Below are positions 1 to 50,350 of a stretch of DNA of 50,350 nt, piece by piece. The first letter of the stretch is position 1; the number at the start of each line of letters is the position of its first letter. A program made the position numbers and the translations under genes. The notes below the pieces were generated by a model. The model was not told the DNA's origin and did no database searches. It worked only from the letters and a program-made list of their open reading frames with translations. Origin of the DNA: Clavibacter sepedonicus (GTDB lineage Bacteria; Actinomycetota; Actinomycetes; Actinomycetales; Microbacteriaceae); the NCBI RefSeq assembly GCF_000069225.1, contig NC_010399.1, positions 1 through 50,350 of the forward strand. The letters are read 5' to 3'.

Positions 1-1440
1 ATGGCTGCCGTCCGTGCGGACGTGCTCTCGGCCGAGGGACACGCCGCCCGCCGGCGGATCGACGTCAGCATCCGCAAGTACCTAGCGGTGGCGGTCGTGG
101 AGCGCCGGGCGGCGGACTTCAAGACCGGCCGCAGCGTCACCACGAGCAACGAGACCGTGGCGCGTCGCGCGTCCCGGCTCATCCGTCAGAACGTGAGCGA
201 GCGTGTCGCGGAGCGCGCCCGGGCGCTGCTCATCGCGCGGGGGTTCTCGGTGACGGTCGTCGAGGGTCGTGAGCTCACGGTCGCGGAGACCGAGGCGGCG
301 TTCCTCTGGCACGGCGGCTACCAGACCAAGGCAGCCTCCGTCCGGGCTCTGACGATGCCTCGCAGCCTCGTGTCTGACCCTTCAACTGGCGACCTATCTG
401 TCTTTAAACAAGACACACACTCCAGTCCAGTTCTTAAGTTGGTTACCAAAGGCCGTCGTCCGTCGAAAAATCGCCCTCCGCAGGCTCCACCGCAGCGCGC
501 TGCCGCGCGCCGGATGGCCGCTCCGCGGCCGGCATCGACGAATCCGAAGGCCGAAGTCCCCCAGGATCGGGCACCTCGGGCGTTGGCGACGATTCGTCTC
601 GCGGCGCAGCTCCAGCAGCGCATGCCGTGGCTTGGGCGGGGCATTCACCAGGGGCATGTCTGCGACATGCTCGACCGGAACCTCGATACGTCGCGCTACG
701 CACGCACGGTCGTCCGCGACGGCCGCCGCGTGCTCCTGGTCGATGACCGGGATATCACGTCCCGGATCGAAGCGAAGTTCCGGGATCTGGGGGTTCCGTT
801 CCTCGATGCGCCTGTGCAGCGCGACCCGATCGGATATCTCGCGTGGGGTATTCAGATGGCGATTGATCCGAGCGAGGAGACACGCATGGAGCGGTACGAC
901 CGGGAGCAGGATGCCGCCGCCGAGCGCGCTCAGCAGCGCCAGGCGGACGCCGCTCGGGAGACCGCTCGTCACGGCGGAGAGGACTCCCCCGAGCACCGTG
1001 CGTTCCTCGAGCAGGAGCGCGCGATCCGCGCGGCGGCGGCTCGGCGCCGGCCGGCGCCGGCCGAGCCGATCGCACTCCCCCACGCTCCGACGCGGCGCTC
1101 GTCCGACGTCGCCGTGCCGGCTGGGATCGACGAGCCCGTGACGGCCGCGCTGCTCGGCGAGGGCCGCCACCCGGCGGAGTTCCCCACCGGCGTCCAGGAG
1201 CTCCACGGCCGAGTGCTCCGCCTCGCGCGGATGCTCACCGCTCGCGGCTGGGAGCTCGACGCGGACGCTGCTCACGCAGCGGGCGACGTCGTGCTCACGG
1301 ACGCGGCCGGCGCCGGCCGCATCGCGTTCGCTCCCCCGGCCGAGCTGCCGGCCGATGCCATCTGGCGGACCGGCGCCGACGGCGCCGAGCTCGCCGACGA
1401 CGTGACCGTGCACGAGTACATCGCTGGTGTGGAGCGCTGA
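1..1440 (+). CDS. Putative plasmid replication initiator (3' part; gene crosses the window ends)
   Basis: The 479 residues read from position 1 are highly charged and mostly helical. Residues 20-100 hold a basic, possibly DNA-binding block. A low-complexity Pro/Ala/Arg linker lies near residues 150-200, and a second folded block lies near 200-290. I see no Walker, HUH or helicase motif. The role in replication is inferred from position: the stop codon is followed directly by large palindromes and a replication-relaxation-type gene. The ATG at position 1 is probably not the true start, because the frame stays open across the end of the window (see 50201-50350). The decayed copy at 28690-29096 also conserves residues upstream of this ATG. 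Orphan Rep proteins are common on Microbacteriaceae plasmids; another DNA-binding role is possible. Confidence 0.6.
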   Translation: MAAVRADVLSAEGHAARRRIDVSIRKYLAVAVVERRAADFKTGRSVTTSNETVARRASRLIRQNVSERVAERARALLIARGFSVTVVEGRELTVAETEAAFLWHGGYQTKAASVRALTMPRSLVSDPSTGDLSVFKQDTHSSPVLKLVTKGRRPSKNRPPQAPPQRAAARRMAAPRPASTNPKAEVPQDRAPRALATIRLAAQLQQRMPWLGRGIHQGHVCDMLDRNLDTSRYARTVVRDGRRVLLVDDRDITSRIEAKFRDLGVPFLDAPVQRDPIGYLAWGIQMAIDPSEETRMERYDREQDAAAERAQQRQADAARETARHGGEDSPEHRAFLEQERAIRAAAARRRPAPAEPIALPHAPTRRSSDVAVPAGIDEPVTAALLGEGRHPAEFPTGVQELHGRVLRLARMLTARGWELDADAAHAAGDVVLTDAAGAGRIAFAPPAELPADAIWRTGADGAELADDVTVHEYIAGVER

Positions 1441-1465
1441 CGCAGCGGTCGCTGACCCCGGCGGT

Positions 1466-1492
1466 AAACTAGTCGCACAGTGCGACTAGTTT
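1466..1492. repeat. Perfect 12-bp-arm palindrome after rep
   Basis: Arms AAACTAGTCGCA and TGCGACTAGTTT are perfect complements with a 3-base loop, starting 26 bases after the rep stop. It could be a terminator, a Rep binding site or part of the origin. The arms contain CTAG. Confidence 0.85.
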
Positions 1493-1507
1493 GACGACTG
1501 GTTGAGG

Positions 1508-1633
1508 CTCGCTTGCCCTCTCTGCCACTGGCCCCCTTTACTTCCGAACCTCCCCCAGACAGATGCTTTTGCTGTCTGGGGGAGGTTCGGAAGCGGCGCA
1601 GCCGGGGGGCCAGTGGCAGAGAGGGCAAGCGAG
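1508..1633. repeat. 126-base extended hairpin with 22-bp inner and 29-bp outer perfect arms
   Basis: The inner arms (1541-1562 and 1572-1593) pair over 22 bp around a 9-base loop. The outer arms (1508-1536 and 1605-1633) pair over 29 bp. The bulges between them are 4 and 11 bases. This 51-bp near-perfect stem between rep and the next gene is far larger than a normal terminator. It is a candidate replication origin, cruciform or lagging-strand signal. Confidence 0.85.
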
Positions 1634-1840
1634 AGAGACAGAGATAGATAAGTGATTTCAACAACAAAAGAAAGACCAAGTTGGGAGGGTGGTTGCGTCA
1701 TGCAGTGTCCCTTGCGTGGGTCAGGCGGACGAGGACGTGTGGTGACGATCCGGGGTGCCACGAACGTTGGGAGCACGAGGCGGTCGCCTCGATCACGGGC
1801 GGTACGTCTACGGCGCTTCGCAGGGTCGCCCCGCCTGTCC

Positions 1841-1886
1841 CTCGTCGCGTCTCACAGGCCCCCCTCGTCGCGTCTCACAGGCCCCC
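1841..1886. repeat. Two tandem 23-bp direct repeats
   Basis: Two copies (1841-1863 and 1864-1886) each begin CTCGTCGCGTCTCACAGG. They lie just upstream of the overlapping hairpins before the replication-relaxation-type gene, and could be short iterons or an operator. Confidence 0.65.
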
Positions 1887-1978
1887 CGTGGCGCGTCCTC
1901 ACGGACGCGCCACGGGGCTCGCGGCTGGCTGTGCCAGCCGCGAGCCCCGTCGCCGTCGGGCGCACCTGATGGTGCGCC
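1884..1978 (+). promoter_or_regulatory. Mutually exclusive hairpins ending with a start codon in a loop
   Basis: A 15-bp perfect stem (1884-1898 with 1903-1917) shares bases 1912-1917 with a following 18-bp perfect stem (1912-1929 with 1933-1950), so only one can form fully. A third 8-bp stem (1959-1966 with 1971-1978) puts the ATG at 1969 in its 4-base loop. The layout resembles an attenuator or RNA switch controlling the next gene. Function is inferred from structure only. Confidence 0.6.
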
Positions 1979-2712
1979 TCACCCGTCGCGACGTCGCGCT
2001 GTTCGACTGGTTCGCGACGGTCCGCATCGCGAACATGGAGGCCCTCCGCTGGGCGCTGCCGGCGGCCGCCGGCAGCGCAGCGCCGGTGACGGTCCGGAAG
2101 GCGCAGCACTGGTGCGCGCGCATGGAAGCGCTCGAGCTCGTGAAGCGGGAACAGCTCTTCCAAATCGGCGGCGCGGTCGTCTGGCCGACCGCGACCTGGG
2201 CGAGCGCCCGGCAGCCGCATTTGCTTTCTCAGACGACCCGACACGAGGTGTCGGTCTCGATCGTGTCCGCTCGGTATCTGGCCGCCGGGTACGAGTGGTT
2301 CCGGGATCGGCCGGCGAAGAACGGTTACGAGCACCAGGCGGACGGAATTGCTCGGAAGGGTTCCACGCTTGACGCCGTGGAGGTCGAGCTGACCGCCAAG
2401 CGGCCGCAGCGGTACGGGGCCATTTTCCGCGCGTTCGACGTCCGGTTACAGCGGGGCGAGATCACGCACGTCACGTACTTCACGAACGTGGCTGGCGGAC
2501 GCGCGATTCAGCAAGCGCTATCGGGATCCGCTGTTCCCGCGAGCGGGCGCAGCCGCTTGCGCGTTGTGCCGGTATTCGACGACCGAGGGCATTGGTACGG
2601 GGATGAGCAGCCCGTCGAGCTCGGAGGGGAATGGACGGCGCCCGCACTGCCGGCGCCTGTGGATCGGAGCAATTCGCGACAGCCGAACTTGTTCGAGTCC
2701 GACCCGCGGTGA
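1969..2712 (+). CDS. Replication-relaxation-type protein
   Basis: A 247-residue protein starting with a basic winged-helix-like segment (LTRRDVALFDWFATVRI) typical of the replication-relaxation (Replic_Relax) proteins on actinobacterial plasmids and integrative elements. That family is thought to act in plasmid replication or transfer, but its biochemistry is unclear. The frame opens upstream at 1681, but that part is repeat-rich and non-protein-like. I chose the ATG at 1969 because homology-like sequence begins there; its loop position suggests translational control. It is the only gene between rep and hicA. Confidence 0.65.
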   Translation: MVRLTRRDVALFDWFATVRIANMEALRWALPAAAGSAAPVTVRKAQHWCARMEALELVKREQLFQIGGAVVWPTATWASARQPHLLSQTTRHEVSVSIVSARYLAAGYEWFRDRPAKNGYEHQADGIARKGSTLDAVEVELTAKRPQRYGAIFRAFDVRLQRGEITHVTYFTNVAGGRAIQQALSGSAVPASGRSRLRVVPVFDDRGHWYGDEQPVELGGEWTAPALPAPVDRSNSRQPNLFESDPR

Positions 2713-2780
2713 TCTCGTCTCGCTCCCCCGTCGACGGGTGCCTCGCTCCGCGTGAGGCATCCGTCCTCGGGAGCTCGGGG

Positions 2781-2927
2781 AGCCGCTTCGCGGCGGGCAG
2801 CGACGATGTGGTGAGAGGTGCGCAGCCAGCACACGGGATCGGCCGGCCGTCTCCGAGAGCACCGGTCCAGAGCGCCGATGGATCTCCAGCCCTTCCGCCG
2901 TCGTTCACCCCCCAATGTCACCGCCCA
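2781..2927. repeat. Dispersed noncoding repeat, copy 1
   Basis: Segments 2781-2827, about 2870-2900 and 2904-2927 align in order with 39243-39390. The last 24 bases (starting TTCACCCCCCAATGTCACCG) are identical. The block begins with GCCGCTTCGCGG at 2782. No convincing gene occupies 2713-3138. Confidence 0.75.
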
Positions 2928-3138
2928 CAATCCAAGCTGTGGGACCAAACCACCGAGCCGGCCACCTCGGCAACAGTCCCCTGTCCCGCAGACGCACACC
3001 TCCAGACCCCGTGATCGACGTGCCCCGCTCCCCCATCAGGGCAAGGCGCAGTGCAGCGCAGCGGAACGGAGCCGCGGCAGCCCGACACCCGAGCCGGGCC
3101 CCCTCGATCCCGCCGACGATCTACAGAAAGTCGCTAAA

Positions 3139-3183
3139 AAGGCAAGGCGGGTCTTGCCTTGCGGGGCAAGCCCGGGCTATACT
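3139..3183 (+). promoter_or_regulatory. hicAB promoter with overlapping operator
   Basis: A -35 TTGCCT (3154-3159) and -10 TATACT (3178-3183) are 18 bases apart. The -35 sits in a palindrome, AAGGCAAG-N6-CTTGCCTT (3139-3160), and a further inverted GGCAAG follows at 3165-3170. This is the expected arrangement for autorepression by a HicB-type antitoxin. Confidence 0.7.
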
Positions 3184-3189
3184 AGACTC

Positions 3190-3399
3190 ATGAAGCCGCA
3201 GAAGTCGCGAGATGTGAAGAAGCACCTACGGGCTGCCGGATGGGTCTACATCCGGGACGCGAAGGGCAGTCACGAGGTCTGGGGCACGTCCGACGGGAGC
3301 GTGACGCTCCCGGTGCCGTTCGGGCACAAGGAGATCACACCGGGCGTCCTCGCCCAGTTGGAAGCCAAGGGCGTCGCGATGCCGGAGGGATGGAAGTGA
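3190..3399 (+). CDS. hicA: HicA-like mRNA interferase toxin
   Basis: A 69-residue protein of usual HicA length. HicA toxins cleave mRNA with a dsRBD-like fold and a catalytic histidine in a G-S-H motif; here G26-S27-H28 is followed by the strand EVWG and the helix-forming end of the family. The start ATG lies 7 bases after the -10, so the transcript is nearly leaderless. The stop overlaps the hicB start (ATGA). The toxin-first order is usual for HicAB. It probably acts in plasmid maintenance. Confidence 0.85.
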   Translation: MKPQKSRDVKKHLRAAGWVYIRDAKGSHEVWGTSDGSVTLPVPFGHKEITPGVLAQLEAKGVAMPEGWK

Positions 3400-3785
3400 T
3401 GAACGTACGCACATACGAGGTCACCGTCGAGCGCGAGGGGCGGTGGTGGCTGTTCCGCATCCCCGAGCTCGATCTCGTGGGCCAGGCCCGCAAGCTCGCC
3501 GAGGTCGACTACGAGGCCCGCGGCATCATCGAGGCCATGACGGATGCGGACTTCGACTCGATCGCGACGAACGTCACCGTCACTCCCCCGAGTGAGCTCT
3601 GGGCCGCATGGAAGGCCGCCGAGCAAGAGGAAGCCGCCGCCCGACAGGCGCAGGCAGACGCGGCCGCGCACCGCCGCGACGTCGTGAAGAAGCTCCGCAG
3701 CACCGGCGTGACAGCCGAAGAGGCCGGCATCGTCCTCGGCATCACCAAACAGCGCGTCTTCCAGCTCGAGAAGACCCCCGCCTGA
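3399..3785 (+). CDS. hicB: HicB-like antitoxin with C-terminal HTH
   Basis: A 128-residue protein. The N-terminal half (about 1-60) has the partial RNase-H-like HicB fold, with Y-E-V-T-V-E-R then W-L-F-R-I-P-E-L. A charged, Ala/Glu-rich helix spans about 65-95. A C-terminal helix-turn-helix (about 100-125, ITKQRVFQLEKT) would bind the palindromic operator upstream of hicA. The frame opens earlier at 3240, but the ATG at 3399 overlaps the hicA stop and removes non-homologous residues. Confidence 0.82.
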   Translation: MNVRTYEVTVEREGRWWLFRIPELDLVGQARKLAEVDYEARGIIEAMTDADFDSIATNVTVTPPSELWAAWKAAEQEEAAARQAQADAAAHRRDVVKKLRSTGVTAEEAGIVLGITKQRVFQLEKTPA

Positions 3786-3823
3786 GCGCACGGCATGGCC
3801 TCAGAGGAGCGGTCTACTCCCCT

Positions 3824-3985
3824 AGTTACATTTGTAGCTACCGACCCATACGGCCATGTAAGCACCATGGGTAACAGGTACCATGTGACTCACATGCACA
3901 GGAAGTTACATACCGTGTTGACCGGGTATGTGTGTATGCTGGTACGTACAGACACGGGATACCTGGTTCCCATGAACCATGGTTC
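3824..3985 (+). promoter_or_regulatory. Putative centromere/operator upstream of parA
   Basis: This AT-richer stretch holds AGTTACATTT (3824-3833), AGTTACAT (3904-3911), the perfect palindrome GAACCATGGTTC (3974-3985) and several GGTACC/CATGGG variants. The exact inverted copy AAATGTAACT lies at 4997-5006, just after the par operon, so the boxes bracket parA and the ribbon-helix-helix gene. Likely roles are a parS-type site and autoregulation. Confidence 0.55.
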
Positions 3986-4003
3986 CTACACGGGAGGCAA
4001 ACC

Positions 4004-4678
4004 ATGCGCATCGTCGCTGTCGTGCAGCAGAAGGGCGGGGTGGGGAAGACCACCATCGCGGTCAACCTCGCGGCCGTCACGGCCGAGCACTCTCGGGTCC
4101 TCGTCGTCGACGCCGATCACGTGCAGCACTCGGCCACGGACTGGGCCGAGGCATCCGAAGCCGAGGGCGCGACGGCCTGGCCGTTCGACTTCACCGACGA
4201 CGCGAGACCCGAGGTCCTGTCTCAGCTCCGAGGGGCATCGGACTACGACACGATCATCGTCGACACCCCCGGCAGCCTCGCCCCGAGCGAGATCCAGCGC
4301 ACCGGCCTCGTGCTTGACTCCGCGGACTTCGTCATCGTCCCCATGGAGCCGCAGCCGTTGAGCGTCACACCCCTCATGCGGACGATCAAGTCCGTCATCG
4401 AGCCCCGCGGGCTGCCGTACCGCGTCCTGCTGTCCCGGGTCGGACGCGACGAGGCATCGCAAAAGCGCCGCGACGAGACGATCGCCCGCCTCGATGACAT
4501 GGGAATCCCGAGGCTGCGCACCGTCATCCGCCAGTACGTCGTGCACTCCGACGCACCCGCCGCGGGCGACGTCGTGACGACGTACCCCGAGAGCCGCCAG
4601 ACCGTCCACGCGATCAGCGACTTCTCCTCCCTCGCGCTCGAACTCACGAGCATCTGGGCCAACGGAAGGAACAAGTGA
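4004..4678 (+). CDS. parA: ParA-type partition ATPase
   Basis: A 224-residue deviant Walker ATPase. The Walker A motif is KGGVGKTT (residues 10-17), followed by VLVVDADHVQHSATDW (the A' region) and TIIVDTPG (Walker B-like). Small ParA proteins of this length (type Ib) segregate low-copy plasmids with a small ribbon-helix-helix partner, which is the next gene. The ATG at 4004 is preceded by GGGAGG at 3992-3997; the upstream in-frame extension is not homologous. The stop overlaps the partner's start. Confidence 0.92.
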   Translation: MRIVAVVQQKGGVGKTTIAVNLAAVTAEHSRVLVVDADHVQHSATDWAEASEAEGATAWPFDFTDDARPEVLSQLRGASDYDTIIVDTPGSLAPSEIQRTGLVLDSADFVIVPMEPQPLSVTPLMRTIKSVIEPRGLPYRVLLSRVGRDEASQKRRDETIARLDDMGIPRLRTVIRQYVVHSDAPAAGDVVTTYPESRQTVHAISDFSSLALELTSIWANGRNK

Positions 4679-4941
4679 TGGGCCGAGCAGACATGGATCG
4701 CGTCTTCAACAAGGACGTGGACGCGGTGCCGGACCCCGGCATTGCACCGCCGGCCGAGGCCTCCGCCCCGACCGAGCCGCCTGCTCCCGCGTCCGACGAG
4801 GGAGCGAAGAGCACGCCGTCCCGCGTGACCTTCGACGTGACACCCGAGCTCCACCGCGCCTACAGGGTGTGGACGCTGACGAACGGAACCACGATGAAGG
4901 ATCATCTGACCGCCTACATCAAGCAGTCCATCGGATCCTGA
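4678..4941 (+). CDS. Ribbon-helix-helix partition partner (ParB/ParG-like)
   Basis: An 87-residue protein. A disordered Pro/Ala/Glu-rich N-terminus (about 1-45) is followed by a strand-helix-helix unit (RVTFDVTPELHRAYRVW, then a second helix), typical of a dimeric ribbon-helix-helix DNA binder. Translationally coupled to parA by a 1-base overlap. By analogy with ParG/Omega it would bind the repeated boxes upstream of parA, bridge them to ParA through its N-terminal tail and repress the operon. Confidence 0.8.
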   Translation: MGRADMDRVFNKDVDAVPDPGIAPPAEASAPTEPPAPASDEGAKSTPSRVTFDVTPELHRAYRVWTLTNGTTMKDHLTAYIKQSIGS

Positions 4942-4996
4942 CTCGGCGCACGCCGGCCATGTAGCAACACAGGCACCCGCGCAACAGGGCTCCATC

Positions 4997-5006
4997 AAAT
5001 GTAACT
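4997..5006. promoter_or_regulatory. Inverted copy of the par box before the coupling-protein gene
   Basis: AAATGTAACT is the exact reverse complement of the box at 3824-3833. It lies about 20 bases before the coupling-protein start, so the partition repressor may also control the transfer operon. Confidence 0.5.
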
Positions 5007-5026
5007 ATGTGAGTTTGGGGATTTGT

Positions 5027-7198
5027 ATGTTCGTGTCGTCGTACTCGGGGTTCATCACCGTGGTCATGTTGGCGGTGGTGCTCGTGGTGAGTTCGTTCGT
5101 CGTGCCGATCCTGGTTGCATGGTTCGCGGGGAGTCGGATCATCACGAAGACGCGCTACTGGCTCACCGTCACGTGGTGGCCGTGGGTCATCGGCGGGGGT
5201 GCGATCTTCACGGCCGTGATGTGGTGGCTCGCCGCCCGCGACGTCCTGCCGGTGCTGGCTGCTGGGGGAGCAGACGAGGCCCCCGCGCAGATGGTGCAGG
5301 TCTTCGGCGGCCACGCCCTTGTTGCTGGCGGCCTCGGGCTCCTCGCCGGGGTGGGTCTGGGCCCGCTCGTGTTCGCCGCTCGGCGCCGACGAGTCGCGCT
5401 CCGCACGCTGGAGCGCCGCCTGCCGGACGTGAAGATGCAGGAGGACGTCGAGAAGGCCCGCAAGCGCGCGGCCGACTGGTCGGCCGCCGGGCAGTTGCGG
5501 CTCCAGATGAATCCGCGGAACGGCAAGATCGTCGGCACGAAGCAGATCGGACGTGTCGCCCGGTGGGTGCTCGGGCTGCCGGTGTCGCAGCGCATCGCGA
5601 GCTCGCGCCCCGGCCGGGCGCCGTACGCGCGGCACGGGGAGTGGGTCTTCGGGCTCATCCAGCGCCCGACGGTGCGGACCTGGCGCGAGCGGCTTGCCGA
5701 CAAGTCGTTGGTGCGGGACTGGACGGCCAAGGGTGGCCGCTTCGTGAAGTGGCCCGAGGACTCGAGCGCGTGGCGCGTGCTGCTGCTCGGCGAGGCCGGC
5801 GCGGGGAAGACCGTGCTGTTGTGGGTGTGGGTGCTGTGCGCCGTGATGATGAAGGCGCCGGTGGTGTTGATCGACGGGAAGGGCATCGCCGCCGACGCCG
5901 AGCGGTTGGCGGGCATGCTCCGCAAGATGGGGCGCACCGTGCAGATCGGCGGTCGCTGGAACCTGTTCACGGGATCCGCGGCGCAGATCACCGAGAAGAT
6001 CATGCGCGTCGTGGGGGAGAGCGCGGGGGAGGGGCAGTTCTACAGCGACGAGGCTCGCGATCTGCTCGACCTCCTCCAGGTCAAGGCCCCGCTTCGGTCC
6101 ATGCAGGATCTCGAGACGCGCCTGATCGAGCTCCCTCGGTGGCTGAGCTCGCAGTCGCTCAACGACTTCAGCGCCCCGGTCGACAAGAGCGGGACCACGA
6201 AGGCCATGCGTGCGGGGGCGAAGATCCGCGGTCGGATGCGCAACCTCGCCCCCTTCCTGGGCGAGGACGGGTGGACGTTCGACGACCTCGGCGCCGACGT
6301 TCGCCTCGTGCCGATCCGGCCGGCACTCGCGGCCGAGCGGATCCTCGGCGACGTGATGCTCGCGGACCTCCGGCAGTGGCTCGGTGCGCTCACCGAGCCG
6401 CGACGCATGCTGTGCGTGGTCGACGAGTTCGCACAGCTCGTCTCGACCACCACCGACCCGGGAGACCTCGCCGCGTCGCTGGCTGAGACGGGACGCTCGC
6501 AGGGTGTGGGCCTGGTCCTCGCCGCCCAGTCCCTCCCCGGTATCTCGGGTGATCTCACGTTCCGCGATCGACTCAGCAGCTCGGGGATCGCGGTCGTCAT
6601 CGGCCGTTCCAAGTCGCCCGAGGCGGCCGTGTCGCTCGCCGGTACCGTCAAGCGCATGGAGGCGTCCGGGGACGCGACCGAGGGCGCCGAGCTCAACACC
6701 GGCCGCGCCCAGGACACCTACGCGATTGCCCCGCAGGACGTCCGCGAGGCCTGGGATGGAGCGTTCTACCTCATCCAGGGCGGCCTCCACACGCCCTTCC
6801 GCGCGATCCCGCCCGAAGTGCTCACCAGCCGCCCCGACGCCTACGTGCCGGCCGTCGACGTCGACGAGGAGGCCGACGAGGGCGAGCAGCCCCCCGCAGC
6901 GGCAGCGGACGCATGGATCGGGCTGGAAGTGCAGCTCCAGGAGCACAGCGCGGGCCGCTGGCCGGCGACGGCATGGCCCTCCACGGCCGAGTTCATCGCC
7001 GACGACGAGCCGGATCCGGTGTGCGTGGAGTTCACGACGACGGCCACAGCGCCGGCCGTGCCGGTGGGGGAGTGGTGGTCCTCCTGGCGACCTGAGCAGG
7101 AGACCCAGTGGGGTGCCGCTCGGCACTCGCTCCCGAGCGAGTGGATCGCGGCGTGCGAGCGCGTCGTCGGGCAGGCCCGCCAGCGGTACGGCCTGTAA
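5027..7198 (+). CDS. VirD4/TraD-type coupling protein ATPase
   Basis: A 723-residue protein with two N-terminal transmembrane helices (within about residues 8-80) and a cytoplasmic ATPase domain. Walker A is GEAGAGKT at about 255-262. Walker B is MLCVVDEFAQ at about 461-470. AAQSLPGISGDL fits a sensor region. Coupling proteins deliver the relaxase-DNA complex to the type IV channel. ATG 5027 is preceded by GGGGA; a GTG at 5009 is an alternative with no ribosome-binding site. The acidic C-terminus fits substrate recruitment. A DNA-translocating FtsK/TcpA-like role is the main alternative. Confidence 0.85.
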   Translation: MFVSSYSGFITVVMLAVVLVVSSFVVPILVAWFAGSRIITKTRYWLTVTWWPWVIGGGAIFTAVMWWLAARDVLPVLAAGGADEAPAQMVQVFGGHALVAGGLGLLAGVGLGPLVFAARRRRVALRTLERRLPDVKMQEDVEKARKRAADWSAAGQLRLQMNPRNGKIVGTKQIGRVARWVLGLPVSQRIASSRPGRAPYARHGEWVFGLIQRPTVRTWRERLADKSLVRDWTAKGGRFVKWPEDSSAWRVLLLGEAGAGKTVLLWVWVLCAVMMKAPVVLIDGKGIAADAERLAGMLRKMGRTVQIGGRWNLFTGSAAQITEKIMRVVGESAGEGQFYSDEARDLLDLLQVKAPLRSMQDLETRLIELPRWLSSQSLNDFSAPVDKSGTTKAMRAGAKIRGRMRNLAPFLGEDGWTFDDLGADVRLVPIRPALAAERILGDVMLADLRQWLGALTEPRRMLCVVDEFAQLVSTTTDPGDLAASLAETGRSQGVGLVLAAQSLPGISGDLTFRDRLSSSGIAVVIGRSKSPEAAVSLAGTVKRMEASGDATEGAELNTGRAQDTYAIAPQDVREAWDGAFYLIQGGLHTPFRAIPPEVLTSRPDAYVPAVDVDEEADEGEQPPAAAADAWIGLEVQLQEHSAGRWPATAWPSTAEFIADDEPDPVCVEFTTTATAPAVPVGEWWSSWRPEQETQWGAARHSLPSEWIAACERVVGQARQRYGL

Positions 7199-7207
7199 CG
7201 GTCGCGA

Positions 7208-7525
7208 TCAGCTCAGCAGGTACTTCACGAAGTCGAGGGCGTCGCCGGCTACCCGCTCGCGCAGAGCCCAGTACTTCGTCTCCGAGGGCTTGCGGCGGTA
7301 GGAGGGATCGGCGTCGTCGGTGACGTAGCCGGCCTCGGTGAGGACGTAGATCGCCTGCCGGCACCCCGCCACGGACATGTCGAGCTCCCTCAGTAGCTCG
7401 TCGAACGTCGCCGGCCCTCGGAGCAGGTGCCGCAGCACGAGCACGCGCGATTGCGCCTGGAGAACGACCTGCATCCCGCTCACGTTGTCGGGGGCGTCCC
7501 TCTGGCGCATCAGATCCTCCGGCAT
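7208..7525 (-). CDS. Winged-helix transcriptional regulator
   Basis: A 105-residue protein with an ArsR/MarR-like winged helix: QAQSRVLVLRHLLRGPATFDEL, then a recognition-helix region near residues 50-65 and a wing. It is convergent with the coupling-protein gene and divergent from the MinD-like gene. Two palindromes lie in the divergent intergenic region next to its start, so it probably represses itself and perhaps the transfer operon. It has no metal-binding cysteines, so it is not a classical metal sensor. Confidence 0.7.
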   Translation of the reverse strand: MPEDLMRQRDAPDNVSGMQVVLQAQSRVLVLRHLLRGPATFDELLRELDMSVAGCRQAIYVLTEAGYVTDDADPSYRRKPSETKYWALRERVAGDALDFVKYLLS

Positions 7526-7527
7526 GC

Positions 7528-7569
7528 CACGGATTGTTCCGTGTTCTGGATCACGCTACCGCCGTGATC
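7528..7569. promoter_or_regulatory. Paired palindromic operators before the winged-helix gene
   Basis: CACGGA-N4-TCCGTG (7528-7543) and GATCACG-N7-CGTGATC (7549-7569) lie side by side in the 229-base divergent region between the regulator and the transfer genes. They are candidate binding sites for the regulator at 7208-7525. Confidence 0.5.
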
Positions 7570-7754
7570 GCTTACGGCAATCTACGCAAGCGGTCCGTTC
7601 AGCCGCCTCGCATGCCTCATAGCATTCCCCGCATGGGTAAATATGCCGTTGCGCCGCACAATTGCCTATGTCGGTGGAGTGCTGTACACCTGATCCCGTG
7701 GCGCTCGCATGGGGGGCGTCTAAATGTGCAGCACGATCAAGGGGAGGGTGCAAC

Positions 7755-9002
7755 ATGTCCGGATTCGGAAGCGGGACGCCGAAGGTCTTCGGGACCGCAG
7801 ATCAGGTGAACGAGTTCATCGACGAGGACTTGGCGCCATCGGAGGGGGTGCCGGCTCTGCGTCGGCGGTCCGCCGAGGCGTCGTCATCCCCTCAGCCCGC
7901 GGAGCAGCACACTGCGCCGGCTGAGGTGGCGGGCTCCGCTGCGCAGGAAGCGGGCCCATCCCCGCTCGTGCAGCTCTCGGAGCCGTCCACGCCGGCCCCG
8001 ACCATCCCTCCCCGGTCGGGGCCGGTCGTGGAGCCGCAGGGGGTCGCCGTCGCGCGAAGCGCCCTCCGTGGCGAGGGCGTCGCTGTCGCCGCGCCGGCTG
8101 CCCGCGCTTCGACCGGCGTCCGCGGGGTGCTCGCGAAGCTCGGACTGCCGATCGGCCCGAACGAGGCAGAGCGGGAAGCCCTCGCGCTGGACCGCAACCG
8201 ATTCGCCGCAGAGACCTTGATCCGTCAGTCCACCTGGACGCGGCCCGTGTCGGTGCTGGTCGCGAACCCCGGCGGTGGCATGGGGAAGACCACCGTCTCT
8301 CTGCTGCTCGGAGGCACGCTCGCGGCCGTCCGCGGCGGGTTCGTCGTGATCCCCGAGCTCGCCGACGCTCCCGGCATGCTCGCCTACCGCGCCGAGGGCG
8401 ACCCAGCGCTCGGCATCGGTGAGCTCGTGCAGAAGGTGGACACCATCACCAGCGCCGGTGCCCTCGATGGGTACACGAAGCCGCAGACCTCGTTCGCGTC
8501 CGTGATCGGATCGACGGGCCGCCGGGCGACCCTCACTCGAGACGACGTGCGCGCCGTCATCGCCAAGACGGGGGAGTTCTACAAGATCCGCGTGTTGGAC
8601 ACCGGCAACGACGCGACTTCCGCCGCGTTCCTGGCAGCCGTCGAGGCCGCCGACGTCCTGGTGATCCCGGTCATGGGCGCTGCCGACAGCGCCGAGCACG
8701 CTCTACGGCTCGTCGAGGGCCTGCGCGAGGGCGATTCGCACGCCCGCGAGCTCGCGGCCAGTGCGATCGCCGTTCGGCTCACAGATGGACGCACCGAGCA
8801 CCCGGAGATCGTCGAGCGGGTCGACGCATCGCTCGCGCAGGCCGGCGTGCGCCGCCTATTCACGATCCCCTACGACCAGCACATCGCCGACCGGGGGGAG
8901 CTCACGCTGAGCCGACTCCAGCCGGCCACCCGCGACGCCTTCACCTTCGCGGCCGCCGCGGTCATCGAGACGCTGAACAGCGTCGTCACCCGCCGCGCCT
9001 GA
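7755..9002 (+). CDS. MinD/ParA-like ATPase of the transfer operon
   Basis: A 415-residue protein. The first 130 or so residues are a Pro/Ala-rich, probably disordered segment. The rest is a SIMIBI-type ATPase core with NPGGGMGKTT (about 171-180) in place of the usual K-G-G-x-G-K-T. The upstream lysine of the deviant Walker A is missing, so it may not be a canonical ParA. IRVLDTGND takes the Walker B place. MinD/TadZ-like ATPases often open actinobacterial secretion or conjugation operons. The ATG at 7755 follows GGGGAGGG; the upstream in-frame extension is not supported. Confidence 0.75.
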   Translation: MSGFGSGTPKVFGTADQVNEFIDEDLAPSEGVPALRRRSAEASSSPQPAEQHTAPAEVAGSAAQEAGPSPLVQLSEPSTPAPTIPPRSGPVVEPQGVAVARSALRGEGVAVAAPAARASTGVRGVLAKLGLPIGPNEAEREALALDRNRFAAETLIRQSTWTRPVSVLVANPGGGMGKTTVSLLLGGTLAAVRGGFVVIPELADAPGMLAYRAEGDPALGIGELVQKVDTITSAGALDGYTKPQTSFASVIGSTGRRATLTRDDVRAVIAKTGEFYKIRVLDTGNDATSAAFLAAVEAADVLVIPVMGAADSAEHALRLVEGLREGDSHARELAASAIAVRLTDGRTEHPEIVERVDASLAQAGVRRLFTIPYDQHIADRGELTLSRLQPATRDAFTFAAAAVIETLNSVVTRRA

Positions 9003-9049
9003 CCGGCGCGCGTCCCACTACACAGACCGTCACGACCAGGGGAGAACCC

Positions 9050-9436
9050 ATGTCCACGCTGCACCTCATCGCCGACCACTTCACCGCCGTCGCCGCCGGC
9101 ACCATGCCCAACCCGATGGGCCACATCACCGTCCTCGCCGAGGGCGGGATCCCGAACCCGCTCGACAACATCGTCCCGGACTTCTCCATCTTCGGAACCA
9201 AGTTTAACCAGCTCTGGCAGAAGATCCTCGCCGGCATCTGGGGCCTCATGCTCATCGCCTCTGTCCTCGCGTCGATGCTCGGTCTCGGTCGCATGGCCAT
9301 GAGCGGCGGAGCGAGCGGCAACCCGCAGAAGTACCAGGACGCCAAGAGCGGGACGATCGTCTCCGGCTCAGCGTTCGGCGTGCTCGCGGCGCTGGGCGTG
9401 ATCGTCGGCGCCGTCCTCTTCTTCGTGAGCCTCTAG
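9050..9436 (+). CDS. VirB2/TrbC-like small membrane protein
   Basis: A 128-residue protein with two hydrophobic helices (about 62-82 and 103-127) joined by a short polar loop rich in Gly, Ser and Lys. This is the usual layout of VirB2/TrbC pilin-like proteins in Gram-positive type IV systems. It lies 47 bases after the MinD-like gene with GGGGAG upstream. In actinobacteria such proteins are thought to form part of the channel, not a true pilus. The assignment rests on topology and order. Confidence 0.6.
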   Translation: MSTLHLIADHFTAVAAGTMPNPMGHITVLAEGGIPNPLDNIVPDFSIFGTKFNQLWQKILAGIWGLMLIASVLASMLGLGRMAMSGGASGNPQKYQDAKSGTIVSGSAFGVLAALGVIVGAVLFFVSL

Positions 9437-9444
9437 GACCCGTC

Positions 9445-10161
9445 ATGCGCATGCGTAGCGAAACGACCGGGCTCTCGCGCTGGCCGTGGGTCATCGGAGG
9501 CACGGCGGTGCTCGTCATCGGCGGGATGGTGCTCTACAGCCAGGTCAAGCCGAGCAACGTGCCGGCCCCGGCCTCCACGTCGGCCGTCACGCCTGCACCC
9601 GAGGCGAGCGCGCCCGCGTCCGGTGCCGGTGACGACGACCCCGGAGTGGCCCCCACGGGCTGCCTCGGCGGTCTAGACCGAAATGCCGCAATGGTCCTCA
9701 CCGCTCAGAAGGAGGCTCCGCACACGACCTACGGGGCCGTCGAAGTTGCGGCGGCATTTCACCGCTGGCTGTGGCAATACCCCGATCCCGAAGTTGACGA
9801 TATCAATGCCATCTCCGCTAACGTGATATCCGCCGACGCCTCGCCTGCGTGGAAAGATATCGCCTCTGAGTACGCTGCCGCAGGAAACGACCCGAGCCAC
9901 GGCGTCGTCTCAGCAGGGACCCCGTTTCATATTTCTACGACGAACGGATTGTGGGCCGTGGGTGCGGACTCGTCGGCGGATCAAGTGACGGTAAATCTCG
10001 CTGCTGGGTATGTCGTCGATGGCGCCCTCAGTCCCTCCAAGGTCGCAGGAATTGCACTCGTTATGAAGTGGTCAAATGGTGCCTGGCATGTTTTGAGTGG
10101 CAAATTGCTCGACCAGAACCTGCTCGCGCAGGGTGGAATCCGTTATACGGGAGGGTGCTGA
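9445..10161 (+). CDS. Membrane-anchored VirB8/TcpC-like channel protein
   Basis: A 238-residue protein with a short cytoplasmic tail and one transmembrane helix (about 13-31). A Pro/Ala/Ser-rich stalk (about 35-70) leads to an external domain starting near TGCLGG. The single-pass plus NTF2-like layout, with a helical motif about accumulated substrate domains (AAAFHRWLWQYP), resembles VirB8/TcpC. It contributes to the channel outside the membrane. The last third (from about 9760) has more AT-rich codons than its neighbours. Its stop overlaps the next start. Confidence 0.6.
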   Translation: MRMRSETTGLSRWPWVIGGTAVLVIGGMVLYSQVKPSNVPAPASTSAVTPAPEASAPASGAGDDDPGVAPTGCLGGLDRNAAMVLTAQKEAPHTTYGAVEVAAAFHRWLWQYPDPEVDDINAISANVISADASPAWKDIASEYAAAGNDPSHGVVSAGTPFHISTTNGLWAVGADSSADQVTVNLAAGYVVDGALSPSKVAGIALVMKWSNGAWHVLSGKLLDQNLLAQGGIRYTGGC

Positions 10162-11546
10162 TGGCAAGCGAATGCGACGCGGGACCTCTTGGGTGTGCAG
10201 GTCAGGCTATTGGCGATGCGGTCAAGGACACCATAAACGGTGACGCAGCGATCATTAAGGGCGTCGCTGGCGCGGCGAAGGGCGCCGCTGACACCGCGCA
10301 CACCGTGATCTCCGTGGGCTCGGATCCGCTGGGGTACCTCTACCAGAAGGCCCAGGACTCGGCATCGAGCCTGGCTGACACGGTGCTCTCCGCTGCGGCC
10401 AAGACGACCCTGCCGGACCTGAACGCCGACTGGTTCACCAGTGTCTATAAGGCGTCGTTCGCGATCTCAATTACATTCGCGATGATCCTGCTCATGGTTC
10501 AAATATATCGGACTACCGTCGGCCGGCAGGGTGTGAGTGATATGTTTGACGCGGTAGGAAAGAACTTCCTTATATTTCTCGGTGGGGCGGCCTTTGGGCC
10601 GTCGATCGGTGTCCTACTCGTCCAGATCACCGCTGCACTTGAGAGCAGCATCATCGAGTGGGGCACGGCGAAGCTCGCCGGGCAGACGATGGCCGAGGTA
10701 ATTAAGGGGGTTACGACCTCCGCCGTTCCGTCGTCAATTGCCGGGAATGTCGTCGTGGCGCTGTGCCTCATGCTGGCGCAGGTGCTGAGCCTGTTCATGG
10801 TGCTGATAATGCAGATCATTCAATATCTCATGCTGTATTTCATGGGCGCACTGCTACCGCTTGGGCTCATGTGGCTCATTGACAAGAACCGGCGCACGTT
10901 CGCGTTGAAGATTGTCGGCGTGTGGTTCGCTACGCTCATCGGCCACCCGTTGCTGATATTCCTGTTCATGCTCGTTTCCATGTTCGTGGTGTCCACGATC
11001 AGCTCGAATTGGTTCGGCGTCGAGGCGATCCAAGCCACGGTGAATCTCGCGGCGGCCACGCTCGCAACGCTGATGGTCGCGTTCGTCCCGTTCATGCTCT
11101 ACAAGTTCGCGCCGATCCTGCCGCAGGGCGGCCTGCCGGCGTCGAGCGAGCGTACGCCGGCACCGGGCAACAACCGGACCATGGACGACGTGCGCCGACG
11201 CATGCAGGAGCGGCAGCGCGACCCCGCCTCAGGCCCCGGGAACACGGCCTCGCCGGCGCAGAGCGCAGGATCACCGGCCGCGGGAGCGCCCAAGAAGGGC
11301 GTGCACGCAGCCTCCCCGGCCGCGAAGGCCTCGCAGGCGGGTGACGCGGCGAAGAAGGCGGCCGCGATGTCGGCCGCGAAGAAGGGCGCCGCCGCTGTGG
11401 CGACGGCTGGAACCGGTGGCGCGGCGTGCGCCGTCGTCGCGGGTGCGAAGGCGGCCAAGAGCGTCCAGGACGCCGCGAAGCGCACGGCCACCACGGCCGC
11501 CGATCACGTGAGCAAGCACATCGACGACCACGACGAGGAGCGGTGA
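10161..11546 (+). CDS. VirB6/TrbL-like polytopic membrane protein
   Basis: A 461-residue protein. A soluble N-terminal part (about 1-90) precedes about six to seven transmembrane helices (about 95-320). A long Ala/Lys-rich cytoplasmic tail follows, ending in HIDDHDEER. This order fits the inner-membrane translocation pore VirB6/TrbL of conjugation systems. ATG 10161 overlaps the previous stop; the open frame upstream of it is not protein-like. The tail's alternating Ala and Lys runs could bind DNA or other acidic partners. Confidence 0.75.
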   Translation: MASECDAGPLGCAGQAIGDAVKDTINGDAAIIKGVAGAAKGAADTAHTVISVGSDPLGYLYQKAQDSASSLADTVLSAAAKTTLPDLNADWFTSVYKASFAISITFAMILLMVQIYRTTVGRQGVSDMFDAVGKNFLIFLGGAAFGPSIGVLLVQITAALESSIIEWGTAKLAGQTMAEVIKGVTTSAVPSSIAGNVVVALCLMLAQVLSLFMVLIMQIIQYLMLYFMGALLPLGLMWLIDKNRRTFALKIVGVWFATLIGHPLLIFLFMLVSMFVVSTISSNWFGVEAIQATVNLAAATLATLMVAFVPFMLYKFAPILPQGGLPASSERTPAPGNNRTMDDVRRRMQERQRDPASGPGNTASPAQSAGSPAAGAPKKGVHAASPAAKASQAGDAAKKAAAMSAAKKGAAAVATAGTGGAACAVVAGAKAAKSVQDAAKRTATTAADHVSKHIDDHDEER

Positions 11547-13225
11547 TGACGACCGACGAGCTACTGACCCGGCACATCGGGGGTGAGAACACGCGCCGCC
11601 GTGGGCGGCTGACGGGCACGGTCTCGAAGACGCGCCTGGCGCTGCTGATCCTCATCGGTCTGGGGACGGCGGTCGCGGTCGCGGTGACGCACAGCATCTG
11701 GGTCATCATCGGCGGGGTCCTCGCCGCGATGACGGCCCTTCTGGTGACGATCGGTGGTCAGCACGGCTCGCTGTTGGATCGGCGCCGCCGCTCGGCGCGG
11801 ATGCGCGCTCGGCGGGCGACGGGGACGGATGCGTTCGTGCCCTACGACATCGCGACGTGGGACCAGCTGACCGCCGCGGTGCGGTCCGGCGAGAAGAAGG
11901 AGCAGCAGGCGGCCCGTCGGGCGCTCCGCCGCATGCGGTGGGCGCCGGACGGCGCCGACGGGATGGGGTGGCTCGTGTCTGCGCGAGGAGCGCCGGCCGT
12001 TGCGTGGCACTCTCCGCGCGGCGAGGAGGAGTACCTGTCCGTCGTGTTCAGCGTGACAGGGCAGATGCGCGGTATCGAGTCCACGGCGCGGGCGAATGAC
12101 GCCGCGGAGGCGTGGGGTCGATTCCAGGCGAATCGGGCGTCGGAGGGCTCGCTGTTGCGGGGCGTGCAGACGCTCACGCGGGTGCTGCCGCCCGCGGCGG
12201 CGCGACAGTCGCGGTGGGCGCAGTTGGAGCTCGATCAGAACGATGGGACCTGGACGTCGAAGTTCGTGGAGGCGTTCGAGCGGATGAAGGCGTCCTACGA
12301 GGAAGTGCTGCTCCTGTGCACCGAGGACGCGATGACGCAGCGCCACTTCATCATCTGCAAGTGGCCGGTGTCGGGCGCGTTCCGCGAGCGGGCAGCCGCG
12401 TACGGCGAGGGCCGCGACGGGTGGCGCAGGCTCATGGACGAGGAGATCCCGCGAGCCGCCGCAGGGCTGTCCGACGCGCGCCTCGGGAAGGTGCGAGTCC
12501 TCGAGGCTCGTGAGGTGGTGGCGCTCATGCGGCACCAGCAGAACCCGAGCTTGGGGATCGAGGCCGCGAAGCGTATCGACCCGCTCGCCTCGCCCGGCCT
12601 GCCGTCGCACGACGAGTTCTCCGCGCACATCGTCGAGGACGTCGAGCCAGACACCGGCCGGCGGACGCAATGGTTCCACCGCACGGCGGCGATCCTCGCC
12701 GAGAACATGCAGGACCAGGCGCGCGATCCGTTCTGGATGCTCAAAGTCCTGCATAGCGCTGACCTCCAGATGGTCCGGTCCGTGGCGTTTCACCTGCGGT
12801 TCGTGCCGGCGGTCCAGGCGCGTGCCGACGCGCAGCAGACCCGGGTGCTCGCGGCGGCGGAGCGGATCGCGCGCGAGAACAAGACCGGCCTGGAGGACGG
12901 GACGCTGAGGTTGGAGATGACGGGCGCGGAGCACCGCGCGGCCGACGTCGCGCCGGGCACCGGTCACCACGGGGTCGAGTGGGTCGGGTTCGTGACCATC
13001 TCGGCCCGGTCGCTCGCTGAGCTCAAGCGGGCGTCGAGCCGACTGGAGGACGTGTGCGCGACCGATGTCGGGATCGCACGGCTGGACTGGCAGGACTCGT
13101 TCGCGGCGGCCGCGTCCGGCTGCACTTACCCGATTGCCCGCGGGCAGAAGCCCCCGCAGGTGCCGATCGGGTCTCGTATCGAGGCCGGTATCTCCGGCCG
13201 CCGGCAGAAGGAAGCACTGACATGA
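11546..13225 (+). CDS. SCO6880-type type IV secretion component (PrgI/VirB3-VirB4-N like)
   Basis: A 559-residue protein. Two adjacent transmembrane helices lie at about 30-75, then a long soluble region without nucleotide-binding motifs. In actinobacterial conjugation clusters a protein of this size and topology (SCO6880 family) sits directly before a VirB4 ATPase, as here. It probably supplies the VirB3-like membrane anchor and a VirB4 N-terminal-like domain. Start and stop overlap both neighbours by a few bases, indicating translational coupling. Confidence 0.72.
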   Translation: MTTDELLTRHIGGENTRRRGRLTGTVSKTRLALLILIGLGTAVAVAVTHSIWVIIGGVLAAMTALLVTIGGQHGSLLDRRRRSARMRARRATGTDAFVPYDIATWDQLTAAVRSGEKKEQQAARRALRRMRWAPDGADGMGWLVSARGAPAVAWHSPRGEEEYLSVVFSVTGQMRGIESTARANDAAEAWGRFQANRASEGSLLRGVQTLTRVLPPAAARQSRWAQLELDQNDGTWTSKFVEAFERMKASYEEVLLLCTEDAMTQRHFIICKWPVSGAFRERAAAYGEGRDGWRRLMDEEIPRAAAGLSDARLGKVRVLEAREVVALMRHQQNPSLGIEAAKRIDPLASPGLPSHDEFSAHIVEDVEPDTGRRTQWFHRTAAILAENMQDQARDPFWMLKVLHSADLQMVRSVAFHLRFVPAVQARADAQQTRVLAAAERIARENKTGLEDGTLRLEMTGAEHRAADVAPGTGHHGVEWVGFVTISARSLAELKRASSRLEDVCATDVGIARLDWQDSFAAAASGCTYPIARGQKPPQVPIGSRIEAGISGRRQKEALT

Positions 13226-14793
13226 GCGGACGACAGGCCAAGGCGCAGCGGGCGGCGACGATCGGCGACACGGAGCACGAGGTGATCGCGCTGCAGCGCC
13301 GCGCGTCGCGGCTCACCCGCGTTCCGGTCGTGAATCGGTTCCTGCCGCCGGAGGTGTTCGTGAGCGACGTTGAGGAGGTGTCCGCGCATGCGGCCGCGGC
13401 CGGCGAGCTCGCGCCGTGGGAGGTGCCCGGGAGCCAGCTCCGACCGGATGGGTGGCAGTCCGCATCCCGAGCTCGGCGGGGCTGGTACGCACCCGCGCAC
13501 CAGGGGGCAGCGTCCACGACTCGGCAGGCGGAGATCGTGGCCACCGCGCACTTCGGCGCACCGACCGGGTTCGATGGCATCGTGAACGGCCGCGACACGC
13601 TGACGCGCACCGCCTTCGCCCACGACCCGATCACGGCCTACCGCCGCACTCCGCGCGGTCTCACGTCACCGAACGTCGTCGTCCTCGGGCAGACGGGAGC
13701 GGGGAAGTCCTCGTGGGTGACGTGCAACCTCATCACGAAGCCGTTGATGCTTCGCAAGCGGCGCGCGGTCGTGTTCTCCAAGAAGGACAGGGGCGGCGAG
13801 TGCGAGCATGCCGAGCTCACGCGAGAGCTGGGGAACGAGCCGTTCCGGTTCCTCGCCAACGGCGCGACGGGCGAGGGCCGGGTCATCAACGTGCTGGACC
13901 CGGCGATCACGCGCGTCGATGGGATGCAGGGGCAGAAGCTCATGCTGGACACGGTGATCCAGCTCCACCGGCACCGCAGCAGCGGGACGGTCGCCTCGGT
14001 GGAGGAGGCCGGCTGGGAGGACCAGGCGCTCCGACTCGCGCTCCGCTCGCTGCTCGCTGACCACGAGGACACACGGGTACCGACCCTCGCTGACCTCTCG
14101 GCCCGGCTCGGCGCCGTCGACCCTCACCGCGGGGACTACTCCCTGCGGTCGCGCGAGCGGCTGCACCAGGCCGGCCTCTCGATCAGCCACGTGCTGAACG
14201 ACCTTCTCGAGACGTACGGCGGTGTCTTCGACGGCGAGACGAGCTCGCAGGTCGACCTCACGCACAAGCTCACGACGTTCGACATCTCCCAGCTCCCCGC
14301 GGACGGCGCCGTCATCCCGATCGTCATGGCCGCGGCGAACATGTGGATGCTGGGCCGGATCAAGGACGAGGCCGGCTGGGCGACGAACGTGATCTACGAG
14401 GAGGGCTGGCACATGATCGGCGGCCCGTCCGTGGGCCTCATCCAGTCGAACGAGAAGCTGTCCCGATCGCTCGGCATGTCGAACATCTTCATCATGCACA
14501 AGGGCTCGGACATCCCGCCGGACTCCGCCGGGGTGACCGTGATCCAGGAGGCGCAGACGGCCTACATCTTCCGCCAGGAGCACGAGCAGGATGCCTCGTG
14601 GGCGCAGCGGACGTTCAACCTCGACCAGGACACCACCAAGCTCCTGATGGGGCTTCGGACGGGGCACTGCATCGCGAAGATCGCGGACATGCCCGAGACC
14701 GAGGTCGAGCACCTCCGCTCCGAGTGGGAGAAGGTGCTGACCGACAGCGACCAGGCGATGATGGGCGACTCCGCGGACGCCCTCGGGCGCTGA
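13222..14793 (+). CDS. VirB4/TraC-like conjugation ATPase
   Basis: A 523-residue AAA+-like ATPase. Walker A is GQTGAGKSS (about 156-164). The Walker B region is NVIYEEGWHM, with tandem acidic residues near 393-394. IFIMHKGSD resembles the following sensor strand. VirB4 proteins energise assembly and substrate passage in type IV channels. It lacks the usual VirB4 N-terminal domain, consistent with that domain residing in the preceding gene. The start overlaps the previous stop (ATGA). Confidence 0.85.
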   Translation: MSGRQAKAQRAATIGDTEHEVIALQRRASRLTRVPVVNRFLPPEVFVSDVEEVSAHAAAAGELAPWEVPGSQLRPDGWQSASRARRGWYAPAHQGAASTTRQAEIVATAHFGAPTGFDGIVNGRDTLTRTAFAHDPITAYRRTPRGLTSPNVVVLGQTGAGKSSWVTCNLITKPLMLRKRRAVVFSKKDRGGECEHAELTRELGNEPFRFLANGATGEGRVINVLDPAITRVDGMQGQKLMLDTVIQLHRHRSSGTVASVEEAGWEDQALRLALRSLLADHEDTRVPTLADLSARLGAVDPHRGDYSLRSRERLHQAGLSISHVLNDLLETYGGVFDGETSSQVDLTHKLTTFDISQLPADGAVIPIVMAAANMWMLGRIKDEAGWATNVIYEEGWHMIGGPSVGLIQSNEKLSRSLGMSNIFIMHKGSDIPPDSAGVTVIQEAQTAYIFRQEHEQDASWAQRTFNLDQDTTKLLMGLRTGHCIAKIADMPETEVEHLRSEWEKVLTDSDQAMMGDSADALGR

Positions 14794-14807
14794 CCGGCGG
14801 ACATGCG

Positions 14808-15911
14808 ATGAAGAAGTTCCTGGCCGTGACTGCCACGGGGGTCTGTGTCGTGTTCGCCGCGATCGTCGCCATGGTCTCTGTCGTGTTCGCCGCGCCAGGA
14901 GGCGGATCCGGCTGCACGGTCGGGTCGGCCAGCATCGACGCGGCGAAGGCGCACGATCCCGTCGCCGGTTACTCCGGCGACCAGCTCGTCAACGCCGCCA
15001 GCATCATCAACGCGGGCGCCGCGCTCGGCGTGAGCTCACAGGGGCAGATCGTCGGGGTGATGACCGCGATGGGCGAGTCCGGGCTCCGAAACATCGAGTA
15101 CGGGGACGCGGCCGGCCCGGACTCCCGCGGTCTGTTCCAGCAGCGCGACACGTGGGGCACGCTGGAGCAGCGCATGAACCCCGCGCAGGCCGCCACGTTC
15201 TTCTTCGAGCGCCTGGTGAAGGTCCCCAACTGGCCGTCGATGACGCCCACGGCCGCCGCGCACGCCGTGCAGCGGAACCAGGACCCGGACCACTACACGC
15301 GCTGGTTCGAGCCGGCACAGGCCGTCGTGAGCGCCCTCACGGGCTCGGACACGGCGTGCACGGAGGCCGCGGCCGCCACCGTCTCGGGCAACGCGCAGCA
15401 GCTCGCGCAGCACCTCGTCGACCTCACGAACCAGGGCACGATCACGTGGCTGTCGCCCTCGCACTTCCCCGAGGTGCAGGCCATCGCCGCCGGGCAGCCG
15501 AAGCCGAACTGCGGCATCGACGTCCGGGTCCTCCAGGTCATCACCGTCGCCACGCAGACGTTCCGGTCTATCGGGATCTCCGACGTCAACCGCCTGTGCA
15601 GCGGGCAGCGGCCGGGGGCCGGCGATGCGTCCGCGCACGTGGTCAACGGCGGCGGCCACGCCGTCGACTTCTACGCCTTCGACGGCACCCCCACCACCGG
15701 CGCCGACCCGAACGCGATCAAGCTCCTCCGCGCCCTCGCGCCCGTCATGCCCGACGGATCCGGCGTCGGCCAGTCCGATTGCCGCGCGAACGCCGGCACG
15801 AGTCTCGACCTGCCGATGAAGCAGTTCCCCGACACCTGCAACCACCAGCACGTCCAGGTCGACCCGTGGGGCGACGAACCGATGAAGCTCACCAGCAAGG
15901 AGAACCCATGA
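14808..15911 (+). CDS. VirB1-like secreted peptidoglycan hydrolase
   Basis: A 367-residue protein with a signal or anchor helix (about 7-29). A lytic-transglycosylase-like domain follows (about 50-165, GVMTAMGESGLRN and DSRGLFQQR). The C-terminal domain (about 220-350) contains GGGHAVDFYAFDG and ends near a histidine cluster CNHQHVQVD, resembling a D-Ala-D-Ala peptidase or ARD-type fold. Such proteins open the cell wall for the conjugation channel. A 200-base decayed copy of the C-terminal part lies at 27068-27275. Confidence 0.78.
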   Translation: MKKFLAVTATGVCVVFAAIVAMVSVVFAAPGGGSGCTVGSASIDAAKAHDPVAGYSGDQLVNAASIINAGAALGVSSQGQIVGVMTAMGESGLRNIEYGDAAGPDSRGLFQQRDTWGTLEQRMNPAQAATFFFERLVKVPNWPSMTPTAAAHAVQRNQDPDHYTRWFEPAQAVVSALTGSDTACTEAAAATVSGNAQQLAQHLVDLTNQGTITWLSPSHFPEVQAIAAGQPKPNCGIDVRVLQVITVATQTFRSIGISDVNRLCSGQRPGAGDASAHVVNGGGHAVDFYAFDGTPTTGADPNAIKLLRALAPVMPDGSGVGQSDCRANAGTSLDLPMKQFPDTCNHQHVQVDPWGDEPMKLTSKENP

Positions 15912-16363
15912 GCGAATGGCGCTCCACCGAAGACCTCGCCGCGGCCCTGACGTTCGGCGTCTCCGGCTGCGATGCAGCCGCGAACGAGGCGCGGGCGGCG
16001 CGGGCCGCCGAAGTCCTGGCCGAGCACTCGGCGGCCGTAGACCGGGCGTACCGCGAGACCGCCGGCTCGACCGTCGATCCGTGGTGGCCCGAGCCGTTCG
16101 GCGCACGGATCGTCCTCGAAGCGCGGGGCGACCTCGACGCGGCCACCAGCTCCCCCGAGTTCGAAGCAGAGGTGCAGAAGGGCATGAACCTGCACCCGCG
16201 CCATGTCCTCGTCAACGACGAGGACGGGTGTCGCTACGAGGCCTTCACCGCCGCGGCCGAAGAGCTCGAGCAAGTCGTGCCGGCGTGCACTCGGATCCGT
16301 GATGCTCTCCGCACGGCCCGCCACGTGAGCGCCTACATCACACCGAAGGGAGCCCCATGCTGA
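15908..16363 (+). CDS. Hypothetical protein in the transfer operon
   Basis: A 151-residue soluble, acidic protein with no membrane segment and no motif I recognise. ATGA overlap with the previous gene and a short overlap with the next show it is translated as part of the operon. It may be a cytoplasmic accessory factor. I cannot name a function. Confidence 0.7.
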   Translation: MSEWRSTEDLAAALTFGVSGCDAAANEARAARAAEVLAEHSAAVDRAYRETAGSTVDPWWPEPFGARIVLEARGDLDAATSSPEFEAEVQKGMNLHPRHVLVNDEDGCRYEAFTAAAEELEQVVPACTRIRDALRTARHVSAYITPKGAPC

Positions 16364-16881
16364 CCTCCAACCTGCACCCCCTCGCGATCCTCGGAGCTCT
16401 ACCGCACGCGGCCGCCGCCAGCGACGTCCCGGCGCGGTACTACTCCGACTGGACCACGTGGTACCCGTGGACGATCGCCCTGGTGTGGTGCGTTGCCTGG
16501 GCGGTCGTCTACGTCGGCGTGCTCCGCTTCGCCATCCGTATGAGCGGGGACGGGGCGATCATGGGGATCGCGTCCCTCGTGCCCGCCCTCATCTGGACAG
16601 TGACGCTCAGCACGATCGCGGCGTACATCCCCTCCGAGCCGGCCGTCCTCGGGATCTACCTCGGCGGCATCGTCATCCTCGGGGTCACGTTCCTGCTCAG
16701 CGAGGTCGGCGGGAAGTGGGGCGCGGGCGGCGCGGCTGTGCTCCTGGTGGTGAACGGCGTGAGCGAGATGATCCGCCGCCTCTCGGCCGAAGCCCACATG
16801 TCCGAGGGGACCTTCCTCGCCGTGTCGGTCGTCGTCGGCGGCGTCATCGTCGTCCTCGCGATCGGGAGCAGGGCTCGATGA
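16357..16881 (+). CDS. Polytopic membrane protein in the transfer operon
   Basis: A 174-residue protein with about five hydrophobic helices (about 36-58, 68-85, 88-106, 110-130, 150-170). WTTWYPW precedes the first. No catalytic motif is visible. Overlaps both neighbouring genes by a few bases. Probably a structural or accessory membrane component. Confidence 0.7.
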   Translation: MLTSNLHPLAILGALPHAAAASDVPARYYSDWTTWYPWTIALVWCVAWAVVYVGVLRFAIRMSGDGAIMGIASLVPALIWTVTLSTIAAYIPSEPAVLGIYLGGIVILGVTFLLSEVGGKWGAGGAAVLLVVNGVSEMIRRLSAEAHMSEGTFLAVSVVVGGVIVVLAIGSRAR

Positions 16882-17651
16882 CGCCCCGCACACGACGCGT
16901 CTACTTCGCCGCCGCCGCGCTCCTCGGCCTCGGCAGCCTCGCCGGCGGCTACTACGCCGTCGACCTCGTGCACCCGCAGGCGCAAGATGACGCCCAGGCG
17001 TCGGCCGTCGACGCGGCGCAGGTGCCGGCCGCGAGCGGTCCCGTGGTCGACGCCTTGACGGCCGCGGGCCTCGTGCGCGGGGGAGTGGTCGACGCGGCCG
17101 CGGTGCGGTCGCTCGTCGACAAGCTGCCGGCGGACACGCACGTGAGGACGCCGGCCTACGACCGGGCGGCCTACGGGCCGTCCTGGGCGGACACCGATCA
17201 CAACGGGTGCGACCAGCGGAACGACGTCCTGGCGCGTGATCTCACGGCGGTCACGTTCACGAAGGCGGATCCCGGCTGCACCGTGGCCATGGGGCACCTG
17301 GCCGACGTCTACACGGGGAAGGGCATCGACTTCACCCGGGGGAAGGCGACGAGCGCGGCGGTGCAGATCGACCACCTCGTTCCCCCCAGGTGGGCGTGGC
17401 AGCACGGCGCCGCCGCCTGGAGCGGGGAGCGCTGCGAGCAGCTTGCGACGGACGTCAACAACCTGCAGGCCGTCGATGGTCCGACGAACGAGGCGAAGTC
17501 GGACCAGGGGCCGGCGACGTGGCTCCCGCCGGCCGCCGGCTATGACTGCCTCTATGTCACCCGATTCGCGTACGTTCTGAGCACGTACGAGCTCACGATC
17601 GACGACGCCGACCGCGCCGCTATCGACCACACCCTCGACACCTGCCCGTGA
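16878..17651 (+). CDS. Membrane-anchored DUF1524/HNH-type nuclease, copy 1
   Basis: A 257-residue protein with an N-terminal anchor or signal helix (about 9-31). The extracytoplasmic domain carries QIDHLVP and NNLQAVDGPTNEAKSD, the His-Me finger signature of DUF1524 (GmrSD C-terminal-like) nucleases, with an upstream conserved NGCDQRND. Such exported nucleases are common on actinobacterial mobile elements and may act on incoming DNA or rivals. It is closely related to 41202-41969, which has DHLVPLGW where this copy has DHLVPPRW, and RREQL versus RCEQL. Confidence 0.78.
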   Translation: MTPRTRRVYFAAAALLGLGSLAGGYYAVDLVHPQAQDDAQASAVDAAQVPAASGPVVDALTAAGLVRGGVVDAAAVRSLVDKLPADTHVRTPAYDRAAYGPSWADTDHNGCDQRNDVLARDLTAVTFTKADPGCTVAMGHLADVYTGKGIDFTRGKATSAAVQIDHLVPPRWAWQHGAAAWSGERCEQLATDVNNLQAVDGPTNEAKSDQGPATWLPPAAGYDCLYVTRFAYVLSTYELTIDDADRAAIDHTLDTCP

Positions 17652-17672
17652 CCCGATGGAAGGAACTGCCTC

Positions 17673-18236
17673 GTGATGAACGTCGCCAGTGAGAGGGACC
17701 CGCAGAAGCTCCGCCAGTACCTCCGCGACCCGCACGAGAACGTGCGCGCCGCCGCCATCCTCAACCCCCGGACGCCGCACGACGCTGTGCGCGCGCTGCT
17801 GTCGCGCAAGCCTGGCCGGGCGGTGCGAGCGGCACTCGTCCTGCACCCGGTGCTGACCGACGCCGAGCGTGCCTCGCTGCTCCGCAGCGAGGACAGCGAG
17901 ACGCGCAGCGTGCGGATCGCGATTCTCGCCGCGATGGCCCGGTTCTCTCAGTCGCCCGCCGAGCTCGCGGAGCTCGCCAAGCACCCCGCCACACCCGTCC
18001 TCCTCCGCGTGGCGTCGAACCGCCACACCAGCCGCGAAACCCGCGCCGACCTCCGCCACTGGTCCTCTCCTGCTCGTATCCGCGCGTCCCTGCCGAGGCT
18101 GTCCCCATCGACGGCACGCCACGCGGATCCCGACCGCCTAGGGATCCTCAGGCAGGTCGTCGAGTACGACCGGGCCGAGAACCGCGCCCGTGCTCATCCT
18201 GCACGGCTGGTCGCTCACCTAGACCGCGCGCTCTAG
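17673..18236 (+). CDS. HEAT-like repeat protein
   Basis: A 187-residue protein of repeated short helical pairs of the form LLRDPHENVRAAAILNP, typical of HEAT/ARM-like or variant Leu-rich repeats. GTG 17673 has GGAAGGA 8 bases upstream; ATG 17676 is an alternative. Its TAG stop lies inside the CTAG target of the adjacent IS; removing the IS and one target copy leaves the same stop, so the IS did not truncate it. Function unknown; repeat folds of this type mediate protein contacts. Confidence 0.7.
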   Translation: MMNVASERDPQKLRQYLRDPHENVRAAAILNPRTPHDAVRALLSRKPGRAVRAALVLHPVLTDAERASLLRSEDSETRSVRIAILAAMARFSQSPAELAELAKHPATPVLLRVASNRHTSRETRADLRHWSSPARIRASLPRLSPSTARHADPDRLGILRQVVEYDRAENRARAHPARLVAHLDRAL

Positions 18237-18237
18237 C

Positions 18238-19305
18238 TGTACTGGGTCATGACGTTGGTGACACTCGGGCCGCGGGCGTGAGCCCGTGGCTTGAGTGGAT
18301 TCGTTCAGTGTTGTAGTGCTCGATGAAGGGGTCAAGCGCGTCGGCCCGGTGTTGGTTGCTGGTGAAGGGTTGCCGGTAGGCCCACTCGGTCGCGAGGGTC
18401 CGGTTGAAGCGCTCGACCTTGCCGTTCTGCCAGGGGCAGTGCGGGCGGATGAACTTCTGCCGCGCGCCCAGGTCCTGGACGGCGTTCTTGAACGCGGTCG
18501 AGTGCCGGTAGGCGAACGCGTTGTCCGTGATGACCCGCTCGATCCGGGTGATCCCATGCCCGGCGAAGTACGCCGCTGCGCGGGTCAGGAACCCGGCCGC
18601 GGTCGCGCCTTTCTCATCGGGATGGATCTCCGCGTAGGCGAGACGGGTGTGGTCATCGACCGCGGCATGGACGTAATCGAACCCGATCCCGCGGCCGCGG
18701 ACCTGCTCGCTGCGCCCGTGGACCCGCCAGCCGCCTCCGTCCGGGATCCTCCCGAGCTTCTTCACGTCCACGTGGATCAGATCACCCGGATGCTCGTGCT
18801 CATACCGGTGCGCCGTTGACCGGGATGCCCGGATCACGGCCCCGGTGACGGGGTCCAACCATGCCAACGGCGGCGCCCCGTGCCGGCGCAGGATGCGGGA
18901 GATCGTGCGGGATGGAACACCTGTCACCGGCGCCAGCCGCGCAGGACCCGCCCGCAACTGGGCCCGCGCTTCCAGCACGGCCCGTTCCCGCTCCGGGCTC
19001 GTTCGCCTCGGTACTGACCGGGGCCGCGATGACCGATCCGTCAGCCCTCGCAGCCCCTCGGCACGGAACCGGTTCACCCATCGATGCGCGCACTGCCGCG
19101 ACACCCCCAGCTCCCGCGCGACGTGCGCGACCGGCCGACGATCCTCCACCACCCGCCGCACGAGGAGAACCCTCCCGTGAACCGTCAGACGAGCATTACC
19201 GTGGGACATCGAGGCCTCCTGGCGATGGTTGAACTGAACAGCTCCATCAAGCCAGGAGGCCTCTTCACACGCCCCGAAGTGTCACCAACGTCATGGCCGA
19301 GTACA
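18238..19305 (-). mobile_element. IS481-family element (IS1121-like), copy 1
   Basis: A 1068-bp element with ends TGTACTGGGTCATGACGTTG and, inverted, TGTACTCGGCCATGACGTTG, followed by shared GTGACACT. The flanks are TCTAGC (18232-18237) and GCTAGC (19306-19311), an NCTAGN-type duplication with one mismatch; IS481 family members are known to prefer CTAG. It differs from copy 2 by very few bases, so spread was recent. IS1121 is named from memory of Clavibacter sepedonicus. Confidence 0.93.
18247..19209 (-). CDS. IS481-family transposase, copy 1
   Basis: A 320-residue DDE transposase. An N-terminal helix-turn-helix (about 25-55, ARELGVSRQCAHRWVNRF) precedes the rve integrase core. The likely catalytic residues are D148 (LIHVDVKK), D229 (ITDNAF) and E266 (GKVERFN), with normal spacing. 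Residue 218 is His here and Arg in the second copy. The frame is intact, so the element is probably active. Confidence 0.95.
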   Translation of the reverse strand: MSHGNARLTVHGRVLLVRRVVEDRRPVAHVARELGVSRQCAHRWVNRFRAEGLRGLTDRSSRPRSVPRRTSPERERAVLEARAQLRAGPARLAPVTGVPSRTISRILRRHGAPPLAWLDPVTGAVIRASRSTAHRYEHEHPGDLIHVDVKKLGRIPDGGGWRVHGRSEQVRGRGIGFDYVHAAVDDHTRLAYAEIHPDEKGATAAGFLTRAAAYFAGHGITRIERVITDNAFAYRHSTAFKNAVQDLGARQKFIRPHCPWQNGKVERFNRTLATEWAYRQPFTSNQHRADALDPFIEHYNTERIHSSHGLTPAARVSPTS

Positions 19306-19522
19306 GCTAGCGCCCTCGCGCAGGCAAAGGGCACCGGCCGCAGCAAGTAGGCCCGCCGCCCCATCGGACGAACGCGACGACGACCCGCCGTATTCTCGCC
19401 CCCTCCCCATATGGGGAGGGGGCGCCGCTGTCTTCCCATCCAGAGATCCACCGGTGATACCGTCTGCGACGTCGGGCTGTCACGAAACGCCCGCTCGGCC
19501 GTCACGGAACAGGGGGTGCGGG

Positions 19523-20227
19523 GTGAGGCTCGCGATCGCAGATCCGCCGTACCTGGGACGCGCGGACCGCTGGTACGGCGAGGGCCGCGGCGGCGGGCGC
19601 ACACGGACGGATGGTCTGTGGGCGCGCAACGGCAGGAAGCCCGACTATCACCCCGATGCGGCCGTGTGGGACGACCCTGCCGAGCACCAGGCGCTCATCG
19701 TCGCGCTCGAGAGCGACTATGACGGGTGGGTCCTCGCGGGCGCCGCCGACTCCCTGCCCGTCCTCCTCGCGGCGGCGCCGCCCGCCGCGCAGCTCGCGGT
19801 GTGGTCGAAGCCGAACGCGATGCCCGGCGGTGCGCGGATCCTCAACCGGTGGGAACCCGTCCTGGTCCGCGTCCCGGACGCACGACGTCGACGGGAGTCC
19901 GGGCCGCGCGTCACGGACACCCTGCACGCGGCCACGCGTCAGCAGGGGTTCCTCGGTGCGAAGCCGCCGGAGTGGACGAGGTGGGTCGCGGCCATGCTCG
20001 GCTACGACCCGGCCGTCGACGAGCTCCACGACCTGTTCGCCGGCAGCGGCGCCGTGCTCCAAGCGATCACCGCCTACCGGCTGCCGGCGGAGAGCGCGTG
20101 CGCATTCTGCAGATCCCCGATCACCCAGCCGTCCTCGGGCCGACGTCGACGAACCTGCGGCGCCGCGTGTCGGCAGCGGCGCGCGCGCCGCGCCGCTGTC
20201 TTTGAACTGTCATCCGCGACGCCCTAG
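19523..20227 (+). CDS. DNA methyltransferase-like protein with C-terminal zinc finger
   Basis: A 234-residue protein with RLAIADPPY near the start (the DPPY catalytic motif IV of N6-adenine/N4-cytosine methyltransferases) and LHDLFAGSGAVLQA (S-adenosylmethionine motif I, FxGxG) near residue 175. This is the permuted motif order. A C-terminal CAFC and CGAAC pair suggests a small zinc finger. No restriction gene lies nearby, so it may be a solitary plasmid methyltransferase protecting against host restriction. GTG 19523 follows AGGGGG; the upstream frame is not homologous. Confidence 0.72.
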   Translation: MRLAIADPPYLGRADRWYGEGRGGGRTRTDGLWARNGRKPDYHPDAAVWDDPAEHQALIVALESDYDGWVLAGAADSLPVLLAAAPPAAQLAVWSKPNAMPGGARILNRWEPVLVRVPDARRRRESGPRVTDTLHAATRQQGFLGAKPPEWTRWVAAMLGYDPAVDELHDLFAGSGAVLQAITAYRLPAESACAFCRSPITQPSSGRRRRTCGAACRQRRARRAAVFELSSATP

Positions 20228-20277
20228 ACCGACGAGCCCTATTCCGCGGCGCGCACGCAGTTAGTTACCCGGGCGCG

Positions 20278-21150
20278 CTAACTCGATGGTGCAAGTGCAT
20301 AATTGGGCTGCTCTCGGAAGAACTCCGATAGAGGTGTGTAAATACTTACGTTCGAGTAGTGCTCTGGATCAGCGGATCCGTGATGGATGCCGAAGAGCAC
20401 ACCGCCGGGGCTGGCAACCGGTCCGCCCGAGTCACCTTGATCCGTGCCCGCGACGGTGCTTCTGATTACCATCTGACCTCGGGCGCGGGCTTCCGCTTCA
20501 GCGTTGGGCGGGAGGGTGACGAGTCGGAAAGTGCAGTTCGGGCCGGTCCGGTAACCAGAGGTGCATATCTGCTGCGTTGCACTCGGCTCGCCCATCCCTG
20601 CGACAGGAATGGCCCGCTCAAAGTTGCTGTAAGGAAGGTGCAAAACAATCTTGCCAATGGCGCGAGGTGTGAATGACTGAATGATACTGCAGCGGGCGGC
20701 CCCACTGTGGGTCGGGCCACACTGTGTGTTTCTATGTGATTCAGGGTTTACGGTGATGAGTTCCAGATCTCGGTCCGGCGACGTCCAGGTCACCCTTCCC
20801 ACGTTATCCTCCCCAACGCGTACAGTTGCACCCAATGAGGCACAGTGCTTTGCGGTAAGCACATATCGCGTCGCCGCGGAGAACGGGAGAAGCCGGGACA
20901 GATACGTCGTTGATTTGAGCACCGCACCGGCCGTGCAGTACGAATCTGCGGTATAGGTGCCGGGCGGACTCGGTTCACTGAAGGTCAACTTCGTTCCCGC
21001 GACGATGGGAAGAGACGTGCGCACTGCGCCGACGGCCTGGGCGGACGACGGCGCGACGATGAGGGGAGTCAGGCAGGTCAGTGTTACCGCTGCGCAGGCG
21101 ATGAGCAGACGTGCTGATCGAGAGGTAAGCGAGTGATGTGTGCGCAACAA
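20278..21150 (-). CDS. Secreted chymotrypsin-type serine protease, Pat-1/Chp family
   Basis: A 290-residue protein with an N-terminal signal peptide (hydrophobic about 14-32, cleavage near AQA-V). The triad is complete: H102 (LTAKHC), D128 (SPDRDL) and S241 (DQGDSGGP). Cysteines lie at conserved positions. Pat-1 and Chp proteases of Clavibacter are secreted virulence or avirulence factors in plants. The start is TTG 21150 with GGAGA 6 bases upstream. It lies between the two inverted IS copies. Closest relative here is 29403-30261. Substrate unknown. Confidence 0.88.
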   Translation of the reverse strand: MLRTHHSLTSRSARLLIACAAVTLTCLTPLIVAPSSAQAVGAVRTSLPIVAGTKLTFSEPSPPGTYTADSYCTAGAVLKSTTYLSRLLPFSAATRYVLTAKHCASLGATVRVGEDNVGRVTWTSPDRDLELITVNPESHRNTQCGPTHSGAARCSIIQSFTPRAIGKIVLHLPYSNFERAIPVAGMGEPSATQQICTSGYRTGPNCTFRLVTLPPNAEAEARARGQMVIRSTVAGTDQGDSGGPVASPGGVLFGIHHGSADPEHYSNVSIYTPLSEFFREQPNYALAPSS

Positions 21151-21479
21151 TCAAGTTCTCCAATAACCCTTTTAGGGACTATCCTGAGCCGTTGACACCA
21201 GGTGAAGGTGTTGTTGATGTCCGTAAACGGCGGAAGGTTCATTTATGCTTACTCTCGCAGATGTGATTGGGTCTGCGGCGCGATCGTCCACAGGTCGTGT
21301 TTCGTACAGGAGCGCATCGGGCAGTGTTGATGGGCCTTGAGAAGCCGCCTGCCATCTGGTCGTCGGTTGCAGGGGAGGCGCGACCCTGTCACTTGCCGCT
21401 GCCGCGTGTATCCCGTAACCATGGCCCGCGGAGCTGGGCATGGTCATCGTCGGTTTTCGGTCGGGTAGGACATCGCGGG

Positions 21480-21550
21480 CAAACTCGTCGGGTACGCACG
21501 GGCCTCGATCCGGCAGCAGAGCACGGACCGCCTGGTAGTTGACGTGCCCG
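21480..21550 (+). pseudogene. Resolvase N-terminal remnant, copy 1
   Basis: Plus-strand translation gives LVGYARASIRQQSTD, matching the N-terminal catalytic segment of a serine resolvase before similarity is lost. A parallel remnant lies at 46857-46930. The 544 bases from 21151 to 21694 otherwise hold no gene, but from about 21400 they match the noncoding flank of the second resolvase/DUF3800 module. Confidence 0.55.
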
Positions 21551-21694
21551 GACAGCATGGTGTACTCCGTGCAGGGGTGATGGGATCCCGTCACGCGTGA
21601 GAGACCGAGCGAGTCGCCCCATTGCGGTGGGGTCGAAAGTGATTCTCGCGAGTTCCTGCTGGAAGTAGGGCCCGAGACTTTGCGCTTTAACCGG

Positions 21695-22260
21695 TCACCC
21701 GTCGACGGTGATGATCTGGATCTCGCCGAGGGCGGCGAGCGGTTTGGGGGTCCCCACCCGGTCCTGCACGATGGTGCCGCAGATGACGTCGGCTTCCCAC
21801 AGCGCACGCTCTACGGGGCTCGTTGATGATCGAGCCGGATCGGAATGCTGAGGGCGTGCGCGGCGCGGAGTGTGTCGAGGTGGTCACGGTCCCGCCGGTC
21901 ATCTGCTGGCCCGCGTGACTCCGCGACGAGGAGCGCCAGGTCGCGCATCGTGAGCTCGTGCAGAAGCCGTTCCATCGTCTTCCGTCGACTTCGCTCCAGC
22001 GGCTCGGTGTTGTCGACCGACCGGACGACGACCAGCCTCTCGAGAGCGAGCCCCGCGACCGCGGCGGCGAGCTGCAGACGCCGGGGGGCGCTCTCCTCGT
22101 TCCAGTGCACCTTCCCCACCTTGCTTCGCCGTAGTCCGTGCATCACGTCGCGCACGGTGTCGAGGTGCCGCTCGTCGCAGATCGCGGCTGTGAGGACATA
22201 GGTACCAGGATCGCGGTTCTCCTGAGACCCGGTTTGATCGACGAACGCGGTCCGGGTCAC
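21695..22260 (-). pseudogene. DUF3800-like protein, frameshifted
   Basis: The first 149 codons are intact, with TAFVDQTGSQENRDPG (the RNase-H-like acidic start of DUF3800) and HWNEES. A one-base loss near 21825 then shifts the frame. After the shift the sequence again matches the intact copy at 47068-47634 (LWEADVICGTIVQDRVG) down to a stop at 21695. It sits downstream of an IS-broken resolvase, so the whole module copy is dead. Confidence 0.8.
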
Positions 22261-22784
22261 GACGTCAGTTCGTCGTCGATGCGGGGCAGCGTGACCTCGG
22301 TGCTCGTGGTGACCGGATGCCGGTCGAGTGTCCGGTACAGGTGGCCCGACCGATCCCGAAGAGCTCCACGAGCTCGGAGACGGAGGTGTCGCCTACGCGG
22401 TGCAGCGCGATCAGGTGTCGCTCCTGGGCGGGGGAGAGCTTCGGCTGTCGCCCTTTCAGCTTCCCCCTCACCTTCGCATTGGCCGTTCCTTCACGGGTCT
22501 GGGCGCGGATGGGGTCGGACTCGAACTCGGCGAACATGCGCGAGCATGTCGAACAAGAGCAGCCCTGTCGGGTCGGTCGGATCGTGCACGGATCCCCCGA
22601 TGCTCAACGCCACGCCCGCCCTTGGCGGCGAGCTCGTCGGCGATTGTGCGGGCATCGCTGATCGACCGGGTGAGCCGGTCGAGCTTCGTGACCACGAGCG
22701 TGTCGCCGGTCCAGCACGCCTCAAGCGCTTTCCCGAGCGCGGGACCATTCCGGTTCGTGCCGGTGAGGCCGTGATCGAGCTAGA

Positions 22785-23852
22785 TGTACTCGGCCATGAC
22801 GTTGGTGACACTTCGGGGCGTGTGAAGAGGCCTCCTGGCTTGATGGAGCTGTTCAGTTCAACCATCGCCAGGAGGCCTCGATGTCCCACGGTAATGCTCG
22901 TCTGACGGTTCACGGGAGGGTTCTCCTCGTGCGGCGGGTGGTGGAGGATCGTCGGCCGGTCGCGCACGTCGCGCGGGAGCTGGGGGTGTCGCGGCAGTGC
23001 GCGCATCGATGGGTGAACCGGTTCCGTGCCGAGGGGCTGCGAGGGCTGACGGATCGGTCATCGCGGCCCCGGTCAGTACCGAGGCGAACGAGCCCGGAGC
23101 GGGAACGGGCCGTGCTGGAAGCGCGGGCCCAGTTGCGGGCGGGTCCTGCGCGGCTGGCGCCGGTGACAGGTGTTCCATCCCGTACGATCTCCCGCATCCT
23201 GCGCCGGCACGGGGCGCCGCCGTTGGCATGGTTGGACCCCGTCACCGGGGCCGTGATCCGGGCATCCCGGTCAACGGCGCACCGGTATGAGCACGAGCAT
23301 CCGGGTGATCTGATCCACGTGGACGTGAAGAAGCTCGGGAGGATCCCGGACGGAGGCGGCTGGCGGGTCCACGGGCGCAGCGAGCAGGTCCGCGGCCGCG
23401 GGATCGGGTTCGATTACGTCCATGCCGCGGTCGATGACCACACCCGTCTCGCCTACGCGGAGATCCATCCCGATGAGAAAGGCGCGACCGCGGCCGGGTT
23501 CCTGACCCGCGCAGCGGCGTACTTCGCCGGGCGCGGGATCACCCGGATCGAGCGGGTCATCACGGACAACGCGTTCGCCTACCGGCACTCGACCGCGTTC
23601 AAGAACGCCGTCCAGGACCTGGGCGCGCGGCAGAAGTTCATCCGCCCGCACTGCCCCTGGCAGAACGGCAAGGTCGAGCGCTTCAACCGGACCCTCGCGA
23701 CCGAGTGGGCCTACCGGCAACCCTTCACCAGCAACCAACACCGGGCCGACGCGCTTGACCCCTTCATCGAGCACTACAACACTGAACGAATCCACTCAAG
23801 CCACGGGCTCACGCCCGCGGCCCGAGTGTCACCAACGTCATGACCCAGTACA
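22785..23852 (+). mobile_element. IS481-family element (IS1121-like), copy 2
   Basis: A 1068-bp element in opposite orientation to copy 1, with a perfect 6-bp target duplication GCTAGA (22779-22784 and 23853-23858). It splits the resolvase gene at 22257-23961. Because both resolvase halves remain in register on the minus strand, the 3.5-kb segment between the IS copies is not currently inverted. Confidence 0.95.
22881..23843 (+). CDS. IS481-family transposase, copy 2
   Basis: A 320-residue DDE transposase identical to copy 1 except for Arg in place of His at residue 218; one silent change is also visible. Catalytic D148, D229 and E266 are present and the frame is intact. Confidence 0.95.
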   Translation: MSHGNARLTVHGRVLLVRRVVEDRRPVAHVARELGVSRQCAHRWVNRFRAEGLRGLTDRSSRPRSVPRRTSPERERAVLEARAQLRAGPARLAPVTGVPSRTISRILRRHGAPPLAWLDPVTGAVIRASRSTAHRYEHEHPGDLIHVDVKKLGRIPDGGGWRVHGRSEQVRGRGIGFDYVHAAVDDHTRLAYAEIHPDEKGATAAGFLTRAAAYFAGRGITRIERVITDNAFAYRHSTAFKNAVQDLGARQKFIRPHCPWQNGKVERFNRTLATEWAYRQPFTSNQHRADALDPFIEHYNTERIHSSHGLTPAARVSPTS

Positions 23853-24090
23853 GCTAGATCCGATCCGGTGTCAGCCCGAGCGGCGCGAGGGCGTCCCGCT
23901 TCGCGGTGGCGTCCTGCGCGTCGGTCGAGACGCGGGCGTACCCGATGAGCTGTCCTGCCATGCATGCAGCGTCTGAGGTAGCCCCCCCGTCCCCGGATCC
24001 ACCGCCTGACCAGTCAGATGAGACGCGCGATTCCGCGGTCGAGCACGACGTCGTGAGGTGGTCCGGGGAGGGATCCTTTTCCGGACTACA

Positions 24091-24111
24091 GGTGCAACAG
24101 TCAGTTGCACC
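24091..24111. repeat. 8-bp-arm palindrome upstream of a small membrane gene
   Basis: GGTGCAAC-N5-GTTGCACC lies between the start of the broken resolvase and the small gene at 24153. Possible operator or a remnant of a resolvase site. Confidence 0.5.
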
Positions 24112-24152
24112 ATGGGTGCGATTGAGCAGCACGTCCGTGAGAGCGTTGCTGC

Positions 24153-24380
24153 ATGCCCTCACCGCGCCGCAGGCTCAACTTCAAGCTCACACGCTTTGCC
24201 GTGTTCGGACTCCTCGCCAGCACCCTGGGCATCGTTTGCATGGTCCGGTTCCTGACATCAGAGAACAAGACGTTCCTGGCCGCCGATTTGGTGTTAGTCG
24301 TGTCGGGGCAAATCGGCTTATGGGTGCAAAATCTCAAGCGGATGCGTCAGGAAGACGCGAAGTGGTCGAAGCGCGAGTGA
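24153..24380 (+). CDS. Small two-helix membrane protein
   Basis: A 75-residue protein with a basic N-terminus (about 1-13), two hydrophobic helices (about 14-34 and 42-58) and a charged C-terminal tail ending WSKRE. There is no clear ribosome-binding site and no family I recognise. It lies alone between the resolvase remnant and the secreted cysteine protein on the opposite strand. Confidence 0.45.
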   Translation: MPSPRRRLNFKLTRFAVFGLLASTLGIVCMVRFLTSENKTFLAADLVLVVSGQIGLWVQNLKRMRQEDAKWSKRE

Positions 24381-24625
24381 GGGCCGAGTCCGGTAGCCAA
24401 CAGCTCCCGGTAGACCTACTCGACTAGCGAGGACCTGATTAGGCGCATGGCGAGTCGTCGACAGCGGCAGGCCCGAACTCGTCCCCGAACCGCTTCCACC
24501 CCTCGCCAGGCTGCTCGCCCGGCGGAACGACCGGCGGCAGCTCGCCAAGTGGCACCGGTGCAGGCCGAAACGGCCCGTGAGGACGCTCCGCACCGATAGA
24601 TATACCGCGAAAAACGTGGCGGCCT

Positions 24626-25210
24626 CTACCCGCACCAATCGTTCCAGTAGTCCGGAATAGGAATAAAAATACCTTTTTGGCCGCATTTGGACGACGCGAT
24701 GAGTGCGAAAACCGCGCCCAGGAGGCCCCCGACCACGGTGCACACTACCGGGGTCAAGTACAGCTGCGAGCAGGTCACTGTGCCCACCACGCCTAAGGCG
24801 CTTCCAACGATCGCTCTTACGGTCATCCCGCCCAAGTGGATGACTGGATGGAATTTGCGGTTTAGCCACCTTTTGAATGACTTCCAGCTCTTGTCATCTC
24901 GGAGATGTTGGCCGGGGTTCGGTGTAGTTGAAGGGGGCGGCACGGGCACGAAGGTCACTTGTGCTGATCCTGTTGCGGGGTCGCTTTCTGCGTTCGCGGT
25001 CATGGGACCAATTGATTGCCCGCTATGAGACGGGTGGGTAAACGTGGTTGAGTCGGATCTCGCTTCCGCACGGGCGCTGCTTGGTGCGTCGATCACGAGA
25101 ATGGCCGACACGAAAACGAGAAATACCACGGCGAAGGCCATCGGGTGGCTAATGATGCGGAATCGGGTCGGTGTGGATTGAGAAATGATTGTGATCATGG
25201 AGGGCCTCAC
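24626..25210 (-). CDS. Secreted cysteine-containing protein, member 1
   Basis: A 194-residue protein with a signal-like segment (hydrophobic about 23-42, AEARS following). A Thr/Ser/Pro-rich spacer runs to about residue 100. Then comes a basic aromatic helix (SFKRWLNRKFH), two Gly/Ala-rich hydrophobic segments with C-x11-C (VTCSQLY to VVC), and a C-terminal end CGQKGIFIPIPDYWNDWCG. It shares this order with 27895-28602. No known fold; possible secreted effector or membrane-active peptide precursor. It starts near AT-rich flanks, suggesting foreign origin. Confidence 0.6.
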   Translation of the reverse strand: MRPSMITIISQSTPTRFRIISHPMAFAVVFLVFVSAILVIDAPSSARAEARSDSTTFTHPSHSGQSIGPMTANAESDPATGSAQVTFVPVPPPSTTPNPGQHLRDDKSWKSFKRWLNRKFHPVIHLGGMTVRAIVGSALGVVGTVTCSQLYLTPVVCTVVGGLLGAVFALIASSKCGQKGIFIPIPDYWNDWCG

Positions 25211-25972
25211 TGTTCAGCGAAAAACCTAGGAATAGCTCCCCAACTTGTGCGGAGCAAGTGCCGGGTGAGTTGCAACCCGGAGAAGGCGTTGGTACGAGAG
25301 GTAGGCGATTCTAGGAAGAGGTCGACGATCGCGAGTAAACGATCCACAGGGGGCATCGCTGCCGCCGCCTCATGAACCCGGGGCACAGAGTGGTGGTGCT
25401 GTACGTCCTGCGTGCGAGTCAGCAGGTCTGTACGGGTCACGCGCACAGTCGGATGCGCTGCTGTGTCGTTCTGGGCGGCGTAGCCGGCGCTTGGGTGAAT
25501 CCGCACAATCTACGGCGCGGTTCGCAGACCGCCGACTACCGAGAGAAGGGGCGTGTCTGATCCTAGGAGCTACTGTCGCCGCGGGTGCGGGCAGCAGACC
25601 CAAAGTCGTCGTGCCACTTGTCGAAGGTATCCCCCAAGGCACTCCCTCTACTTTGCGATGCCTGCGTCCTCGTCATCACGACCTGAGCTCGGCTCGCTTC
25701 GTGAGACGGAGGCTTGCTCGCTTTGGGGATCGGGGGGGCTGCGCCCCTACGGGTGCTTGATTTTGACTACTGGTGTCGAACTCCCAATAGCGATGGGATC
25801 GGTACTACTACGCGCGTCTTCATGAATGGTCTCGTGATGGGACCAGGGTTCCCTCGTTCGCGCGTCCGATGAAACGCCTCGTCATGCAGCGCGTTGGGGG
25901 TTTGCCATGTCTCGTGCGTTTGTCATCATCGTCGTTCGGAAGCGGGCACTGTGCGACAGCCGAAGTTGCGTC
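25211..25972. other. No supported gene
   Basis: Only short, overlapping frames without recognisable similarity are seen here. The plus-strand stretch 25756-25870 could be a fragment (FDYWCRTPNSDG) but I cannot assign it. The composition is lower in GC than the transfer region. Confidence 0.5.
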
Positions 25973-26993
25973 TTAGCGGTGGAACGAATCGACTAGACGG
26001 AACACAAGCAGTTCTACATCCCCGAAGGGGGTGAAGGCGGTGGCTGGTCCGTTCACCGTTTCCAGGGCTCGGCTGATGACTCCCACTTGCGTGCCCTTCG
26101 GAGCGGTCGAGGACACGTGATAGACGGCGCCGCCGGACATGCCGGGGCTCGCGATGCACCCGACCATCGCCAGGGAACGTTCGGCCCTCATGCTGTAAGC
26201 CGGGCCGACGCATGTCGCTAGGGGTCGAGGAGAGTACCCACTTGCGATATTGGCGTAGGCGAGGCTGAAGTAGTGCAGGCTGGACTTCGCCAGGGTGAAG
26301 TCTGCACGCGGGGCGTTGGTCACGGCTTCCAGTGATCGTCCTGCGTGCCGGATGACCTTCACGAACCCGACGTCGTGAGAGTCATCTTCGCGGACCGACC
26401 ACTCGGGCGGAACCTGGTACGTGTCAGCACGGCCTGCCTTTTCCATCCCATCCTGGGGTGAACGCGACAGATGTTGCAAATTTGCCGTCGGAGACCAGAC
26501 AGTGGCCTGCGGTAGCGACCATGAGACCGGAATCGGATTGTACGGCGGCTGCAGAGCATTTTTTGTCTCGCCCATCTCGGATGAACGCCAGCGTGCCTAC
26601 CCACGGTACGCTGGCGATGCTCCCCGATACCGCGTGCACAATGGCGCTGTCGGCGGTAGCGGTATTGAGGCTCGATGGAATGTCGTCGTCCGGTTCAGCA
26701 GCTCTCAATCTATCGTCACTCCAGTAGGTCTCCGTAGCAGAGGCCTCGTCGTCCGAGGGCGCGCGAACCTGGTCCGCGGTCACCGCGGCCGTGCGGGAAG
26801 GGCCCGTATTCATCGGAAGGGACGCCGCGTGCGCAGCGACCGAGCAGAGAGGCCCCCCGATCACACCGGACGCAAAGATGCACACCGCAGTAGTCACTGC
26901 AGCTACCGCCCGGAATCCTCGGCGGCGCCACAGCGCAATGTCGAGAAAACGGGCGCGATCGTCGTTTAGCGCAATTCGCGGCTTGGGGGACAT
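25973..26993 (-). pseudogene. Secreted trypsin-like serine protease, frameshifted
   Basis: The N-terminal part (26424-26993) has a signal-like helix near residue 30-55 and VATAGHCL with the catalytic His. It then runs off frame at a four-A tract near 26446. The next frame carries DSHDVGFVKV (catalytic Asp) and CIASPGMSGGAV (catalytic Ser), ending at 25973. One extra A explains the break. The motif style (AGHCL, GMSGG) resembles glutamyl-endopeptidase/Ppa-type proteases more than Pat-1. A sequencing error or slippage cannot be excluded. Confidence 0.75.
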
Positions 26994-27067
26994 ATGACCT
27001 CATGTGAGTAGGCGGGAGCGACGTCCTCTGTGGCGGCAGACGCCGGCGGGTGGTGCAACCGATCTTG

Positions 27068-27275
27068 GCCACGCTGTGCCGGGGCCGCGTGCACTGTCCA
27101 CAGGCCAGTGATACGTCCGGGCACGTGATTGACGCAGGTGGCCATACCGTCGACTTCTATGTCTTCTACGGCACACCCACCACAGGCGCCGACCCGAACG
27201 CGATGAAGATCCTCTGCGCCCTCGCACCGGTCATGCCCAATAGATACGGCGTGGGCCAGCTCCGATGGACTTGGC
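27068..27275 (+). pseudogene. Decayed fragment of the VirB1-like hydrolase gene
   Basis: Translation around 27130-27235 gives HTVDFYVFYGTPTTGADP and the following ALAPVMP, matching the C-terminal domain of the gene at 14808-15911 (HAVDFYAFDGTPTTGADP). Only about 200 bases remain, with no start or domain context. Confidence 0.75.
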
Positions 27276-27402
27276 CAGCGCATCCCCTCGTCCAGGCCGG
27301 AGCCGCGCGACGCCGGACTCGGGCTCAAAGCTCCTCGGGAACATCGTACTGGGCACGCGTGCCGATTCTCACGTCCGGTGAGGGATTGCGTCCCGGAATG
27401 AG

Positions 27403-27723
27403 CTAGCGGCCATTGGGTAACTTGATAGGTCGGAGACTCCAATCGGGGGAGTCCCGCTGTCGTTGCCGTTCGGTCTCGAGGTCGGCGACACCCGACTCGT
27501 GCAGCGCGATGGCCTTCGTGGCATACGTCGCGGCGTGGGGGGAGTAGTCGAACTTATGGGCGACCGAGGCCTCCTGCCGGCCGCTCGAACAGCGGCGGTT
27601 GCCGCGTCGGCGCCGACCTGAGCCACGCGCGGCCGCATGCGCCGCGGAGCGGCATTCCGTCATGAAGGAGCTCGCCTCGTTCCCAATACTAACGGTAGGA
27701 AGAACTTCGAACGTGGCCGTCAC
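27403..27723 (-). CDS. Uncertain hypothetical protein
   Basis: A 106-codon frame. The first half is Arg/Ala-rich and may be chance. The second half (from SVAHKFDYSPHAATYATKAI) is more protein-like and ends LRPIKLPNGR. No family recognised. It lies among decayed fragments and may itself be the remnant of a larger gene. Confidence 0.3.
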   Translation of the reverse strand: MTATFEVLPTVSIGNEASSFMTECRSAAHAAARGSGRRRRGNRRCSSGRQEASVAHKFDYSPHAATYATKAIALHESGVADLETERQRQRDSPDWSLRPIKLPNGR

Positions 27724-27894
27724 GGAGCGGGTGTGCTGCCCGCCCGCAACGGCTCAGTGTGCTACGCGACCTCAGCGGGAGTCGGTCGAGTGTCAGCTAT
27801 ATCCTGCTTGACGGCGCCCCTCAGGTGCTTAGTGCACGTGCGATCACCATGAGCTGTAACAACAGGCGATCGATGCTTCGGGGGAGCGCTTGAG

Positions 27895-28602
27895 TTAGTT
27901 GCCGCAGTGGCTGTTTCCGAGATCGGGGAACTTGATGTACAGGAACTTCAGGTGACGGGGCTCGCAGCTTAATGCGACCGCCCCGAGGGCGATGAACGCG
28001 GCGGCACCAATGGATGTGAAGATCGCGGAGGCGATGAATCCGAATGCGCCAGCGACAAGGGCCGCAATGCCTGCCGCCGTGCCGCCTCCGAGGAGGGCAT
28101 CTCCTACAGGGGCGGTGATCCTCACGGTTCCCCAATGATGGAAGAAGTGCTTGAACTTGCGCCAGAACGATAGCTGTGTGCCGACCTCCGGGTCGGGTGC
28201 GGGGGTGGCTGCCGACTGCAGGATCTCGGGTTGACCTTGGTCTGTGTCGCTACCCAGCTGTCCCCAGGCGGGAGTACTGCCGGTACTCCGGAGCTGCTCG
28301 ACTTCGGCCGTCATCCCTTGAGTCAAGGTGCCGCGGTCAAGAGCGGGGCTTCCCTGCGCGCGTCCGGCGATGCTCGCGTCGACGAGCTGGTCAACGGTGA
28401 TACGCCCGTCAACGACGTCCTGCAAAAATGAGCCGTCCTGCACAGATACGGCGATCGACTTCTCGGCGGCGTTCGCTGCCGGGGTAGCCGTCGTGAGCGA
28501 CCCGACGATACTGAGCGTCGCGACCGTTGCGACTACGGCCCAACCGCGACGGCGGTCGTCACGGGAGGTCAGGGTCAAGTGCGATGCGATAGAGGGCTGC
28601 AT
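27895..28602 (-). CDS. Secreted cysteine-containing protein, member 2
   Basis: A 235-residue protein with a twin-basic signal region (RDDRRRGW) and a hydrophobic helix, cleaved near ANAAEKS. A variable spacer (about 48-145) is followed by a basic aromatic helix (FWRKFKHFFHHW), an Ala/Gly-rich hydrophobic hairpin, a Cys near 210 (ALSCEPRHLKF) and the ending PDLGNSHCGN. Order and ending parallel 24626-25210 (PDYWNDWCG). ATG 28602 is chosen because upstream codons overlap the decayed rep copy. Function unknown. Confidence 0.6.
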   Translation of the reverse strand: MQPSIASHLTLTSRDDRRRGWAVVATVATLSIVGSLTTATPAANAAEKSIAVSVQDGSFLQDVVDGRITVDQLVDASIAGRAQGSPALDRGTLTQGMTAEVEQLRSTGSTPAWGQLGSDTDQGQPEILQSAATPAPDPEVGTQLSFWRKFKHFFHHWGTVRITAPVGDALLGGGTAAGIAALVAGAFGFIASAIFTSIGAAAFIALGAVALSCEPRHLKFLYIKFPDLGNSHCGN

Positions 28603-28689
28603 GGCGCGTGTCACGTCCAATCGGATGGCTGAGCCCACAAGATACGGGGCGACCTCGAACCCATGGCAGGTTTCACACAGGCCGGTTGC

Positions 28690-29096
28690 CCGCTCATACT
28701 CGAAGGTGCCGGCGTAGAGGTCGCCGGCCGCGTGGATGTCCGCCGTCCGTGCGGTTGTGCTCTCGACCGAGGGCCACGCCGCCCGCGCAGGCTGACTGAC
28801 GTTGTCGTCCGCGACTATATGACTGTGGTTGTCGTGAAGCGCAGGGCGGTGGACTTCAGGGCCGCCCGAATCGTGACCACCAGTATCCCGTCCGTCGCTC
28901 GGCACGCTACCCGGTTCATTCGCGAGCAGGTGGCACAGCGCGTTGCAGAACGTGCTTCATCGCAGCTCATCGCGCCGGCGTTTCCCGGGACAATTGTCGC
29001 GGGTCGTGAACTGACGGTCGAGCAGACGCGGGCGACGTTCTTCGGGCACGGCGGGTCGGGTGCCGCACGGCCGCGTAGCGGACGGCCTTGCACCAT
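28690..29096 (+). pseudogene. Decayed second copy of the rep gene 5' region
   Basis: This stretch matches the rep gene across its whole start, including SPAAWM just before the position-1 ATG and STEGHAARA after it. After one frameshift the reading continues as VTTSIPSVARHATRFIREQV and GRELTVEQTRATFFGHGG, parallel to VTTSNETVARRASRLIRQNV and GRELTVAETEAAFLWHGG in rep. Similarity ends near 29096. Confidence 0.8.
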
Positions 29097-29402
29097 GGCT
29101 GGACATAGAGCAAAGTATTGGTGCCCGATGCAGATTCAGCGATTACGCGAACTGGTCGCGCACTGGTAATACGAAACGCGACGCCCAGCGACCATGCCAG
29201 CTGACACTGCAAGGGCTACGGGCCCGGACTATTCGGCGAGGGAGCAGGCGCAAATCGGAGACGGTGGCATCCTCCCCGCTAGCGGCTCCCGACGCTATCG
29301 ATCAGTTGTCACCCATTTGTACCTTAACTCGTGCGTGAGCTCGAGTCGCACCTGTGGAGAGCGCGCCTACCTATCCATTCTCTTGAACTAGTGTCGGATT
29401 CT

Positions 29403-30261
29403 GTGAGAATCCCTAGTAAGAGCATATTAACCCTCGTCCTCGCGTTTGCCACGATTCTGGGGTGTTGCTCCATCGCCGCGCCCGCCCGCGCGCCCGCCCG
29501 CCCGCCCGCCCGCCCGGGCGGTCGATCGCCTCGCCCGTAACTCGTTACCTGTGGTAGCCGGTACCCACCTCATCTTCAGCGAGAGCCATGGTTCTACTTA
29601 CACCAGGGACTATGACTGCACTGCTGGAGCCGTGCTGACAGGAACTGGCATCCTGTCGCGGATCACGCCTTATCAGCGTGCCGTCCGCTACGTGGCGACC
29701 ACGAAGCACTGCGGTGGTCGGGGCGCCCACGTCCGCGTCTACGACGTTGAGGTCGGGACAGTCATCTGGGAATCGCCAGACACCGACCTCTCGATTATCC
29801 GGATCGAACCCTTGCAGACGACGAGGAGAAGCTGCTATCCGACGTCGGCGGGTATCCGCTGCACGCTCACTAGTGACTACGAGCCTCGGGCGCGGAGTGA
29901 GGTGCTCGCCGTGAGGAATCGCTCCGGGCAGGAGTCATCCGTGCCGGTAGCCGGAACCAAAGTCCCGGATGCTCGGGAGATCTTTTGCACCAGCGGGTAC
30001 ATAACTGGGATTATGTGCAACTATGTATCTGTCGCCTCGCCGCCCGGGCTGGAGGTGGAGAATCAGGAAGTTGTTGCGGAGACTTTTTCAACAGCAACAC
30101 GGACAGGCGACTCCGGGGGGCCTGTACTCGGCAGGGACATGAAGCTCATTGGCATCATCGGTGCCGCTGGCTTGCCAGGTTCAGGGCGCGAGACCTATAT
30201 GAGTTACGTACCCATGGCTGTGCTCTTCCGAGAGCAACCGTATTACGCCCTGGCGATGTAG
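29403..30261 (+). pseudogene. Pat-1/Chp-type serine protease with signal peptide out of frame (possibly phase-variable)
   Basis: GTG 29403 begins a signal peptide (VRIPSKSILTLVLAFATILG) in one frame. The mature protease, with H in TTKHC, D in SPDTDL and S in RTGDSGGP, is in another frame from about 29515. Between them lies a GCCC tandem repeat. Removing one 4-base unit, or adding two, fuses the two frames without a stop (giving APARAVDRLARNSLPVV). The mature part is 250 residues and resembles the intact protease at 20278-21150. A GGATTCT/AGAATCC inverted repeat flanks the start codon. Confidence 0.75.
29492..29515 (+). repeat. Six tandem GCCC units in the protease leader
   Basis: Six exact GCCC repeats, preceded by similar GC-rich sequence, lie at the join between signal peptide and mature protease. 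Four-base units change frame on gain or loss, as in contingency loci. Confidence 0.85.
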
Positions 30262-30487
30262 CTGAGCGCTTCATCGAGGCCTGCATGTGAGCTTGCCATT
30301 TCAGTGAGGAAACAGAGGCTCTTGGCGGATGGCATGGTCATGTCCGACGAGCTACTGGGTGCGTATTTCACTGCCCGCCACCAACCGGAGGCGACTCTTC
30401 AGCACGCCCTGAGCGCGGCATCGCTGTGACAGGAGCGCAGGAAAGCGAGACACTGGCGCCGCACATGACATAAGATACATTATCGGC

Positions 30488-30645
30488 TTAAGGCTTCGGT
30501 GCCGAAGTGGCCAGATCCGCGGCCCAGACGAGCGGGACCAGGCCGGTGAGCGAGATGCCAAGGACGCGAGATTCCTGAGTCACCGGGTAGAACGTGAGGC
30601 CGATGCGAGGACGAGCGTCGCGCCCAGAAAGATCAGGACCAGCAC
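30488..30645 (-). pseudogene. Possible frameshifted small membrane gene
   Basis: GTG 30645 with GGAGG 7 bases upstream starts a hydrophobic stretch (VLVLIFLGATLVLASA) that stops after 21 codons. The next frame continues with a second hydrophobic segment (VLGISLTGLVPLVWAADLA) to 30488. A single indel would join them. The rest of 30262-30720 shows nothing coding. Confidence 0.3.
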
Positions 30646-30720
30646 GGTTCATCCTCCGTCGTGCTCGTAAGTGGCCGTGGAGTGGTCATGGCTTGGTTCC
30701 TTCTCGGGTGGTCTTGGCGC

Positions 30721-31047
30721 TTACGATGCGCGGATGTAGGCGGCGGTGGCTTCGCGGATGATCCGGGACTTGTTGTTGTGCCCCTGGCGCTTGGCGAGCG
30801 CTTCTACCTGCGCGTCGAGGGCCTTCGTGGCGCGCACCTTCCACATGGGTCCGGTGGGCTCCTCGGCGTCGAGTCGTGGGCGGCCGAGGGCAACGGTCAT
30901 CGCGTCCTCGAGGGTGTCGGTGCCGGTGGCGTCCATGAGCATGGCGCGGCCGGCGTCTGCGGCGGCGGAGCCGTGCAGGTCCGTGCCGGGGATGGGCGCG
31001 AACTCGCCGCGCTCGGCGCGAGCGGCGAGATCGTTGTAGTCGGTCAT
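30721..31047 (-). CDS. Ribbon-helix-helix antitoxin-like protein
   Basis: A 108-residue protein. A variable acidic N-terminal part precedes a C-terminal strand-helix-helix (MWKVRATKALDAQVEALAKR, then NNKSRIIREA), the ribbon-helix-helix DNA-binding fold of antitoxins. It starts one base after the stop of the toxin-like gene at 31049-31312, in toxin-first order as in BrnTA modules. It would neutralise the toxin and repress the operon. Confidence 0.7.
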   Translation of the reverse strand: MTDYNDLAARAERGEFAPIPGTDLHGSAAADAGRAMLMDATGTDTLEDAMTVALGRPRLDAEEPTGPMWKVRATKALDAQVEALAKRQGHNNKSRIIREATAAYIRAS

Positions 31048-31048
31048 G

Positions 31049-31312
31049 TCAGTTCCCTTCGTTGAGCAGGTGCCGGTACAGATCGCTGAGCGGCATGACG
31101 TGGAAGATCGTGACCGTCCTCGGCGGCCGCATGGCGGCGATCACTTCGATGTAGCGATCGGTCTGCCCGTGCGGGTGTCCGACGTAGACGGTGGTGACCT
31201 CGCCGGGGCGTCCGTCTATCTGCTTCGCACCCTCCGCGTGACCGATCGCGTACAGCGCATCATCGCGCGGGATCCCGTGCTTGCCTGCGTTGCTCGTCCA
31301 CTCAACTCCCAC
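31049..31312 (-). CDS. BrnT/DUF4258-like toxin
   Basis: An 87-residue protein starting GVEWTSNAGKHGIPRDDAL, matching the BrnT opening (E-W, then K-H-G and an acidic helix). It continues with TVYVGHPHGQ and a final TIFHVMPLSDLYRHLL. BrnT toxins are RelE-fold ribonucleases. GTG 31312 is the first sensible start; no clear ribosome-binding site, so the transcript may be leaderless. Coupled to the antitoxin-like gene by a 1-base gap. Confidence 0.6.
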   Translation of the reverse strand: MGVEWTSNAGKHGIPRDDALYAIGHAEGAKQIDGRPGEVTTVYVGHPHGQTDRYIEVIAAMRPPRTVTIFHVMPLSDLYRHLLNEGN

Positions 31313-31530
31313 GCATAAAGAGTACCACAAAAGTAGGGCCACACAGAATGTCGAGTTGTTCTCATCGGGGCTGAGCTGATGGTCGAGGTTGCCGCGGCTT
31401 CGTTCCGCTGCGCTCCACGAACCCGCGCCATCGTCCATGTCTTCCGCGGCCGCCGTCGGTGTTGTCCGAGATGCGCGCGGAGGTAGTGTGCTCTCTTCGG
31501 GCAATGCCGGGAGTCTGGTGAGGGAGAGCG

Positions 31531-31785
31531 ATGTCGCTCCTGCTGCACGTGTACGTCTACCGCGAAGGGTCCTACTGGATCGTCGCCATTCCCGCTATGG
31601 GTGCTGTCACCCAGGCGCGGTCGACCTCGGAGATCCGTCTGATGGCGCGAGAGTGCACGGCGCTTCTACTCGACGTCCCTCTCGCGCGGGTCCGGATCGG
31701 CGCGGTGCGCCGCCGTTCCCAGTCGCAGGTGGAGGATCATCCGCCGCAGGTACCCCTGTCACAGGTCGGTGCTGGAATCAGGTGA
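31531..31785 (+). CDS. HicB-like antitoxin without an adjacent HicA
   Basis: An 84-residue protein with the HicB partial RNase-H fold: YREGSYWIVAIPAMGAVTQAR then a helix (SEIRLMARECTALLLDVP). ATG 31531 follows AGGGAGAG. No HicA-sized partner is next to it; the following gene at 31813 might be a functional partner but has no HicA motif. It could be an orphan antitoxin or an anti-addiction protein. Confidence 0.6.
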   Translation: MSLLLHVYVYREGSYWIVAIPAMGAVTQARSTSEIRLMARECTALLLDVPLARVRIGAVRRRSQSQVEDHPPQVPLSQVGAGIR

Positions 31786-31812
31786 GGATGGGGCAAGAGG
31801 TGGTGATCGGTC

Positions 31813-32307
31813 GTGGTGTTCAACGGTGAGGTCGTGTCGGTGACGGAGATGATCCGACTCGCCGAGGAGGCGCCTGATGCGCCGGTGAGCTCGGCGGGTG
31901 TCCTGCACACGGCCGCAGGTAACGCCCTGGACGCGGCCGAGCTCGTCGCCGATGGCCAGCCGCCGACGGCCGGATGGCGGTTCGGTGTTCTGCAGACCCT
32001 CGATGACTACACGTCGACGTGCCGTCGCGGCGGTATCGCGCTCGGCGCCAGCGTCTTCACGGATCCGCCGGCGTCGACGGGATCCGTCGAGCTCGACGCC
32101 GCGTTCGCTGCGCTGGCCGAGTACCTCGCCGAGCGGGACGGTTGGGCTCCCCCGGCCTGGACCTTCGACGCGTGGCGCTCTGTCGTGCCAGCGGAGTGGT
32201 GGGCGTCGACGCCGAGCATCTACCGCGACCTCGCCCTCGAGGAGAGCCCGCGGCCGTTCCGTGACCGTGGCATATGGATCACGCTCAGCGGCCTCGCGCG
32301 GGCGTGA
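31813..32307 (+). CDS. Hypothetical protein after the HicB-like gene
   Basis: A 164-residue soluble acidic protein with a Trp-rich C-terminal half (DGWAPPAWTFDAW, SVVPAEWWAST). GTG start at 31813 or 31816. No family recognised. Its position in the addiction cluster, 27 bases after the HicB-like gene, suggests co-transcription and perhaps a toxin or regulator role. Confidence 0.55.
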   Translation: MVFNGEVVSVTEMIRLAEEAPDAPVSSAGVLHTAAGNALDAAELVADGQPPTAGWRFGVLQTLDDYTSTCRRGGIALGASVFTDPPASTGSVELDAAFAALAEYLAERDGWAPPAWTFDAWRSVVPAEWWASTPSIYRDLALEESPRPFRDRGIWITLSGLARA

Positions 32308-32356
32308 GCTGCCTCCAACAACGCCCCTTGTCGGGCTCCTCGGTTACGATTTCGAG

Positions 32357-32800
32357 ATGGTCCTAAATAGGCGTGAGGGTTCCGACTCCCGGTGCTGTCA
32401 GCCGAGCCCTGCTGGGTACGTTTGGCGCGACTACCGCGACAACGCGCATGCGTCCGTGGCGGAGCTCGAGGCCTGGCTCGGTACGCTCGCTCCCTTCGCC
32501 CGAGCGCACGAAGAGGGCGTGCTGGATGACCTCATGGAAGCGGCGGCGCGGGGCGAATTGGAGGACTCAGGAGACGAGAAGACTCCAATCAAGCCCGTTG
32601 TCCTCGATCCGGAGATTTTCGAGCTCCGGCACACTGCTCTGTCCAAGGCGCTGAGATTCTACCACGGGGAGCCTGCGAGCTTGAGCACGATCCTGGTTCG
32701 CCTGCACGAGCACATCAAGACCACCACTGAGGCGCAGCAGACCGAGATTGAGTTCGCCGCGGATCGCTTCGATGCCGGGCGCCCCTCGTCTTGGGTGTAA
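32357..32800 (+). CDS. RelE/HigB-family toxin of a toxin-antitoxin-chaperone module
   Basis: A 147-residue protein. The C-terminal half has the HigB/Gp49-like pattern: FELRHTALSKALRFYHGEPA (the strand that in relatives reads ELR...YRI), then ILVRLHEHIKTT and a final helix EIEFAADRFDAG. The family cleaves mRNA on the ribosome. It is followed by an XRE antitoxin gene and a SecB-like gene, the order of Mycobacterium tuberculosis HigB1-HigA1-Rv1957. The N-terminal extension is unusual for the family. Confidence 0.7.
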   Translation: MVLNRREGSDSRCCQPSPAGYVWRDYRDNAHASVAELEAWLGTLAPFARAHEEGVLDDLMEAAARGELEDSGDEKTPIKPVVLDPEIFELRHTALSKALRFYHGEPASLSTILVRLHEHIKTTTEAQQTEIEFAADRFDAGRPSSWV

Positions 32801-32898
32801 CCCGATTACACTGCTTGCAGGTTGTGGTCGTAGGCTCCATCTCATGTCCCTGCTCCAGACGATGACGTCGCCTCTCGCTCTCCAGAGGGCGAAGGCTC

Positions 32899-33282
32899 GT
32901 GCCAAGCGTGCTCGCACGTGAAGACCGTCTCCTCAAGGCTGACCTCGTGCGCATGCGCCAGGAGGCCGGCCTCACGCAAGCGATGGTCGGCGAGCTGATG
33001 GGAACGAGCCAGCAGGCGGTCAACAAGATCGAACGCTACGACTCCGACCCCAAGCTCTCGACCCTCCGCCGCTACGCCAACGCGGTCGGTGTGCTGGTCG
33101 AACACCGAGCCACCAAGGATGTGGGGCAGTCCATCAACGCTGCATCTGCCACGCGTTGGGGGTCCCCTTCTCGAGTCACTTCAAAGACCTTCGTCACGGA
33201 GCTGGTGGTTCGGTCGATGACGACGGCGGGCTGGACGGGCTCAAAGTCTGCTGACCTTCCCGTCCCGGCACGGGCAGCCTGA
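32899..33282 (+). CDS. XRE-type HigA-like antitoxin, possible N-terminal frameshift
   Basis: A 127-residue protein with a helix-turn-helix (LVRMRQEAGLTQAMVGELMG, then QQAVNKIERYDSDPKLSTL). A C-terminal extension (about 75-127, rich in Ser/Thr with two Trp) is where chaperone-dependent antitoxins carry their chaperone-addiction segment. The GTG start is weak. An ATG at 32844 starts a plausible N-terminus (MSLLQTMTSPLALQRAKARAKR) that ends in another frame at 32924. A one-base indel would join them, so the antitoxin may be truncated here. Confidence 0.7.
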   Translation: MPSVLAREDRLLKADLVRMRQEAGLTQAMVGELMGTSQQAVNKIERYDSDPKLSTLRRYANAVGVLVEHRATKDVGQSINAASATRWGSPSRVTSKTFVTELVVRSMTTAGWTGSKSADLPVPARAA

Positions 33283-33289
33283 CACCGCC

Positions 33290-33736
33290 GTGGTCGATCT
33301 GTCGCAGCAGGAGGTTGAGCTTGTCATGGCCCTCCGTGCAAGCTCCAAGCTGGAATCGGTCGAGTGCCACGAGATGTCAGCGAAGAGGAACGATCATCCC
33401 CCGGAGCCAGATGCTCCCGAGGAAGGCAACGTCAACATCGCTGCCCAGTACAGGCACGACGACGGCAGCTTCGGGGTTCGCCTCATCGCCCATGTGACCA
33501 TCCCAATCGGTGAGGTGACGGTCAGCATCGCCGGCGAGTACTCGCTCAACGAGGAGTGCGCCCCCTCAACGCGAACCGTCCAGCAGTTCTGCAACGAAGT
33601 GGCCATCATGTCCGTCTTCCCCTACCTCCGAGAAGCGGTCTCAACGGTCTCCGGGCGCGTGTTCGGCAACCCCCTGTACCTGCCCATGGTCGACCGCGGC
33701 GAGATCGCGCTCGACGTCGAGGAAGTCTCGGCTTAA
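33290..33736 (+). CDS. SecB-like chaperone of the toxin-antitoxin-chaperone module
   Basis: A 148-residue SecB-fold protein. The SecB-like end is VFPYLREAVSTVSGRVFGNP followed by LYLPMV, parallel to the YPYIREYV...GRLALPPL segment I recall from Rv1957. The central part has alternating strands (NIAAQYRHDDG, VRLIAHVTIPIGEV). Such chaperones bind the antitoxin tail and protect it from aggregation and proteolysis. It lies 7 bases after the antitoxin, consistent with an operon. Confidence 0.75.
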   Translation: MVDLSQQEVELVMALRASSKLESVECHEMSAKRNDHPPEPDAPEEGNVNIAAQYRHDDGSFGVRLIAHVTIPIGEVTVSIAGEYSLNEECAPSTRTVQQFCNEVAIMSVFPYLREAVSTVSGRVFGNPLYLPMVDRGEIALDVEEVSA

Positions 33737-33857
33737 CCCGGGGCTCTCTGCCGGCTCAGCTCGTAGTTTCGGCACTTGGTTTGCGGCTTCGAGCAGGCAC
33801 ACTTTCCACGCGCAGAGCCTTGGAACGCCGTACAATTGAAGGTGAGCAGGGGGTCCC

Positions 33858-34067
33858 ATGAGCACCAGGATCACGCAGCGTAGTGCGCAGGACGTCGACG
33901 TCGAGCAGGGCATGGCGCTGGTCGAGAAGGCACAGCAGCTCGCCGGACACTTCCCGAACGCCGAGGCGCTCGGCCGCGCCCGTCGTGTCCTCGAGGGGAC
34001 GATGACCGAGGACGAGGCTCGCGCGGAGGTCGCAGCGAAGTACGGGTTTCCCCTCCGCCAGCGCTGA
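33858..34067 (+). CDS. VbhA-like antitoxin
   Basis: A 69-residue protein with the pattern NAEALGRARRVLEGTMTEDE and a final AAKYGF, the inhibitory helix arrangement of VbhA-type antitoxins that block the Fic active site with a [S/T]xxxE[G/N]-like motif. It is 25 bases upstream of the fic gene, the usual order. It would hold the Fic enzyme inactive. Confidence 0.75.
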   Translation: MSTRITQRSAQDVDVEQGMALVEKAQQLAGHFPNAEALGRARRVLEGTMTEDEARAEVAAKYGFPLRQR

Positions 34068-34092
34068 GCGCCGGCGGCGCCCTGACGACCGC

Positions 34093-34934
34093 ATGAGCGT
34101 CGACGATAAGTACACGTACCCGGGCAGCGGCGGCGTCCTCATCAACGCAGCGGGCATCCGCGACCACGCGCAACTTGACGAGGCGATGAACGACGTCGCG
34201 TCGGTCGTGCTTGCGAAGATCTACACTGAGCCTGCCCCGGAGCGCCTCGACCTCGAGTACCTCCGTGGCATCCACGTGCGCATGTTCGGGGATCTCCTCC
34301 CTGGGATCGCGGGACGGATCCGCGACGTCGACGTGCAGGCGACGGGGACCGGGATCCCGTACTGCAGGCCCGACTTCATCGAGGTCAACCTCGACACGCT
34401 GTTCCGCAAGCTCGAGCGGGAGGACTACCTCACCGGACTCGACCCGGACACGTTCACTGAGCGGCTCGCCGACCGCTGGGGCGAGCTCTCCGCGATCCAT
34501 CCATGGCGCGACGGCAACACCCGCAGCCAGTCCATGTTCGTGGCCGCTCTCGCGCAGCGGGCCGGCCACCCGATCGACTGGGCGAGCGTCGACGTCGACG
34601 AGCTCCGCCACCACCGCCTGCAGGCGGTGGTGGCACCGACCGCCCCCTCGCCGTGTACCTCCGAGCGCACCTGATCGACACCGCGCTGACCAGAGAGCCC
34701 GAGGGTGCGGCGCCGCTCAGCGCGGCGCGCACCGCGGGCCGCGAGCCGGGGCCGTCCCGCGACGACGGCGAGGCGCTAGCGTACAGCCGACGCGAGCTCG
34801 CCGAGCGCGAGATGCTCCGCACGGCGGGGATCGGCCCGGACGAACGCAGTACTCCTCACCGCGGCTCGTCGTCGACGAGCGCGGGATCGCACGAGCCTCA
34901 CCGTGCTCGCGGGGACGACCCCCTCGAGCGATAG
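34093..34934 (+). pseudogene. Fic (AMP-transferase) toxin, frameshifted in the C-terminal part
   Basis: Residues 1-180 are a Fic domain with the motif HPWRDGNTR at about 136-144, which fits HPFx[D/E]GNxR. Fic toxins transfer AMP to targets such as gyrase. The frame stops at 34674. A shift of one base near 34630, in a GGTGGTGG tract, restores TDRPLAVYLRAHLIDTALTR and reads to 34934. The active-site motif is intact, so partial activity is possible; phase variation or sequence error are alternatives. Function may be lost. Confidence 0.75.
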
Positions 34935-35278
34935 CCGTCGCTCAACGACAGCGAGTCCGCACGCCGGCCGCGCGAGCGGGTGCGACCGGACCAACGTGCA
35001 GAAGGGCGACCACATGAAGACCCGCGGCGCGTGACGCCGCGTCGGCCGCGTCAACCGCGGGACGGTGAGCGTCGAGACCGGCTACTCCTGGACCGACACC
35101 ACGCCCTACGCCGAGATCCAGAAGCTCCGCCGGCCCGAGTAGCACCGGCGACCCGGGATCCCCGTCGACGCCGACGAGCATCCCGGGCACCACTCCCCCG
35201 GACGGGCCCTCCGGGACTCTGCCACCCGGCGCCGGACGGCGCCGATGTGCCGGCACGCCGGCGAACGACCTGAGCTGT

Positions 35279-35383
35279 GCCGCTGCGCGGTGCCGTCCAC
35301 CTCAGCGGTGCCGCTGCGCGGAGGTGTTGGCCTGAGCTGTGCCGCTCCGCGGCGCCCTCTGTCTGATCGGAGCCGCTGCGCGG
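35279..35383. repeat. Four GCCGCTNCGCGG boxes at an exact 31-bp period
   Basis: Boxes start at 35279, 35310, 35341 and 35372, always 31 bp apart (about three helical turns). Each is preceded by a CCTGAGCTGT-like segment. The box is a near palindrome (GCCGC and GCGGC arms). Single copies lie at 37973, 2782 and 39244. The 700 bases from 34935 to 35646 hold no other clear gene; a small decayed frame with an in-frame stop may lie at 35014-35142. Confidence 0.8.
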
Positions 35384-35646
35384 CGCTGTCTGGGCCCTGG
35401 CGGGCCCGTCGTTTTGCCGTGAAGCCTTCGGCGGCTCGGTCGCTGCGCTCCCTCGTAGCCACCTGCGGGCTCCGCGCAAGCGGCTCCGCCGCCGGCTCCT
35501 CCGAGATTTTCGGGACGCGGTCGCAAGCTCCCTTATTTCGCCCCGAAATTCTCTCCCCCACCGCCCTTCGGGTTGCACTACGCCCTCCGGTCGCTAAGGC
35601 GTAAAAACGCCTTCACGGCAAAAAACGAGTGGAAGAGAGAACACAC
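35365..35646 (+). promoter_or_regulatory. Shared leader, copy A (before the ParB-like gene)
   Basis: About 280 bases that align with 37965-38231 up to the start codon of both downstream genes. Shared features are the GCCGCTGCGCGG box, CGTGAAGCCTTCGGC, CTTATTTCGCCCCGAAA and a hairpin close to the gene. The hairpin arms (AAGGCGT 35596-35602, ACGCCTT 35607-35613) differ from those of copy B but keep pairing. Likely promoter and 5' leader. Confidence 0.7.
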
Positions 35647-37194
35647 GTGACGATTACCGAGAACACCACCAGCACCAACGGGGTCACCGAGTACCTGGAC
35701 CCGAACACGCTCATCATCGAGGAGAACGTGCGCCCCAGCGCAGACCTCAACCGGGAGTTCGTGCAGAGCATCAAGGCGAACGGCGTCCTGGTGCCCGTCA
35801 TCGCACGCCGCGACTCCGAGGGCCGCGTGCTCGTCCGGGCCGGACAGCGCCGCACCCTCGGCGCGCGTCAGGCGGGCGTGGCCACGATCCCGGTCCACGT
35901 CATCGACGCGGACGAGGCCACCACCGACCGGATCGTGCAGCAGCTCGTGGAGAACGACCAGCGCACCGGGCTCACGGACGTGGACCGCACGGTCGCGTTC
36001 AAGCAGCTGCAGTTCGAGGGCCTCAGCGCCGCCGCGATCTCCAAGCGCACCGGGACCGGACCCCGCGTGGTCAAGAAGACCCTGGCCGTCGCGAACACGC
36101 CCTCCGCGGCCGCGGCGCTCACGGATCACCAGCTCACCTTGGACCAGGCCGCCGCGCTCGTAGAGTTCGACGAGTACCCAGACCTTCAGGCCCGCCTCAT
36201 CGAGACCGCTCGCGCCCACCCGGCGCAGTTCGACCACCAGCTGCGCTACGCACAGCAGGATCTTGCGCGGAAGCACGCCGTCCAGGCAGTGGCCGCCGAC
36301 CACGAGAGCCGCGGCTACGTCATCGTGGATCCCCAGAACCCCGAGCACGCGGACTTCGTGCCCGTGCGGGACCTCGTGACGGTCGAAGGCGGCGACGCGC
36401 TTCTGACCCCGGAGAAGATGGACACGCTCGACGGGCGCGGGGTGCGCGTGGTCGCGTACCTCCGCGAGCCGGAGGCGGTGTACTACCTCCGCGACCCCCA
36501 GGCCGTCGGCTACCGCCGAGACGAGACCACCGGGACGCGCACGAGCCCGGCGACGGGCGCGGGCTCCCAGACCGAGGAGCAGAAGGCCGAACGTCGCCGG
36601 GTCATCGCCAACAACAAGGCGTGGGACGCTGCCGAGAGCGTGCGGCGCGAGTTCGTCGCCGCGCTCGTCACCCGGAGGTCGCTCCCGAAGGACGCCGGAC
36701 AGGTCATCGCAGCCGGGCTCACGACCCACCGTCACGAGGTCGGCCGTGCGGTGCAGGAGGGCAGCCCGCTCGCTCACGAGTTCCTGGGCGTGGAGCGCGA
36801 CTACGGGTACTACGGCGACGGCCTCGGCAAGTACGCCGCGGCCACGCCCACGAAGGCGCAGCACGTCGCCCTCGCCGTCGTCCTCGGCGGCATGGAGGCC
36901 GCGCTGAACCGCGACTCGTGGCGAAGCGTCTCGGCGCCGGCGGCCGCGTACCTCCGCCAGCTCGCCGCGTGGGGGTACACGCTCAGCGAGGTCGAGCAGA
37001 TCGTCCCCGACGCCGACGACTCACGCCGCGCCCAGCGCGACGCCGACGATGCCGACGAGTCCGCCGACGCCGCGGAGGGCACGAGCGAGGCCGGATCGGA
37101 CACGACCGAGCCCGGATCGGACACGACCGAGCCCGAAACGGACACGAACGGCCGCGAATTGGACACGGAGGCCGCCCCGGACCTCGCCGTGTAG
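35647..37194 (+). CDS. Large ParB/Srx-domain protein
   Basis: A 515-residue protein. The ParB/Srx fold spans about 20-110 (LIIEENVRP, then the VRAGQRRTLGARQ motif and VENDQRTGLT). A ParB-like helix-turn-helix follows (about 115-140, LSAAAISKRTGTGPRVVKKT). A long C-terminal part ends in acidic repeats of the type GSDTTEPG. Plasmid ParB-like proteins of this size act early after entry as well as in partition. GTG 35647 is preferred over ATG 35629 because it aligns with the ardC start in the shared leader and has GGAAGAGAGA upstream. Confidence 0.8.
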   Translation: MTITENTTSTNGVTEYLDPNTLIIEENVRPSADLNREFVQSIKANGVLVPVIARRDSEGRVLVRAGQRRTLGARQAGVATIPVHVIDADEATTDRIVQQLVENDQRTGLTDVDRTVAFKQLQFEGLSAAAISKRTGTGPRVVKKTLAVANTPSAAAALTDHQLTLDQAAALVEFDEYPDLQARLIETARAHPAQFDHQLRYAQQDLARKHAVQAVAADHESRGYVIVDPQNPEHADFVPVRDLVTVEGGDALLTPEKMDTLDGRGVRVVAYLREPEAVYYLRDPQAVGYRRDETTGTRTSPATGAGSQTEEQKAERRRVIANNKAWDAAESVRREFVAALVTRRSLPKDAGQVIAAGLTTHRHEVGRAVQEGSPLAHEFLGVERDYGYYGDGLGKYAAATPTKAQHVALAVVLGGMEAALNRDSWRSVSAPAAAYLRQLAAWGYTLSEVEQIVPDADDSRRAQRDADDADESADAAEGTSEAGSDTTEPGSDTTEPETDTNGRELDTEAAPDLAV

Positions 37195-37200
37195 CCGCAG

Positions 37201-37228
37201 CGGGGCGCTCCTGGTCAGGAGCGCCCCG
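37201..37228 (+). terminator. Terminator after the ParB-like gene
   Basis: A perfect 13-bp stem (CGGGGCGCTCCTG and its complement) with a 2-base loop, 6 bases after the stop. No U-tract, as is common in actinobacteria. Confidence 0.75.
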
Positions 37229-37327
37229 CCCCGGCCGGGCACCACGGCCGCCGCGGGCGCCCGGCGAGGGGCGATCCCCTCGCGCTCCCCCGTCGACGGC
37301 GCACCGCGCCTCAGCGGCCGCGGGCGG

Positions 37328-37516
37328 TCACATCGGGATCCGGAGCCCGCCCGCCTCCTGGAGCGCCACGTACGCGGTCGCGAGCGCCCCGACGACGATG
37401 GCGAACAGGAGCAGCAGCACACCGCCGACGATGCCCACCGCCGTCCGCGAGCGGATCCAGTGGATGGCGACCGCCGCGGAGGCGAGCGGTGCGAGCAGCA
37501 CGGCCGCGTAGATCAC
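37328..37516 (-). CDS. Small two-helix membrane protein
   Basis: A 62-residue protein with hydrophobic segments at about 3-18 and 25-48 (VGIVGGVLLLLFAIVVGALA). GTG 37516 overlaps the stop of the upstream minus-strand gene (GTGA), indicating coupling. It lies in the opposite direction between the ParB-like and ardC genes. Function unknown. Confidence 0.6.
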   Translation of the reverse strand: MIYAAVLLAPLASAAVAIHWIRSRTAVGIVGGVLLLLFAIVVGALATAYVALQEAGGLRIPM

Positions 37517-37809
37517 TCGTGCTCCCCCAGGACCGCGGCGATGCCGTCCATGAGCGTGCGCGCCCCGAAGCCGAGCAGGCCGATGTCGAACATGCGGGCC
37601 GTGAAGAACAGCCGTTGCTCCTCGGAGTCCCGCGCGATGTACGCCACGACGTCGCCACCATGCACCACGTCGAGCTCCGCGTGGCGGTCGTACCGCTCGA
37701 ACTGCTCGAGCCGCGACACCTTCGCCGATGCCTGCACCACGAGCGCGAGCCCCCGGTACCCGACGTGCACCGGCTCCTCGCGGATCCGCTGCACCTGCTC
37801 GTCCGTCAT
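37513..37809 (-). CDS. Hypothetical protein coupled to a small membrane protein
   Basis: A 98-residue soluble protein (MTDEQVQRIREEPVHVGYRG), mostly beta-like then helical. An upstream GTG is an alternative start. The frame stays open further upstream but that region is the shared leader of ardC on the other strand. No family recognised. Confidence 0.6.
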   Translation of the reverse strand: MTDEQVQRIREEPVHVGYRGLALVVQASAKVSRLEQFERYDRHAELDVVHGGDVVAYIARDSEEQRLFFTARMFDIGLLGFGARTLMDGIAAVLGEHE

Positions 37810-37964
37810 GACGTAGTCCACGCGGACGACGATACGGCCGCTTGCCCCGCCGACCGCTGCCGCCGTCGGCGCCGGTGCACTCCCCCGTCGACGTCGCGTT
37901 GTGGAGGAGCCCGTGGTGCGCCGCGTGGCGGCGCGCGCGGCCAGGCCGCGCCGGTCGCTTCGCT

Positions 37965-38231
37965 CCATCGGAGCCGCTGCGCGGCACAGCACCGGACCCT
38001 GCGGGCCCGTTCATATGCCGTGAAGCCTTCGGCAGTGTGCGGTCGGCCGGCTTCCGCGCAAGCGGCTGCGCCGCCGGCTCCTCCGAGACTTTCGGGACGC
38101 GGTCGCTTCGCTCCCTTATTTCGCCCCGAAACTCTCTCCCCCACCGCCCTACCGGGTTGCACTCCACCCGACCTCCCTGAAGGCGACAAGCGCCTTCACG
38201 GCAAAAGAACGAGGAGGAGAGGGAGAGAAAT
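37965..38231 (+). promoter_or_regulatory. Shared leader, copy B (before ardC)
   Basis: About 267 bases aligning with 35365-35646. It carries one GCCGCTGCGCGG box at 37973-37984 and the near-gene hairpin GAAGGCG (38179-38185) with CGCCTTC (38191-38197). Pairing is kept while bases differ from copy A. A GAGGAGGAGAGGG ribosome-binding region precedes the ardC start. Confidence 0.7.
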
Positions 38232-39134
38232 ATGACTACCAGCACCGTGTCACGTCTAAAGACCACGGCCCCGCGCAAGAGCGCCGAGGAGCGCAAGGCC
38301 CAGGCTGAGGCGCTCCACGCGAGCATCGCAGATCAGATCGACGCACTACGCGACAGCGACGAGTGGCGGCGCTACCTCGACCGAGTGCGCGATTTCCACC
38401 AGTACAGCATCGGTAATCTGCTGCTCATCATGCAGCAATGCCCCCACGCCCGCGCCGTCGCGGGATTTCGGCAATGGCAGGCCCGCGGCCGCCAAGTGCG
38501 GAAGGGCGAGAAAGCCATCCGCATATTCGGATACAGCCAGAAGAAGATCACTGAGGAGGACGCGCAGGGTGAGGGGACCGAGTGGCGCATTCCTCGGTTC
38601 CCTGTCCTCTCGGTCTTCGACGTGAGCCAGACGGACACCATCGACGGCGTCGAGGACGCCGAGCTGGTGCACGACCTCACCGGGGCCACCGATCACGGCG
38701 TGATCGAGGCCCTCACGGCGTTTCTCGCAGTCGAGGGGTGGACGGTAGCCCGCGAGCACCTGGATGGCGAGAGGAAGGGCTGCGCCCGCCCCAGCGACCG
38801 ATCCGTCGTCGTCGAGTTCGACGTCGCCCCCGAGCAGGCCGCGAAGACCCTGATCCACGAGACGGCCCATGTCGTCCTCGGCCACACCGACAACCTGGCC
38901 GGGTACTGGGAGCACCGGGGGATCCAGGAGACCGAGGCCGAGTCCGTCGCCTACGTCGTCGCCGGAATGCTCGGATTCGACACCAGCGCCTACAGCATCG
39001 GCTACATCGCCGGATGGGCAGACGGCGACGCCGAACTCGTCAAGAGCACCGCCACCCGCGTCCTCGCTGCCGCACACCGCATCGCCGCCGTCCTCGAGCC
39101 GGACGACCCCGACGATGTCCCCGCGGCCGCGTGA
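38232..39134 (+). CDS. ardC: ArdC-like antirestriction protein
   Basis: A 300-residue protein with the two ArdC parts. The N-terminal ssDNA-binding domain (about 20-130) contains FHQYSIGNLLLIMQQ and ARGRQVRKGEKAIRI. The C-terminal zinc metallopeptidase-like domain has HETAH with H209, E210 and H213, followed by a distal acidic ETEAESVAY. ArdC proteins protect incoming single-stranded plasmid DNA from restriction. ATG 38232 follows GAGGAGGAGAGGG. Its shared leader and the neighbouring ssb and parB-like genes suggest an early-entry role. Confidence 0.85.
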   Translation: MTTSTVSRLKTTAPRKSAEERKAQAEALHASIADQIDALRDSDEWRRYLDRVRDFHQYSIGNLLLIMQQCPHARAVAGFRQWQARGRQVRKGEKAIRIFGYSQKKITEEDAQGEGTEWRIPRFPVLSVFDVSQTDTIDGVEDAELVHDLTGATDHGVIEALTAFLAVEGWTVAREHLDGERKGCARPSDRSVVVEFDVAPEQAAKTLIHETAHVVLGHTDNLAGYWEHRGIQETEAESVAYVVAGMLGFDTSAYSIGYIAGWADGDAELVKSTATRVLAAAHRIAAVLEPDDPDDVPAAA

Positions 39135-39140
39135 CCTGGG

Positions 39141-39173
39141 CTCCCGGCCGGACTGACGAGGTCCGGCCGGGAG
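39141..39173 (+). terminator. Terminator after ardC
   Basis: A perfect 13-bp stem (CTCCCGGCCGGAC with GTCCGGCCGGGAG) around a 7-base loop, starting 7 bases after the stop; no U-tract. Confidence 0.75.
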
Positions 39174-39242
39174 GCCCCCGGTGTGGCCACCCCCTACGCA
39201 ACCGGACCCAGAACCCCGACTCGCGCCGTCGAGAGCGCGGGT

Positions 39243-39390
39243 AGCCGCTTCGCGGCAGGCAGCGACGACCTGGTGAGAAGTGCGCAGCCGCCTCCCCGAC
39301 ATCGGGTGTCCGTCGGCAAAAGCACCGGACCAGAGCGCTGATGGATTTCCAGCCCTCCCGCAGTCATTCACCCCCCAATGTCACCGCCCA
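39243..39390. repeat. Dispersed noncoding repeat, copy 2
   Basis: Aligns with 2781-2927, including GCCGCTTCGCGG at 39244-39255 and the identical 24-base end at 39367-39390. It is followed by about 260 bases without a gene before the small peptide. Confidence 0.75.
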
Positions 39391-39573
39391 CAGACCCGCC
39401 TTGGCCCCAGGTTCCCGCATGTGATTCGCTCACAACAGCCCCCTGTACCGCACAGCGCACCATCCAGTGCACTCCGTGAATTACCCCCAGGAGCTCGGTC
39501 ACGAGATGACTACATACCCATTTCGCAACCCTCGTAAATAGGGCAAGTTCCCAAGAAAAAAGGTTCAAAGATA

Positions 39574-39602
39574 TTGCCTAGAGGGCCCCGATGCCGTATT
39601 GT
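39574..39602 (+). promoter_or_regulatory. Promoter of the small peptide/ssb genes
   Basis: TTGCCT (39574-39579) and TATTGT (39597-39602) are 17 bases apart, about 50 bases before the peptide start. Confidence 0.5.
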
Positions 39603-39651
39603 TCTATATATGAAAAGCAACCGCAGCGGCACCGACGAGAACGGAGCTCCG

Positions 39652-39771
39652 ATGAACACCACCAGCGCCACGAACCAGGCCCTTGCACAGGTCGTCGGTA
39701 CTTCGACTGTCGGCGAATACGTCGTTCCGGTCGACCCGATGGACCTCCTCCAGTGCGATAGCTGCCAGTAA
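39652..39771 (+). CDS. 39-residue peptide ending in CxxC
   Basis: The peptide starts MNTTSATNQALAQVVGTS and ends PMDLLQCDSCQ. GGAG lies 6-7 bases upstream of ATG 39652. The length, Cys-x-x-Cys-Gln end and acidic proline region resemble a peptide precursor, but no modifying enzyme is nearby. It is the first gene of an apparent operon with ssb. It could be a zinc or redox peptide, a regulatory leader peptide or a precursor. Confidence 0.55.
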   Translation: MNTTSATNQALAQVVGTSTVGEYVVPVDPMDLLQCDSCQ

Positions 39772-39797
39772 GACTTTCTTCTCTAGGAGACATTGTG

Positions 39798-40547
39798 ATG
39801 GACACGCAGAAGTTGTCATCCGAGCAGGAACTCGCATTCGACCTCGGCCGCGAGATCGGAATCATCGAGGGCCGAGCCGCCATGGAAGACCTCGCCGACC
39901 GGTACTACCGCGCCGCCTACGGAGACGAGCGCCGCCCCCAGAACCGGGCCATCGTCACCCGCGAAGAGCTGGAAGAGCGCCGCCGCGCCGCCTGGGAGGC
40001 TGCGCAGCCCATCACCGTCGACGACGCCCTCCGATCCTGGGGGATCGACCCCGAATCGCGGCACGCGACCCCCAGCGCTCCCGCGCCGACCTCCGCTCCA
40101 CCGACCGCCACGGCGGCCACGCCGTCCACCGCACCGTCCGGCACCACGTACACGAACAGGAGCCGCACCATGAGCCACATCAGCCGAACCGGCAACCTCG
40201 CCGGCACGCCCGTCCTCCGCCAGGGACACAAGGGCCCGTACACCTACGCCGCCGTCATCGTGAACGACCGGTTCCAGGACGACAACGGGGACTGGGTCCA
40301 GGGCCCGCCGGTTCGGTACGAGCTCGCCGTCAACGGTGCCCAGGCTGTCGCCCTCGTCGCGACCGCGGAGGCGTGCGGCAACATCCGCGTCACGTTCAGC
40401 GGGGCCTACACCGTGCGCGAGTTCCACGGAGACAAGGGCACGATCCTGCAGCACAAGGTGTTCGTCGACGAGGTCGGTGCCAGCTTCTTCGGTCAGGACA
40501 TCACCGTCGCGCGCCGCACCTCGTCCACGACCACGGGTGAGGCGTAG
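39798..40547 (+). CDS. ssb: Single-stranded DNA-binding protein with an N-terminal extension
   Basis: A 249-residue protein. Residues 1-124 are an acidic helical domain with a Pro/Thr/Ala linker. Residues from M125 (40170) are an OB-fold SSB: ISRTGNLAGTPVLRQ, YTYAAVIVNDRF, VTFSGAYTVREF. ATG 39798 has AGGAGA 7 bases upstream. The internal ATG at 40170 has its own AGGAG 7 bases upstream, so a short SSB of 125 residues may also be made. Plasmid SSBs protect the transferred strand in the recipient. Confidence 0.8.
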   Translation: MDTQKLSSEQELAFDLGREIGIIEGRAAMEDLADRYYRAAYGDERRPQNRAIVTREELEERRRAAWEAAQPITVDDALRSWGIDPESRHATPSAPAPTSAPPTATAATPSTAPSGTTYTNRSRTMSHISRTGNLAGTPVLRQGHKGPYTYAAVIVNDRFQDDNGDWVQGPPVRYELAVNGAQAVALVATAEACGNIRVTFSGAYTVREFHGDKGTILQHKVFVDEVGASFFGQDITVARRTSSTTTGEA

Positions 40548-40549
40548 CC

Positions 40550-41071
40550 ATGTTCCTCCGACCCGTCAGCGGCCCAGAGCCCAGCGTGCCCGAACTGGAC
40601 GAGGACACCCAGCTCGTCATCGACGTCTACGGCGCGTACGAGACCGCCAGGAGCGCCGCCCGCCACGCCATCGAGCACGGGCAGCCGGCGGATGCCGCCG
40701 CCAGCGAGATGGCACCCGCCAAGGAGTGGGCCGTGATGAACGCGTCCTGGATCGGCCTGTTCCCCGTGCAGGGCGCCCTCTGCGGCGCCGTCGAGACCCT
40801 CCAAGCACGGGGCGTCACGGCAGGCGACGTCGGCCCGGTACCGGACGCACGCGCCGGCGGATGGAATGCCGCCTACGACCACGCCACCGCCGTCCGCTGG
40901 CTCACCGAGGCGCTCGAGCGCAACAGCGACGCCCGCGACATCGACCTCATGGTCGCGGAGACCCTCGAGAGCCCGGGCCTGAACGGCGACCTGCGGATCC
41001 GTGAGCTGGTAGTCGAGATCATGGATGTCGCCACCCGGGTATTCTCAGCAGCGAGGAGCGCAGAAGCATGA
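40550..41071 (+). CDS. Hypothetical protein after ssb
   Basis: A 173-residue soluble, helical, acidic protein (DTQLVIDVYGAYETARSAA) starting 2 bases after the ssb stop and overlapping the next small gene. Co-transcribed with ssb. No family recognised; possibly an accessory protein of early plasmid establishment. Confidence 0.65.
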   Translation: MFLRPVSGPEPSVPELDEDTQLVIDVYGAYETARSAARHAIEHGQPADAAASEMAPAKEWAVMNASWIGLFPVQGALCGAVETLQARGVTAGDVGPVPDARAGGWNAAYDHATAVRWLTEALERNSDARDIDLMVAETLESPGLNGDLRIRELVVEIMDVATRVFSAARSAEA

Positions 41072-41205
41072 ACCGATTCCCTCCGTTCGAGCACATCTGG
41101 GAGAAGTCCGGCACCGTCTGGATCTGCACCTGGTGCGGCAATGTGTCCGAGACCGATCCGCACTCCACCAGCGCGGCCTCCGCGACGCCGGGAGACGCCG
41201 CATGA
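41068..41205 (+). CDS. Short CxxC protein (45 residues)
   Basis: Starts MNRFPPFEHIWEKSGTVWIC, then T-W-C-G; the single CTWC pair could bind zinc as a dimer. It overlaps the upstream gene by 4 bases (ATGA) and the downstream nuclease gene by 4 bases, strong evidence for translation. Function unknown. Confidence 0.65.
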   Translation: MNRFPPFEHIWEKSGTVWICTWCGNVSETDPHSTSAASATPGDAA

Positions 41206-41969
41206 GGGTCCGCACCCGCCGCGTCTACTTCGCCATCGCGTTGCTCATCGGCAGCCTGGCCGGTGGCTACTACGCCGTCGACCTCGTGTTCCCGCAGGCC
41301 AGGGCCGGCGAGACGACGGCGCCCGCCAGCGGGGCACCCGCGCTCGCCTCGACCGGCCCCGTCATCGACGCTCTCACCTCTGCCGGCCTCGTTCGCGCAG
41401 GCACGGTCGACGCGGACGCGGTGCGGTCGCTCGTCGACGCGCTCCCCGCCGACACGCACGCACGGACCTCGTCCTACGACAGGGCCGCGTACGGGCCGTC
41501 CTGGGCCGACACCGACCACAACGGGTGCGACCAGCGCAACGACGTCCTGGCCCGCGACCTCACCGCCGTCACGTTCACGAAGGCGGATCCCGGCTGCACC
41601 GTGGCCTCGGGGCACCTGGCCGACGCGTACACGGGGAAGAGCATCGACTTCACCCGCGGGAAGACCACGAGCGCGGCCGTGCAGATCGACCACCTCGTGC
41701 CCCTCGGCTGGGCGTGGCAGCACGGCGCCGCCGCCTGGACGGGGGAGCGCCGTGAGCAGCTCGCGACCGACTTCAACAACCTCCAGGCCGTCGACGGGCC
41801 GACCAACGAGGCGAAGTCGGACCGGGGGCCGGCGACCTGGCTCCCGCCGGCCGCCGGCTATGACTGCCTGTACGTCACCCGGTTCGCGTACGTGCTGAGC
41901 ACGTACGAGCTCACGGTCGACGACGCCGACCGGACCGCGATTGACCACACGCTCGGGTCCTGCTCGTGA
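41202..41969 (+). CDS. Membrane-anchored DUF1524/HNH-type nuclease, copy 2
   Basis: A 255-residue protein with an anchor helix (about 7-27) and the same domain as 16878-17651: QIDHLVPLGWAWQ and FNNLQAVDGPTNEAKSD. It keeps the leucine after DHLVP that copy 1 has lost. Nucleotide similarity to copy 1 is high across the whole gene, so the pair arose by duplication or plasmid fusion. This is the last gene of the ssb operon. It may process entering or competing DNA outside the membrane. Confidence 0.78.
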   Translation: MRVRTRRVYFAIALLIGSLAGGYYAVDLVFPQARAGETTAPASGAPALASTGPVIDALTSAGLVRAGTVDADAVRSLVDALPADTHARTSSYDRAAYGPSWADTDHNGCDQRNDVLARDLTAVTFTKADPGCTVASGHLADAYTGKSIDFTRGKTTSAAVQIDHLVPLGWAWQHGAAAWTGERREQLATDFNNLQAVDGPTNEAKSDRGPATWLPPAAGYDCLYVTRFAYVLSTYELTVDDADRTAIDHTLGSCS

Positions 41970-42039
41970 CCCACCAGAGGATCCGGCGACGTCCTCGACC
42001 GTTCCCCCGGCGATCGAGGGGCTGCCGCGCGCGGGCGTC

Positions 42040-42501
42040 ATGGACGCTCTGCGGATCGCATGGTGGATCCGCCGGGGCTTCTGGCACGGCTTCCAGCACT
42101 CCCGCGGCACCGCGCGGGTCGTGGCGCTCTACCTTGCTGTCGCGTGGTGGGTGCTCAGCCCGCTCGTCGTCGTGCTCCAAGTCGTCCTCGTCACGTGCCC
42201 GTGGACGCGGTACTACCTCAGCCCCGAGCGCGACGTCGTGCTCGCGCTGTTCGGCACGCGCACCGGCTGGCACACCGGCGACCACATCGCGGCAGCACCG
42301 GGAACGGGCCGCGGCCGTGCGCTGCGCGCCCTTCTGCTGCCCGAGCTGCTGCCCGTCGCCGACGCCCGGCGCGTGACGATCCACGCGACGGCCGCGTCAC
42401 CCGAGTTGGCCGCGCTCTACATGGCCGAGCTCCCGGGCCTGGTCGACGTCGGCGGAGGCATGTTCCGCGGCCGCCGTCTCCGCCGGCCCCCGGCTGGCTG
42501 A
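42040..42501 (+). CDS. Hypothetical protein with one or two membrane helices
   Basis: A 153-residue protein with a hydrophobic region near 28-52 (VVALYLAVAWWVLSPLVVVL) and a soluble C-terminal half. ATG 42040 chosen; the frame opens earlier but overlaps the previous gene. Its 3' end overlaps the convergent minus-strand gene by 105 bases. No family recognised. Confidence 0.6.
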   Translation: MDALRIAWWIRRGFWHGFQHSRGTARVVALYLAVAWWVLSPLVVVLQVVLVTCPWTRYYLSPERDVVLALFGTRTGWHTGDHIAAAPGTGRGRALRALLLPELLPVADARRVTIHATAASPELAALYMAELPGLVDVGGGMFRGRRLRRPPAG

Positions 42502-42894
42502 GCGCGAGCGCGCCGCGAAGGCGATGAGCTCGGCGCTGTGCTGCACCATCCACGCCACGGCCGTATTCAGCGACGGCTCGCGACGGATCCAGATGCGTTG
42601 GCCCTGGCCGTTGCGGGCATCGGCGTAGAGCTCGAAGGTGAACGGATCCCCGAGCTCCGCCCGGTGCCGGATCACGTACCCGAGCACGGGGCGGTCCTCG
42701 ACCTGGATCCGCCAGTAGCCGACCTCGAGGTGCGCCCACGGGTGCGCGCCGACGTTACGCACGAGGCTGTCGATGCCGTCGAGCTTGCTCTTGACCTTGC
42801 TCACCGGGTGCTGTCCTTCGTCGATTCGATCGAGTGGGAGCGTCCGGCCGCGCTCGTCGGCGAGCGTAAGGATGTCCACTGACGTCCAGGCCAC
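42397..42894 (-). CDS. Hypothetical soluble protein
   Basis: A 165-residue protein, GTG start at 42894 (or 42879). The middle part is beta-rich (HLEVGYWRIQVEDRPVLGYV, FTFELYADARNG). No family recognised. Convergent overlap with 42040-42501, so one of the two C-termini may be mis-assigned. Confidence 0.55.
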   Translation of the reverse strand: MAWTSVDILTLADERGRTLPLDRIDEGQHPVSKVKSKLDGIDSLVRNVGAHPWAHLEVGYWRIQVEDRPVLGYVIRHRAELGDPFTFELYADARNGQGQRIWIRREPSLNTAVAWMVQHSAELIAFAARSRSASRGPAETAAAEHASADVDQARELGHVERGQLG

Positions 42895-43173
42895 AACATC
42901 CGCGCCGAAGCCCTGGGTGGGTCATACATTTCAGGCATCCACGCGGTTAGGTAGTTTCGATGCGTGCGGATTCATGCCGGTCGGAGAAGACTGTCTTGAT
43001 CGCATCGCATCGCATCTCACGCTCCGGGGCCGCATTCCGTCTCTCAGTCATTGTAAGATGATCGGCTTCTGAGGGGGTTACGCTGGCGGCGCACCGTACC
43101 CCTCAAGGAATGACCTGCTGGGTAATGTTTCGGGCTTCAGGAGTGCGTGTGAAAAGCGTCTGTGGAAGTGGTT

Positions 43174-43203
43174 TTGAGAGCGGTCGAATGGTTTTCGTAT
43201 GAT
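43174..43203 (+). promoter_or_regulatory. celA promoter giving a leaderless transcript
   Basis: TTGAGA (43174-43179) and TATGAT (43198-43203) are 18 bases apart. The ATG at 43210 lies 7 bases after the -10, at the expected transcription start. No ribosome-binding site is present. The rest of 42895-43173 shows no gene. Confidence 0.7.
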
Positions 43204-43209
43204 CCTTAC

Positions 43210-45393
43210 ATGACTGTTCGACAAGTTAGTGTACCCTTAGTGTCCAAGCTCTTCCTTTTCTTTGCATTGGCGGTCGGCGCCACGTTTGGCGCATTCGCGG
43301 CGCCTGCCTTAGCCGCCACCGCAGCGGGGACCGGTGCGGTGGCCTCGCCGCCTGGATGGCTGCACACGGCGGGTGGGAAGATCGTCACCGCCTCCGGCGC
43401 TCCGTACACAATCCGTGGCATCGCGTGGTTTGGCATGGAGACGTCATCCTGCGCGCCGCACGGCCTGGACACCATCACCCTCGCGGGTGGCATGCAGCAC
43501 ATCAAGCAGCTGGGATTCACGACCGTGCGGCTGCCGTTCTCGAACCAGTGCCTCGCGGCATCTGGCGTCACGGGTGTCGATGCGGACCCATCGCTTGCCG
43601 GTCTCACACCGCTGCAGGTCATGGATCACGTCGTGGCTTCGGCGAAGGCCGCCGGACTTGACGTGATCCTCGACCAGCACCGGCCGGACTCGGGCGGCCA
43701 GTCCGAGCTCTGGTACACCTCGGAGTACCCCGAGTCACGGTGGATCTCCGACTGGCGGATGCTCGCGAAGCGGTACGCCTCCGACCCCACGGTCATCGGT
43801 GTCGATCTCCACAACGAGCCGCACGGGGCGGCGACGTGGGGTACCGGGGCAGCCACGACCGACTGGCGGGCGGCGGCCGAGCGGGGCGGGAACGCGGTAT
43901 TGGCCGAGAACCCGAAGCTCCTCGTGCTCGTCGAGGGAATCGACCACCAGGCCGACGGAACCGGCACCTGGTGGGGCGGTGCGCTGGACTCCGCGGCCAC
44001 TGCATCCGTGCGCTTGACCGTCGCGAATCGCGTCGTCTATTCCCCGCACGACTACCCCTCGACCATCTACGGCCAGCCCTGGTTCTCCGCATCGAATTAT
44101 CCGACGAATCTTCCGGGAATCTGGGACGCCCACTGGGGATACCTGGCAAAGAAGGACATCGCCCCCGTCCTCGTGGGCGAGTTCGGTACGAAGCTCGAGA
44201 CGGCGAGCGACAAGCAGTGGCTCAACACCCTCGTCGGATACCTGTCGAGCACGGGGATCAGCTCATCGTTCTGGGCCTTCAACCCAGACAGTGGCGACAC
44301 CGGCGGCATTGTGAAGTCCGATTGGGTGACCCCGGAGCAGGCGAAGCTCGACGCGCTGGCGCCGATCCTGCATCCGGCACCCGGAGCGGGTCCGGGATCT
44401 AGCGGATCCGGGTCGCAGCCAGGTCCGGCGAAGCCGGGCGCGGTATCAGTGAAGTGGCAGCCTGGCGGGTCCTGGGCATCCGGCTACGTGGCGAACCTTG
44501 ACGTCACCGCGACAGGCGCTGTCACGGGATGGACCGTCTCATGGGCCAGCCCGAAAACCACCAGCGTCGTCAACAGTTGGGGCATGCGCTGTAGCGTCGC
44601 CTCCAACACCGTGACCTGCACCAGCACGGACTGGGCAAGCAAGCTCGCCGCCGGCCAGACCGTTCGCGTCGGCGTGCAGTTGGCGGGTGGACCCGCTCCC
44701 GCTTCGCCTCGAATCAGTGTCACGGCGGCCGGAACGCCTCCGTCCCAAGCCACGCCTCCGTCCCAGGCCACGCCTCCGTCCCAGGCCACGACGCACGGCC
44801 GTGCCACGCACTACTCGCTCGGTACCGGTAACACGATCGCGAACGGCAACTGCTCCATGCCGGCTGTCCCCGCCGACCGAATGTACGTTGCGGTCAGCAG
44901 CCCCGAGTACGGCGGAGCCGCCGCGTGCGGGTCGCACCTCCTCGTCACGGGCCCCAAGGGCACCGTCCGCGTCCAAATCGTCGACCAATGCCACGAATGC
45001 GAGATCGGACATCTCGATCTGAGCGAAGAAGCGTTCCGTGCCATTGGCGACTTCGATGCCGGTATCATCCCAATCAGCTACACCACCGTCCGGGATCCGT
45101 CCGTGCCCGCCGTCGCCGTCCGGGTCAAGGAGGGCTCATCCCGATGGTGGGCAGGTCTGCAGATTCTGAACGCCGGCAACCGCATCGACCGTGTTGAAGT
45201 CCGAGCCGGTGGGCAGTGGCTGCCCCTGAGTCGCACTGACTACGGGTACTGGGTGACACCTTCACCAATTCCGGACGGCCCGATGACCGTTCGCGTGACT
45301 GACCAATACGGTCGCTCGGTCGTTCTCCCCGGAATCCGAATGGCACCAGGGGAGACCCAGAGTACGGCGCGCCGGATCTATCAGATGCACTGA
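43210..45393 (+). CDS. celA: CelA: secreted endo-beta-1,4-glucanase with expansin domain
   Basis: A 727-residue protein. The signal peptide (1-36) ends in APALAA. The GH5 catalytic domain (about 48-395) has acid/base E203 (DLHNEPHG) and nucleophile E324 (LVGEFGT). A type 2 cellulose-binding module spans about 415-500 (VSVKWQPGGSWASGYVANL). A TPPSQA linker leads to an expansin-like double-psi barrel and CBM63 domain (about 535-727; RATHYSLGTGNT, VDQCHECEIGHLDLS). CelA of Clavibacter is a wilt and virulence factor that breaks plant cellulose. ATG 43210 is chosen for the signal peptide and the leaderless promoter. Confidence 0.95.
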   Translation: MTVRQVSVPLVSKLFLFFALAVGATFGAFAAPALAATAAGTGAVASPPGWLHTAGGKIVTASGAPYTIRGIAWFGMETSSCAPHGLDTITLAGGMQHIKQLGFTTVRLPFSNQCLAASGVTGVDADPSLAGLTPLQVMDHVVASAKAAGLDVILDQHRPDSGGQSELWYTSEYPESRWISDWRMLAKRYASDPTVIGVDLHNEPHGAATWGTGAATTDWRAAAERGGNAVLAENPKLLVLVEGIDHQADGTGTWWGGALDSAATASVRLTVANRVVYSPHDYPSTIYGQPWFSASNYPTNLPGIWDAHWGYLAKKDIAPVLVGEFGTKLETASDKQWLNTLVGYLSSTGISSSFWAFNPDSGDTGGIVKSDWVTPEQAKLDALAPILHPAPGAGPGSSGSGSQPGPAKPGAVSVKWQPGGSWASGYVANLDVTATGAVTGWTVSWASPKTTSVVNSWGMRCSVASNTVTCTSTDWASKLAAGQTVRVGVQLAGGPAPASPRISVTAAGTPPSQATPPSQATPPSQATTHGRATHYSLGTGNTIANGNCSMPAVPADRMYVAVSSPEYGGAAACGSHLLVTGPKGTVRVQIVDQCHECEIGHLDLSEEAFRAIGDFDAGIIPISYTTVRDPSVPAVAVRVKEGSSRWWAGLQILNAGNRIDRVEVRAGGQWLPLSRTDYGYWVTPSPIPDGPMTVRVTDQYGRSVVLPGIRMAPGETQSTARRIYQMH
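44734..44787 (+). repeat. Three 18-bp linker repeats in celA
   Basis: Three in-frame copies of 18 bp encode TPPSQA three times between the cellulose-binding module and the expansin domain. Copies 2 and 3 are identical, and slippage could change linker length without changing frame. Confidence 0.85.
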
Positions 45394-45424
45394 GCCCTGA
45401 TCGCACGACCTCCACATGTACGCG

Positions 45425-45460
45425 GCGATGGCTCCAGGGATGCGTCCCCGGAGCCATCGC
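45425..45460 (+). terminator. celA terminator
   Basis: GCGATGGCTCC pairs with GGAGCCATCGC around an inner GGGA/TCCC stem, about 30 bases after the celA stop. No U-tract. Confidence 0.75.
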
Positions 45461-45697
45461 GCGTTAGTCGCCGCACTCGCCTGCTGTGAAGGCTGAGCTC
45501 GCCACCGGAGAAGCTGGCCGCGTCCACCTCTTCTTGTCCCGTAAGCCTTGGGTTGCGAGACGTCTTGAGCGCCCATGCGGATGTTCTCACCGTCGGACCG
45601 GGTTGCAGCGTCCGCGTAATGGGTCGGACCTGCTGTGCCGAAGACCCCCTTCGCATTTGCGTGACCACGGCTATCGACGATGGCAGACGGCTGCGCC
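45461..45697. other. No supported gene
   Basis: Between the celA terminator and the MerR gene there are only short frames in conflict with each other, without recognisable similarity. Confidence 0.5.
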
Positions 45698-46615
45698 TCA
45701 CTGGGAGGCATGCGCCCGCGTTCCATCCGCGGCGAGGTCGTAGACGTCCTCCGCGGTGACGGACGGGTCGAACATCGATGTCGATGATGCCCGCCGGCGA
45801 GCAGCGTCGTCCAGGGCTTCGGCATGGCCTGAGGTGATGCGATGGGCGAAGGCGATGGTGGCGAGGTAGGAGAGCGCGGTGTCGTCCAAGCCCGGGTCGT
45901 CTGTCGGCGTCGCGTCGGGGAGGGAGTGGACCAGCTCTTGCCGTGTTGGCAGCGTCCCGGACGCGATCCGCACGGACGCGTCGATGTGCGGCGCCGCGGC
46001 CTCGGCCACGCGACGGAGCGAATCCGGTGGCACGGGATCCTGCACGCGGTGCGCGAGGCGCATCCGTGGCACCGTTCCTGACACCGAGGCCGTCCACGAT
46101 TCCGCGACCAGCTCGATCCCCTCGGCGCGGAGAGTCTCGAGGAGGATGCGATCCAGATTCGGGAGATCGACTGTCAGGGCTGTGAAGGTCTCCTCGAGGT
46201 CCTCCGGGTCCGATGAGACGCCGAAGGGGACTTCGCACGCGATCCAGTGCGCGGGACCCGCATCACGGACGTTGGCGACGAGGCTGCTGGGGTCCGCTGT
46301 CGCGACCCGTTCTGCGAGGTCGAGGTAGAAGTCCTCCATGGCCCGGCGCATCGCCAACCTCCCGCGGTGGTCGTCGAACTGGAAGCGGCAGTCGGGAGTG
46401 AGGTCCTCGAGCGGGATCCTCGCGCGGCGGAGCAGGTCCAGTGTGACGCCGTCGACGATCTGGTCGGCGTCGTAGGACCGGTAGCCGTTCACTGGATCGA
46501 CGGCGGACGGGATGAGGACCGCGCGCTCGGCGTACAACCGGAGCGCCTTGTCGGAGAGGCCGGTGAGGGATCGGAATCGACCCGCGGAGAAGTTCAGGGG
46601 GAGTGGAGCGGACAT
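45698..46615 (-). CDS. MerR-family transcriptional regulator
   Basis: A 305-residue protein. The N-terminal winged helix (about 8-75) matches MerR: FSAGRFRSLTGLSDKALRLY, then PVNGYRSYDADQ. A long effector domain without metal-binding cysteine motifs follows. It may bind an organic ligand. It is divergent from nothing obvious; the gene lies alone between celA and the resolvase module. A role in celA control is only conjecture. Confidence 0.8.
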   Translation of the reverse strand: MSAPLPLNFSAGRFRSLTGLSDKALRLYAERAVLIPSAVDPVNGYRSYDADQIVDGVTLDLLRRARIPLEDLTPDCRFQFDDHRGRLAMRRAMEDFYLDLAERVATADPSSLVANVRDAGPAHWIACEVPFGVSSDPEDLEETFTALTVDLPNLDRILLETLRAEGIELVAESWTASVSGTVPRMRLAHRVQDPVPPDSLRRVAEAAAPHIDASVRIASGTLPTRQELVHSLPDATPTDDPGLDDTALSYLATIAFAHRITSGHAEALDDAARRRASSTSMFDPSVTAEDVYDLAADGTRAHASQ

Positions 46616-46856
46616 GTCCTCACTGTGGACCTCGCCCCTGGGGCGGAGTCAAACGCCGCCGAGGTCCCTAGGTGCAGGACAGCCCAGGTCTTTGGAGGCG
46701 TCTTGCTTCTTTTGGGTTGTGGGACGTCCCGCGAGCGGCTGGGGCTCGCCGCGGAGAACCGCGGCCGCGAGTGTCCCGCAACCACGGCCCGCAAGGGGGC
46801 GGTGAGCTGGGCATGCTCATCGTCGGTTGCGGGATGGGTTGGGCGTCGCGCCGACG

Positions 46857-46930
46857 CTCGTCGGGTACGCGCGGGTCTCGACCCGACAGCAGCGCACGGA
46901 CTGCCAGGTCATCAACCCGCCCGGATAGTG
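46857..46930 (+). pseudogene. Resolvase N-terminal remnant, copy 2
   Basis: Translation gives LVGYARVSTRQQRTDCQV before losing similarity, parallel to 21480-21550. The surrounding 46780-47067 is otherwise noncoding and repeats the flank of the first module. Confidence 0.6.
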
Positions 46931-47067
46931 CTGCGGATCCTGTGCATCGGTGGTGGGATCCCGTCACCCGTGAGACACTGAACGCGTCGCCTCATTGCGG
47001 TGGGGTTGAAAGTGAGTCTCGGGAGTTCCTGCTGGAAGTAGGGCCCGAGACTTTGCGCTTTAATCGA

Positions 47068-47634
47068 TCAGCCGTCGACGGTGATGATCTGGATCTCGCC
47101 GAGGGTGGCGAGCGGTTCGGGGTTCCCCACGCGGTCCTGCACGATGGCGCCGCAGATGATGTCCGCCACCCACAGCACGGGCTCCACGGGACCGCGCCGG
47201 TGATCGAGCCGGACCGGCCCGCTCAGGGCACGTGCGGCGCGGAGCGTGTCGAGGTGGTCACGGTCCCGCCGGTCATCAGCTGGTCCGCGTGACTCCGCGA
47301 CGAGGAGCGCGACGTCTCGCATCGTGAGCTCGTGCAGAAGCCGCTCCATCGTCTTCCGGCGACGCCGCTCGAACGGCTCTGCGCTGTCGACCGACCGGAC
47401 GACCACCAGTCGCTCGAGAGCAAGCTCCGCGACCGCGGCGGCGAGTAGCAGGCGCCGGGGTTCGCTCTCCTGGTTCCAGTGCAGCTTCCCGACCTTGGTC
47501 CGCCGCAGCCCGTGCATCACGGTGCGCACGGCGTCGAGGTGCTGCTCCTCACAGATCGCGGCGGCGAGGATGTAGGTGCCGGGATCGCGGTTCTCCTGGG
47601 ATCCGGATTCGTCGACGAACGCGGTCCGGGTCAC
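47068..47634 (-). CDS. DUF3800 protein
   Basis: A 188-residue protein with the DUF3800 opening TAFVDESGSQENRDPGTYIL (acidic residues of an RNase-H-like fold), KLHWNQES and a final acidic WVADIICGAIVQDRVG. DUF3800 proteins are common near mobile elements and defence genes. The start overlaps the resolvase stop by 4 bases. The intact counterpart of 21695-22260. Confidence 0.8.
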   Translation of the reverse strand: MTRTAFVDESGSQENRDPGTYILAAAICEEQHLDAVRTVMHGLRRTKVGKLHWNQESEPRRLLLAAAVAELALERLVVVRSVDSAEPFERRRRKTMERLLHELTMRDVALLVAESRGPADDRRDRDHLDTLRAARALSGPVRLDHRRGPVEPVLWVADIICGAIVQDRVGNPEPLATLGEIQIITVDG

Positions 47635-48263
47635 GACGTCGGTTCATCGTCGTCGACGCGGGGCAGGGTGACCTCGGTGCTCGTGGTGACCGGGTGCCTG
47701 TCCAGGGCCCGGTACACGGTGGCCCGGCCGATCCCGAACAGCTCCACGAGCTCGGAGACGGAGTGATCACCGGCGCGGTGCAGCGCGACCAGGTGCCGTT
47801 CCTGGGCAGGGGAGAGCTTCGGCTTTCGCCCCTTCAGCTTCCCCCGCACCTTCGCAACAGCCATCCCCTCACGGGTCCGGGCGCGGATGAGGTCGGACTC
47901 GAACTCGGCCACCATGCCGAGCACGTTGAACAGCAGCCGGCCGACCGGGTCGATGGGGTCGTAGACCGCACCGCCGAGGTTCAACCGGACTTCGCGTTGG
48001 GTGAGCTCTTCGGCGATGTCGGTCGCGTCGCGGAGGGATCGGGCAAGGCGGTCGAGCTTCGTGACTACAAGCGTGTCACCTTCTCGGCACGCCGCTAACG
48101 CCTCGCGGAGACCTGGGCGGTCGCGGTTCGTGCCGGTCATGCCCTTGTCGCTGTAGATGAGCCGTGTCGGAACCCCGAGGGTTTGCAGGGCGTCCCGTTG
48201 CGCGGTGAGGTCCTGCGCGTCGGTCGAGACGCGGGCGTATCCGATGAGGACGGATGAGGTCAT
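47631..48263 (-). CDS. Serine resolvase/invertase
   Basis: A 210-residue protein. The catalytic domain opens VLIGYARVSTDAQDLTAQRD with S13. GDTLVVTKLDRLARS follows in mid domain, the long helix contains FESDLIRARTREGMAVAKVRG, and the C-terminal Hin-type HTH is SVSELVELFGIGRATVYRAL. Full length for the family. A candidate recombination site lies directly upstream at 48271-48323. It forms an operon with the DUF3800 gene. Confidence 0.92.
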   Translation of the reverse strand: MTSSVLIGYARVSTDAQDLTAQRDALQTLGVPTRLIYSDKGMTGTNRDRPGLREALAACREGDTLVVTKLDRLARSLRDATDIAEELTQREVRLNLGGAVYDPIDPVGRLLFNVLGMVAEFESDLIRARTREGMAVAKVRGKLKGRKPKLSPAQERHLVALHRAGDHSVSELVELFGIGRATVYRALDRHPVTTSTEVTLPRVDDDEPTS

Positions 48264-48270
48264 GACGCAA

Positions 48271-48323
48271 GTCTCACATGAGGCACCGTCACCGGACCCT
48301 ATTTCGGACTACCTATGTGAGAC
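48271..48323. promoter_or_regulatory. Candidate resolvase site and promoter region
   Basis: GTCTCACAT (48271-48279) and its exact complement ATGTGAGAC (48315-48323) bracket 35 bases just before the resolvase start. Spacing and position fit a res-like crossover or operator site. Confidence 0.55.
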
Positions 48324-48454
48324 GGTCACTCCCGGGGAGGTCGTGGGAGTGGCGTGCACGCTTCGAGTGTCCGGTTGAGGATCCCCTGCTGAGACGCTTG
48401 AAGACAGAGCTCTCCTTAAGCGCAGAGGGGGTGCTTTTTCGAGTTCCGCGCCCG

Positions 48455-48640
48455 CTAGGGCTTGCGGGGCCAGGACTTGAGGATCTTCGAGAGGCGCTTG
48501 GCGGGTGTGCCGTTCTTGCCGAGCAGCACGATGTACGCGAGCAGCGTCACAGCACCGAGCGTGAGCAGGACCAGGCCGGAGCCAAGGAAAGCCATCTGGA
48601 GGATCACCTCCCCTGGTATCTCGGGAAGCAGGATCGTCAT
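48455..48640 (-). CDS. Small membrane protein
   Basis: A 61-residue protein with one long hydrophobic segment (MAFLGSGLVLLTLGAVTLLA) and a basic C-terminal tail (KNGTPAKRLSKILKSW). ATG 48640 has GGAGAGG about 6 bases upstream. The longer open frame above it is not supported. Function unknown. Confidence 0.6.
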   Translation of the reverse strand: MTILLPEIPGEVILQMAFLGSGLVLLTLGAVTLLAYIVLLGKNGTPAKRLSKILKSWPRKP

Positions 48641-48861
48641 CGCGAACCTCTCCGCAGGCGACACGCAAGCGCGTCGGGGTGACACCGCGCTGGACGGCGT
48701 GGTGAGTTTGGGACGCACCCACGGCGAGCTCGCGGTGGATGCGTAAGAGGAGAGCGCCACGGGCGCTCGATCTGCTCAGCCGTCATGTCGGCACTACGCC
48801 GCTGAGGATCGACTTGGCCGAAAAGGTGTCGGCGGGATGCTCGGGGGCGCGCTCGGGCATG

Positions 48862-48886
48862 AAAAAAGCCAGCCTGTGGGCTGGCT
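48862..48886 (-). terminator. Strong minus-strand terminator
   Basis: On the minus strand AGCCAGCC-CACA-GGCTGGC is followed by six T residues, a classical intrinsic terminator and rare on this plasmid. It lies about 450 bases after the Cas2-like gene and could end its transcript or a noncoding RNA. Confidence 0.7.
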
Positions 48887-49033
48887 AGTTCGAGGTAAGG
48901 GTCCGTGTCCGTACGGCCGTAGTCGGCCACACGACGTGCCCAAATCGTATGCAATCACTGTGTCACGGTGCACAAGAGCGTCTGTGCCCTGTGTCTCGAT
49001 AGCAGAACCCCGTGGGCAGTGCCGGAGACGACG

Positions 49034-49056
49034 AAGGCCAGCGCGAGGCTGGCCTT
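49034..49056. repeat. 9-bp-arm hairpin
   Basis: AAGGCCAGC-N5-GCTGGCCTT lies within the 570-base gene-free region 48761-49339. ATGCGGA-N8-TCCGCAT follows at 49069-49090. These fit a structured noncoding RNA or a 3' untranslated region. Confidence 0.55.
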
Positions 49057-49339
49057 GATGTGAGCACGATGCGGACATGCGCATCCGCATGTGCCCTAAG
49101 CGTACCGCGATCCGGTTGAGACCGCGCGGGCTCGCAAAAGACATGCACTCATAACCGTAGAGGAGGAAGCCACGTCGCAGAGACACATGACAGCAAGCTC
49201 ACACCTTGAACCTACGGGGTGACGCCACCAGACCGGCTCATCGCCGCCTTGCTCATCTTCAAGTAGGGGGGAGACATCGTGGCGCTGTCAACTGCGACGT
49301 GCGCCGGGGCCCTGCCTGCCGCAGGATCCACCCTGTGGC

Positions 49340-49612
49340 TTAGACGACCTTGCTGATCCACTCCCAGGTCTTCTTGTCTAACCACCCCTGCCGCGCCTTG
49401 CCGTCGATCTCGACACAGAAGATCTCGTCGTTGGCGTCGAGGATCGGCTGTAGCGCGTCAGAGACGCCCTGCGCCGTCAGATAGGGGCCTGAGACGATCC
49501 ACGTGGACTTGAGGATGTTGGCCCAGGTGTCGTAGGACTTGATCTTCTCGATGAGCTTGTCGTATGTCTGGCCCGGCGAGTTGAGGTCGTACGAGATGAG
49601 GACGGCGGTCAT
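49340..49612 (-). CDS. Cas2-like SinR-family protein
   Basis: A 90-residue protein. MTAVLISYDLNSPGQTYDKL opens with the Cas2/VapD-like ferredoxin fold strand, and NILKSTWIVSG and a final Trp-rich helix follow, typical of the stand-alone SinR-like family. No CRISPR array or cas1 is present. Stand-alone Cas2/VapD relatives include RNases, so a toxin role is possible. Confidence 0.7.
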   Translation of the reverse strand: MTAVLISYDLNSPGQTYDKLIEKIKSYDTWANILKSTWIVSGPYLTAQGVSDALQPILDANDEIFCVEIDGKARQGWLDKKTWEWISKVV

Positions 49613-49728
49613 GGGTCAGAGGCTATTCGCGCTAGCTCTCCACGGCCGCCCCCAGGCCGGGGGTAGCAGACGCCGACACGCTGTGCGTGTCGCCCTCTTA
49701 AGGCGGCTAGCCGCGCTACCTTGACGGC

Positions 49729-49974
49729 ATGACAGAGAAGGGCACGCCCCGACGCCCCCGTGGCTCGGTTGAGAAGGGGGTGACTCCTCGGTGGACCATC
49801 GAGGAGTCGTCTCGTGACGCCGTGAACGCGATGGCGAAGGCGGCGGGCATCTCTTCGTCGTACTTCGTCGACCTCTCGATCACGCACCTGCGTGCCGAGT
49901 TCGAGGCCGACGGTGTCCCGTCTTGGCTGCGCACCGCGCTGAGCCGCGAGGAGCTGCCGATCGAGCCCACTTAA
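49729..49974 (+). CDS. Ribbon-helix-helix-like regulator upstream of rep
   Basis: An 81-residue basic protein with a TPRWTIEESSRDAVNAMAKA strand-helix and a second helix (SSSYFVDLSITHLRAEF), resembling CopG-like DNA-binding proteins. It lies about 230 bases upstream of the rep start in the same direction, the usual place of a copy-number repressor. ATG start at 49729. Confidence 0.65.
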   Translation: MTEKGTPRRPRGSVEKGVTPRWTIEESSRDAVNAMAKAAGISSSYFVDLSITHLRAEFEADGVPSWLRTALSREELPIEPT

Positions 49975-49981
49975 CGAGCAT

Positions 49982-50005
49982 GGCCCCCCGCTTTCGCGAG
50001 GGGCC
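49982..50005 (+). terminator. Terminator or copy-control hairpin after the CopG-like gene
   Basis: GGCCCC pairs with GGGGCC around an inner CGC/GCG stem, 7 bases after the stop. Confidence 0.6.
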
Positions 50006-50108
50006 GAAGCACTGCGCCTTAGACCCTGACTGTTTGGCGACGGAACAGGTCTACGGCGGATCGAGTAAAGAACCGGCTTCTCAGGGCCGGGCCTTCGTCG
50101 TGCCTCCA

Positions 50109-50141
50109 ATGAGCACATCAAGGGAAGCGAGCCCATCATAA
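50109..50141 (+). CDS. Possible 10-residue leader peptide before rep
   Basis: ATG 50109 starts a 10-codon frame (MSTSREASPS) ending TAA at 50141, just upstream of the rep frame. Short leader peptides coupled to Rep translation are known on other plasmids. Chance is possible. Confidence 0.3.
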   Translation: MSTSREASPS

Positions 50142-50200
50142 CCACGTCCGTAGACCACGCAACACCTCCGACACGCAAGACACGTGCGTATTTCCGCAGG

Positions 50201-50350
50201 TTGGCAAACGCCTCGAGCGAGCCGACGCTGCCCGGGTTGGAGGCGTCGAGCGCGCCCGACGCGGGGGAGGACGTACGGACGTCGTGGTCGCTGCCGGTGC
50301 CGGCTGGTGCGTACGCCCGGGTGCCGGTGTGGACGTCGCCGGCGGCGTGG
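50201..50350 (+). CDS. 5' part of the putative replication initiator gene, continuing at position 1
   Basis: If the molecule is circular, the frame of the gene at 1-1440 is open back to a TAA-type stop near 50066. The first conventional in-frame start candidate is TTG at 50201, preceded by a weak AGG-like element; a GTG further in is also possible. The residues just before the position-1 methionine (S-P-A-A-W) are repeated in the decayed copy near 28720, so this stretch was translated in the ancestor. The exact start is uncertain. Confidence 0.5.
   Translation, partial: MANASSEPTLPGLEASSAPDAGEDVRTSWSLPVPAGAYARVPVWTSPAAW

What the first reader, a model, noticed from the sequence alone, without database searches (positions are those of the whole stretch)
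35279..39255. A 31-bp-period box array recurs as single copies in three other noncoding blocks
GCCGCTNCGCGG starts at 35279, 35310, 35341 and 35372, an exact 31-base step (about three helical turns). Single boxes lie at 37973 (before ardC), 39244 (before the peptide/ssb genes) and 2782 (before hicAB). The boxes sit in the same face-of-helix register and in otherwise diverged blocks. This suggests a single DNA-binding protein, perhaps the ParB-like protein itself, or a partition/oriT-type site.
Basis: partly seen in the sequence, partly recalled or inferred. Interest (0 to 1): 0.82.

Follow-up and report, generated by a model that had tools for sequence, protein, structure and literature searches.

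The report
Folding leader of plasmid entry genes
The repeated box is the upstream edge of a conserved stretch of plasmid DNA that looks built to fold up when the DNA is single-stranded, and it may be a start switch for genes that help the plasmid settle in a new cell.

Summary
The boxes are real (11 exact matches against 0.25 expected) but are not the functional unit. The array and the box before ardC are the 5' edge of a noncoding leader of about 250 bp, one copy before a ParB-like gene (35369-35640), one before ardC (37970-38225). The leader matches 71 plasmid records and, above 75 bits, 41 of 398 Microbacteriaceae genomes; a model of it finds 12 genomes in seven related families. Its basal arms, about 160-190 nt apart, remain largely complementary through unrelated sequences. 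In 76 copies, three-base-loop hairpins carry a GNA loop on the template strand 152 times and on the coding strand 4 times. Genes behind it include ArdC, ParB-like, DUF3846 and glutaredoxin. Leader and MobF relaxase share a strand in 14 of 14 pairs counted. Best reading: a single-stranded-DNA promoter, analogous to Frpo but unrelated in sequence, folding on the transferred strand. Promoter activity and transfer direction are inferred. The 31-bp array is a multiplication of the leader's 5' hairpin seen in Clavibacter; two of eight ParB-gene leaders lack it, which counts against a ParB site.

The parts
35279..35390 (+). Array of four 31-bp units, each with a hairpin box GCCGC-NNN-GCGG (35279, 35310, 35341, 35372)
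   Evidence: over 22 within-array pairs, mean box identity 0.87, mean spacer identity 0.56
35369..35640 (+). Leader 1 (noncoding, about 270 bp) directly upstream of the ParB-like gene
35412..35424 (+). Leader 1, 5' arm of basal stem P1 (TTTTGCCGTGAAG)
   Evidence: 13 bp perfect with 35611-35623
35611..35623 (+). Leader 1, 3' arm of basal stem P1 (CTTCACGGCAAAA)
   Evidence: mean pairing probability 0.92 on the template strand, 0.82 on the coding strand
35480..35492 (+). Leader 1, hairpin P3 (GCGGC-TCC-GCCGC; a GGA triloop on the template strand)
35503..35555 (+). Leader 1, imperfect hairpin P4 (GAGA.TTTCGGG...CCCGAAA.TCTC)
35573..35578 (+). Leader 1, conserved TTGCAC, outside the helices of the consensus structure
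   Evidence: in 49 of 76 leaders, none of the 49 with TANNNT 14-21 nt downstream
35596..35613 (+). Leader 1, hairpin P6 next to the basal stem
35647..37194 (+). ParB-like gene (ParB_N domain), GTG start 18 nt after the modelled leader end
37970..38225 (+). Leader 2 (same family, 78% identical to leader 1) upstream of ardC; its 5' hairpin box at 37973
38016..38025 (+). Leader 2, 5' arm of basal stem P1 (TGCCGTGAAG)
38194..38203 (+). Leader 2, 3' arm of basal stem P1 (CTTCACGGCA)
   Evidence: template-strand pairing probability 0.02 or 0.56 depending on the flank folded
38232..39134 (+). ardC (ArdcN domain, anti-restriction family), ATG 20 nt after the modelled leader end
39224..39420 (+). Block B, copy 1, with box at 39244; between ardC and a small ORF plus the ssb-like gene
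2762..2929 (+). Block B, copy 2, with box at 2782; upstream of hicAB

Best explanation
The boxes at 35279-35390 and 37973 belong to a conserved leader that works on the single-stranded plasmid. When the plasmid enters a recipient as one strand, the template strand of the leader folds: a long basal stem (P1) with arms about 160-190 nt apart encloses smaller hairpins, many with C(GNA)G triloops, which are unusually stable in DNA. The gene's template strand leaves the basal stem as a single strand shortly before the start codon. The most likely function is a single-stranded promoter: host RNA polymerase uses the folded strand to express ArdC, the ParB-like protein and other entry genes before the second strand is made, and the leader is quiet once the DNA is double-stranded. 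The box array is the 5' hairpin of this leader, multiplied in Clavibacter. Shown: conservation, covariation, strand bias of the loops, gene context, shared strand with MobF, no sigma-70-like site. Inferred: that the template strand is the transferred strand, that RNA polymerase acts there, and the timing.
For: Distribution: 71 plasmid records; 74 of 398 Microbacteriaceae genomes at E<=0.001, 41 of them above 75 bits (counted); 14 of 396 genomes of the order, 12 of them in seven other families. Covariation on 45 cores: 96.9% of cells paired against 37-49% with partners slid; 73 cells changed on both sides against 14 in shuffles. Basal stem in 67 of 73 testable copies, 58 of them better than the best of 20 shuffles. 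Triloop hairpins in 76 copies: template-strand GNA 152, coding-strand GNA 4 (distinct 64 v 4); flanking control 57 v 40; 142 of the 152 closed by C-G. Fifteen new elements from other families: template-strand GNA 17 v 0; P1 better than shuffles at p<0.05 in 11 of 14. Downstream genes, 63 scanned: ArdC 17, DUF3846 10, ParB_N 8, glutaredoxin 6. Start codon 15-30 nt after the leader in 55 of 72 (starts were sought within 75 nt). Leader and MobF on the same strand in 14 of 14 pairs. 20 of 21 contigs with two matches above 55 bits have both on one strand. 0 of 49 TTGCAC leaders have a TANNNT at promoter distance. F plasmid parallel: two Frpo, 92% alike, about 5 kb apart, before leading genes, active only in recipients (PMC9849209, passages).
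Against: No promoter element could be recognised in the folded form; no transcription data exist. The consensus scan that found no sigma-70-like site expects only 0.2 by chance in this region, so its silence is weak. Folding energy favours the template strand in 75 of 76, but shuffles give 4.6 of the 6.1 kcal/mol, and only 6 of 31 representatives exceed the 95th percentile of their own shuffles. The mismatch test leans to the template strand (P1 29 v 3; P2-P5 31 v 17) but is 23 v 13 by parsimony, and part of the P1 bias comes from a fixed A-run. The own genome has no MobF match, so the transfer direction of this plasmid is unknown; oriT was not located in any relative. Six of 73 copies show no basal stem and 9 of 67 stems do not beat their shuffles. 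Leader 2's stem is weakly predicted with wider flanks.
Confidence: 0.62

Rival explanations
1. The folded leader is a single-strand origin (sso/ssi) at which RNA polymerase or primase lays a primer for second-strand synthesis; the genes downstream are incidental.
For: Folded structures active only as single strands are typical of sso sites, and F is named among plasmids whose sso is used as a promoter (PMC4595007, passages). The strand evidence fits equally.
Against: Often two or more copies per contig (21 contigs), with a start codon 15-30 nt behind the leader in 55 of 72; an origin needs no gene behind it and no repetition.
Confidence: 0.17
2. A structured 5' leader of the mRNA (riboregulator) acting on the coding strand.
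For: It lies directly 5' of the gene; the coding strand also folds as RNA.
Against: Loop bias is for GNA on the other strand (152 v 4); mismatches of the A.C kind (G.T on the template strand) exceed G.T (weak by parsimony); a terminator-like hairpin at 35391-35408 stands just upstream of leader 1, though such sites are near chance in number (3 found, 1.7 expected); no Rfam match in the leaders.
Confidence: 0.1
3. The 31-bp array is a set of double-stranded operator or parS-like sites for the ParB-like or ribbon-helix-helix protein.
For: Palindromic boxes at 31 bp (2.95 turns), spacing kept in 6 of 6 Clavibacter leaders while spacers differ.
Against: Two of 8 ParB-gene leaders lack the array, and boxes precede unrelated genes; loop and one stem vary with pairing kept; tandem duplication of a unit explains the step.
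Confidence: 0.08
4. A structured RNA made from the template strand (antisense RNA) that controls the downstream gene.
For: The template strand folds better also with RNA parameters (73 of 76), though composition was controlled only for DNA parameters.
Against: Does not predict the recurrence before entry-type genes or the shared strand with MobF; the consensus scan shows no promoter on that strand, a weak test.
Confidence: 0.03

Closest known systems
Frpo / ssi single-stranded promoters of F and ColIb-P9
   Same: Noncoding, folds when single-stranded, two similar copies in one region of F, directly before entry genes such as ssb (PMC9849209 and PMC11541004, passages).
   Different: No match of the leader in 20,395 E. 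coli records; no recognisable -35/-10 in the fold; GC-rich; small GNA-loop hairpins; hosts of the Actinomycetota.
Single-strand origins (sso) of Gram-positive plasmids and ICEBs1
   Same: Noncoding DNA with several stem-loops, active as a single strand, in part used by RNA polymerase (PMC4595007, passages).
   Different: The leaders recur in front of protein genes at a near-constant distance; sso sequences were not compared here.
Phage N4 virion RNA polymerase promoters (recalled, no call)
   Same: Small stem with a three-base loop on the template strand of single-stranded DNA.
   Different: N4 uses its own polymerase; no such polymerase was searched for here, and this element is about 250 nt.
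Extra-stable d(GNA) mini-hairpins such as GCGAAGC
   Same: Loop and C-G closing pair of most leader triloops read on the template strand (PMC4686876, passages).
   Different: Those are studied as isolated DNA; here they recur inside a natural plasmid element.

Membership tests
Frpo-type single-stranded promoter | Sequence similarity to known Frpo/ssi | tested here: not met
   No match of window 35416-35625 in the E. coli genomes and plasmids at E<=0.01; that these contain Frpo is recalled; the known Frpo sequences were not compared one by one
Frpo-type single-stranded promoter | Single strand folds into a conserved stem-loop structure | tested here: met
   Covariation and basal stem
Frpo-type single-stranded promoter | Fold reconstitutes -10 and -35 boxes | tested here: not met
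   No sigma-70-like pair in 34900-39700 (weak test); no TANNNT after TTGCAC in 49 leaders; elements of other actinobacterial sigma factors not modelled
Frpo-type single-stranded promoter | Upstream of leading-region (entry) genes | tested here: met
   ArdC, ParB_N, glutaredoxin, DUF3846 directly downstream, ssb nearby in several plasmids; the leading region itself was not mapped
Frpo-type single-stranded promoter | Template strand is the transferred strand | tested here: inconclusive
   Same strand as MobF in 14 of 14 pairs; oriT not located; own genome lacks MobF
Frpo-type single-stranded promoter | Transcription by host RNA polymerase from single-stranded DNA | not testable with these tools
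   needs in vitro transcription
ParB centromere (parS-type iterons) | Repeats conserved with the ParB gene | tested here: not met
   Array in 6 of 8 ParB_N leaders, all six Clavibacter; absent in L007 (no box) and L041 (one box)
ParB centromere (parS-type iterons) | Bound by the cognate ParB | not testable with these tools
   needs a binding assay
oriT | Single nic-bearing locus recognised by the relaxase | tested here: not met
   Two leaders in this plasmid and two or more matches above 55 bits on 21 contigs

The most novel reading that the evidence does not exclude
A previously unnamed class of single-stranded promoters, carried by conjugative elements of Microbacteriaceae and scattered through related families of the order, recognised through C(GNA)G mini-hairpins on the template strand rather than through rebuilt -35/-10 boxes. 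The box array would act as a row of roadblocks that slows second-strand synthesis and so lengthens the time in which entry genes are expressed.
Probability: 0.3. Interest if true: 0.88.

Novelty: new variant of a known kind. Interest (0 to 1): 0.72.

Why it matters
Early expression from the incoming single strand is shown for the F plasmid (PMC9849209, passages). The two papers on Frpo distribution that I looked into do not name Actinobacteria in their main text (supplements not seen), and three searches pairing ssDNA-promoter or leading-region terms with actinobacterial names gave two papers irrelevant by title and abstract start, or none. If the leader works as proposed, it gives a sequence tag for finding entry and anti-defence genes in actinobacterial plasmids, and a GC-rich single-stranded promoter with a different recognition logic to study.

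Tried and rejected
Box as a fixed operator: rejected as the main reading because stem and loop vary with pairing kept, and boxes sit in leaders of unrelated genes. Rfam, 35100-39800 only: five matches below the gathering scores, to microRNA, snoRNA and a viral frameshift element, none in the leaders. Folding-energy asymmetry as strand proof: 75 of 76 looked decisive, but shuffles showed that most is base composition, so I do not rely on it. Mismatch asymmetry on the covariation alignment (72 v 7) is biased because the structure was predicted on that strand; without three columns it is 20 v 7. On aligned P1 columns, partly out of register, it was 66 v 42, and in P6 8 v 4. Helical phasing between blocks: not meaningful. 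Left out of the 14 MobF pairs: two MobF matches on the same chromosome as a leader but 0.8 Mb or more away, G126 (same strand) and G319 (opposite strand), and a partial MobF match (78830, + strand) some 7 kb from the minus-strand leader of G285:C3. On G285:C3 each leader was paired with the nearer full MobF gene. Left out of the 21-contig count: matches under 55 bits; two contigs among them (G078, G141) have opposite strands. Nine doubtful reading frames of 72 were left out of the family scan. Block B was folded, but its copies are too alike to judge.
Full report
What was checked. The window is a whole 50,350-bp contig of a genome in three contigs. Its first 24 kb and the stretch 34.9-39.7 kb are 99.9-100% identical to plasmid pCSL2 of Clavibacter sepedonicus K496. 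From its size I take it to be plasmid pCS1 (name and size recalled). The exact pattern occurs 11 times against 0.25 expected, and 20 times against 8.5 with one mismatch. In the own genome as a whole the pattern is not special: 95 matches against 71 for the pattern read backwards.

What it is. The array and the box before ardC are the 5' edges of two copies of one noncoding leader, 78% identical. Leader 1 ends 18 nt before the GTG of a ParB_N gene; leader 2 ends 20 nt before the ATG of ardC. A blastn search found the leader in 71 plasmid records; 59 of the 60 listed matches have no gene annotated under them. In 398 Microbacteriaceae genomes it matched in 74 at E<=0.001; the tail is short matches, and 41 genomes, the own one included, exceed 75 bits (my count). 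A covariance model of 45 cores found it in 14 of 396 genomes of the order: the own genome, one more of the family, and 12 in seven other families.

Structure. A profile search of the loci held gave 90 matches, 78 above 50 and 76 above 75 bits. On the alignment of 45 cores, 96.9% of cells pair, against 37-49% when partners are slid, and 73 cells have changes on both sides against 14 in shuffles. The basal stem P1 joins arms about 160-190 nt apart. It was found in 67 of 73 copies with a usable anchor and beats the best of 20 shuffles in 58; six copies show none. Its sequence ranges from TTTTGCCGTGAAG/CTTCACGGCAAAA through GCCTGGAAG/CTTCCAGGC to GATCCCTCCTGATG/CATCAGGAGGGATC, perfect in some copies and with a few mismatches in others. 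On a tree of 76 copies, 50 changes from one Watson-Crick pair to another on both sides are inferred for helices P2-P5.

Which strand. Perfect hairpins with a three-base loop (stem of 5 or more) number 270 in 26 kb of leaders against 652 in 332 kb of flanking sequence. In leaders the loop is TNC on the coding strand (GNA on the template strand) 152 times and GNA on the coding strand 4 times; distinct hairpins 64 v 4; control 57 v 40, distinct 51 v 40. Of the 152, 142 are closed by C-G. In a first set of 42 leaders the counts were 84 and 1, against shuffle means of 1.7 and 1.3. C(GNA)G mini-hairpins are exceptionally stable in DNA (PMC4686876, passages). Other strand tests are weaker. Folding energy favours the template strand in 75 of 76, control 41 of 75, but shuffles of 31 representatives give 4.6 of the 6.1 kcal/mol; 21 of 31 exceed their shuffle mean and 6 of 31 the 95th percentile. 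Mismatches of the kind that are G.T on the template strand prevail 29 v 3 in P1 and 31 v 17 in P2-P5, but 23 v 13 by parsimony. Mean pairing probability of P1 is 0.875 on the template strand and 0.684 on the coding strand in the 40 copies that carry the two commonest arm sequences.

Out of sample. Fifteen elements from outside the family, not used for the model, were tested. GNA loops: 17 on the template strand, 0 on the coding strand, 11 other loops. Basal stems: 11 of 14 at p<0.05 against 200 shuffles. Energy favours the template strand in 15 of 15, with the same caveat about composition. The fifteen are not all independent: three lie on one contig, two on another, and L088 and L091 are near-identical.

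Context. Of 63 downstream proteins scanned, 17 are ArdC, 10 DUF3846, 8 ParB_N, 6 glutaredoxin, 4 DUF6782 and 2 DUF3560. These come from 72 reading frames found behind 76 leaders, nine doubtful ones left out. The start codon lies 15-30 nt after the modelled leader end in 55 of the 72. ssb, thermonuclease and ParA genes stand nearby in several plasmids. Twenty of 21 contigs with two matches above 55 bits have both on one strand; the exception, G285:C3, carries two full MobF genes of opposite strand, each with a leader on its strand nearby. Of 40 genomes searched, 19 have a MobF match. Counting leader and MobF on one plasmid-sized contig, or within 13 kb on a chromosome-sized one, plus plasmids L005 and L007, the strand is the same in 14 of 14 (13 replicons: G238, G246, G024, G295, G285 twice, G214, G381, G354, G217, G115, G145, L005, L007). 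In F the transferred strand is the template of leading genes and relaxase alike (recalled), so this geometry puts the leader's template strand on the transferred strand. That step is inference, since oriT was not located.

The box itself. In 31 of 76 leaders a box [GA]CCGC-NNN-GCGG lies within 180 nt upstream, and in all 31 one box starts 41-50 nt before the basal stem. A hairpin of stem 5 or more within 100 nt upstream is present in 72 of 76, against 34 of 76 in one base-shuffled copy of each. Only six leaders, all Clavibacter and all before a ParB_N gene, have the 31-bp array, with 2 to 4 copies; three Clavibacter ardC leaders have two boxes at a step of 53. Over 22 within-array pairs boxes are 0.87 identical and spacers 0.56; one stem is compensated and loops differ. 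Tandem duplication gives the step; retention of spacing without indels suggests some selection, whose reason is open.

How it works. The best reading is a single-stranded promoter like Frpo, which is active on the incoming strand and off once the plasmid is double-stranded (PMC9849209, passages; PMC11541004, passages). No sigma-70-like site was found in 34.9-39.7 kb, though shuffles give only 0.2, and none of 49 leaders with TTGCAC has a TANNNT at the right distance, which suits silence as double strand. What would bind RNA polymerase in the fold is unknown. An sso role is the main rival and may coexist.

The other two boxes. The boxes at 39244 and 2782 belong to block B, found in 22 plasmid records, all Clavibacter. 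It lies before a small ORF and ssb, in part with ardC on the other side, or before hicAB; in one plasmid it lies among other genes. Twelve rows were aligned, two of them the same place (L002, L104), so 11 copies; 10 of 11 have the box, and 11 of 11 fold better on the template strand, but the copies are close relatives and that strand is G-rich, so this says little.

Literature. Frpo distribution papers (PMC11541004, PMC12826799; passages only) do not name Actinobacteria in the main text. 'Frpo + Actinobacteria' gave two papers, judged irrelevant by title and abstract start; 'ssDNA promoter + Actinomycet' and 'leading region + Micrococcales + plasmid' gave none. Two wider listings (30 papers, 25 shown; 37 papers, 12 shown) were read as listings, and two further papers were opened for passages only. 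Most subscription papers are not held.

Noticed in passing
1-25000 and 34000-41000: The plasmid looks like a fusion: its first half is about 89-90% identical to Clavibacter plasmids of which some are typed rep_cluster_204/MOBC, while the leader-ardC-ssb part matches MOBF plasmids. Segments at 21.4-22.8 kb and 46.8-48.2 kb are 71-90% alike.
   Followed up: partly
1466-1633: Just after the ORF 1-1440 (rep-type): a perfect hairpin with a 12-bp stem (1466-1492) and two nested perfect inverted repeats (29 bp at 1508/1605, 22 bp at 1541/1572); possibly a replication structure.
   Followed up: no
18232-19320 and 22770-23858: Two IS1121 (IS481 family) copies in inverted orientation, 99% alike, 3.4 kb apart; each contains one exact box.
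   Followed up: no
3051-3082 and 31387-31418: A 32-bp inverted repeat, 91% complementary, 28 kb apart.
   Followed up: no
39224-39420 and 2762-2929: Block B: a noncoding element seen only in Clavibacter, with very conserved inner segments (CCAGAGCGC.GATGGAT, CCCCCAATGTCACC), before ssb-type and hicAB genes; function open.
   Followed up: partly
L074:364-2826: Three weak, short matches to the leader profile (25-32 bits) about 1.1-1.2 kb apart on one contig; L087/L096/L098 (G673:C3) carry three stronger ones within about 4 kb.
   Followed up: no
L068:509-3806 (G024:C1) and L061:434-1999 (G145:C1): Leaders and a MobF gene within 2-14 kb on chromosome-sized contigs, suggesting integrative conjugative elements.
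   Followed up: no
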